From Anaerolineae bacterium (lineage in GTDB: Bacteria; Chloroflexota; Anaerolineae; JAKLPW01), in the NCBI GenBank assembly GCA_022013675.1, contig JAKLPW010000115.1:1-37742 (forward strand): a DNA stretch of 37,742 bases, written 5' to 3'. Shown one piece after another: positions 1 to 37,742 of the stretch (position 1 is its first letter; each line of letters starts with the position of its first letter). The translations under genes were made by a program, and so were the position numbers. The notes beneath the pieces are model-generated. The model saw only the letters and a list, made by a program, of their open reading frames with translations, was not told where the DNA came from and did not search any database.

Positions 1-618
1 GTCGACTTCCTGGCAGAAGTGGGGGCCTCAATGAGGGTTAGCGTGGTTTTCTCCGGGCGACCGGGTTCCGGAAAAACGACCTGGCTTAACGCATTCTCCC
101 GCCATTTGCCGCCCTATGCTCAGGTCTCTGTAGTGGAGACCTTCCATGAGCTTCAGCCCCAGGTGGCGCATCACCATCATCTGGTTGTGGAAGAAGAGAC
201 GACCGAGATGAGCGAGGCTATCAACACCTGTGTCCTCCGCATGCGCCCGGACGTCTTGATGATTGGCGAGGTGGTTTCCGGTGAGGCCATGCAGTACGTC
301 TTGGCCCTTAACCTGGGAATCGTTAGCCACACCACTACTCACTCGCAGAGTGCACGGATGGCCCTGGCCCGTTTGGAGGGGCTGGCGAGTAGAAATACCT
401 CTGTTGAGGAGCTTCGTCCGATTATCGGCTCCGGCCTGGGATTGGTCGTGCACCTGACCAAGGAATATGATTTTGAGCGCCGCCAGTACGTGCGGTATAT
501 GCAGGAGATACTTGCCGTGAAGGGTTATTCCAATGGACAGTATCAATTGGAGGTGCTGAAGCGACGCGAGGGGGATAGCTACACTCCGCTTCAAGGGGGC
601 TTGGAGATCTTCCAATGA
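1..618 (+). CDS. cpaF: Tad pilus assembly ATPase CpaF/TadA, C-terminal part (5' truncated by window)
   Basis: This is the hexameric secretion ATPase that powers assembly of Flp/Tad pili at the cytoplasmic face. The reading frame is open to base 1, so the gene begins outside the window; a GTG at 19 is only an internal codon. The visible part starts just before the Walker A motif (GRPGSGKTT) and contains the Walker B-like region (RPDVLMIGEV) and the His-box-like stretch (THSQSARMALARLE) typical of VirB11/CpaF ATPases. About 205 residues are present, roughly the C-terminal half of the family. Its stop overlaps the tadB start (ATGA), so the two are translationally coupled. The assignment is firm; the N-terminal domain cannot be judged. 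Confidence 0.93.
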   Translation, partial: VDFLAEVGASMRVSVVFSGRPGSGKTTWLNAFSRHLPPYAQVSVVETFHELQPQVAHHHHLVVEEETTEMSEAINTCVLRMRPDVLMIGEVVSGEAMQYVLALNLGIVSHTTTHSQSARMALARLEGLASRNTSVEELRPIIGSGLGLVVHLTKEYDFERRQYVRYMQEILAVKGYSNGQYQLEVLKRREGDSYTPLQGGLEIFQ

Positions 619-1436
619 ATCGGGACTTGCTCTTGCTTGCGGGACTGGGATTGGTGGGGGTTATGGTTATCCTTGCATTCCTGGATGACCTGGGCCGCCT
701 AGCTCGCTCACCTATCCGGCGCCTTCGGGCGGTCATGGCACCTTATCTGACACGGATCGTCCTGGTGCCAGTGGGTGTCTCGACCTTGCTTGCCATTCTC
801 TACCCAGGGATCTTGCTTAAGTTCTATTTCCTGGTGGCTGGTTGTCTGGTGGGCTGGTACTTGCTTCGCAAGAGCAGGCAGATGGAGGGAGAGGTGTCAC
901 TGCGTCAGATCTCGCAGATGATACTCGCCTTTCGTGGGGTCTACCAACTGCAGCCATCGGTTTTCTCCAGCTTGTCGGAAGTATCGAAGAAGCTGGCTCA
1001 GCCGTTGAAAGGCCTGAGTGACGCAATCGTGAAGACCTATTATCTGACTTCCTCAGCGGAAAGGGCTTTCGAAGAGTTTCGGACCAGAACCGACAATGTC
1101 TATTTGCATCAATTCGTCTACATCCTGGAGATGAGCGAAACGGCTCACCCGGAGGCGGTGGTCACTGCTCTCGATGGGTTCGCTGATCGCCTGAGACGGC
1201 ACGTTGAATTGCGCCGAGTGGTGGATACCAGTCTGGCTTCCATTACGGGGCAGGTCAGTTTCCTGCAGATTCTCAGCCTTATCATCGTCTTTGCCGTTGG
1301 CGTTATTCCTGCCTTGAGCCAGGCATATAGCTCTCCGGTTGGCCAGTTGATGTTTGTGGTTATTGCAACCATCGGGTTGGGGGCGTCCTATTACATCGAG
1401 AGGAAAGTCAGTTCCCTGAAGGAGAGAATCAGGTGA
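615..1436 (+). CDS. tadB: Tad pilus inner-membrane platform protein TadB (T2SSF domain)
   Basis: This 273-residue protein belongs to the type II secretion F / GspF family. It forms the inner-membrane platform that works with the CpaF ATPase to extrude Flp pilins. Hydrophobic segments lie near residues 4-25, 45-80 and 210-260, with a soluble helical T2SSF domain between them (about 95-205). It overlaps cpaF by 4 bp and tadC by 4 bp, the usual arrangement for TadB and TadC made in equal amounts. The paired membrane protein encoded next makes TadB the best name; tadB and tadC are told apart mainly by order. Confidence 0.9.
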   Translation: MNRDLLLLAGLGLVGVMVILAFLDDLGRLARSPIRRLRAVMAPYLTRIVLVPVGVSTLLAILYPGILLKFYFLVAGCLVGWYLLRKSRQMEGEVSLRQISQMILAFRGVYQLQPSVFSSLSEVSKKLAQPLKGLSDAIVKTYYLTSSAERAFEEFRTRTDNVYLHQFVYILEMSETAHPEAVVTALDGFADRLRRHVELRRVVDTSLASITGQVSFLQILSLIIVFAVGVIPALSQAYSSPVGQLMFVVIATIGLGASYYIERKVSSLKERIR

Positions 1437-2068
1437 GCGGTCCCCTTGTTGCGTTTGTGCTCATCCTCTGCTTTGTGGTTCTATTCATAGCGGCTGGTGG
1501 CCACTATGCTTTGAGGAGGGTATGGCGTTTTCAGCATGAGAGGCGCAGGGGTCGCAGGTCCCGATCAGGGCTCTTGCAGCATGATCCGGGGCAGGAGAGA
1601 AAGGCGCTCCCGGAAGATCTGAGAGACACCCGAGATTTTGCTTTCAATCTCCAATTAGGCACGTCGATGGAAGCAACCCTTTCCGGTGCTCTGGAGCAAA
1701 CGGCGCATCAGTTTGCCTCCAGGAAGGGAATCTTTGGAGAGCGGCTTAAGAGACAGGTGGATGCCAAGCTGGCATCTTCACCAGAGGACGTCATCCAGGG
1801 GCTGGCTGAGGATTTCGATTCCTCCCATCTAAGGGAGTTGCTTGAACGACTCATCATGGCTCGCGAGGGTGGAGTGTCCTACGAACGCGCCCTATCCATT
1901 AGCGTGAACTCTATCGAGGAGGATATCCGCTCTCGGATAGAGATGGAGATTCAGGAGGCCCCAACCAAGCTGACTATTCCCATGGTTATGGGGATATTTG
2001 GCCCTCCGGTCATGATAGGCATGTTGCCTCTGATAGCCGGGATGTTGAGGGTTCTTTCAGAACACTGA
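1433..2068 (+). CDS. tadC: Tad pilus inner-membrane platform protein TadC (T2SSF domain)
   Basis: This 211-residue second T2SSF-family platform protein starts at a GTG that overlaps the tadB stop. It has one N-terminal membrane segment (about residues 4-24), a basic cytosolic linker (RRRGRRSRSG), a T2SSF helical region, and a C-terminal hydrophobic segment (about 178-207). TadC proteins are usually nearer 280-320 residues, so this one is short and appears to lack part of the membrane region. It is the last gene before a 200-bp gap and the pilin genes, so it likely ends the core machinery cistron. Confidence 0.86.
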   Translation: MSGPLVAFVLILCFVVLFIAAGGHYALRRVWRFQHERRRGRRSRSGLLQHDPGQERKALPEDLRDTRDFAFNLQLGTSMEATLSGALEQTAHQFASRKGIFGERLKRQVDAKLASSPEDVIQGLAEDFDSSHLRELLERLIMAREGGVSYERALSISVNSIEEDIRSRIEMEIQEAPTKLTIPMVMGIFGPPVMIGMLPLIAGMLRVLSEH

Positions 2069-2254
2069 GGAGGTGACATAAGAAGACGATGCAGTAACTG
2101 GATGATTGCAGTTGCATCAGGCACTTAGGGAAGAGGAGGCTTTTGTCTGCAGGGGTAGATGAAATCACAGGGAAGGCATGAAGGTTGCCAACTACCCGGA
2201 AGTTTGCCCCGGAATGGGAAGTGGTCTAGAATGGTGTCAGACTAAACTGGATAA
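2069..2254. other. Leader region ahead of the first pilin gene, with an imperfect hairpin
   Basis: No gene is visible here. An imperfect inverted repeat at 2088-2118 (GATGCA...TGCATC with an inner ACTG/CAGT pair and a small bulge) lies just after tadC. It could attenuate readthrough or protect the mRNA. The latter half is purine-rich. I looked for a c-di-GMP aptamer because of the pilus context and did not see the conserved GEMM bases. Confidence 0.35.
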
Positions 2255-2269
2255 GTGGAGGTAACTACA

Positions 2270-2446
2270 GTGATTACAGAACTAAAGAGATTTTTCGAGG
2301 ATGAGACTGGGCCCGAACTCGTAGAATGGGCGGTCGTCACGGTGGTTCTCATTCTGGCAACTTTCGCCGTCCTACAGTTGATTGGAGGCGAATTGACCCG
2401 CATCTATAACAAAATCCTGGAAACGCTTGTAAGCATTGGTACGTAG
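2270..2446 (+). CDS. flp: Flp-type prepilin 1 (class III type IV pilin)
   Basis: This is the major or minor structural subunit of the Tad pilus. GTG at 2270 is chosen because GGAGGT (2257-2262) sits 7 nt upstream; a GTG at 2255 would place that ribosome-binding site inside the gene. The product is 58 residues: a short leader ending in ETG, then the Flp signature G|PELVEW followed by a hydrophobic helix of about 20 residues. The prepilin peptidase TadV would cleave after the Gly, leaving Glu at +5. Position +6 is Trp rather than the usual Tyr of Flp pilins. A paralogue follows about 310 bp downstream. Confidence 0.87.
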   Translation: MITELKRFFEDETGPELVEWAVVTVVLILATFAVLQLIGGELTRIYNKILETLVSIGT

Positions 2447-2755
2447 TGCGTAACCGGGCGCAAACGCGCTCCCGGCGGATGGTGAGGGCAGCATCCCTAT
2501 GTTGGCGCAAACAGGCGTAGGGATGCTTGCCCGCCATTTGGATGACGTGTTGCCCTGGGAGCTTGTGCCCTTGCGTTGCGTAAGTCACTCTGTCTCCGAT
2601 CCGCGCTGTTCACTGCGATAGGTCCTGCCAACGAGTGGTTTGCCCTAAGCGTCCCATGTTCTAGCCTTATGCCTATTCGCGGGGTAAGCCGTTGAATCTG
2701 TAGTGTCGTCTATGAGTGGGACGAGTAACTGCTGTGTGGGGTTGAAGCGGAACAT
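2447..2755. other. Pilin intergenic region with two strong hairpins
   Basis: No gene is seen in these 309 bases. Immediately after flp1 lies a G+C-rich hairpin (CCGGG...CCCGG, about 2455-2477). It is followed by a long stem: left arm 2486-2501 (GGGCAGCATCCCTATG), right arm 2516-2532, complementary except for one bulge and one mismatch, with a 14-nt loop. Neither has a long T tract. They could protect the 3' end of an abundant pilin mRNA or partly terminate transcription, as often found behind major pilin genes. Confidence 0.5.
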
Positions 2756-2938
2756 ATGGAAACAATCGGGCGCTTTCTGGAAGATGAATCCGGTGCCGAG
2801 TTGGTCGAGTGGGCAGTCGTTACGGTGATTGTGCTCTTGACCACCCTGAGTGTCCTGAGCATCATCATGAAGGAGGGACTCCCGCAGTTCTTTGATCGCG
2901 TCATGGAGAACTTGGGATTCCATCGTGTTGCAGGATAG
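2756..2938 (+). CDS. flp: Flp-type prepilin 2
   Basis: This 60-residue paralogue of the upstream pilin has the same EDESG|AELVEWAVVTV core: leader to Gly, Glu at +5, Trp at +6, then one hydrophobic helix. The C-terminus differs (FFDRVMENLGFHRVAG) and is slightly longer. The ATG at 2756 has only a weak purine stretch upstream (GAAGCGG), so it may be made at a lower level than flp1. Two divergent Flp copies in one locus usually mean one major pilin and one minor or alternative subunit; which is which cannot be told here. Confidence 0.87.
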   Translation: METIGRFLEDESGAELVEWAVVTVIVLLTTLSVLSIIMKEGLPQFFDRVMENLGFHRVAG

Positions 2939-2950
2939 GCTGGGATAGCG

Positions 2951-3529
2951 ATGATCTGGGATCTGGTAGTGAGGAATCGAAGCTACCGGCGGTTTCATCA
3001 GGAGTTCGCCATAGGGCGTGAGACAATGCGACAACTGGTTGATCTCGCCAGGCTTTCTGCGTCGGCAGCAAACATGCAGCCGCTGAAGTTCATCCTCTCC
3101 TGTGATCCTCAAAAGAATGCCTTGATATTCCCTCACCTTGGCTGGGCCGGATATCTCAAAGAGTGGTCTGGCCCATCTGATGGGGAAAGACCATCTGCGT
3201 ATATCATCATACTTGGGGACGTGGAGATAAGGGGGTCTTTTGGTTGCGACCATGGGATAGCGGCTCAGAGCATTCTCCTGGGTGCGACAGAGCGAAGCCT
3301 GGGGGGCTGTATCATCGGCTCGGTACGGAGGAAGGAACTCCGAAAGGCTCTGAGTATACCGTCTCGCTATGAGATACTCCTTGTCTTGGCCCTCGGCAAG
3401 CCCAGGGAAATGGTAGTCATTGAGGAAGTCGGCCTCACTGGAGATATCAAGTACTGGCGCGACAGCGAAGGCGTACATCACGTACCCAAGCGATCCTTGG
3501 ATGAACTCATCGTTGATCTGGCGGAGTAG
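2951..3529 (+). CDS. Nitroreductase-family flavoprotein embedded in the pilus operon
   Basis: This 192-residue protein has nitroreductase-fold hallmarks: an N-terminal RNRSYRRF segment (FMN phosphate contact), the helix SASAANMQPLKF, and the C-terminal GIAAQSILLGATERSLGGCIIG ... LVLALGKP region. Family members are FMN-dependent NAD(P)H oxidoreductases acting on nitro compounds, quinones or flavins. It starts 12 bp after flp2 and ends 20 bp before tadV, so it is co-transcribed with pilus genes although it is no known part of Tad machinery. The substrate is unknown. It is cytosolic, with no signal peptide or membrane segment. Confidence 0.85.
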   Translation: MIWDLVVRNRSYRRFHQEFAIGRETMRQLVDLARLSASAANMQPLKFILSCDPQKNALIFPHLGWAGYLKEWSGPSDGERPSAYIIILGDVEIRGSFGCDHGIAAQSILLGATERSLGGCIIGSVRRKELRKALSIPSRYEILLVLALGKPREMVVIEEVGLTGDIKYWRDSEGVHHVPKRSLDELIVDLAE

Positions 3530-3549
3530 TAGAAAGAGAGATCAGTAAG

Positions 3550-4032
3550 CTGACACCTTGGATATGGATACTCAAGACGACCATCAGCTTCTGGCTGATA
3601 GCCGTAGCTATCTGGGACGTTCGCAGAAGGAAGATACCCAACTGGTTAACGCTGCCTGTCATGTTAGCGGCCGGAGGGTACAGACTCTACGAGAAGCACT
3701 GGTCCCTGTTGATAGCCTGGGTCATCCTGTTCACTCTGTGGGAGATGCACATTATTGGCGGCGGGGATGCAAAACTGCTCATGGGCCTGTATGCCTTGTT
3801 CCCAGACCGCTCGTTCACCTTGATGTTGGCGGTGTCGGTTCTCATTACCAGTGTGCCCTACCTCATTGCCAAGTATAGGGGACACTCTCTGGCGTCATTG
3901 CTCAAGGGCGCTACTAACCGTGTCCGAACAGGAAATGCGTGGCCCACACGGGATGAGCTTCAGGAGCGCGGACGCTCTTTGGCCTGGACGTACTGTTTGC
4001 CTGGGATGGTGTACTTATGGCTTCTGTGGTGA
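3550..4032 (+). CDS. tadV: Prepilin peptidase TadV/CpaA (A24 aspartyl protease), non-canonical start
   Basis: This membrane aspartyl protease removes prepilin leaders. The first ATG in frame (3661) would give 123 residues and lose the first catalytic aspartate. The frame continues upstream with AIWDVRRRKIPNWLTLP, the classic A24 first-Asp block, and the second block IIGGGDAKLLMGL (GxGD) follows. Between the in-frame stop at 3514 and 3661 there is no ATG, GTG or TTG; CTG at 3550 (or ATC at 3541) is the best candidate, giving about 160 residues. A purine run (AGAAAGAGAG) lies 9 nt upstream of the CTG. The family call is secure; the exact start is not. Confidence 0.85.
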   Translation: MTPWIWILKTTISFWLIAVAIWDVRRRKIPNWLTLPVMLAAGGYRLYEKHWSLLIAWVILFTLWEMHIIGGGDAKLLMGLYALFPDRSFTLMLAVSVLITSVPYLIAKYRGHSLASLLKGATNRVRTGNAWPTRDELQERGRSLAWTYCLPGMVYLWLLW

Positions 4033-4451
4033 GAAACAAGCGCGGGTCGATCATCACGCAATTTGCATTGCTGCTCCCCATTCTAGTTGTGCTTGTCCTC
4101 ATGTCCTTCGAGGTCTGGCAGATCATCTCCGTGAAGAAATCGCTGCACATGGCTGCATACCAGGCTGCCAGGTACATTGCCTCCTTCCCGCACGAGCTGC
4201 GGGAGGGGAAGAACGTGACTACTGCGCAGAAGGCGAGAACTCTGATTGAGGAGAATCTAGTCGCCAATCCCTTGCTGGCAGATCGGCTGGACGAGATCGA
4301 GGTCTATGTATCTCCGCTGGGATGGGATTGTGGCGCAGAATTCGAGGTGGCGGTCGCTATTGTCTGGGAGACGAGTATGCCTTTTCTCGACCGTATCTGG
4401 CGTGGCACCCTAATCAGCAACTATACGGATCGCATTATCTGTCGTGAGTAG
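4017..4451 (+). CDS. TadE-like pseudopilin 1
   Basis: This 144-residue TadE-family protein overlaps tadV by 16 bp. It has a short basic leader (VVRNKRG), then a hydrophobic helix SIITQFALLLPILVVLVLMS and FEVWQIISVKKSLHMAAYQAARY, the normal TadE pattern. The remaining 90 residues form an extracytoplasmic domain. Pseudopilins TadE/TadF are cleaved by TadV and prime or regulate fibre assembly. After the predicted Gly the +5 position is Gln, not Glu. It is the first of three tandem TadE-like genes. Confidence 0.84.
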   Translation: MASVVRNKRGSIITQFALLLPILVVLVLMSFEVWQIISVKKSLHMAAYQAARYIASFPHELREGKNVTTAQKARTLIEENLVANPLLADRLDEIEVYVSPLGWDCGAEFEVAVAIVWETSMPFLDRIWRGTLISNYTDRIICRE

Positions 4452-4471
4452 GTTGTGAAGGAGCACGTGTG

Positions 4472-5200
4472 GTGAGGCACTGGTGGCAGAGTGAGAGGGG
4501 CTCGCAAATCGTCCAGTTGGCGCTGGTCGTTCCGATCATGCTCCTGTTGCTGTATGGCTATTTTGAGGTCTGGCGGGTAATGCAGGCTCGTGACGCTTTG
4601 CAGGAAGGAGTCTTCCAGGCCGTGCTCTATTTCTCTACCTACGGCTATGATGAACCGGCGAAGGCTTTGCGGCCGGAGGCCTGGGATGTGGCTCGGGAGA
4701 TCATCGCGGAGAACGTCCGGGGTACGGGCATCGTGGATGAGGAGGACCTGGCGGGCTTGGAGCTCTATATCACTTACGATCCTGCTCAATTGGAGTGCGA
4801 CGACCTTTTCACCATTGAAGCTGTCTTGCCGCTGACTCTGCACTTCACACCTCTTGCTCGCAAGATGACTCTGCGGGAGCGACGGGTGGGCACCTACCAG
4901 TGCGAACCACCGGCTTTTGATCTTGAAGTGCAGTGGCCGCTCGATGGTTACGTGGGTTACCCGGGCGAGGTTCGCTTCTATCCAAATTGCTACACCTCAC
5001 CCGTCCGGATTCAGGTGCGAGTCAAGAGCAACGGGGTCTTGCATTATGAGTCCCCCTGGTTTGCAGCCCCGTGTGCCCAACTAGTGGTACACGTCTTCCC
5101 TCCCGTGCCATCTGGTGGATGGGAGATCACTGTCTGTGCCCGAGGGGCGCGCAGCGAGCTCCCCGTGTGTGCGGAAGCAGTGAGAGGGTCCTGCCCTTAG
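4472..5200 (+). CDS. TadE-like pseudopilin 2 with an extra C-terminal domain
   Basis: Two adjacent GTG codons (4469, 4472) could start this gene. AAGGAG at 4458-4463 is 8 nt from 4472 and 5 nt from 4469; I prefer 4472 (242 residues). The N-terminus is TadE-like: SERG|SQIVQLALVVPIMLLLL then FEVWRVMQARDALQEG. Residues about 1-145 match the length of its two neighbours. A further 95 or so residues, beginning near QCEPPAFDLEVQWP, are rich in beta-prone residues and contain six to seven cysteines (including APC, TVC, PVC, SCP). This looks like an added Ig-like, disulfide-stabilised extracellular domain, possibly a tip or adhesin part. Position +5 is again Gln. Confidence 0.82.
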   Translation: MRHWWQSERGSQIVQLALVVPIMLLLLYGYFEVWRVMQARDALQEGVFQAVLYFSTYGYDEPAKALRPEAWDVAREIIAENVRGTGIVDEEDLAGLELYITYDPAQLECDDLFTIEAVLPLTLHFTPLARKMTLRERRVGTYQCEPPAFDLEVQWPLDGYVGYPGEVRFYPNCYTSPVRIQVRVKSNGVLHYESPWFAAPCAQLVVHVFPPVPSGGWEITVCARGARSELPVCAEAVRGSCP

Positions 5201-5221
5201 CGTGCAGTAGGGAGTTCAGTC

Positions 5222-5713
5222 TTGAGAACGAAGAGATTGGTGAGTAGTCTCCGGTATCGTGAGCGGGGGGCCAGCACTGTAACCTACGCGTTGGTGCTTC
5301 CCCTCTTCATCCTGCTGGTCTTTGGGACCTTTGAGATTTGGCGTATTGTTTCCATTCGTCAGTCTATGGAGAGAGGTGTCTACAGAGCGGCTCGCTACCT
5401 CTCGCAGCACCACCTGCGCTATCAGGAGGCCTGGATTCTGGCACACGATGAGGTTGACGAGAACGCCTGGCTCATGAGTACGAACTCCGATAACCTGGAA
5501 CTGATCACCACGCCCGCGGACCTGGCGATCCTGCAGCCTGGTGATAAGCTGGTTGTGGAAGTCCGTCTTCCGGTATATGTGGGTGATTTGGGCTTCTTCG
5601 ATCTCTTTGAGAGAGGATCTCCTGCCTGGATCACCCTGAGAGCCCAATGCACAACTTTCATGGATTTCGTGGATGCCGAATGGGAAGCGTTGGACGAGGG
5701 TACGGCGTACTAA
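5222..5713 (+). CDS. TadE-like pseudopilin 3
   Basis: This 163-residue protein starts at TTG 5222, with GGGAG (5210-5214) 7 nt upstream. The N-terminus (RYRERG|ASTVTYALVLP followed by LFILLVFGTFEIWRIVSIRQSM) is the TadE pattern, with Thr at the +5 position. The soluble part has a predicted acidic helix (EAWILAHDEVDENAW) and a beta region, parallel to the two preceding genes. It is the last gene of the Tad operon, closed by a strong hairpin 20 bp downstream. Confidence 0.83.
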   Translation: MRTKRLVSSLRYRERGASTVTYALVLPLFILLVFGTFEIWRIVSIRQSMERGVYRAARYLSQHHLRYQEAWILAHDEVDENAWLMSTNSDNLELITTPADLAILQPGDKLVVEVRLPVYVGDLGFFDLFERGSPAWITLRAQCTTFMDFVDAEWEALDEGTAY

Positions 5714-5732
5714 CTGTCTTAGGATGGTTGAC

Positions 5733-5773
5733 ACCAAGCACCTCAGAGATCATGGATCTCTGGGGTGCTTGGT
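5733..5773 (+). terminator. Hairpin closing the Tad operon
   Basis: Two 19-nt arms (5733-5751 and 5755-5773, ACCAAGCACCTCAGAGATC and its complement with one mismatch) enclose a 3-nt ATG loop. It lies 20 bp after the last TadE gene. There is no clear T tract, so it is either a factor-aided terminator or a 3'-protecting structure. Confidence 0.6.
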
Positions 5774-5796
5774 TGTTGAGATCGACAAATCCTCTC

Positions 5797-5811
5797 AGGT
5801 GCGTTGCACCT
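5797..5811. repeat. Short palindromic intergenic repeat AGGTGC-N3-GCACCT, copy 1
   Basis: The sequence is AGGTGCGTTGCACCT. Its exact reverse complement is found at 16389-16403, a one-base variant at 16473-16487, and a centre variant at 36153-36167. All copies are intergenic. Confidence 0.6.
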
Positions 5812-5831
5812 TGCTGAAGAAGCTAAAACCC

Positions 5832-5860
5832 TGGACAAAACGGCGGAATTGGAGTACAAT
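5832..5860 (+). promoter_or_regulatory. Sigma-70-type promoter for the uracil-DNA glycosylase gene
   Basis: TGGACA (5832-5837), a 17-nt spacer and TACAAT (5855-5860) lie about 30 nt upstream of the start codon of the glycosylase gene. Each hexamer has one mismatch to consensus. Confidence 0.65.
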
Positions 5861-5888
5861 GCTTTCACTTCAAAGGGGGAGGCTTTTC

Positions 5889-6494
5889 ATGTCTGAATTG
5901 ACTGATCTGTATGCGGAGATCGCCGTCTGTCAGCGTTGCGCCCTTAGTAGTGGGCGGAGGAACGCTGTTCCGGGTGAGGGCCCCGAGAATGCCGACATAA
6001 TGTTCATAGGTGAGGCTCCAGGCTTCCATGAAGATCGTCAAGGGAGGCCCTTCGTAGGAGCGGCAGGACACTTCCTCAATGAACTGCTGGCCTCGATAGG
6101 ACTCGGACGGGAGGACGTGTACATCTGCAATGTCCTCAAATGTCGCCCTCCCAATAACCAAGACCCCAAAGCCGAGGAAATCGAGGCTTGTAGGCCGTTC
6201 TTGGACCGGCAGATAGAGCTGGTAGCTCCCAAGATGATAGTCACTCTTGGGCGTTTCTCCATGGCACGTTGGTTCCCCAATGTGCGTATCTCCCGAATCC
6301 ATGGGCAACCCAAGAAGATAGGGGGCGTGTTGTATTTGCCTATGTTCCACCCCGCGGCGGCACTACACCAGCCCCGCTATCGAGTTGATATCGAGCAAGA
6401 CATGCTTAAAATCCCCCAGTTGCTGGCTCAGGCAGCTCAGTTGGTCGAGGATGAACTAGAGGAGAAGCCTGCGGCACAGTTGAACCTCTTCTAG
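5889..6494 (+). CDS. Family 4 uracil-DNA glycosylase (4Fe-4S, UDGa type)
   Basis: This enzyme removes uracil from DNA and starts base-excision repair. The ATG at 5889 is preferred because GGGGGAGG (5875-5882) lies 6 nt upstream; the frame stays open further 5' but enters a hairpin and promoter. The product is 201 residues. Family-4 features include GEAPG (41-45), GRPFVGAAG (52-60), four iron-sulfur cysteines (C14, C17, C85, C101) and the HPAAA motif (154-158). Family-4 enzymes are typical of thermophilic archaea and bacteria. The acidic C-terminus ends in QLNLF. It has its own promoter and is separate from the Tad operon. Confidence 0.93.
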   Translation: MSELTDLYAEIAVCQRCALSSGRRNAVPGEGPENADIMFIGEAPGFHEDRQGRPFVGAAGHFLNELLASIGLGREDVYICNVLKCRPPNNQDPKAEEIEACRPFLDRQIELVAPKMIVTLGRFSMARWFPNVRISRIHGQPKKIGGVLYLPMFHPAAALHQPRYRVDIEQDMLKIPQLLAQAAQLVEDELEEKPAAQLNLF

Positions 6495-6752
6495 CGAGCT
6501 GTATGGCTGTTACGTGGTGCAGGATGTCACAGGCGGTTTCGCAACAGTAATGTCGCTAACGGCGGGAGCGCATTTACTGCGTTCCTCTTTTGCTAGTAGG
6601 CTCTTGGACAGAGTATAGGAGATGCTCTCACTAGGATGCGGTACCCAGCACCTTTTGGGGAAGCTGCTGCCGTTAGATGGATTGTTTGTCAATGCTGCCA
6701 TGGAGGAGTACTTCATGACAGGGAGTCAGTTAGATTATAGGAGGTTATGGTT
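6495..6752. other. Intergenic leader of ribonuclease J
   Basis: No gene, clear promoter or named RNA was recognised in these 258 bases. The end holds the ribosome-binding site AGGAGG (6739-6744). A long leader is plausible because RNase J genes are often regulated at the 5' UTR, but nothing in the sequence proves this. Confidence 0.3.
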
Positions 6753-8396
6753 TTGACAGAAGGAAAGCTACGCATTGCCATTCTGGGCGGCGCAGGAGAG
6801 ATCGGCCGGAACATGATGGTGTTGGAATACGAAGAAAACATCATCATTATTGATGCCGGTATCATGTTTCCCGAGAATTACATGTTGGGCATAGATGTTG
6901 TTATCCCTGATCTAAGTTACGTAGTCGAGCGCAAAGATCGCGTACGTGCCATCATCGTCACTCATGGTCATTTGGATCATATCGGTGCTTTGCCATACTT
7001 GCTGGAGGAAGTGAAGGCCCCGCTCTACGCCACACCGTTGACTAGAGGGCTGATTGAAGTGAAGCTTAGAGAGCACGGTATTCGGGATGCTGAGATTCAC
7101 ACGATCGGTCCCCAGGATGTCCTCTCTTTTAATCCCTTCCGGATTGAGTTTTTTCGCGTAAGTCATAGCATACCTGATTGCGTGGGGCTGGCGATTAGCA
7201 CTCCGGTGGGAATGATCGTCCATTCTGGGGATTTCAAGTTCGACCATAGCCCCGTGGATGGCGTCCGCACCGACTTTGCCAAGCTGGCGGAACTGGGCGG
7301 AAGAGGTGTCTTGCTGTTGATGTCGGACAGCACTAACGCAGAGACACCGGGTTATACCGTGTCGGAGAGCGCGATCCAGGAGAATTTCGACCGCGTTTTC
7401 GCCAATGCTGAGGGACGCGTGATAGTGGCAACTTTTGCCTCGAACATCTCCCGCGTGCAACAGATTAGCGAGACCGCCCTGCGTTACGGACGCCATGTAG
7501 CAGTGGTGGGCCGCAGCATGGTCAACAACGTGAAGATGGCGCAGGAACTGGGCTACCTGAATGTGCCTGATGGGGGTCTGATACCCATCAATGAGGCTGC
7601 GAACCTTCCCCACCGGAAGGTGGCATTGATATGCACGGGCAGCCAGGGGGAGCCTACCTCTGCGCTGGTGCGCATGTCGAGAGATGAATTCCGTTCGGTT
7701 CGAATTGTACCAGGCGACACCGTCATCGTATCCGCGACGCCTATCCCGGGGAATGAAGAGATGATCAACCGTACGCTGGACAATCTCTTCCGCCTGGGCG
7801 CTAATGTACACTACGACGAGTTGCTCAAGGTTCACGTTTCTGGGCACGCTGGCCAGGAAGAGCAGAAACTGATGATCAGCCTCATCAAACCCGAGTTTTT
7901 CGTGCCCATTCACGGCGAGTACCGTCATCTGATTTTGCACGCCCAACTGGCCCAGCAGGTAGGCATTCCAGAGGATAACACCATCATCATGGAAAGCGGT
8001 GATGTCCTGGAAATCGATGATGATTTTGCCCGCATTGTGGATAGGGTGTCGCGGGACTATGTCTTCGTGGATGGTCGTGGCGTGGGCGATGTGGGGGAAG
8101 TCGTTCTGGAAGATCGGAGGCTCCTGGCTGAGAATGGCTTCCTGGTGGCTTCAGTGACGCTGGATAGAATTAGCGGCAAGATCGTGGCCGGTCCCGAGAT
8201 CATATCTCGTGGTTTCGTCTACGTGCGGGAATCGGAAGAGCTGTTGGAGCGTGCCAGGCAGGCGGTGGTCCGAGTTGTGGAACGGGGAGGCGATCGCGTT
8301 CTTCTCGGCAAGCGTATCAAAGATACCCTGACCCGTTTTGCTTACGAAGAGATCGGTCGCAGACCTGTTATCCTGCCTGTGGTACTCGAGGTGTAG
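6753..8396 (+). CDS. rnj: Ribonuclease J (beta-CASP metallo-beta-lactamase RNase)
   Basis: RNase J has 5'-to-3' exo- and endonuclease activity in mRNA decay and rRNA maturation. An ATG at 6747 is only 2 nt from AGGAGG, whereas TTG at 6753 is 8 nt away and gives the usual start MTEGKLRIAILGG; I use TTG (547 residues). Visible features are the zinc motif THGHLDHIG, DSTNAE, the beta-CASP domain with CTGSQGEP, the late motif HVSGHAGQEEQK with KPEFFVPIHGEYRHL, and the C-terminal RNase J domain with ISRGFVYVRE. Full length for the family. It acts in the cytosol and is probably the main RNA-decay nuclease here. Confidence 0.95.
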   Translation: MTEGKLRIAILGGAGEIGRNMMVLEYEENIIIIDAGIMFPENYMLGIDVVIPDLSYVVERKDRVRAIIVTHGHLDHIGALPYLLEEVKAPLYATPLTRGLIEVKLREHGIRDAEIHTIGPQDVLSFNPFRIEFFRVSHSIPDCVGLAISTPVGMIVHSGDFKFDHSPVDGVRTDFAKLAELGGRGVLLLMSDSTNAETPGYTVSESAIQENFDRVFANAEGRVIVATFASNISRVQQISETALRYGRHVAVVGRSMVNNVKMAQELGYLNVPDGGLIPINEAANLPHRKVALICTGSQGEPTSALVRMSRDEFRSVRIVPGDTVIVSATPIPGNEEMINRTLDNLFRLGANVHYDELLKVHVSGHAGQEEQKLMISLIKPEFFVPIHGEYRHLILHAQLAQQVGIPEDNTIIMESGDVLEIDDDFARIVDRVSRDYVFVDGRGVGDVGEVVLEDRRLLAENGFLVASVTLDRISGKIVAGPEIISRGFVYVRESEELLERARQAVVRVVERGGDRVLLGKRIKDTLTRFAYEEIGRRPVILPVVLEV

Positions 8397-8578
8397 GATG
8401 AGGCGGGTAGTATGCCGCAAGCCCCAGGTCAGGGGGGCGTTGCAGGTAGGCTGCGGAATCTATCGGGTGCAGGAGGCTTGCCGGCTTCCATGTAGTTACC
8501 AAGTCGGATTATGAGCAACTGTTGCCTAGCAGAAGTTCTAAAGTCTGTCGAAGTAGATAATAGCATGGGAGGCCACGG

Positions 8579-9499
8579 ATGACACAGTACGCATTCTTTA
8601 AGGGAGAGTTCGTTCCAATAGAGGAAGCAAAAGTCAGTATCATGACTCATGCTTTCAATTACGGCACGGGATGCTTCGAGGGTATTCGGGGCTATTGGAA
8701 TCAGGAAGAGGAACAGCTATACGTTTTCCGGCTGGTGGAACATTATCAGCGCTTGCAACGCTCCTCTCGTATCATTTTCATAGACCTGCCGTACAGCGCC
8801 GAGGAGTTGAGTGACCTGACGGTGAATCTGCTACGCATGAACCAACATCGCTCAGATACCTACGTTCGCCCTCTCGCATACAAGGCCACTGAGGGCATAG
8901 GTGTCCGGCTCCACGATCTGGAGGATGACTTCGCAATCTTTTCCGTGCCCTTAGGGCGGTATTTAGAGAAGGAAGAAGGAGCAAGCGTCTCTGTTTCCTC
9001 GTGGCGTCGTGTTGATGACAACGCCATTCCGGCCCGCGCCAAGATCACGGGGGCGTACATCAATTCTGCTCTGTGCAAGACAGAAGCGGTGTTAAATGGC
9101 TTCGATGAGGCTATTGTGCTTACCCAGGATGGGCATGTATCTGAGGGGAGCGCCGAGAACCTCTTCATCGTCCGTAGCGGAAAGCTGGTCACCCCCCCAG
9201 GTACGGACAACATCCTGGAGGGCATCACACGAGCCACCATCATGCAACTGGCGCGCGAGGAAATGGGCCTAGAGGTTGAGGAGCGCAAGATAGACCGTAC
9301 CGAACTATATATAGCCGAAGAGGCTTTCTTCTGCGGCACAGGCGTGCAGGTGGCTGCCATTGTCGATGTGGATCGTAGGCGGGTGGGATCAGGGAAGATC
9401 GGGCCCGTGGTCTCTCGTTTGCGGGACATCTACTTTGACGTTGTGCGTGGCAAGGTAGAGAAGTACAAAGGGTGGTGCACACCCGTGTACGACAGGTAA
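8579..9499 (+). CDS. ilvE: Branched-chain amino acid aminotransferase (PLP fold type IV)
   Basis: This 306-residue enzyme transfers the amino group from Glu to the 2-oxo acids of Leu, Ile and Val. GGGAGG lies 6 nt before the ATG. Fold-type-IV landmarks are HAFNYGTGCFEGIRGY, the PLP lysine in ARAKITGAY (K155), DEAIVLTQDGHVSEGSAENLF, DNILEGITR and FFCGTGVQVAAI. The YGTGCFEGIRGY block and length support BCAT over D-amino acid transaminase or ADC lyase. No other branched-chain genes are adjacent. Confidence 0.93.
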   Translation: MTQYAFFKGEFVPIEEAKVSIMTHAFNYGTGCFEGIRGYWNQEEEQLYVFRLVEHYQRLQRSSRIIFIDLPYSAEELSDLTVNLLRMNQHRSDTYVRPLAYKATEGIGVRLHDLEDDFAIFSVPLGRYLEKEEGASVSVSSWRRVDDNAIPARAKITGAYINSALCKTEAVLNGFDEAIVLTQDGHVSEGSAENLFIVRSGKLVTPPGTDNILEGITRATIMQLAREEMGLEVEERKIDRTELYIAEEAFFCGTGVQVAAIVDVDRRRVGSGKIGPVVSRLRDIYFDVVRGKVEKYKGWCTPVYDR

Positions 9500-9562
9500 G
9501 TTGGCACTCACGTGAAAGGCTGTGTCCTGCCTATCTGATCAGGTAGGATATGCAGGGGTGTT

Positions 9563-9641
9563 ATCCTGAGCTAGTCGAAGGATACAAGCATTCTGGGAAT
9601 TGTACCCTTGTACTCTTGGACCCTTCGACTGTGTTCAGGAT
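9563..9641. repeat. Inverted repeat TCCTGAG...GTCGAAGG / CCTTCGAC...TCAGGAT
   Basis: The left arm 9563-9581 (ATCCTGAGCTAGTCGAAGG) and right arm 9622-9641 (CCTTCGACTGTGTTCAGGAT) are complementary except for the centre of each arm, with about 40 bases between them. It is a non-coding, mobile-looking small repeat of a type common in many bacterial genomes. It lies in the gap between the aminotransferase and the tungsten oxidoreductase. Confidence 0.6.
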
Positions 9642-9713
9642 GGGGGTTATTTTGCCAACTCAAGATGCGTGTTTCAGAAACTGTGGTCGTAGCAACGAAC
9701 TATGGAGGTGAAG

Positions 9714-11522
9714 GTGAGCGGAGGATACTGGGGACGTGTGCTAAGGGTGGATCTCTCGACCGAAACTATCTCAATCGAGGAGATCGAGGAGCAGGTATAC
9801 CGCAAGTACATAGGGGGCAGCGGGCTGGGGGCTCGTTTCCTCTTCGATGAGACCTCGTCCGCAACCGATCCCCTGGGGCCGGACAATCCTCTCATGTTCT
9901 TCGTTGGCCCGTTCACCGGAACTAAAGTCTCGTCATCAGATCGCTTCGCCGTTGTCGCCCGCTCCCCGCTCACAGGTCTGTGGGCAGAATCCGACTGTGG
10001 GGGGCGATGGGGTGGGAAATTGCATCGAGCAGGCTATGAGGGCATTATTATCACAGGACAAGCTAAGTCTCCCCTCTATCTTTCGATTGATGATGATCAA
10101 GTTGAACTGCGTGATGCCCGCCATCTTTGGGGATTGGATACCTACGATCTCGATCTGGGTGCAGAGATGGTATGCATCGGTCCGGCGGGAGAGAAGGGCA
10201 TACTATATGCCGCTATCATGAATGGGGGGCAACATGCTCGCGCTGCCGGGCGTGCGGGCCTCGGGGCGGTGATGGGCGCGAAACGGCTCAAGGCCATCAC
10301 CGTCAAGGGTTCCAAGCGAGTTCCTGTGCATGACCCGGATGGTTTGCTTGCCTCGGTCCGTCGGATGATCCCCACTATCCGGGTGAAGACTCTCGGAATG
10401 CACAGAGGTGGCACAGGGAGGGGAGTAGCGTACTACGAGAGAGTGGGAGACCTGCCGATACGTAATTGGACCCAGGGGCGCTGGCAAGAAGGAGCTGAGA
10501 AGATCACCGGGCAGACCATGACCGACACTATCCTCGTGGGACGCTATAGCTGTTGGAGATGTCCCATAGGATGTGGGCGTGTCGTGGAGGTGCTTGAAGG
10601 GCCATACGCGATCCCGAAGAGTGCCGGGCCGGAATATGAGACCCTGGCGGCCTTGGGCTCCCTCTGTCTGATTGATAATCTGGAAGCTATTGCCAAGATG
10701 AACGAAATCTGCAATCGCTACGGCATGGATACCATCACCGCTGGAGGAGTGATAGCCTATCTGATGGAAGCCAGGGAACGGGGGCTGATAGAGGATGGCC
10801 CCACTTGGGGCGATCCCGATTCCGCCATCGAGTGGCTTCACAGGATCGCGGCACAGGAAGATGATTTGGCCCGGCTCGCAGGCAGGGGGGTCAGGGCCAT
10901 ATCGGAGCGTCTCGGCGGGCGAGCTTTGGAGTTCGCCATGCATTGCAAGGGGCTGGAGTTCCCCATGCACGATCCCCGGGGCTTCTTTAGTTCAGCCCTG
11001 GGCTACGCTACATCCAATCGTGGAGCCTGCCATCTTCAGGCGTTCTCTCACGTCTTTGAGAGCGCCGTACCCGCTCCGGAGCTGGGATTCTCGGAGATCA
11101 TGCCTCCCCATGGGGAAGAGCGCAAGGCGGAAATGGTAGCCAAGGCTCAGAACTGGATGGCGCTCTTCGACGCGTTGAAGCTCTGCAAGTTCACCATAAT
11201 TGGGGGTGTACAGCCGAGCCACATGGTTGAGTGGCTGAATTGCATTACCGGTTGGAATATGAGCGCGGAGGAGTTGCTTCTGACGGGAGAGCGAATCTTC
11301 AATCTGAAGCGCATGTACAATGTCCGCCTGGGGATCAGTCGCAAGGATGACTGGCTGCCGCTTCGCATCCTGACGCACCGACGGGGCGAAGGCGGTTCGG
11401 CAGATACTTTGCCGCCATTGAATACCATGCTGGCTGATTATTATGCCTATCGAGGGTGGAGCGTGGAGGGTATTCCCTCTCCAGAACTCCTGGCATCTCT
11501 GGGTTTGGAAGACCTTATTTGA
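9714..11522 (+). CDS. aor: Aldehyde:ferredoxin oxidoreductase (tungstopterin, AOR family)
   Basis: AOR enzymes oxidise aldehydes to acids, or the reverse, using a tungsten bis-pterin cofactor, one [4Fe-4S] cluster and ferredoxin. GTG at 9714 is preferred because GGAGGTG (9704-9710) lies just upstream and the protein then starts MSGGYWGRVLRVDLST as in the family; an ATG at 9702 adds four residues. The length is about 602. Cluster cysteines lie in SCWRCPIGC (C280, C283, C287) and DALKLC (C491), matching the family spacing. Other motifs are CGGRWGGKLHRAGYEGIIITG and ALGYATSNRGACH. It indicates anaerobic life. No dedicated ferredoxin or cofactor gene is next to it; a rubredoxin lies 26 kb away. 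Confidence 0.94.
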   Translation: MSGGYWGRVLRVDLSTETISIEEIEEQVYRKYIGGSGLGARFLFDETSSATDPLGPDNPLMFFVGPFTGTKVSSSDRFAVVARSPLTGLWAESDCGGRWGGKLHRAGYEGIIITGQAKSPLYLSIDDDQVELRDARHLWGLDTYDLDLGAEMVCIGPAGEKGILYAAIMNGGQHARAAGRAGLGAVMGAKRLKAITVKGSKRVPVHDPDGLLASVRRMIPTIRVKTLGMHRGGTGRGVAYYERVGDLPIRNWTQGRWQEGAEKITGQTMTDTILVGRYSCWRCPIGCGRVVEVLEGPYAIPKSAGPEYETLAALGSLCLIDNLEAIAKMNEICNRYGMDTITAGGVIAYLMEARERGLIEDGPTWGDPDSAIEWLHRIAAQEDDLARLAGRGVRAISERLGGRALEFAMHCKGLEFPMHDPRGFFSSALGYATSNRGACHLQAFSHVFESAVPAPELGFSEIMPPHGEERKAEMVAKAQNWMALFDALKLCKFTIIGGVQPSHMVEWLNCITGWNMSAEELLLTGERIFNLKRMYNVRLGISRKDDWLPLRILTHRRGEGGSADTLPPLNTMLADYYAYRGWSVEGIPSPELLASLGLEDLI

Positions 11523-11547
11523 TTGCTTGGCTGACCTGTGCTATACT
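11519..11547 (+). promoter_or_regulatory. Promoter of the thiamine operon
   Basis: TTGATT (11519-11524), a 17-nt spacer and TATACT (11542-11547) lie directly over the aor stop codon and about 30 nt before the TPP riboswitch. Confidence 0.65.
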
Positions 11548-11574
11548 GAGTCGTAGGAACTAACCGAATAACAT

Positions 11575-11693
11575 TGCTGGGGGAGCCCTGAAGAGTGGGC
11601 TGAGAGAATGGCCGTTCGCCGCTTGAGTGCGAATGCTAAACGGCCGCTAACCCCTCGAACCTGACCTGGATAATGCCAGCGTAGGGAAGCTCA
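11575..11693 (+). promoter_or_regulatory. TPP riboswitch (THI element)
   Basis: The conserved aptamer blocks are present in order: GGGGGAGCC, GGGCTGAGA (the pyrimidine-sensing arm), a variable P3 stem (GGCCGTT...AACGGCC), then ACCCCTCGAACCTGACCTGG, ATAATGCCAGCGTAGGGAAG. Binding of thiamine pyrophosphate is known to switch such leaders. Here a terminator 20 nt downstream points to transcriptional control of thiN and the importer. The exact P1 ends are approximate. Confidence 0.95.
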
Positions 11694-11712
11694 TGGTGGA
11701 ATTGCTGTGTGC

Positions 11713-11750
11713 AAGCCGCTGACTCTATCTGGGTCAGCGGCTTATTCTTT
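11713..11750 (+). terminator. Riboswitch-controlled intrinsic terminator
   Basis: Arms AAGCCGCTGAC (11713-11723) and GTCAGCGGCTT (11733-11743) are perfectly complementary, with a 9-nt loop and a T-rich tail (ATTCTTT). The position between aptamer and thiN fits attenuation when TPP is bound. Confidence 0.88.
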
Positions 11751-11781
11751 GGGTAGGATCCGGACGGAGGGAATTGGAGGC

Positions 11782-12447
11782 ATGAGGGTCGTTGTCATCG
11801 CAAATGGGTCCATGGATGAGCAGCCTATCTATCACGATGTCGTTCGGGAAGCCGATCTGATCATCTGTGCTGACGGAGGTGCCAATATGGCCATGTCTCA
11901 CGGTTGGCATCCGGACGTGCTGGTGGGAGACATGGACTCGGTTGCGCCAAATATTCTGGCAGAGTTGGAATCCTCTGGCTGTGCAGTGATGCGTCACTCT
12001 CCGCGCAAGGACGTGACGGATCTGGAGTTGGCTTTGACGGAAGCTGTGGAGAGAGGAGCGACCGAGATGGTTGTGCTCGGGGCCACAGGGGGGCGGGTTG
12101 ACCATACTATCGCCAATGTGATGCTCCTGAGTATGCCTGTTCTGGTTGGCAGACGCGTCATGATCCTCGATGGCGACACGGAGATTGCGCTGATCCGAGA
12201 CGTCGGTCGCGTTCGCGGTTGTCCGGGCGATACCGTTTCACTGATTCCAATTTGTGGAGATGCCCGAGGCGTCACGACGGAGGGACTGGAGTGGCAGCTC
12301 AGCGAGGGCACGCTCGCATTTGGGTACGCCCGTGGTGTGAGCAACGTGTTGACTGCTCCTATGGCTAGCATCTCTGTAAGAGACGGATTGCTGCTGGTAA
12401 CTCATGCGCCTGTGCGTTACCCCTGGGCACCGGAGAAGACCGCATGA
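11782..12447 (+). CDS. thiN: Thiamine pyrophosphokinase
   Basis: This enzyme transfers pyrophosphate from ATP to thiamine, giving TPP. The frame is open from 11707, but those codons lie in the terminator; ATG 11782 is the natural start (221 residues, MRVVVIANGS). Motifs: ADGGAN, HPDVLVGDMDSV, KDVTDLELAL and GATGGRVDHTIANV form the catalytic domain; the C-terminal half is the thiamine-binding beta domain. It is the first gene after the TPP riboswitch, which itself senses the enzyme's product. It overlaps the methyltransferase gene by 4 bp (ATGA). Confidence 0.93.
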   Translation: MRVVVIANGSMDEQPIYHDVVREADLIICADGGANMAMSHGWHPDVLVGDMDSVAPNILAELESSGCAVMRHSPRKDVTDLELALTEAVERGATEMVVLGATGGRVDHTIANVMLLSMPVLVGRRVMILDGDTEIALIRDVGRVRGCPGDTVSLIPICGDARGVTTEGLEWQLSEGTLAFGYARGVSNVLTAPMASISVRDGLLLVTHAPVRYPWAPEKTA

Positions 12448-13175
12448 CTGATCTGCGAAGAGACCTCGAAGCCCGGCGTACAGATTGCTCAGTACCGAGC
12501 GAGAATCCGTTCGATGCTGCCGCTCCGTTCTACGATGCCTGGTACGAGATGCCCCTGGGACGCCTGGTCGATGAGCTTGAAAAGGATCTGATCTATGGAC
12601 TGGCGGCCCCCGTGGCAGGCGAGCGGGCTCTGGACGTGGGAACCGGTACGGGACACTTCGCCTTCGATCTGGCGCGGAGAGGTCTTAAAGTGACAGGTGT
12701 GGATATCTCGGGGGCAATGTTGAATGTGGCGCGGGCAAAAGGGGAGAGCGTTGCCCTGGTGACCGCCGATGCAGGTGAGCTGCCCTTTGAGGATTCTTCC
12801 TTTGATCTCGTCTTGTCGGTTACTAACCTGGAGTTCGTGTCTCAGCCAGAGAAGGCTCTCTCGGAAATGTGGCGCGTCACCTGTCCCGGGGGACGCATGG
12901 TTGTCGCTGTGCTCAATGCCTGGAGTCCCTGGGCCCGAGCCCGCCAGAGAGAGGCGCTGGAGCAGGATACTCCTTTCCGCTATGCGCACTTCTTTGCTCC
13001 TCGCGAGTTTGTCGGCAAGTTGCGCCATTACGGCCCGACCCGGTGGAACAGTTCGGTGTTCATTACGCCTGGTGGGCGTGGCCAGCGCCTGGCTTGGGCG
13101 CTGGAAAGAACCGGAAGGTTGGTGCTGCGGCCCTTTGGGGCTTTGTTGGTAGGGAGGGTTAGCAAAATGGGGTAA
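12444..13175 (+). CDS. SAM-dependent methyltransferase in the thiamine operon
   Basis: This 243-residue class I methyltransferase has the SAM-binding motif I LDVGTGTGHFAFDLA, acidic strand-2 end VTGVDISGAML, ADAGELPFEDSSFDLV and LEFVSQPEKALSEMWRV, as in UbiE/BioC-like enzymes (Methyltransf_11). Its substrate is unknown. It is translationally coupled to thiN and co-regulated by TPP, so a thiamine-linked role (for example on a pyrimidine or thiazole degradation product) is possible but inferred. The stop TAA follows GGGG; the frame -1 from there directly continues into the YkoF-like domain, so the two may form one fusion. Confidence 0.85.
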   Translation: MTDLRRDLEARRTDCSVPSENPFDAAAPFYDAWYEMPLGRLVDELEKDLIYGLAAPVAGERALDVGTGTGHFAFDLARRGLKVTGVDISGAMLNVARAKGESVALVTADAGELPFEDSSFDLVLSVTNLEFVSQPEKALSEMWRVTCPGGRMVVAVLNAWSPWARARQREALEQDTPFRYAHFFAPREFVGKLRHYGPTRWNSSVFITPGGRGQRLAWALERTGRLVLRPFGALLVGRVSKMG

Positions 13176-13429
13176 GTGCGCAAGTCAGTCTTTATCCCTT
13201 GGGGCAGGAGGATCTGGAGCCTGTCATCCAAGCCGTGTGGGCGGCGTTTCAACGCCGCGAAGTGGACTACGAAGTTGGGTCTATGAGCACCATTGCCTGG
13301 GGCGAGGATGCCAACGTGTTTGCTGCTCTGCAAGATGCATTCAAGGAGGCCGCCAAGTGTGGCCCTACGGTCATGGTGATCACACTCTCAAACGCCTGCC
13401 CGGTGCCGAAAGGGAGAACCGATGATTGA
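13172..13429 (+). CDS. YkoF-type thiamine/HMP-binding domain protein (start unresolved, possible frameshift)
   Basis: YkoF-family domains bind thiamine or hydroxymethylpyrimidine. The conserved start SAQVSLYPLGQEDL is encoded from about 13175, but there is no ATG, GTG or TTG in this frame until TTG 13199, which would cut into it. A good ribosome-binding site (AGGGAGGG, 13151-13158) is placed 8 nt before ATG 13167, but that ATG reads MG-stop. A -1 slip on GGGG (13169-13172), or one missing G, joins ATG 13167 and also the methyltransferase to this frame. The rest (GSMSTIAWG, VFAALQDAF, TLSNACP) is intact. The 3' end overlaps the permease start by 8 bp. Confidence 0.8.
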   Translation, partial: VSAQVSLYPLGQEDLEPVIQAVWAAFQRREVDYEVGSMSTIAWGEDANVFAALQDAFKEAAKCGPTVMVITLSNACPVPKGRTDD

Positions 13430-14249
13430 GGATCCCAGGAAGGGTGCGAGGAGGGGATGGGCTGTACCGTGGGAACGCTTGTCTCAGTATCTTCCTGCAG
13501 TCACGATGACCGTGCTGTTGCTGACCGTCTGGCAGGCCGCTACGATGATTTGGGATATCCAGAAATGGCTTTTGCCTTCTCCGGTTCAAATCGGAAGGGC
13601 CGCCGTTGAGGCTCGCCAGCTTCTTGGTCCTCATATCTGGCAAACGGCCAAGGAGACACTGCTGGGGTTCGCGGTGGCATTGGGAGCCGGTACCCTGTTG
13701 GCCCTGGCCATTGATTTCTCGCCTACGCTGCGCAGGGCCATCTATCCCCTGCTGGTCGTCTCTCAGACTATTCCGACCATCGCCATCGCGCCCTTGCTCG
13801 TCATCTGGCTGGGCTATGGTATCTGGCCCAAGATCATTGTGGTGGGATTGGTCTGCTTCTTTCCCATCGTGGTCAGCCTGGCCGATGGGCTCCGCAGTGC
13901 CGACCCGGATCTCATTGCCCTGCTTCAGTCTATGGGGGCTACGCGCAGGGATGTCTTCTTTAAAGTCCGTTGGCCCGGGGCGATGCCGGCCTTTTTCTCG
14001 GGAGTCAAGATCGCCATCACCTATAGCGTGATCGGTGCCATCATGGGCGAGTGGGTTGGTGCCAGTCGCGGTCTGGGGATCTTCATGCTGCGCGCGACGA
14101 ATTCCTTTCGCACTGACTGGGTCTTCGTCGCCATCGGCATCATTGCCCTTATGAGTATCGTTCTCTTCCTGCTCGTAGCAGCCCTGGAGCGTGCTCTCTT
14201 GCCCTGGTATTACACTGCTGAGCGGGAAGAGCGTTGGGAGGAATTGTAG
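13422..14249 (+). CDS. thiX: ABC transporter permease, thiamine-precursor importer (ThiX-like)
   Basis: This 275-residue inner-membrane permease is of the SsuC/TauC/ThiX group with about six membrane segments. The EAA loop is visible (ADGLRSADPDLIALLQSMGATRRDVFFKVRWPG region), where the ATPase docks. ATG 13422 overlaps the YkoF-like stop and AGGGAG lies upstream. The general family imports sulfonates, nitrate or pyrimidines. The TPP riboswitch, thiN and the NMT1/THI5-like binding protein next door point to a formyl-aminopyrimidine, HMP or thiamine precursor. Confidence 0.88.
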   Translation: MIEDPRKGARRGWAVPWERLSQYLPAVTMTVLLLTVWQAATMIWDIQKWLLPSPVQIGRAAVEARQLLGPHIWQTAKETLLGFAVALGAGTLLALAIDFSPTLRRAIYPLLVVSQTIPTIAIAPLLVIWLGYGIWPKIIVVGLVCFFPIVVSLADGLRSADPDLIALLQSMGATRRDVFFKVRWPGAMPAFFSGVKIAITYSVIGAIMGEWVGASRGLGIFMLRATNSFRTDWVFVAIGIIALMSIVLFLLVAALERALLPWYYTAEREERWEEL

Positions 14250-14287
14250 AGGCAAGTAGAAACAAGTAAAGACAAAAGGAGGTCAGT

Positions 14288-15280
14288 ATGTACAAGAACA
14301 GGATAGTAGGACTAATTGCTGGGTTGGTTGTTGTGATGCTCGTGGTCGGGTGCGGGGTAGCGACACCGACGCCGTCTCTGTCTCCAGAAAAGGTAACCGT
14401 CTCTTTGGACTGGGTGCCAAATACCAATCACACCGGTCTATACGTGGCCTTGGACAAAGGCTGGTATGCCGATGAGGGCCTCGAAGTAGATATCCAGATA
14501 CCGTCGGATCCTGCCGCGGCTCTCAAGCAGGTAGCCTCGGGGCATACCGAGTTCGGCATCAGTTTCCAGGAGGAGGTCACTATCGCGAGGGCCAATGAGA
14601 TTCCCGTAGTTTCGCTGGCCGCCATCATCCAGCACAATACCTCGGCCTTTGCCTCGCTGAAGGAGAGCAACATCACTCGCCCCAAGGATTTCGAGGGGAG
14701 GAAGTATGCCTCCTATGGATTGCCTATCGAGAGACCTATCCTGGAGGGCCTGATGCGCTATGATGGTGGGGATATCAACAAGGTGGAATTCGTGGAAGTT
14801 GGCTTCGATGCCTATCCTGCGCTCATCGGCAAGAGGGTGGATGTGGCCTGGATCTTCCTGGCCTGGGATGGCGTGCAGGCAGAGATCATGGGCTACGATC
14901 TGAGTGTGATTCCCTTGTACAGAAGCTGTATCCCCGACTACTACACGCCGGTGATTGTGGCGGGCGAGAAGACCATCGCTGAAAGGCCGGATACGATAAG
15001 GCGTTTCATGGCAGCGACGACGAAGGGCTATGAATACGTCATTGCGCATCCGGAAGAGGCGGCGAAAATCCTCCTGAAACATTCCCCGGAGAGCGATCCT
15101 GAGTTGGTGCGCCGCAGCCAGGCCTGGCTTAGTCCAAGGTATCAGGACGATGCTCCTCGATGGGGCGATCAGAAACTGGAGACCTGGCGCAACTACGCTC
15201 AGTGGATGTACGAACGGGGGCTGCTGTCAGTGGCGATCGACCCTGAAGCGGCGTTCACCACGGCCTTCTTGCCGGAGTAG
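14288..15280 (+). CDS. thiY: ABC transporter substrate-binding lipoprotein, NMT1/THI5-like (ThiY-like)
   Basis: This 330-residue binding protein captures the thiamine precursor outside the membrane. It has a lipoprotein signal: basic MYKNR, hydrophobic helix and lipobox VVGC with Cys22, followed by a Thr/Pro/Ser spacer. The mature part begins KVTVSLDWVPNTNHTGLYVA, as in THI5/ThiY proteins, with DKGWYADEGLEV and the late LSPRYQDD. AGGAGGTCAGT precedes the ATG. Ligand is inferred from family and operon; formylaminopyrimidine is the known substrate of ThiY in bacilli. Confidence 0.9.
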   Translation: MYKNRIVGLIAGLVVVMLVVGCGVATPTPSLSPEKVTVSLDWVPNTNHTGLYVALDKGWYADEGLEVDIQIPSDPAAALKQVASGHTEFGISFQEEVTIARANEIPVVSLAAIIQHNTSAFASLKESNITRPKDFEGRKYASYGLPIERPILEGLMRYDGGDINKVEFVEVGFDAYPALIGKRVDVAWIFLAWDGVQAEIMGYDLSVIPLYRSCIPDYYTPVIVAGEKTIAERPDTIRRFMAATTKGYEYVIAHPEEAAKILLKHSPESDPELVRRSQAWLSPRYQDDAPRWGDQKLETWRNYAQWMYERGLLSVAIDPEAAFTTAFLPE

Positions 15281-15290
15281 GGGGCACGGA

Positions 15291-15372
15291 ATCACGAATC
15301 TCACGAATTGCCGAATGGCACGAATCCAGCCAGAATCAGAGAGAGTATTCGTGGAAATGGTGTATTAGTGCC
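15291..15372. repeat. ATTCGTG-rich interspersed repeat, copy 1
   Basis: Several CACGAAT units (15291-15327) are followed by inverted ATTCGTG (15347-15353) and AGTGCCATT. A second, longer copy lies at 29870-30017. It separates the binding protein gene from the ATPase gene within the operon, so it was probably inserted there and did not break either gene. Confidence 0.55.
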
Positions 15373-15430
15373 ATTTGTAATAAGTGGAAGGGCGGATGCT
15401 CTTGCAGAGACGAGACTGGGGGGCGGGCAG

Positions 15431-16222
15431 GTGGATAAACAGCGCGACGACAGTGGTGTGATAGGCGTGGGGGACAAGGTGGTACTCAGGGACGTGCGGA
15501 AGTCCTTTCGTGTGGATGGCCGCGTGACTGTGGCACTGGACGGGATCGACATGGTAGCGCGCGACAGGGAGTTTGTGACACTCATTGGTCCCAGCGGCTG
15601 TGGCAAGAGCACTCTGTTCAATATCATCTGTGGCCTGATGGAGCCAGAAGCGGGACAGGTGTGGCTGAATAGCCGCGTGGATGGCCGCCGTATTGGCACG
15701 GTCGGGTACATGCCGCAAAAGGACCTGCTACTCCCCTGGCGCAGCGTTCTCGACAACGTCATCCTGGGCCCCGAACTGGCGGGGGTGGATAGGCGGAAAG
15801 CCAGCCGTGAAGCGCGCGAACTTCTGCCACTTTTTGGGCTTGCGGGTTTTGAGGATAGTTATCCTGTCACCCTGTCGGGGGGAATGAAACAGCGGGCTGC
15901 TTTGCTCCGCACGGTGTCATGTCATCGAGATATCATGCTGCTGGATGAACCCTTTGGAGCCCTGGATGCTCTGACCCGTAGCACTCTCCAGGATTGGCTC
16001 CTGGGCATCTGGCAGCGCTTTCGGCAGACCGTCCTCTTCATCACGCATGACGTCGAGGAGGCGGTCTATCTCTCCGATCGCGTGTATGTCATGAGCGCGC
16101 GCCCCGCCCAGATGATAAAGGAACTGACAGTGCCTCTGGCGCGTCCGAGGTGTCGCGATATGGTGGCGACGGAATCCTTCCTGTCCTGCAAAGTGGAGCT
16201 GCTGGCAGCGCTGGGGACCTGA
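15431..16222 (+). CDS. thiZ: ABC transporter ATPase, thiamine-precursor importer (ThiZ-like)
   Basis: The ATPase subunit has Walker A GPSGCGKST, Q-loop MPQKDLLLPWRSV, signature LSGGMKQRAAL, Walker B IMLLDEPFGALDALT and His switch FITHDVEEAV. GTG at 15431 gives about 263 residues, the family length; the open frame begins at 15308, but that part lies in an intergenic repeat and has no homology-like content. It completes the importer with the permease and binding protein and is the last gene of the thiamine operon. Confidence 0.9.
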   Translation: MDKQRDDSGVIGVGDKVVLRDVRKSFRVDGRVTVALDGIDMVARDREFVTLIGPSGCGKSTLFNIICGLMEPEAGQVWLNSRVDGRRIGTVGYMPQKDLLLPWRSVLDNVILGPELAGVDRRKASREARELLPLFGLAGFEDSYPVTLSGGMKQRAALLRTVSCHRDIMLLDEPFGALDALTRSTLQDWLLGIWQRFRQTVLFITHDVEEAVYLSDRVYVMSARPAQMIKELTVPLARPRCRDMVATESFLSCKVELLAALGT

Positions 16223-16342
16223 TATCGCGCTCGCATGACAGAGTGGGGAAGGAGAACAAGGCAATGCTTGCCTGGAAGCATCTACTGGGTTTGGCTGAGA
16301 GGAAGGAACTGCCATTCAGCGGCCATCCCTCGAGCTGGGCCT

Positions 16343-16384
16343 CCCGATAAGTAGCGGCGCTACTTAGCGGCGGGCCATATCGGG
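16343..16384 (+). terminator. Nested hairpin after the thiamine operon
   Basis: An inner perfect hairpin AAGTAGC-GGC-GCTACTT (16349-16365) sits within outer arms CCCGATA (16343-16349) and TATCGGG (16378-16384). There is no T tract. It lies 120 bp after the ATPase stop and could end the operon. A 28-codon ORF at 16264-16350 just before it is not convincing. Confidence 0.4.
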
Positions 16385-16388
16385 TCTA

Positions 16389-16487
16389 AGGTGCAACGCA
16401 CCTGAGCATGGTCCGTACAGTTTGCTGATCGTCCTGCAACCCGCTCTGGATGCACAAATACTGTGCTTCTGTAGGTGCGTTGAACCT
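16389..16487. repeat. Two copies of the AGGTGC-N3-GCACCT palindromic repeat
   Basis: Copy 2 at 16389-16403 is the exact reverse complement of the copy at 5797-5811. Copy 3 at 16473-16487 (AGGTGCGTTGAACCT) has one changed base. No gene is seen in 16223-16661 apart from these repeats, the hairpin at 16343 and the promoter at 16515. Confidence 0.55.
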
Positions 16488-16514
16488 GGTACGAGGCCTC
16501 CCCTATGCCGCGGA

Positions 16515-16543
16515 TTGAGCTTCTGCAAAATCAGGGGTATAAT
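16515..16543 (+). promoter_or_regulatory. Promoter of the beta-CASP RNase gene
   Basis: TTGAGC (16515-16520), a 17-nt spacer and consensus TATAAT (16538-16543) precede a leader of about 110 nt. Confidence 0.72.
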
Positions 16544-16661
16544 ACGGGCACCGGAGTTCACCGGAGCAGACGGGTGGTCTGAGGATGGGGCAAGGATCCT
16601 TTCCTGTTGGCTGCCCTCGTTCGAGGTGCTCACACAAGCGCGTTCTCATGGAGGCACACAG

Positions 16662-18059
16662 TTGAAGATCAAGTTTCTCGGAGCAGCACAGACCGTCACC
16701 GGTTCCATGCACTACCTGCAGATCAATGGCTCCAACATCCTGCTGGATTGCGGGCTCTTCCAGGGCCGGCGGAAGGAGAGCTTCGAGCGGAACCGCAATC
16801 TTCCGTTCGATGCGTCCCAGGTGGATGCCATGATCCTTTCCCACGCCCATATTGACCACAGCGGAAACATCCCCTCGCTGGTAAGCAGTGGCTTCCGGGG
16901 CAATATCTACGCTACCTTTGCCACTAGGGATCTATGCAGTGCCATGCTTCGCGACTCGGCCTACATCCAGGAGGCGGATGTCAAGTACGTGAACAGGAGG
17001 AGGCTCAAGGAGGGACTACTGCCTGTCGAGCCCCTCTACACCAAGGCAGACGCCGTCGAGAGCTTGAAGTACTTCGTCGGGATGGGCTATGATCGTTGGT
17101 TCACGGTAACACCGGGCGTGCGTGCTATCTTCTACGACGCGGGCCATATCCTGGGTTCGGCGATCACGGTTCTCGATATCACGGAAAACGGGCGCAGCTT
17201 CCGGCTGGCTTTCACCGGTGACCTTGGGCGCATTGATATGCCTATCCTCAAGGACCCCACCTTGATTCACGACGTAGACTATCTCATCACTGAGAGTACC
17301 TACGGTAACCGGGAGCACGAGACTCCCTACGAAGCGGAGGAGGCCCTCCAGCGCGTGGTCACTCAGTCCTACGAGCGTAGAGGCAAAGTCATCATTCCAG
17401 CCTTCGCCGTCGGTCGCACCCAGGAGATCGTCTATGCTCTGCATAGGTTGACGCTCGCTGGTAAGATTCCCGGGGCGAGCATTTTCGTGGACTCCCCTCT
17501 GGCGGTAAACGTCACGGAGATATTCCGCCTGCATCCCGAGTGCTATGATGAGGAAACCCACCAGTTCATGCTAGACCATCCGGACCCGTTTGGGTTCGCG
17601 CGCCTGCGATATGTGCGTCAGGTAGAGGAGTCCAAGAAGCTGAACTTTCTGAAAGAGCCCGCTGTGATCATCAGTGCATCGGGGATGTGCGAAGCTGGGC
17701 GCATTCTGCATCACTTGAAGAACAATATTGAGGACGCCCGAAACACCGTGCTGATAGTTGGCTTTCAGGCTGAGCACACCCTTGGCCGCCGCATCGTGGA
17801 TCGCAACCCGGAAGTCCGTATCTTTGGGGAGGAATACAAACTTTGCGCAAAGGTGGAGATCATCAATGGGTACAGCGCCCACGCTGACCGCTCCGAATTA
17901 CTGAGTTGGATCAAGTCTGCGTGCGAGGGTGGGCGGCTGCAAAAGGTCTTCGTGGTGCATGGCGATCCCCCCAAGTCCCGGGCTTTAGCCGAGGGCATCA
18001 GGGAACTCGGGGTACCCTACGTTCTAGTTCCTGCCCGACAGCAAGAGGTTGAGTTCTAG
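16662..18059 (+). CDS. Beta-CASP metallo-beta-lactamase ribonuclease (YsnF/CPSF73-like)
   Basis: The start is TTG 16662, 7 nt after GGAGG (16650-16654); upstream codons of the same frame run through promoter and repeats. The 465-residue product begins MKIKFLGAAQTVTGSMHYL. Metallo-beta-lactamase motif HAHIDH (61-66), GHILGSA, TGDLGR, the beta-CASP motifs ITESTYG, IPAFAVGRTQE and SGMCEAGRI, and the last motif GYSAHADRSEL are all present. Proteins of this kind are RNA endonucleases related to CPSF73 and RNase J, but lack the RNase J C-terminal domain. The role in this organism is likely RNA processing; the precise substrate is unknown. Confidence 0.9.
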   Translation: MKIKFLGAAQTVTGSMHYLQINGSNILLDCGLFQGRRKESFERNRNLPFDASQVDAMILSHAHIDHSGNIPSLVSSGFRGNIYATFATRDLCSAMLRDSAYIQEADVKYVNRRRLKEGLLPVEPLYTKADAVESLKYFVGMGYDRWFTVTPGVRAIFYDAGHILGSAITVLDITENGRSFRLAFTGDLGRIDMPILKDPTLIHDVDYLITESTYGNREHETPYEAEEALQRVVTQSYERRGKVIIPAFAVGRTQEIVYALHRLTLAGKIPGASIFVDSPLAVNVTEIFRLHPECYDEETHQFMLDHPDPFGFARLRYVRQVEESKKLNFLKEPAVIISASGMCEAGRILHHLKNNIEDARNTVLIVGFQAEHTLGRRIVDRNPEVRIFGEEYKLCAKVEIINGYSAHADRSELLSWIKSACEGGRLQKVFVVHGDPPKSRALAEGIRELGVPYVLVPARQQEVEF

Positions 18060-18100
18060 AAGGTGGCGAACCGTTTTTCAACACCTTCCGCGAGGCAACT

Positions 18101-18128
18101 TTCGGATTCAACCGGTTTATGGTATAAT
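18101..18128 (+). promoter_or_regulatory. Promoter of ftsH
   Basis: Perfect TATAAT (18123-18128) with a weak -35 (TTCGGA, 18101-18106, 16-nt spacer). The leader to the GTG start is about 60 nt. Confidence 0.55.
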
Positions 18129-18194
18129 CTCATAGTAGATGATATGAATAGCTATGAGCGATGTGGCTGCGGCCATGTCGCCTGGGAGGTTTGA

Positions 18195-20021
18195 GTGAGA
18201 CCGAGATGGAATAGAAATGCGTTCGTATATCTGTTGATACTCGTCGCAGTGGTTGCGTTGTTCTATCGTTTCGCCGCACCTTCGCCCGAGCCCACGGAGA
18301 TTCCGTTGAGTGAGGTGGCTGCTCTGGTAAAGGCCGGCAAGGTAGAGAAGATCTCTGTTGAGGGAGACATACTTACCTTGACGGTCCGGGAGGGGAATGG
18401 CCTGACCGAGAAGACCTCGCGAAAGGAGTCGGATGCGGGGTTGACGGAGGCGCTGTTGAATCTGGGTGTGACTCAGGAGCAGTTGAGCGGCATCAAGGAA
18501 ATCGTCTACGAACCGCCTAGCCGTACGGGGGACTGGGTTTCCTTGCTGCTTTCGTATCTTCCGCTGGTTGGGTTTGGACTGCTGCTCATGTTTATGTTGC
18601 GACAAGCCCAGAGCGGCAACAATCAGGCACTCTCCTTCGGTAAGAGCCGGCACCGCCTGGTGACCGGCGACAAGCCCAACGTGACTTTCGAGGACGTGGC
18701 CGGGGTAGATGAAGCCAAGGAGGAATTGAGCGAAATCGTCGACTTTCTGCGCGAACCGGAGAAGTTCACCACACTGGGGGCCCGCATTCCCAAAGGAGTG
18801 TTGCTGGTCGGTGCACCGGGGACGGGCAAGACCTTGATGGCGCGGGCGGTAGCGGGAGAGGCTGGCGCGCCCTTCTTCAATATCAGCGGATCAGAATTTG
18901 TGGAGATGTTCGTCGGAGTAGGCGCGAGCCGGGTACGAGACCTCTTCGAGCAGGCCAAGCAGAAGAGCCCGTGCATCGTCTTCGTGGATGAGATTGACGC
19001 TGTGGGACGCCATCGTGGCTCGGGGTTGGGAGGCAGCCACGATGAACGGGAGCAGACCCTCAATCAGATCCTGGTTGAGATGGATGGCTTCGATACGGAC
19101 ACTAAAGTAATCGTCATTGCGGCCACCAATCGGCCGGACATTCTCGACCCAGCTCTCCTGCGGCCGGGACGCTTCGATCGTCGTGTGGTTATGGACCGCC
19201 CAGATATGAACGGACGTAAGGCGATTCTGGAAGTACATGCGCGCGGCAAGCCGCTGGCAGATGATGTGGATTTGCTGACTGTGGCGAAGACGACGCCTGG
19301 TTTCACGGGAGCGGATATTGAGAACCTGCTCAACGAAGCTGCCCTGCTGGCTGCCAGGCGGGACAAGAAGGCCATTGGGATGGAAGAACTGCAAGAGGCG
19401 GTCGAGAGGGTCGTCGCAGGGCCGGAGCGAAGAAGTCGCCTCATCAGAGACGAGGAGAAGGAGATCATTGCCTATCACGAGGCTGGACATGCCTTGGTAA
19501 TGCATGAGCTCCCCAAGTGTGATCCGGTCCATAAGGTGTCGATTATTGCCAGAGGGATGGCTTTGGGTTATACCATCCATCTGCCTGAGGATGACCGCTA
19601 TCTCGTCAGTCGGACCAAGTTTGAGGATGATATCGCTGCAACTCTGGGTGGGCGTGCTGCCGAGGAGATCGTTTTCGACGATGTCACTACAGGCGCTAAT
19701 CAGGATATGCAGGAAGTAACAAAGTTGGCTCGCGCTATGGTAATGCAATACGGCATGAGCAAGGATCTGGGACCGCGTACTTTTGGGCGGAAAGAAGAGC
19801 TGATTTTCCTGGGGAGAGAGATCTCTGAGCAGCGGGATTACAGTGAGATGGTCGCGCAGAAGATTGATGAGGAGATCAAGGACATCATCACGCGGAACTA
19901 CGAGCGCGCTAAGAGCATATTGACAGGACAGCGGCAGAAGCTGGAGGAGATCGCCAAGAAGCTGGTCGAGCAGGAAACCCTCGATGGGCCTGAGTTCGAG
20001 GCCATGTTTGCTCAGTCTTAG
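18195..20021 (+). CDS. ftsH: ATP-dependent zinc metalloprotease FtsH
   Basis: This 608-residue membrane-anchored AAA+ protease degrades misfolded and short-lived proteins. GTG 18195 is 5 nt after GGAGG. Order: membrane segment (10-26), extracytoplasmic domain, second membrane segment (about 115-137), AAA+ domain with Walker A GAPGTGKT (206-213), Walker B VFVDEID (262-268) and SRH (312-331), then M41 protease domain with HEAGH (428-432) and third zinc ligand D504 (TTGANQD). The short C-terminal tail is normal. All key residues are kept. Confidence 0.97.
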
Positions 20022-20060
20022 GGTGGGTGGTGTTGGAAAAGAGACTTCGGTGGAACCCAA

Positions 20061-21161
20061 ATGCAAACTGAAGAACTGTACATAAAACATAGTCGGGTCC
20101 GAGCGTTGCTTCGGCGTGAAGGGCTGGACGCTCTACTGCTTCGCCGTGTGAGCAGCTTCGCCTGGTTCACGGGCGGTGCGGCGGGCTACGTTACTACTAA
20201 CTGCGAGATTGGCCCATCCTCAATCCTGATTACCCCTGACGCCAAGTACGTTATCACCGACACTATAGAAGCGCCTCGACTACGGGAGGAGGAGAAGCTG
20301 GAGGAGAAGGGCTTCATTCTGCGCATCGCCCCCTGGTACGAGTCCCAGGACGTCGTAGCGCAGCTCACCTCTGGCCTCCGGGTTGGCTGTGATGGTCCAT
20401 ACCCGGGTATGGTGGATCTGTCCGCTTCTGTCAGTTCGCTCCGTCGAAGCCTGCTACGTCAGGAGGTTGTGAGATTTGGAGTCCTTGGGCGGGCCTGCGG
20501 CAGTGCGTTGGAAAAGGCCGCGCGTTCTGTCACTCCGGGTCTCACGGAGTATGAGATCTCCAGCCTGGTAGCACAAGAGGCCTGGGCACGTGGCATCACG
20601 CCTATCTTGATCCTCGTGGCTGTCGACCAACGGGTCTTCGATTTCCGGCACCCGCTTCCCACAGACATGCCTCTGCAACGATACGCTATGCTGGTACTGT
20701 GCGGGAGGAATTGGGGCCTGATCGCATCCTGCACCCGGCTGGTGCACTTCGGCCCTCTGCCCGCTGATCTGAAGCGCAAGCAGGAGTCCGTGGCCCGTGT
20801 AGATGCGACCTTGATCGCGGGCACTCGTCCGGGGGTGCGAGTGGCGGACATTTTCGGGGCTGCCGTGCAGACCTACGCCGCTGAAGGATACCCGGAGGAG
20901 TGGACTCTGCATCATCAGGGGGGCTGTGCAGGGTACGAGGGACGTGAGTGTAAGGCCACTCTGGAGTGTGCCGAGGTCGTGCATCAGGGAGAAGCTTTCG
21001 CCTGGAACCCCTCTATTACGGGGACCAAGTCCGAGGACACCATTATTGTGGGCTCAGATGAGAACGAGATTATCACTGCCACGGGTGCCTGGCCGACCAT
21101 AGCTGTAGAAATAAACGGCCGGACCATCCTCCGTCCGGCCGTCCTGGAATTGCCTCTGTAG
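20061..21161 (+). CDS. M24-fold (creatinase/aminopeptidase P-like) protein with degenerate metal site
   Basis: This 366-residue protein has an N-terminal creatinase-like domain (about 1-130) and a C-terminal pita-bread M24 domain. Active M24 peptidases bind two metals with Asp, Asp, His, Glu, Glu. Here the first block reads VLCGRNWGLIASCTR, where DxG and SDxTR would be expected, so both Asp seem replaced; the His block HHQGGCAGYEGRE is present; the first Glu region reads FAWNPSITG without the EP Glu; the last Glu region (TKSEDTIIV) is kept. It is therefore probably not a normal dinuclear aminopeptidase and may be a different enzyme or a pseudoenzyme. It follows ftsH by 39 bp. Confidence 0.83.
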   Translation: MQTEELYIKHSRVRALLRREGLDALLLRRVSSFAWFTGGAAGYVTTNCEIGPSSILITPDAKYVITDTIEAPRLREEEKLEEKGFILRIAPWYESQDVVAQLTSGLRVGCDGPYPGMVDLSASVSSLRRSLLRQEVVRFGVLGRACGSALEKAARSVTPGLTEYEISSLVAQEAWARGITPILILVAVDQRVFDFRHPLPTDMPLQRYAMLVLCGRNWGLIASCTRLVHFGPLPADLKRKQESVARVDATLIAGTRPGVRVADIFGAAVQTYAAEGYPEEWTLHHQGGCAGYEGRECKATLECAEVVHQGEAFAWNPSITGTKSEDTIIVGSDENEIITATGAWPTIAVEINGRTILRPAVLELPL

Positions 21162-21234
21162 TAGGGGCGAGGCAAGCCTTGCTCAGGTACTGCCTCGCCC
21201 AAGGCTTGCGTAGGGCTTGCCTCGCTCCTGCTAC
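21158..21234. terminator. GTAGGGGC-type inverted repeat between convergent genes
   Basis: The left arm 21158-21179 (starting GTAGTAGGGGCGAGGCAAGC) and right arm 21213-21234 (ending in GCTCCTGCTAC) are largely complementary, with an internal smaller repeat of the same CGAGGCAAGCC unit. The TAG stop of the M24 gene and the TAG stop of pheT (opposite strand) both lie in the arms, so it likely serves as a bidirectional terminator. The related element at 37363-37467 suggests it is a mobile repeat. Confidence 0.65.
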
Positions 21235-23699
21235 GCGCGCAGGTCCGCGCCGATCTGTTTCTTGAGTTTCTTCAGAATGCGGCTTTGCAGTTTGGCTACT
21301 TGTTTGTCCGTGAGGGTCCCTTCTAGCGACTGATAGGTGAGGGAGTAGGCCAAGCTCTTCTTACCCTCGGGGACTTGCTCGCCTTTGTATACGTCGAAGA
21401 GCAGGATGTCCACCAGGAGCTTGCCCCCGGCCGAGCGTATGGCCTCCTCGGCCTTCGCGCCCGGGATACCTTCATCCACAACGAGGGCCAGGTCCTGCCG
21501 GACAGCGGGGTAGCGCGAGATTGGCTTCATGAATTCGACCTCGTGAGCCGCCTCAGTTAAGGCTTCCATGTCCAGTTCCAACAAACAGACTGGGCTGGCT
21601 GGAAGGTCGAAGGCGTCGCGCACGGTGGGATGAAGTTCCCCCAGTAGCCCTAGTTCCACATCGCCGGCAAGCAATCGTGCCACCCGGCCGGGATGAAAAG
21701 TAGGATGCTGCGTCGGCTCGAAGGATGCATCTTCCACGTTCAACCGCTCCAGCAACGTTTCAACAACTCCCTTCAGATCGAAGAAGCCTATAAGATCCGC
21801 ATCTCCCCCCAACCAGGAGCTTTCGGCGCGTGGTCCGGTCATCGAGATACACAGACGTCTTGGCTCTTCGGGGAGATTTTCCCCTGATACTGGCAGATAG
21901 ACTCGTCCAATCTCGAACAGCGCCACGCGGTACGCGAAACGCAGATTGGCCCAGACCGTTTCCAGCATCATGTTCATCAGCGTCTGCCGCATGTATTCTC
22001 GTTCGTTGGTCAGGGGATTGGCTATGCGGATGTAGGCATTCGTATCCGGGGGTTCAGCGCCCGGTGAGAGCTTAGCTATGCTCTCGAGGTTGGTGAGCGG
22101 GTAGTTGATGATCTCGTTGAGCCCACATCCCGCGAGAACGTCACGTACCCGTTCTTCTATCTCCAATTCCCAGTTGACTCGCTGTGGGGGCAGCTCGTCT
22201 TCCATTAGCGTCACCGGGATGCGACCGTAGCCATACATTCGCGCTACTTCTTCTACAAGATCGGCGGGCACGCTGACATCCAGGCGGTGACTGGGAATAG
22301 TCACCGAGAGCGGTCCGTCCTGTTCCATGGATTGATCACACTCGAATCCCAATCGTTTCAGCAGATCTATGATCTCTTCCGTACTCAGGCGGATACCAGC
22401 CAGTCGTTCCACCTCTGTGGGTTTGAATTGGAGGGTACGCAAAGGTGCATACCCGGGATAGACGTCCTCGAACCCCTGGGCTACTTCGCCTCCGGCCAGG
22501 GTTCGCATCAGCTCGCAGGCGCGGCCCAGCGCGACTGTCGTCAGCTCCGGATCGATTCCTCTGCCGAAGCGTACGGCAGCCTCGCTGGAGAGCTTCAAGG
22601 TCTGGGATGTTTTGCGGATGCTGATGTTGTCAAAGTTGGCAGACTCCAGTAGAATGTCCCGCGTGTCGTCAGCGACTTCACTCTCCAGGCCTCCCATGAC
22701 CCCGGCGATGGCCACCGGGCCGCCGCCATCAGTAATGAGCAGCATCTCCTCGGTGAGATCACGCTCCACGCCGTCCAGAGTGGGCATCTTCTCTCCTGGC
22801 AAGGCTCGGCGCACGATGATGGCTGGTGGTCCTCCCCCTGGCTTGGGACGAAGTTTGTGATAGTCGAAGGCATGGAGCGGTTGCCCCAATTCGAGCATGA
22901 CGTAGTTGGTGATATCCACGATGACGTTGATCGGCCTGACGCCTGATCTGACCAGGCGCTGCTGCATCCAGAAGGGGGACTCTCCGATGGAGACTCCCTT
23001 GATCAAGGCCGCCGAATATCTCTTGCAGAGCTGCGGATCAGCGATCTCCACCAGTACCTGGCCGGCGATCTTCTCTCCCTCGGCAAGAACCTGAGTAGGG
23101 GGTTCGTGATAATCCACTCCAAGCAGAGCCGCCACTTCGCGACCCACACCCGCCATGTTGGTGCAATACGCCATGTCATTGGTCAGGTCTAGCTCCAACA
23201 CTACGTCGCCCAGGTAGTCGCGCAGAGGCACGCCCACGGGGGCGTCCGCCGGCAATATCATGATGCCCTCGTGCTCACCGGAGATACCCAACTCCTTCTC
23301 CGAGCAGACCATCCCCGTGGACGCCACCCCCCGGATATTGCTTGGGCGCAGCTTGACGTACTGGCGTTCAGTGGCATAGCCATCAATTAGCATGGCTCCC
23401 TCAGTGGCGAAAGCGACCTTCACCCCGCTGTCGCCCGGTTTCAGATTCGGTGCTCCGGTCACGACGGCGAGGGGTTCATCTGCCCCGTAGTCTATCACCG
23501 CCACGGTCAGGCGGTCGGCGTTAGGATGGGGACGGATCTCTTTCACCTCCCCAACGAGGATCTTGTCTCGATCCCACCTTGCGCCGATGTCCTCAATACC
23601 AACAACTTCCAGGCCAGCCAGGGTGATGCGCTCGTACATCTCTTCCCGGGGCCCCTCGATGTCCACATATTCTTGTAACCATTTCAATGGCACTTGCAT
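21231..23699 (-). CDS. pheT: Phenylalanyl-tRNA synthetase beta subunit
   Basis: This is the 822-residue beta chain of the (alpha-beta)2 enzyme that charges tRNA-Phe. It has an N-terminal segment MQVPLKWLQEYVDI, an EMAP/tRNA-binding domain (about 40-160), B3/4 editing domain, B5 domain and a C-terminal anticodon-binding FDX-ACB domain (about 730-822, SRYPAVRQDLALVVDE). AAGGAG lies 7 nt before the ATG. The length is normal. It sits 38 bp behind pheS and is the last gene of the T-box operon. Confidence 0.97.
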   Translation of the reverse strand: MQVPLKWLQEYVDIEGPREEMYERITLAGLEVVGIEDIGARWDRDKILVGEVKEIRPHPNADRLTVAVIDYGADEPLAVVTGAPNLKPGDSGVKVAFATEGAMLIDGYATERQYVKLRPSNIRGVASTGMVCSEKELGISGEHEGIMILPADAPVGVPLRDYLGDVVLELDLTNDMAYCTNMAGVGREVAALLGVDYHEPPTQVLAEGEKIAGQVLVEIADPQLCKRYSAALIKGVSIGESPFWMQQRLVRSGVRPINVIVDITNYVMLELGQPLHAFDYHKLRPKPGGGPPAIIVRRALPGEKMPTLDGVERDLTEEMLLITDGGGPVAIAGVMGGLESEVADDTRDILLESANFDNISIRKTSQTLKLSSEAAVRFGRGIDPELTTVALGRACELMRTLAGGEVAQGFEDVYPGYAPLRTLQFKPTEVERLAGIRLSTEEIIDLLKRLGFECDQSMEQDGPLSVTIPSHRLDVSVPADLVEEVARMYGYGRIPVTLMEDELPPQRVNWELEIEERVRDVLAGCGLNEIINYPLTNLESIAKLSPGAEPPDTNAYIRIANPLTNEREYMRQTLMNMMLETVWANLRFAYRVALFEIGRVYLPVSGENLPEEPRRLCISMTGPRAESSWLGGDADLIGFFDLKGVVETLLERLNVEDASFEPTQHPTFHPGRVARLLAGDVELGLLGELHPTVRDAFDLPASPVCLLELDMEALTEAAHEVEFMKPISRYPAVRQDLALVVDEGIPGAKAEEAIRSAGGKLLVDILLFDVYKGEQVPEGKKSLAYSLTYQSLEGTLTDKQVAKLQSRILKKLKKQIGADLRA

Positions 23700-23737
23700 G
23701 AGAACACTCCTTCACTATACGGATTAGCAGCTTTCGT

Positions 23738-24766
23738 TTAGCTGAATTGATTCAAGAAACGCAGGTCGTTGCTGTAGAAGTAGCGTATGTCGTCTATGCG
23801 ATGCTTCAGCATGGCGATGCGTTCCAGCCCCATGCCGAAGGCGAAGCCACTGAAAACTTCTGGGTCATATCCCCCGTTGGCCAGCACTTTGGGATGTACC
23901 ATGCCGGAGCCCAGGATCTCCACCCAACCGGTGTACTTACAGATCCGGCAGCCCTTGCCGCCGCAGATGATACAGTCCATGTCGGCCTCCGCGCTGGGTT
24001 CGGTGAAGGGGAAGTAGTTTGCGCGAAAGCGAAGCTCGCGCTCAGGTCCAAACATGCGCCGGGCGAAGTTCACCAATGTCCCCTTGAGATCAGCCAGGGT
24101 GATGTGCCTTCCTATGGCAAGTCCTTCGATGTTGTAGAACATGAACTCAGCGCGAGCCGTCACCTGTTCGAAGCGGTAGGCTCTTCCTGGAAGAATCACT
24201 CTGATGGGCTCTGGACAGAACCGACGCATGGTATGAATCTGCCCAGGTGAGGTGTGAGTTCGCAGCACTACCCCTTCTCGGGTAGTGTGAAAAGTGCTCC
24301 ACATATCACGGGCCGGGTGGTGCGGCGGGATGTTCAGGAGTTGGAAGTTGTAGAGATCACTCTCTACCTCCCTGCTGCGTACTACCTGGAAGCCCATTTG
24401 TGCGAAGATGCCATAGATCTCGCGCAGGGTGCGAGTAGTCAGGTGCAGCCGGCCCTGGGTCGCCGGGTGTCCCGGAAGAGTGACATCCAGAGCCTCCTGG
24501 GAGATGGTACGGGCCAGATCGTCTGCCTTCAGGACTTCTTGTCGAGAAGCATAGGCCTCTTCTAGCAGCTTCTTGAGCACATTAGCTGCCTGGCCTGCCT
24601 GGGGGCGTTCATCCTTGGGAAGCTGGCCGATACTGCGCAGGGTCAGGGAGAGTTGTCCCTTTTTACCCAGGTAGGCAACACGCCACTGTTCCAGGTCTGT
24701 CAGTGTGCTTGTGGCCTTCAATTTGGCCAGGGCTTGCTCTCTCAATGCACTGAATTGTTCTGACAT
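23738..24766 (-). CDS. pheS: Phenylalanyl-tRNA synthetase alpha subunit
   Basis: This is the catalytic alpha chain (class II fold). The frame extends to 24787, but AAGGAG lies 7 nt before the ATG at 24766 (MSEQFSALREQAL), so that start is used (342 residues). Class II motifs are present: motif 2 FCPEPIRVILPGRAYRFE and motif 3 GFAFGMGLERIAMLKHRIDD. It also has the cysteine cluster CIICGGKGCRICKYTGW found in many bacterial PheS proteins. The Phe T-box upstream of the preceding DUF711 gene controls the whole unit. Confidence 0.97.
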   Translation of the reverse strand: MSEQFSALREQALAKLKATSTLTDLEQWRVAYLGKKGQLSLTLRSIGQLPKDERPQAGQAANVLKKLLEEAYASRQEVLKADDLARTISQEALDVTLPGHPATQGRLHLTTRTLREIYGIFAQMGFQVVRSREVESDLYNFQLLNIPPHHPARDMWSTFHTTREGVVLRTHTSPGQIHTMRRFCPEPIRVILPGRAYRFEQVTARAEFMFYNIEGLAIGRHITLADLKGTLVNFARRMFGPERELRFRANYFPFTEPSAEADMDCIICGGKGCRICKYTGWVEILGSGMVHPKVLANGGYDPEVFSGFAFGMGLERIAMLKHRIDDIRYFYSNDLRFLNQFS

Positions 24767-24870
24767 AGCGATCTCCTTCTTCAACATCTCGTGCGGGCCT
24801 CGGGGTAGTGGGGCTGTGCCTGATTCTTGGCCCGGTTTTCATCATTAATCCGGTAAGATCCCTCTGCGAG

Positions 24871-26103
24871 CTAGGGATGCAGAGGGGAGAATCTTATGTG
24901 GCTCCCTCTGTCCAGGACTCCTCCAATGCCACTCCCAGTCACGTCCAGGATGCGTGCATTGGAGAAGTAGGCAAAGTCGAAGTCGGTCAACTCCCCGGCC
25001 TTCTTGTCGGGTATGGGCAACAGACGAGCCGTCAGGGGCTTGTCTAGTACCGTGGCTAACGATGCCATGTCCAGTAGTATGCCCGCTAATTGCCCTGTGC
25101 TGATCTCGCCGGGAAGGGGAATGGTATCGAGTCCCGTACCACACACCGCCGAGTAGAGCAGCAGGCTGTCCAGCGTGTAGATCTTGTCGATGCTTCGCTG
25201 CGCCATGATCGAATCCTCCAGCAGAGGATACATCAGGCCTGAGAAGCCGCACTTCTTGACCTTCGCGGTTCTGAGCACATCGCCGATCAGAGCCGAGACG
25301 AAGAGCGTGCCGCTGGCTCCGTAGTGGGAGACGCCCAGACGTTCCACGGCGTTGGCGATGCTGCGGTCATCGGCCGGGAATGGGGCCAGGGAGAGGTCCG
25401 TCCCCATGAACGTGAAGCCGTGTCTTTCTCCCACCTCAATCAGGATCGTCTCAACTCTGCCTGCCGCTTCCTCGACTCCGGCTCGCAGTCCCTCCCTCGC
25501 CGCTTCCAGCGTATGCGCCTGGCTGAAGGCTGTCACTGCCAGGTCCGCTGATTCCAGGGCGACAGAAAAGGTATCCTGTTGGCCCGCATGGTAGGCTGCA
25601 GGGAAGAAGGGTGAGTGAGGCTGGCAGTTTGCCAGCGCCGCCAGGCGCAAGTTTCCGAACCCGTCCTCACTGACGTAGGAGGTGCGTTTGATGGCTTTGG
25701 CGGTGTCGCGAATCGCTTGTATATTGATGCCCCGTTCGCGAGAAGCTACCAACACCGAGATGAATATGCGGGTTGTCCTTTCGATGATGTCGGGAATGGC
25801 CTCGAGAAGGCCGAGTGATGCGTTGGGGCCATCGGCCAGTACCGGGCCCAGGGAACAGTACTCAATGCCGAGCCTCTCGCAACTCTCCTCCAGTCGAAGG
25901 GCCAGATCCAACGCCTCCTCGGCCGAGCCCGAAGGGACACTCTCGCTGATAGGCTGCGTGGCAACTCGCACCATCTGTACTTCGATGCTCGCTGCTTCAC
26001 AAGCCCTTCGGGCGGCCTGCAGGAAATCGGCGACCCGACGCAAGCGCTGATCTTGCGGCGGCACATCGACCTGAATCCCGGCGGTGATAGATCTGATCTT
26101 CAT
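24871..26103 (-). CDS. DUF711-family protein, first gene of the Phe T-box operon
   Basis: This 410-residue protein matches the DUF711 family as I recall it (MKIRSITAGIQVDVP start; the GNLRLAALANC and HYGASGTLFVSALIGDVLRTA blocks; TGSGIGGVLDRG end). Its function is unknown. ATG 26103 has GGAAG upstream; the frame also runs 18 residues further 5' without similarity. It lies between the T-box leader and pheS, with 104 bp to pheS, so uncharged tRNA-Phe should control it. This placement suggests a role linked to phenylalanine or aromatic supply, but that is inference. Confidence 0.78.
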   Translation of the reverse strand: MKIRSITAGIQVDVPPQDQRLRRVADFLQAARRACEAASIEVQMVRVATQPISESVPSGSAEEALDLALRLEESCERLGIEYCSLGPVLADGPNASLGLLEAIPDIIERTTRIFISVLVASRERGINIQAIRDTAKAIKRTSYVSEDGFGNLRLAALANCQPHSPFFPAAYHAGQQDTFSVALESADLAVTAFSQAHTLEAAREGLRAGVEEAAGRVETILIEVGERHGFTFMGTDLSLAPFPADDRSIANAVERLGVSHYGASGTLFVSALIGDVLRTAKVKKCGFSGLMYPLLEDSIMAQRSIDKIYTLDSLLLYSAVCGTGLDTIPLPGEISTGQLAGILLDMASLATVLDKPLTARLLPIPDKKAGELTDFDFAYFSNARILDVTGSGIGGVLDRGSHIRFSPLHP

Positions 26104-26152
26104 TCTGCTTCCTGCCCCTTCTATCTTTGTCAGGCATCCATAAAAAGGATTT

Positions 26153-26182
26153 TTCACCGCAGAGCGCGCAGAGTCCGCGGAG
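26153..26182. repeat. CCGCAGAG-type repeat, copy 1
   Basis: This 30-base unit (TTCACCGCAGAG...CCGCGGAG) recurs inverted at 31238-31267 with 27 of 30 positions equal. It lies between the T-box terminator and the DUF711 start. Confidence 0.6.
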
Positions 26183-26206
26183 GTTCAATGATGTTCTCCC
26201 CCACAC

Positions 26207-26246
26207 AAAAAAGGCTGCCGCTTCGTCCGGGACGAAGTAACAGCCT
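26207..26246 (-). terminator. T-box-controlled intrinsic terminator
   Basis: On the minus strand AGGCTG...CAGCCT with a CTTCGTC/GACGAAG inner stem is followed by a run of six T. It lies directly after the T-box motif and competes with the antiterminator. Confidence 0.9.
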
Positions 26247-26540
26247 CCTGCACTCCGCGGTACCACCCCGCTTGGCCCGTTGTAGCGGGCCCTCTCATCG
26301 CCAGCGCCCTTGTGACGTCTTTTGGTCCGCAGGGTGACCGGCTGCCCTGCTAACGGGGGGCTTCCGGAGCGACCTACTTTGCCAGCCATGAATGGCCACT
26401 GTTCAGCCGTCGGCTCAGGAGTGAACTTTGGCGGGCTTCCTCCCGAGAAGGCTTCCAGTCAGCGACCTCCTCTCCCTGGGGGCACCCCTCCCGCCTACTC
26501 TCTCCATCACAACCTTTGATGGGATGTATCTTTCGATTGT
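26207..26540 (-). promoter_or_regulatory. Phe T-box leader (tRNA-Phe-sensing riboswitch)
   Basis: The T-box motif GGTGGTACCGCGG lies at 26255-26270 (minus strand). Stem I shows the AGTA loop-E segment on its 5' side and a specifier loop reading AAAGTTCA on its 3' side between GGCGGG/CCCGCC arms; TTC (26425-26423) is a Phe codon followed by A. Uncharged tRNA-Phe is expected to stabilise the antiterminator and turn on DUF711-pheS-pheT. Confidence 0.93.
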
Positions 26541-26546
26541 GGCTCT

Positions 26547-26575
26547 ATTCTACGACTTTCCGGACTTTCTGTCAA
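26547..26575 (-). promoter_or_regulatory. Promoter of the T-box operon
   Basis: On the minus strand a consensus TTGACA (26575-26570), a 17-nt spacer and TAGAAT (26552-26547) lie just before the T-box leader. Confidence 0.8.
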
Positions 26576-26698
26576 GGTGAAGTGGGGACTGTGGCAGTGT
26601 AGGGGTAGGTTTGGATCTTTGGTATCTGAGCGATTCTCTTTAGACGTGGTCCTGGGGGCACGGGAATGGTTCATGCCCTTGTGTCATACCTGTCCTTA

Positions 26699-27373
26699 CT
26701 ATTCCAGAAAATTGCCCGTAGTCACCACAGGTCGAGCGCCAAGTATCCCGGCGGCCCAGGGGCAGCCCTGAGCCACTGCCTGGTGGCAATTTCCCAGAGG
26801 ATGGACGGGAGGCAGTTCATTCATGGCGGCCAGCCCCCGATAGACGTGGCAGAGAGGCAGGCCCATCACGTTGGCGTAGCATCCCTTGATGCGCTCCACC
26901 GGCGTGAAACTCGGATGTTGGATAGCGTAGGCTCCGGCCTTGTCTATGGGATCACCGGTTGCAACGTAGGCAGCGATCTCTTCGTCCGAGTAGGCACGCA
27001 TCCAGACTGGAGTCTCTACGATCTCATCGATCACTCGGTTCTGTCCGACGTCTAGCATAGTCAGGCCGCTGTAGACAAGGTGCATCCGGCCACGCAGTCG
27101 AGTCAGCATCTCCACAGCGTGCCTTGCGTCTCTGGGTTTGCCCAGCACTTCTCCCTCGAGAGCCACCAACGTATCGGCTGCGATGACGATCTCGGGCTCG
27201 CCGCAATGGGCCGCAGCCATTGCCTTGCTGAGGCTGAGCCTGCGCGCCAGCATGGGAGGCGTCTCGGCCTCACCGTTTGTCTCGTCTACGTCCGGGCAAC
27301 GGATCTGAAACCGCAGGCCGAGCTTTGCCAGGAGTTCCTTTCGTCGGGGTGATCCTGAGGCTAGAATAAGCAG
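26699..27373 (-). CDS. maf: Maf-like nucleoside triphosphate pyrophosphatase (CTG start likely)
   Basis: Maf proteins hydrolyse non-canonical or modified NTPs. CTG at 27373 gives MLILASGSPRRKELLAKLGL, the family N-terminus, and a strong ribosome-binding site (AGAAGGAGGAGG) ends 6 nt before it. The upstream GTG (27406) would translate that site into an Arg run (RDRRRR), which argues against it. Motifs ASGSPRRKELL, SLSKA, ADTLVALEGEVLGKP, DKAGAYAIQ and GCYANVMGLPL are present. Length is 224; about 35 residues extend beyond the usual Maf end with several cysteines. It is followed by the T-box operon on the same strand. Confidence 0.88.
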   Translation of the reverse strand: MLILASGSPRRKELLAKLGLRFQIRCPDVDETNGEAETPPMLARRLSLSKAMAAAHCGEPEIVIAADTLVALEGEVLGKPRDARHAVEMLTRLRGRMHLVYSGLTMLDVGQNRVIDEIVETPVWMRAYSDEEIAAYVATGDPIDKAGAYAIQHPSFTPVERIKGCYANVMGLPLCHVYRGLAAMNELPPVHPLGNCHQAVAQGCPWAAGILGARPVVTTGNFLE

Positions 27374-27684
27374 GTTACGCCTCCTCCTTCTGTCGCGCGC
27401 TATCACTCTCTCACAAGTGCCCCGATTATACTCGCGTTTGTTCTCTCTCACAAAATAACAATTGAACGGGGGGAAAACGAAGTAGTACAGAGGCTTTCTA
27501 AGGCCATCTAGAGCCATTCTACGGCGTTTGGCAAATCCATCAACCCCCACGTTCCACCAGTAACTTGCCAATAGATGCGCCCTACGCCCCCCCCGTGAGT
27601 ATGGGGTATTTACCACAACAGACGTTTTCCCGACAGGGGAAAAAGTCCACTTTTGAAGTTCAAATGCCAAAACAACGCCACCGC
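27374..27684. other. Intergenic region between maf and gntR
   Basis: No gene was seen in these bases; the frame that reads through here on the minus strand has no recognisable domain. It is A+T-richer than its surroundings and ends at the gntR promoter. A poly-C run (eight C, about 27588-27595) is the only unusual feature. Confidence 0.4.
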
Positions 27685-27720
27685 TTGACAAAAGTACTGA
27701 TGTGTGATATACTGCATGTA
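27685..27720 (+). promoter_or_regulatory. Promoter and candidate operator of the GntR-family gene
   Basis: Consensus TTGACA (27685-27690), a 17-nt spacer and TATACT (27708-27713). The near-palindrome TACTGCATGTA (27710-27720) overlaps the -10 and could be the regulator's own operator. Confidence 0.72.
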
Positions 27721-27771
27721 ATATGTTAGCTCGTGTAGAAGATACTTTCATCAGTAGAGAGAGCTGATAGT

Positions 27772-28440
27772 ATGACACTTCGGGTCCTTCCCGGAAAGCC
27801 TTCGAAACTAAAGGACTGGGCATATGACGTCATCAAGGAAGAGATTCTCGGCTTCCGGGTCTCCCCTGGCGCGCAGCTACATATCCAAGGCCTTGTCGAA
27901 CAGATGGATATCAGTCGAACACCTATACGCGAGGCTCTCCTCCGGCTGGAAAACGATGGCCTGGTGCGAGCAGAGCCTCGCGTTGGCTTCTTTGTAACAG
28001 AGATCACCAAACGTGATCTGCAAGAACTTTTCGAGCTTCGGGCATTGCTTGAGGGCCATGCTGCGGAGAAAGCCACTCCATTGCTCACCAATGACGACCT
28101 GGATCAGATGGATCACTTCTTCGAAGCCAGCGTCGCCGCCGTTGAGCGAGGCGACTTGAATGAAATCCTTCAATTCGAGATCCCTTTCCACTCACTCCTT
28201 ATCGAGAGGTGTGACAATCGCCACCTGATCGAGGTGATGGAGAGCCTCAAAGACCTCACTTATCGGGAACGCATCCTCTCATTGAAGTCCATAGAGAACG
28301 TCCATGAGTCCTGCTCCGAACACCAGAGACTCCTAGACGCTCTGCATAAGCGAGACGGCGCACTGGCCGGCGAATGCATGAGAGAGCACATTGCCAACGT
28401 CGGGAGAAGGCTATTGCAGTTCCCGGATATACCGGAATAG
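27772..28440 (+). CDS. GntR-family transcriptional regulator, FCD domain
   Basis: This 222-residue regulator has an N-terminal winged helix (about 13-75: DWAYDVIKEEIL, LVEQMDISRTPIREALLRLENDGLV, PRVGFFV) and a C-terminal FCD ligand-binding domain (about 85-215) with the conserved FELRALLEGHAAE, FHSLLIERC and EHQRLLDALHKRD segments. The FCD His/Asp pattern suggests a metal-bound organic acid or sugar acid as effector. It precedes a (now broken) transketolase pair and a sugar kinase, so carbohydrate regulation is likely. A strong promoter with a palindrome over the -10 suggests autoregulation. Confidence 0.92.
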   Translation: MTLRVLPGKPSKLKDWAYDVIKEEILGFRVSPGAQLHIQGLVEQMDISRTPIREALLRLENDGLVRAEPRVGFFVTEITKRDLQELFELRALLEGHAAEKATPLLTNDDLDQMDHFFEASVAAVERGDLNEILQFEIPFHSLLIERCDNRHLIEVMESLKDLTYRERILSLKSIENVHESCSEHQRLLDALHKRDGALAGECMREHIANVGRRLLQFPDIPE

Positions 28441-28800
28441 GATGCTGGTACACCTGTGCGACGTGCCGAGGAACGAGGCTCGCGCTGCTGAGTGCGACGC
28501 ATAGGAAGTCTCTCCTGACTGCGACCGACCATCTCCCGATTCGCACTCACAGGCTGGAGTGGTGGTGTGGCTTGTTCGCTTCGCGCGATGGTAGGAGATC
28601 CAGGTGAGTCTCTACTTGGGTCAATCCCGTCGCCAGGCCGTGAGTGACCCTCCGTGAGTCCGCAGATAGCCCTACCTTCCGAAGCCAGAGTCGCGCTGCG
28701 TGGATCGAGGCCCGGCGACACGCGAGAGATCAAGCGGGCCCACTCAAACGTTTTGCCCAATCAGCGCATGAATCGAATCACACTCGGAGGATCACCCCCC
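28441..28800. other. Leader between gntR and transketolase remnant
   Basis: No gene was recognised. A 9-base perfect inverted repeat (28489-28497 TGAGTGCGA and 28541-28549 TCGCACTCA) encloses a 43-base loop with a small inner AGGA/TCCT hairpin. It may be a structured leader or a regulator site. GGAGG near 28786-28790 is the ribosome-binding site of the next frame. Confidence 0.35.
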
Positions 28801-29858
28801 ATGCCAGAACTATCAGAGAACGAAGTCCATCACCTGGAAGAGGTTGCCAAAAGGATCCGGTGCCACGTCGTGCGCACCATTTCCCAAGCGCGCGCGGGCC
28901 ATCCCGGGGGATCACTATCCGAGGCCGATATCCTGGCGGCGCTTTATTTTCACGTTATGAGGGTGGATCCCCAGCATCCGGATTGGCAAAAGAGAGACCG
29001 CTTCGTCCTCTCCAAAGGCCACGGCGCCGCGGGCCTCTACGCTACTCTGGCTGAGCGTGGATACTTCTCCCTAGAACTCTTGAAGACCTTTGGCCGCATC
29101 AACAGCACGCTCCAAGTTCATCCGGACATGCACATGGTGCCCGGCATCGAAATATCCACCGGTGCTCTTGGACAAGGGATATCAGTAGCCCTGGGCATCG
29201 CGATGGCAGCCAGAATGGACGGAGATGACTTCCACGTCTACTGTCTCATTGGAGACGGCGAGAGCCAGGAAGGCCAGGTCTGGGAGGCCGAGGAGGTAGC
29301 GGCTCACTACAGGGTGGACAACCTGACCGTGATCCTGGATTACAACGGGGTGCAACTCATGGAGCCAGTGAGTGAAGTGCTGGAGATGGCCCCGTCTATC
29401 TGCGTCTGACCCGCGACGTCTGGCCTCGTGTCTCGCCGGAGGGTTCCAGCTTCAAACTGGGGAAAGCGGTGCAGATACGGGAGGGCAGCGATATCACCCT
29501 CATAGGCAGCGGGATGATGACCTCTCAATGCGTTGAGGCCGCGCAGCTTCTAGCCCTATCGGGAGTATCGGCCCGCGTTATCAACATCGCTACTCTGAAG
29601 CCCATTGACGTGAACGCCATCGTGAAAGCGGCTGAGGAGACCGGATGCATCGTCACCGCCGAGAACCACAACATCTACGGCGGGTTGGGCAGCGCCGTGG
29701 CGGAAGTGCTGGTGGAACACTTCCCCGTACCGATGCTGCGGGTGGGACTGCGTGACTGCTACGGGGAATGTGGAGGCAACACAGAGCTGCTACACAAGTA
29801 CCAGATGTCGCCCCAGCACATCGCCGCCGCCGCTCGCTCTGTCCTTCAACGAAAATGA
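28801..29858 (+). pseudogene. tkt: Collapsed transketolase: N-subunit fused out of frame to C-subunit by internal deletion
   Basis: The 5' part (28801-about 29390) encodes the N-terminal transketolase subunit: HVVRTISQARAGHPGGSL, VLSKGHGAAGLYA, STGALGQGISVALG, and the TPP-binding GDGESQEGQVWEA ... DYNGVQL. It stops at TGA 29407-29409, about 75 residues short. From about 29385 another frame continues with GPVYLRLTRDVWP, IGSGMMTS, INIATLKPIDV, ENHNIYGGLGSAVAEVL, the C-terminal third of the transketolase C-subunit. The end of the N-subunit and the first half of the C-subunit are missing, an estimated 700 bp or so. No functional enzyme can result. Assembly collapse is the alternative. Confidence 0.85.
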
Positions 29859-29869
29859 ACCACGCCATT

Positions 29870-30017
29870 ATCACGAATTCCACGAATGAACGAATGACAC
29901 GAATGTAGTTAATTGCTAGGAAAACAGGGCTCTACGCGGGGATAATGGATTCACTCAACGGCAACCTCACAGATGCAGCTTCACCCAAGAGCATTCGTGA
30001 GATTCGTGTCAGTCATG
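29870..30017. repeat. ATTCGTG-rich interspersed repeat, copy 2
   Basis: Left CACGAAT units (29870-29905) and right inverted units (29992-30007, CATTCGTGAGATTCGTG) frame about 85 bases. The right end runs up to the stop codon of the sugar kinase gene. The same units occur at 15291-15372. Confidence 0.6.
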
Positions 30018-31061
30018 ATTCTGCAGTGTCCACACGCGCAGGCCGTAGCGGCTGAGGTAGATGGGGATGTTCTGGTAGAGTGGATTCGTCTCCTCGATCT
30101 CTCGCATCATGGCGCGCCGGGCGCTCATCGAAGAGCCACTGAGCAAGGTCAGCGAACCTCCCTCACCACCAGCCCCGTTCATCTTCCACCCCAGGGCTCC
30201 GTGCTCCCGGGCGATGTCAATGACTTGCTGGGCATCCTTGCTGATCAGGTCTGGGTGCAGGCGGCGCTGTGCCTCGGTGTTCGAGACCATGGCCTGGCCC
30301 AAGGCTTCGAAGTCCCCGGCATAAATCGCGTCGCGAGACAACTCCGGCGTCCGACGCAGGTCCTCCAATTGGCGGCAGTCCGGGCCAGCATCCTCCAAGT
30401 GCCGGATCACCATTTCGTGAACGGCGGACGAGCTATGCGAGCGCCCCAGGAAGATCAATGCCAACCGTCGCTCCAATTCCCACCAGATCGCGTTGGGAAC
30501 GTGAATCGGGGAGACAGCAGCATGAGGGTACTGAAACATCTCGATGAAGTTGATTCCACCATACGCCGCGCAGAGTTGGTCCTGGATGCCGCTCTGATAC
30601 CCCAGCATCTCCGTCTCGACACGATGGGCAGCGTAAGCGACCTCAAGGGGTGTCCGACGCCCTGATGTGAGGCGGTCCAGCGCGCCGATGAGCGCGACGC
30701 TAACCGCCGCCGATGTTCCCGTCGAGCAGCCCGCCGGCGCCTCGGAATAGATCGAAATCTGGACCGCCAGATCATCGGGCACACCCACGTACTCAATGGC
30801 AGCCTCCAATAAGGGATGGCGCACCCATTCGTGTTTCGCGTCCTGCGCGTGAATAGCATAGCGATCGCCGAAATTCTCGGCATGTAACACGATACGTTCA
30901 TCCCTGGCGTTGGAGGGATAGACCTCGATCTGGGCTTCCACGTAAGGATAGACGCCGATGTTGAAGATCTTGCCGTGCTCGGCGAACCAGGTGTCCGTCC
31001 AGCCCCCGTTATCGCAGATACGGATGGGTGCCACGCTGTTGATGATGATTGTTCCTACCAT
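30009..31061 (-). CDS. GHMP-family sugar kinase
   Basis: This 350-residue kinase has the GHMP motif 1 region (NSVAPIRICDNGGWTDTW), motif 2 EAPAGCSTGTSAAVSVAL (ATP loop) and motif 3 WKMNGAGGEGGSLTLLS. It phosphorylates a sugar, possibly a heptose (HddA-like), fucose or galactose. The QSGIQDQLCAAYGGINFIEM block is typical of the HddA/fucokinase-like branch. A ribosome-binding GGAG lies 6 nt before ATG. It follows the QueG-like gene on the same strand but the two are 167 bp apart, with repeats between, so they are probably separate units. Confidence 0.88.
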   Translation of the reverse strand: MVGTIIINSVAPIRICDNGGWTDTWFAEHGKIFNIGVYPYVEAQIEVYPSNARDERIVLHAENFGDRYAIHAQDAKHEWVRHPLLEAAIEYVGVPDDLAVQISIYSEAPAGCSTGTSAAVSVALIGALDRLTSGRRTPLEVAYAAHRVETEMLGYQSGIQDQLCAAYGGINFIEMFQYPHAAVSPIHVPNAIWWELERRLALIFLGRSHSSSAVHEMVIRHLEDAGPDCRQLEDLRRTPELSRDAIYAGDFEALGQAMVSNTEAQRRLHPDLISKDAQQVIDIAREHGALGWKMNGAGGEGGSLTLLSGSSMSARRAMMREIEETNPLYQNIPIYLSRYGLRVWTLQNHD

Positions 31062-31130
31062 TCGTCGCTCCGAGCCTCGTCAGGACCGAGTTGATACTTG
31101 ATGATCTTGTTGTCAGGTACTCTTAAAGTT

Positions 31131-31172
31131 AGCTATCAGCTATCAGCTATCAGCCTTCAGCGGTCAGCCTTC
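31131..31172. repeat. Short tandem repeat AGCTATC / AGCCTTC
   Basis: AGCTATC occurs three times in a row, followed by related AGCCTTC-type units (CAGCCTTCAGCGGTCAGCCTTC). It is in the gap between two minus-strand genes. No coding or regulatory role is visible. Confidence 0.7.
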
Positions 31173-31228
31173 AAGTCAACGCCTATGAACCTCATTCCTC
31201 GCTGTTGCAGAGAGAATCCGGATGAGTG

Positions 31229-32008
31229 TTAGAGAGTCCCCGCGGTCTCTGTGCGCTCTGCGGTGAATCCATCCTGTTGGCGAGCCACAACCTCCCAGCA
31301 GCGGCGGACGCAAATGCCGCACACTTCATCATCCAGCCCAAGAGAGATGATACGCCGGCGACACATCTCCCGATATGCGTTCGGATCCGGCTGCCCTATG
31401 CCCTTGTCCAATATGGGGCACACCTCCAGACATGCGCGACACGTGCCACACCCGGGGAATTGTCGGCGTGGCGACTCTATCCGCCCAGGCATCAAGACGG
31501 TCGTCAACCGCAGGGCCGGGCCGCACTCAGGTGTTACGACCAGCCCATGCCTGCCGCGCCAACCCAGCCCCGCAGCCTCTGCCACTGCCCTGTGAGATAC
31601 ACACAGGGGGAAATACTGGCTCACGTGCGTCACCCGCCCCACGATCCCTTCCAGCGTAGCAGTCTCCACCACCCCGCCGTATTCCTCTGACAACGCGCGA
31701 GAAACCCGATCGAGGGACTCATTCAGTTGCGCGTAGGCGTGGGCGTAGTCATCCCAGCGGCTACCCGGAGGTATCCGAGCCATCCACTCACCGGGGATTG
31801 CCTCGATCTCGTCGCGATGGTAGGCCATCCCGAGGGAGATCGCTGTGATCTCCCCCTCTGGTAAGTTCAGGATTGCTAGCTTTCGCCGCAAGTACTCGGC
31901 CTGTTCCGGCAACAGCCGTATCTCCGCCAACGGCACTGTTGCCAGCAATCCGGGTCGTTTCTCCTCTGCACACAGGGTTTGGGATGATCGCTGGATCTCT
32001 GACCACAT
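31229..32008 (-). CDS. QueG-like protein with two 4Fe-4S clusters
   Basis: This 259-residue protein resembles epoxyqueuosine reductase and its uncharacterised relatives. The substrate-side region has HRAVAEAAGLGWRGRHGLVVTP, like the AGLGW.GKN block of QueG. A ferredoxin-like double cluster follows: CGTCRACLEVCP (C187, C190, C193, C197), then C216, C230, C233 and C237. It is shorter than QueG (about 350) and lacks the HEAT part, so queuosine activity is uncertain. The last dozen residues (TAERTETAGTL) and the stop are encoded by the CCGCAGAG repeat copy at 31238-31267. Confidence 0.78.
   Translation of the reverse strand: MWSEIQRSSQTLCAEEKRPGLLATVPLAEIRLLPEQAEYLRRKLAILNLPEGEITAISLGMAYHRDEIEAIPGEWMARIPPGSRWDDYAHAYAQLNESLDRVSRALSEEYGGVVETATLEGIVGRVTHVSQYFPLCVSHRAVAEAAGLGWRGRHGLVVTPECGPALRLTTVLMPGRIESPRRQFPGCGTCRACLEVCPILDKGIGQPDPNAYREMCRRRIISLGLDDEVCGICVRRCWEVVARQQDGFTAERTETAGTL
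31238..31267. repeat. CCGCAGAG-type repeat, copy 2 (inverted)
   Basis: Inverted copy of the 30-base unit at 26153-26182. It lies inside the 3' end of the QueG-like gene and provides its last codons. Confidence 0.6.
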
Positions 32009-32064
32009 TCTGATGTGCTACTCGCTCTCTACTCTCAGACTCATCAGTGCTCGGTCAGGAGCCC

Positions 32065-35000
32065 TCAGAATCGAGGCCTTGCCGTGTTTCGCCCCCAGTA
32101 GTCGAAGATGACGTCCATCAGGTCGCTAGAGTCGACGTCGACGTGCACGTGGGGATCGGGCCCATGGCGGAAGTTGAAGGCATCTACTTCCTCTGCGTAG
32201 GACGGCAACGATGTCTCCCACATCCACAGTGCGTAGTTCATGCCCCGCTGCTCCAGAAGATCCATCTGGTCTTCTATGAAAGCATCCGCCCCGGGAACCC
32301 AGCGCATCACGCCGAACTCGTTCACTGCCACCGGTGCGTCGTGGGTAGTCACGAACACATCCACGATTGAAAGCAAACTGCCCAGCCACGTTCGGTCGAA
32401 CTGGTCGTCCACGCCGTCCCAGTCAGTGTCGAACACCCCCGGGTAAGTGAACCTCAGATCCTGCCAGTCCTGATGCGTGTAGACGTACGGCTCGTACTGG
32501 TGCACCGTGTAGACCGTTCGCGGGTCTCCGGTGGGCACCAGGTATGGTAGCCAGGATACGGCGCTGTATGCCATTCCGCCTATCAAGATGGGAGTGTCGT
32601 CATCCACTTCCCGGATGGCGCTGCTGATGCGGGGATGGAGCTGGTTCCAGTCGTAGAGGGTGCCCGCATAGGTAGAGTAGAACTCCTCCGGGGCCCAGAT
32701 GTCCAGTCGATCAGTGATGGCGTCGCTGCCTACCTCGTTGGAGTTGGGCTCCACCATCAAATCGTAACCCACGACGATGGGGTTGTGTCGATAGCGATCC
32801 GCTGTGTAGCGCCACATCTCTACCCACCCATCCTGCGCAGCCTGGTCTTGCCACACCGAATCGTTGAGATAGCTAGCATCGAACCAATCGCCCGCCTCAT
32901 CCAAGAAGAAGGTGAACTCACTGCGACCCGGCCCGGTACGAAAGGAGACCACGGCGAACATGTTGGCCGCGTCAATCATGTCCAGCAAGCTATCCAGGTT
33001 GCCCTGAACATCCTCGTCCAGGACATAAGGTGGGTCTTCGGTGAATAGCCCCGGATGGGAAACGTTGACGTAGTTAGCACCCATCGCCGCCAGCCGGTCG
33101 AAATCCCCCTGCACGTAGGGCGGCCCTATGGGACCCGGCCCCATGAAGTCGTCCCCGTCAATATCGGGATACACCCTCCGCTGGTAGACGTTAGCGCCAC
33201 GCAGACGGGTGCCCTCCGCCCAGAGCGCCCACTTGTCGACTTCTTGCTCGGTGGTCGGAGTGGAGCTTGACGCCAGCGTAGGCGTCGGAGATGGAGTCGG
33301 GGTAGAAGCACCCCCAGCTATGCACCAGATGAGAAGCTCACCACCGTTGCTGTCGGTCGTGCGGCGAGTGTAGAGCTGATTGCTGACCCACGAGGAAGCC
33401 ACTTCCAGATGATGTGCCTGATTAGGTCTCAATTGTATCGTGATCGCGAACTCCCCCTCTTCAGTGTATCCCCGCACTGACTCCACCCCTCCGGAAACGA
33501 TCACGTCGCACATCGGAGCGGTTGTGCCGGCAACAGTGTACACCATCGAAGTGGTCTGGCATGGAAGGGGGTCAATACTTAACCAGGGGTAGCCCGGGAC
33601 AGTGACCGTTGGTGTGGGCGTGGGATCGGGCCCCAGGGGAATCAGATCGTACCAGAATGCGGCGGCAACCAGGGTCTCGGCGATGGGCGTGGGGTCCCGG
33701 GCTCCTCCACAGTAGGTGCTGTTGTACTGCGTCATGGCGCGATAGATGCGCTGCCCGTGAATCCACTCCAGCCAGCGGGCATCCTGGTAGTGTGCGGAAA
33801 TGTAGGCCGACGAGCCTCCCTGGCGCGAGGGCATGTCGTGGAATTGCCCGTCCGGAGTGCCAAATGCTGCTTGCGCCTGCCCTGCCGATGGATACCGTAC
33901 TATCTCGGCGTATTCCTCAGCACCGGCCATGAGCGGTTGGACCGCGCGATACGATATAGCCAATGGATCAGTGGTGTCCACCTCTATTCGCGGACTCCAC
34001 CAATCAGGGGCCATGCCTGTTATTACTGCCGTCAACACAACCACTTCCAATTCGGGGGAAGGCTCGCTGGTAGGTGTGGCTGTCGGTGCTGGGGCTAACC
34101 AAGCCTTGAGGATCAACGGAAGGTAAATGGGCATCTCTGCACCGTATTCGAAGGCCCCAATGTCGTAGGCTAGGCCCCAGGGACGGGCCCGACCTTCCAG
34201 GTCACGGCTCACGTCAGGCAGAGCTATACCCGCGTCGATTGCGGGGCTGTCCCCCCTGAGGTGATAGTCTTGCCCCGAGGGATCGACGAAGATCTCAGCG
34301 GGCGCGACGACGAGAGAATTAGTGTCGTAGCCCAGGGCCTGCCACTCGGACAACGCAATCACGCTGCTATCATCGTCGGTGCTGAAGCGATCCATCACCA
34401 CGTTGTAATCGCTCTGGAATCCGCTCAGGTTGGCCATGGGGATCACGATGCACCCTCGCCAACTGTGGTACGAGTAGATGACGTTGTTGAACACCTGGTT
34501 GTTTATGCAACTGGGCTGGCTAATGTTGATGGCCCAACGGCCATCTTCAGCCATGACTATGGTGTTGTTCAGCAGCCGATTGTTGCGCGATCCCACGGCC
34601 CCATTCAGCTGAAAGACGGCGATGCCACCGGCGTGGTTGCTATAGAGCAGGTTGTTGTGAACAATGGTATCGGCGACACCGTCCATGTTGATGGCAGCAC
34701 CACCGCCAGCACCATTATCATACACGAGGTTCGCTTCCACCACTCCGTGAGATATGATGCCGTCACCGCCCATGCTGGCGTCGGCGTTCATGTGGATGCC
34801 GCAGGCGTGGTTGTGGTGGACACGGTTGCCCCGAATGATGGGGTAATCACCGCTGTTGCTGACGTAGATGCCGTGTTGCTCGACAGAGCCGTAGGCCTCG
34901 CTGTTCTCGATCAGCAGGTGGTCACTGAAGTCGGTGAAGAGGCCCCAGGTAGTGTTGTCAGCGAAGGTGCAACCCCGCACCGTGACGTGGTCAGAGTTAT

Positions 35001-35415
35001 CTACGCGCATCCCCGCCCGATTGGCATGACGGATGGTGAGCCCCTCCACCACTATGTGGTCGGCGTAAGTAATGAAGAAAGCATCTCTCTCCCCACCGCT
35101 GCCGTCTATCACCACCCCTTGGTCATGGGCACGAAAGGTGATGGGGTTGGTCGCAGTACCGGCGGTGTCCACGGTGATACCGCCATCGTAGGTCCCGGGG
35201 TTGATGAGCACGGTGTCACCCGGTGCGACCTGAGCGGCGGCGTACTGGACCGTACGCCAGGGATGAGCCGCACTACCGTCGCCGGAGAGATCGGAACCAT
35301 TCGTGGCGACATAGTACGTATAACCTTGCGCGAGGATTTGGGGCGCGTGGCAGACGACGGTGGATAGGCTGATCAGGATGATCAACATGCCCCGCCAAAT
35401 ACTCCTGCCTCTCAT
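32065..35415 (-). CDS. Secreted mosaic protein: beta-helix domain plus GH5-like (clan GH-A) hydrolase
   Basis: This 1116-residue extracellular protein has a signal peptide (about 1-30, ending ILAQG), then a right-handed parallel beta-helix (about 31-430) with DGTYDGGITV and many NSxxVxGxxF / NNxxxNN turns as in DUF1565/pectate lyase-like proteins. A Chloroflexota-type YLPLILK segment (431-437) and Thr/Pro linkers (441-455, 597-606, 703-722) follow, with two small domains between them. The last part (about 728-1116) is a (beta/alpha)8 GH5-like domain: acid/base Glu889 in GYDLMVEPN and nucleophile Glu1033 in AVNEFGVMRW. The usual Asn before the acid/base Glu is Val. AAGGAGG lies 6 nt before the ATG. 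It probably acts on plant or algal polysaccharide. Confidence 0.88.
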   Translation of the reverse strand: MRGRSIWRGMLIILISLSTVVCHAPQILAQGYTYYVATNGSDLSGDGSAAHPWRTVQYAAAQVAPGDTVLINPGTYDGGITVDTAGTATNPITFRAHDQGVVIDGSGGERDAFFITYADHIVVEGLTIRHANRAGMRVDNSDHVTVRGCTFADNTTWGLFTDFSDHLLIENSEAYGSVEQHGIYVSNSGDYPIIRGNRVHHNHACGIHMNADASMGGDGIISHGVVEANLVYDNGAGGGAAINMDGVADTIVHNNLLYSNHAGGIAVFQLNGAVGSRNNRLLNNTIVMAEDGRWAINISQPSCINNQVFNNVIYSYHSWRGCIVIPMANLSGFQSDYNVVMDRFSTDDDSSVIALSEWQALGYDTNSLVVAPAEIFVDPSGQDYHLRGDSPAIDAGIALPDVSRDLEGRARPWGLAYDIGAFEYGAEMPIYLPLILKAWLAPAPTATPTSEPSPELEVVVLTAVITGMAPDWWSPRIEVDTTDPLAISYRAVQPLMAGAEEYAEIVRYPSAGQAQAAFGTPDGQFHDMPSRQGGSSAYISAHYQDARWLEWIHGQRIYRAMTQYNSTYCGGARDPTPIAETLVAAAFWYDLIPLGPDPTPTPTVTVPGYPWLSIDPLPCQTTSMVYTVAGTTAPMCDVIVSGGVESVRGYTEEGEFAITIQLRPNQAHHLEVASSWVSNQLYTRRTTDSNGGELLIWCIAGGASTPTPSPTPTLASSSTPTTEQEVDKWALWAEGTRLRGANVYQRRVYPDIDGDDFMGPGPIGPPYVQGDFDRLAAMGANYVNVSHPGLFTEDPPYVLDEDVQGNLDSLLDMIDAANMFAVVSFRTGPGRSEFTFFLDEAGDWFDASYLNDSVWQDQAAQDGWVEMWRYTADRYRHNPIVVGYDLMVEPNSNEVGSDAITDRLDIWAPEEFYSTYAGTLYDWNQLHPRISSAIREVDDDTPILIGGMAYSAVSWLPYLVPTGDPRTVYTVHQYEPYVYTHQDWQDLRFTYPGVFDTDWDGVDDQFDRTWLGSLLSIVDVFVTTHDAPVAVNEFGVMRWVPGADAFIEDQMDLLEQRGMNYALWMWETSLPSYAEEVDAFNFRHGPDPHVHVDVDSSDLMDVIFDYWGRNTARPRF

Positions 35416-35543
35416 CTGCTGCCTCCTTCATCAACCGATGGTGTTCCTCGCTGCTTGCCGAAGCGCTTTCATCACAGGCACTCATCATAGTAGACGGAGC
35501 CACATGGCTGAGGATGCGCTTCGTTTCCGCCCCTGGAGGGGCC

Positions 35544-36035
35544 CTATCGATCTCGGTGATGGATTTTCTCGTAGGCGACTTTCTTGCTCCGAATACAGTC
35601 CCTGACCATTCTTTCCCTGGTTGAGAGGTTGGCGTTCTTTCCGGTCTTTATCTCGATGAAGACGACCTTCCTCATTCTCCCTTCGCTCAGCCCATCAAAG
35701 ACAACAAGGTCCACAGGAGTCCCCAGGAACCTCGCATCTCTCGAGTCATACTTGAAGTCCGGAAAGAATGGAATCAGGGTCTCCGTTACCTTGCCCCGTA
35801 TGACCGCTTCGCTCTTCCTGATGGAGTCCTCTCTGATCCTTTTCTCCGATTCTCGTAGGCGAAGATCCACCTCCGCGTCAATCTCCCCCTCTCGCCACTC
35901 TTCAAACATGTGCCAGGCATGACTCTCGATCCTGTTCTTGAGCTGAAAGTACTTCCAGAGGAGGTAGATCAAAGCCATCGCCAACAGGGCGACTATGGTC
36001 CATTCGCTAATACTGATCGTTTCCTTCGCGGGCAT
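35544..36035 (-). CDS. Membrane-anchored nuclease related to archaeal Holliday junction resolvase
   Basis: ATG 36035 gives about 163 residues (MPAKETISISEWTIVALL); the frame also opens at 36086. It has a hydrophobic N-terminal segment (about 11-30), a charged coiled-coil-like stretch (EVDLRLRESEKRIREDS), then a PD-(D/E)xK-type core: PDFKYDSRDARFLGTPVDLVVFDG and VVFIEIKTGKNANLS, with the Asp and ExK residues in place. This architecture matches the Endonuc_Holl group. It would be anchored to the inside of the membrane. The DNA-related role is inferred from the fold. Confidence 0.82.
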   Translation of the reverse strand: MPAKETISISEWTIVALLAMALIYLLWKYFQLKNRIESHAWHMFEEWREGEIDAEVDLRLRESEKRIREDSIRKSEAVIRGKVTETLIPFFPDFKYDSRDARFLGTPVDLVVFDGLSEGRMRKVVFIEIKTGKNANLSTRERMVRDCIRSKKVAYEKIHHRDR

Positions 36036-36152
36036 TGTCAGGTTATCCTTCTCTCCCAGGCGACTACACTCTCGCAGGTCGAACAAATGGTCTATAATAC
36101 CTTAGCAGAGAAGCCCGCCAGTGTCAAACTGATCCGGGGTCATCCCAGCATT

Positions 36153-36167
36153 AGGTGCCATGCACCT
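36153..36167. repeat. Palindromic repeat AGGTGC-N3-GCACCT, copy 4
   Basis: AGGTGCCATGCACCT, the same arms as the copies at 5797 and 16389, with a different 3-base centre. Confidence 0.55.
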
Positions 36168-36209
36168 CACCATAGCCTACAGAGTTTGATGCCTTCTCAG
36201 AGAACATAC

Positions 36210-36239
36210 TTGACATACCTTCTCGAGACGTGCTACAAT
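36210..36239 (+). promoter_or_regulatory. Promoter of the 36355 gene
   Basis: TTGACA (36210-36215), an 18-nt spacer and TACAAT (36234-36239). The leader is about 110 nt. Confidence 0.72.
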
Positions 36240-36354
36240 TCCCGTTGAATCCTTGGCAAACTCTTGGGACAACGAGGAGAATTGACGGCCACGTCAGCGC
36301 AGAAGCCGCGCGCGCCGGGTCCACCCAGGCAGAATCTCTACCCTGAGGAGAAAC

Positions 36355-37368
36355 ATGGCACAGCCCCACTTGACCTTTGCCTGCGAGCTAGAGATGAATG
36401 CATTTCAGGCGCTCTTCGCTGATCCAGCCGTGATGGATGACCTGGCAGCATTGGAGGCCAGTGTCGCACTGGGCATTCTCGACCTCACTCCTGAGCGGGC
36501 TTCCGTGGTGCGCCGTCTGAACCAGGCCGGAATCCCCCTCATCGCCTGGCAACTCCTACCCAGAGACGCGGGATACTGGTTCAACGCCGGGAACGCGAGA
36601 CAGGCAACCGCCCGTTACAACGACTTCAAGGCCTGGACAGATGAACATGGTCTTCAATGGGAGGGCGTCGGCCTGGATATCGAACCGGACATGCGTGAGG
36701 TCCAGATGCTCGCGGGCAAGAAGTGGCGTCAGTTGCTGCCCAGGGTGCTGCGGCGAACGTACGACAACGAGAGGCTGCGGCGTGTCCAGGCGGAGTACAG
36801 GGCGCTGGTGACACAAGTACGAGCCGACGGCTACCGCGTGGATAGCTACGTACTCCCCTTGATTCTGGACGAGCGCCGGGCTGGATCCACCTTGCTTCAT
36901 CGCTTTGCTGGACTGGTGGACGTTCCCGCCGACCGGGAGATTCCGATGCTATATTCTAGCTTCCTACGTCCGGTCGGTCAGGGAGTCCTGTGGAGCTACG
37001 CGCCGGAGGCTGGATCAGTGGGGATAGGCAGCACTGGCGGCGGCGTGGACGTCGGGGGACTTGGGGATGTTCGCCCTCTCGACTGGGACGAGTTCTCCCG
37101 GGACCTGCTTCTGGCCAAGAGCTGGACTAGCGATCTCTTCATTTTCAGCCTGGAAGGGTGCGTACATCAGGGCTTCCTGGCACGGCTCAAGGATTTCGAC
37201 TGGGATGAGTCCGTTACCCCACCGTTGGAAACCGCCCGGCAGGTAGAGCAGTTCCGCAAGGCCCTGCGGGCAGTTCTGTGGGCCAGTGCCCACCCGGCAA
37301 TTACACTGGCGGGCATGATCGGGTTGGCGTGGCTGCTCTCCCGGCTGCGCGGGACGAGAAGGCTGTAG
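36355..37368 (+). CDS. Unrecognised protein, TIM-barrel-like with C-terminal membrane anchor
   Basis: I do not recognise this 337-residue protein. It has no signal peptide. Residues 40-150 have the strand-helix rhythm of a (beta/alpha) fold, with IPLIAWQLLP and WEGVGLDIEPDM, in which the DIE could be catalytic as in some glycoside hydrolases of the GH18 type. A basic helical stretch follows (KKWRQLLPRVLRRTYDNERLRR), then DSYVLPLILDERRAGS, and a Gly-rich stretch near 215-235. The C-terminus has one hydrophobic segment (about 309-328) followed by basic residues (RLRGTRRL), so it is anchored with the bulk inside. It ends in TAG supplied by the repeat at 37363. Confidence 0.75.
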   Translation: MAQPHLTFACELEMNAFQALFADPAVMDDLAALEASVALGILDLTPERASVVRRLNQAGIPLIAWQLLPRDAGYWFNAGNARQATARYNDFKAWTDEHGLQWEGVGLDIEPDMREVQMLAGKKWRQLLPRVLRRTYDNERLRRVQAEYRALVTQVRADGYRVDSYVLPLILDERRAGSTLLHRFAGLVDVPADREIPMLYSSFLRPVGQGVLWSYAPEAGSVGIGSTGGGVDVGGLGDVRPLDWDEFSRDLLLAKSWTSDLFIFSLEGCVHQGFLARLKDFDWDESVTPPLETARQVEQFRKALRAVLWASAHPAITLAGMIGLAWLLSRLRGTRRL

Positions 37369-37467
37369 GGGCAGGTTTCGCTTGTCCAAGGACTGTGGCC
37401 TTGCCACCGAGGCCACGTTTGACCCGGATTGTTCCGACACCAAAGGCCCCGAAACCTGCCCCTACAG
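37363..37467. repeat. GTAGGGGCAGGTTTCG inverted repeat (small non-coding mobile-like element)
   Basis: Perfect 18-base arms CTGTAGGGGCAGGTTTCG (37363-37380) and its complement (37450-37467) enclose about 70 bases with partial inner pairing (GTGGCC...GGCCAC). The TAG stop of the preceding gene (37366-37368) is in the left arm. It resembles the element at 21158-21234. Confidence 0.75.
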
Positions 37468-37495
37468 AAGTCTTTGTCACCACCTTTGACGAGTG

Positions 37496-37524
37496 TTGAC
37501 GCCTAGATGCGAACGTGCTAGACT
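37496..37524 (+). promoter_or_regulatory. Promoter of the rubredoxin gene
   Basis: TTGACG (37496-37501), a 17-nt spacer and TAGACT (37519-37524). The leader is about 55 nt. Confidence 0.7.
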
Positions 37525-37584
37525 GGCATTGGCTGTGTAGAATTGACGCACGCGAAGGCAATCGTGAGGGAGGCAAGAGATCAG

Positions 37585-37742
37585 ATGGAAAAGTGGGAAT
37601 GTATGGTCTGTGGCTACGTGTACGACCCAGCGGTGGGCGACCCAGGTGCTGATGTAGCGCCCGGCACTGCCTTTGAGGACCTGCCCGACGGCTGGGTCTG
37701 TCCCGAATGTGGGGCAGAGAAGGATATGTTCGAGAGGGTCTA
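37585..37742 (+). CDS. Rubredoxin (3' end cut by window)
   Basis: This is a 52-residue electron carrier with one iron bound by four Cys: CMVCGY (C6, C9) and CPECGA (C39, C42). [20 protein letters not shown] and the [10 protein letters not shown] block are classic. The window ends with TA after the Val codon, so the stop is probably the next base. Its own promoter lies upstream. Rubredoxins serve oxygen and peroxide detoxification or other redox chains in anaerobes; no partner is visible in the window. Confidence 0.95.

Follow-up and report, generated by a model that had tools for sequence, protein, structure and literature searches.

The gene for release factor 2, prfB, is expressed by a +1 shift at CUU UGA that is autoregulatory and widely conserved. 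In -1 frameshift signals of the dnaX type, a spacing of 11 nt from an upstream Shine-Dalgarno sequence lies within the range favouring slips. In E. coli, GGGG makes for a weak motif: G_GG.G was not found to be shifty there, and its signal was ascribed to Shine-Dalgarno-driven initiation (PMC4066793). Shine-Dalgarno-directed initiation at poor start codons such as AUA is itself documented (PMC4066793). Gene pairs overlapping by the bases ATGA are translationally coupled by termination-reinitiation (Huber et al. 2019, PMC6728339).

Here we describe the junction between a class I SAM methyltransferase (MTase) gene and ykoF in a window of 37,742 nucleotides, the whole stretch of DNA analysed, from an uncultured bacterium that is Chloroflexota-like. 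Like coupled ATGA pairs (PMC6728339), the two genes lie on the same strand at a -1 offset, their stop and start regions overlap, and a Shine-Dalgarno sequence sits inside the upstream gene. Unlike such pairs, the window has its downstream start codon outside the downstream frame. Like dnaX and IS-type signals, the junction combines a slippery run, preceded at 11 nt by a Shine-Dalgarno-like element, with a -1 frame that encodes a real domain. It differs from them in having a GGGG tetramer only, with the stop adjacent and no heptamer, in having no stimulatory structure that we could find, in not being conserved, and in lying one codon after a start codon. As at the prfB shift, a P-site tRNA would slip while a stop codon occupies the A site, shortly downstream of a Shine-Dalgarno sequence, but the slip would be -1 rather than the conserved +1. 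The downstream product resembles the YkoF / thiamine-binding family (PF07615, PF01910; structures 1s99/1sbr) in its domain match and in its setting within a TPP-riboswitch thiamine-precursor operon; unlike B. subtilis YkoF, it is single-domain and, in this lineage, has no usable start of its own. No direct precedent for such a start-proximal -1 shift emerged from a search of the open literature.

The operon and the junction

The junction is a lineage-specific oddity within an otherwise ordinary TPP-riboswitch thiamine operon, with the following features.

11569-11704, + strand: TPP riboswitch aptamer (RF00059) at the operon head; Rfam 64.1 bits, E 3.7e-11
11707-12447, + strand: thiamin pyrophosphokinase (TPK); PF04263 6e-32, PF04265 2e-13
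12444-13175, + strand: MTase (Methyltransf_11), with its TAA at 13173-13175; PF08241 7e-27; orthologues adjoin YkoF in 15 genomes at 49-64% identity
13152-13158, + strand: Shine-Dalgarno-like GGGAGGG within the MTase end (codons for ..LVGRV), read from the sequence; identical or near variants occur at the same place in relatives
13163-13429, + strand: ykoF frame (YkoF / thiamine-binding domain), with no canonical start ahead of TTG 13199; PF07615 9e-10
13166-13168, + strand: AAT in the register of the relatives' ykoF start codon, compared directly with UBA6131 and other relatives
13167-13175, + strand: ATG GGG TAA, an out-of-frame start candidate, two-codon frame and MTase stop, read from the sequence
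13169-13172, + strand: GGGG run at which tRNA-Gly could re-pair at -1, read from the sequence and the same in a second assembly, L033
13422-14249, + strand: ABC transporter permease overlapping the ykoF stop; PF00528 2e-31
14288-15280, + strand: NMT1/THI5-like substrate-binding protein; PF09084 1e-72
15308-16222, + strand: ABC transporter ATPase, start codon uncertain; open reading frame with Walker A (GPSGCGKST) and LSGGM signature motifs

The genes for thiamin pyrophosphokinase and the MTase themselves overlap by 4 nt (ATGA). YkoF matched PF07615 with 39.3 bits (curated cut-off 21; E 9e-10) over residues 5-80, PF01910 at 2e-6, and the B. subtilis YkoF structure 1s99/1sbr at E 0.0016, and it was 47-64% identical to its relatives in the class. 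The TPP riboswitch, TPK and NMT1-type transporter form the context for putative thiamine/HMP binding by YkoF, and we propose that the operon serves uptake of a thiamine precursor. The source metagenome-assembled genome (MAG) is fragmented into 526 contigs and 93% complete. This MAG yielded no ThiC and, above the family cut-off, no YkoF or Thiamine_BP gene other than the ykoF of the window; for this reason precursor uptake probably matters to the organism, which probably takes up the pyrimidine precursor. In UBA6131, a relative, a TPP riboswitch lies directly upstream of the MTase. The SAM methyltransferase (12444-13175 in the window, loci L063-L082), which adjoins YkoF in 15 class-level genomes, is an uncharacterised protein with a putative role in thiamine-precursor metabolism.

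The MTase frame (12444-13175) ends in GTT AGC AAA ATG GGG TAA. The ykoF frame, -1 relative to it, runs without a stop from 13163 as far as the TGA at 13427-13429 and translates as QNGVSAQVSLYPLGQEDLEP...; its codons from 13163 are CAA AAT GGG GTA AGT GCG CAA GTC AGT CTT TAT CCC TTG. Positions 13163-13198 of this frame hold no start codon of translation table 11, the first being TTG 13199. A start further upstream is ruled out by the TAG that lies in frame at 13160. The window's sole ATG at the junction (AAAATGGGGTAAG) lies one base off the ykoF start register, which is occupied by AAT. This ATG (13167) belongs to the MTase frame, follows GGGAGGG, and is read for two codons before the stop. The GGGG run at 13169-13172, with its GGAGG core 11 nt upstream, permits -1 re-pairing of GGG on GGG, after which the next codon is GTA 13172. 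An earlier note on this DNA had described the -1 geometry, the re-pairing one base back at ATG_GGG_TAA, the want of a canonical ykoF start before TTG 13199, and an ATG with a ribosome-binding site that halts after two codons, and each of these descriptions agreed with the sequence when checked.

Relatives carry a separate ykoF with an ordinary start

In the collection used, searches of the window's family and order gave no genome but its own, and nothing closer came from sampling the class a second time or from a sample of the phylum; the comparison is at the level of the class (Anaerolineae-level relatives). All 28 full-length YkoF loci sampled from the class have an in-frame ATG or GTG 2-5 codons ahead of a conserved [VI]-S-A-Q block, so the start-less ykoF of the window is exceptional rather than typical of the family.

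An orthologous MTase gene directly precedes YkoF in 15 genomes. Every one of these shows the offset found in the window, with YkoF at -1 relative to the MTase frame, and ykoF begins at an in-frame ATG or GTG directly behind a Shine-Dalgarno sequence. Thirteen are textbook ATGA pairs with a 4-nt overlap, and the other two, G105 and G161 (UBA6131), have GTG starts with longer overlaps of 22 and 10 nt. A ..GALLVG.. peptide is common to the MTase ends of the paired relatives, and its retention keeps the Shine-Dalgarno sequence there as well.

The earlier note had also raised a split fusion of the two genes. The proposed check for MTase-YkoF fusions in related genomes gave none among the 15, each of which has separate, overlapping genes and a normally started ykoF, one of the findings that the note had said would count against it. 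An ancestral or widespread fusion is thus rejected. A functional fusion made by programmed -1 frameshifting, as the purpose of the arrangement, would fit the MTase frame crossing GGGG directly ahead of its stop and the -1 frame being YkoF, yet none of the 15 relatives is fused, all have separate starts, the slip site is not conserved, and the junction has neither a heptamer nor a pseudoknot-like stimulator, making such a purpose highly improbable. GGG can re-pair on GGG one base back, and GGAGG stands 11 nt upstream, although this element is also the ordinary ykoF Shine-Dalgarno sequence of the relatives; no unusual structure lies downstream, and none of the paired relatives has the GGGG-stop arrangement, which we found only in the window and the near-identical L033. 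Because conservation fails, we do not classify the junction as a programmed -1 frameshift, although its mechanism could still work like one. Recoding at the MTase stop is possible, with neither conservation nor a stimulator behind it.

Two relatives have unusual YkoF proteins. At locus L078 of genome G234 (junction at ~2170 of the reverse complement), YkoF starts at an ordinary ATGA and lacks the AQVSLYPLG block (MTPQDAVAPAPGGIGITAV...), its N-terminal strand having been lost or replaced. At locus L029 of genome G085, on the reverse strand, YkoF runs without a stop into a second domain, which we take to resemble a methyltransferase domain of the TsaA/TrmO type (UPF0066).

Relative to these genomes, the window junction shows no net indel, and the offset from the MTase frame to the ykoF frame is unchanged. 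UBA6131 aligns to it base for base and gapless (AAC AAG TGC AGC TAA G against AGC AAA ATG GGG TAA G), and the UBA6131 GTG start falls at the position of the window's AAT. The change is one of start-codon register only, with the ATG now one base 3' of its expected place (13167 vs 13166). Two single-base changes that cancelled each other out within the A and G runs could have produced it, as could two or three substitutions. The earlier note's suggestion that a G was lost holds at best by half. The start is indeed out of register, but the frame offset equals that of the relatives, and an extra G would put the ATG in frame with ykoF only by removing the MTase stop and fusing the genes. Loss of a single G is accordingly rejected as the sole cause; with the net frame offset unchanged, an ancestral fusion fails to explain the junction, just as a simple lost G does. 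We conclude that the displaced ykoF start is real and lineage-specific, and that the overlap is otherwise ordinary and translationally coupled.

A second assembly has the same junction

The source MAG is fragmented, and an abrupt deletion in a transketolase near 29.4 kb on the same contig could be real or an assembly fault, both of which leave room for a sequencing or assembly error at the junction. A second copy of the junction argues against this. L033 (JAHJUB010000223.1), a contig of another MAG, is colinear with 12407-16899 of the window at 99.5% identity, with 22 mismatches and 0 gaps over 4,493 bases, and its junction is identical, with all four Gs kept. Substitutions between the two are 2 synonymous and 0 non-synonymous in YkoF, 3 and 0 in the permease, 2 and 3 in the MTase, and 6 and 4 in the binding protein. 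As many of the differences are synonymous third-position changes, L033 appears to derive from another strain rather than to duplicate the assembly of the window. Since this independently assembled and diverged contig has the same junction, a homopolymer mistake made twice is unlikely, contrary to what the earlier note had entertained; the runs, four As and four Gs, are short, and an in-frame start with the MTase stop retained would take more than one change. Error as the main explanation is therefore rejected as largely refuted by L033, and we regard it as quite improbable.

L033 is filed under a Candidatus Omnitrophota MAG, while the window's relatives are Anaerolineae-like, and L033 is probably misbinned. 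As to the transketolase, at 28654-29900 of the window an N-terminal part (ending ..MEPVSEVLEMAPSICV*) abuts a C-terminal part in another frame (..GDGPVYLRLTRDVWP..), both of which we presume from their motifs to be transketolase; the middle is absent near 29.4 kb, through internal deletion or assembly collapse.

Expression or loss of ykoF

We propose that intact YkoF is made from this junction by a one-base backward slip or else not made. Our leading but tentative reading is that ykoF is expressed through a -1 slip at the second codon. The MTase gene and ykoF would be a normally overlapping, coupled pair in which the ykoF start drifted by one base in this lineage. The strong Shine-Dalgarno sequence would still bring ribosomes, whether newly initiating or finishing the MTase, to AUG-GGG-UAA. 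With UAA in the A site, a fraction of the peptidyl-tRNA-Gly would re-pair one base back on GGGG, and translation would resume at GUA AGU GCG... to give M-G-VSAQVSLYPLGQEDL..., a normal YkoF N-terminus. The predicted product would begin M-G-V-S-A-Q-V-S-L-Y-P-L-G-Q-E-D-L (MGVSAQVSLYPLGQEDL; MGVSAQVSLYPLG...), and a small amount of MTase-YkoF read-on protein would be a by-product.

Several observations are consistent with slip expression. The junction is identical in L033. The -1 offset is kept in all 15 paired relatives, so that a one-base slip would enter YkoF exactly, and the predicted MGVSAQVSLYPLGQEDL agrees with MMGVSAQVSLYPLGQEDL, the N-terminus in G001 and G071, which has one extra Met. 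The GGAGG core, 11 nt ahead of the GGGG run, has a spacing that favours -1 slips in dnaX-type signals. The ykoF frame is intact, and both of its substitutions relative to L033 are synonymous, although two changes are weak evidence of selection. Divergence of YkoF from its relatives is not raised compared with that of the MTase (mean residual +0.025, s.d. 0.066), giving no signal of relaxed constraint at this resolution. Against slip expression, the GGGG-stop site is not conserved in any relative. No stimulatory RNA structure was found downstream, where folding was weaker than in shuffled sequences (z +2.0 and +1.3). That slippage happens and suffices for function is plausible, but it could be weak.

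The close competitor, almost as likely as slip expression, is that a recent local mutation removed the ykoF start and full-length YkoF is no longer made, leaving a young pseudogene or a strong hypomorph. The lack of a canonical in-frame start fits such a loss, as does the lack of a known efficient slippery heptamer or a stimulator; in E. coli, G_GGG is poorly shifty (PMC4066793). Moreover, 361 of 396 genomes of the class have no YkoF match at 1e-8, so ykoF is not indispensable to the class. The other operon genes would still work because the permease has its own Shine-Dalgarno sequence and start. Standing against inactivation are the fully intact frame with its unraised divergence, the presence of the junction in two strains, and the MAG's lack of ThiC and of any other YkoF or Thiamine_BP gene over the cut-off. 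Taken together, the intact frame, the divergence, and the missing ThiC and second YkoF lean toward continued function, though recent inactivation would still be compatible with them because the comparison with L033 offers only two changes in ykoF.

YkoF might instead start elsewhere. One candidate is TTG 13199, which would give a form without the first strand; another is a non-cognate codon to which the Shine-Dalgarno sequence directs initiation. The first has a parallel in G234, whose YkoF suggests that the AQVSLYPLG block may not be indispensable, and the second has precedent in initiation at AUA (PMC4066793). However, TTG 13199 has no Shine-Dalgarno sequence and would delete a block conserved in all relatives except G234, and the codons at 13163-13198 are not near-cognate starts. 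We consider another start improbable. Like assembly error and a purposeful fusion, it is a minor explanation beside slip expression and inactivation.

We think it rather unlikely that normal expression of the gene relies on a -1 slip at codon two of AUG-GGG-UAA, replacing an in-frame start and derived from an ATGA-type overlap. If YkoF is still made, the junction would be a clean natural case of a coupled overlap surviving the loss of its downstream start by slippage beside a Shine-Dalgarno sequence. If YkoF is not made, the locus would be a young gene inactivation within an operon for vitamin uptake, and would serve as a reminder that ykoF will be omitted or truncated by gene callers at this junction.
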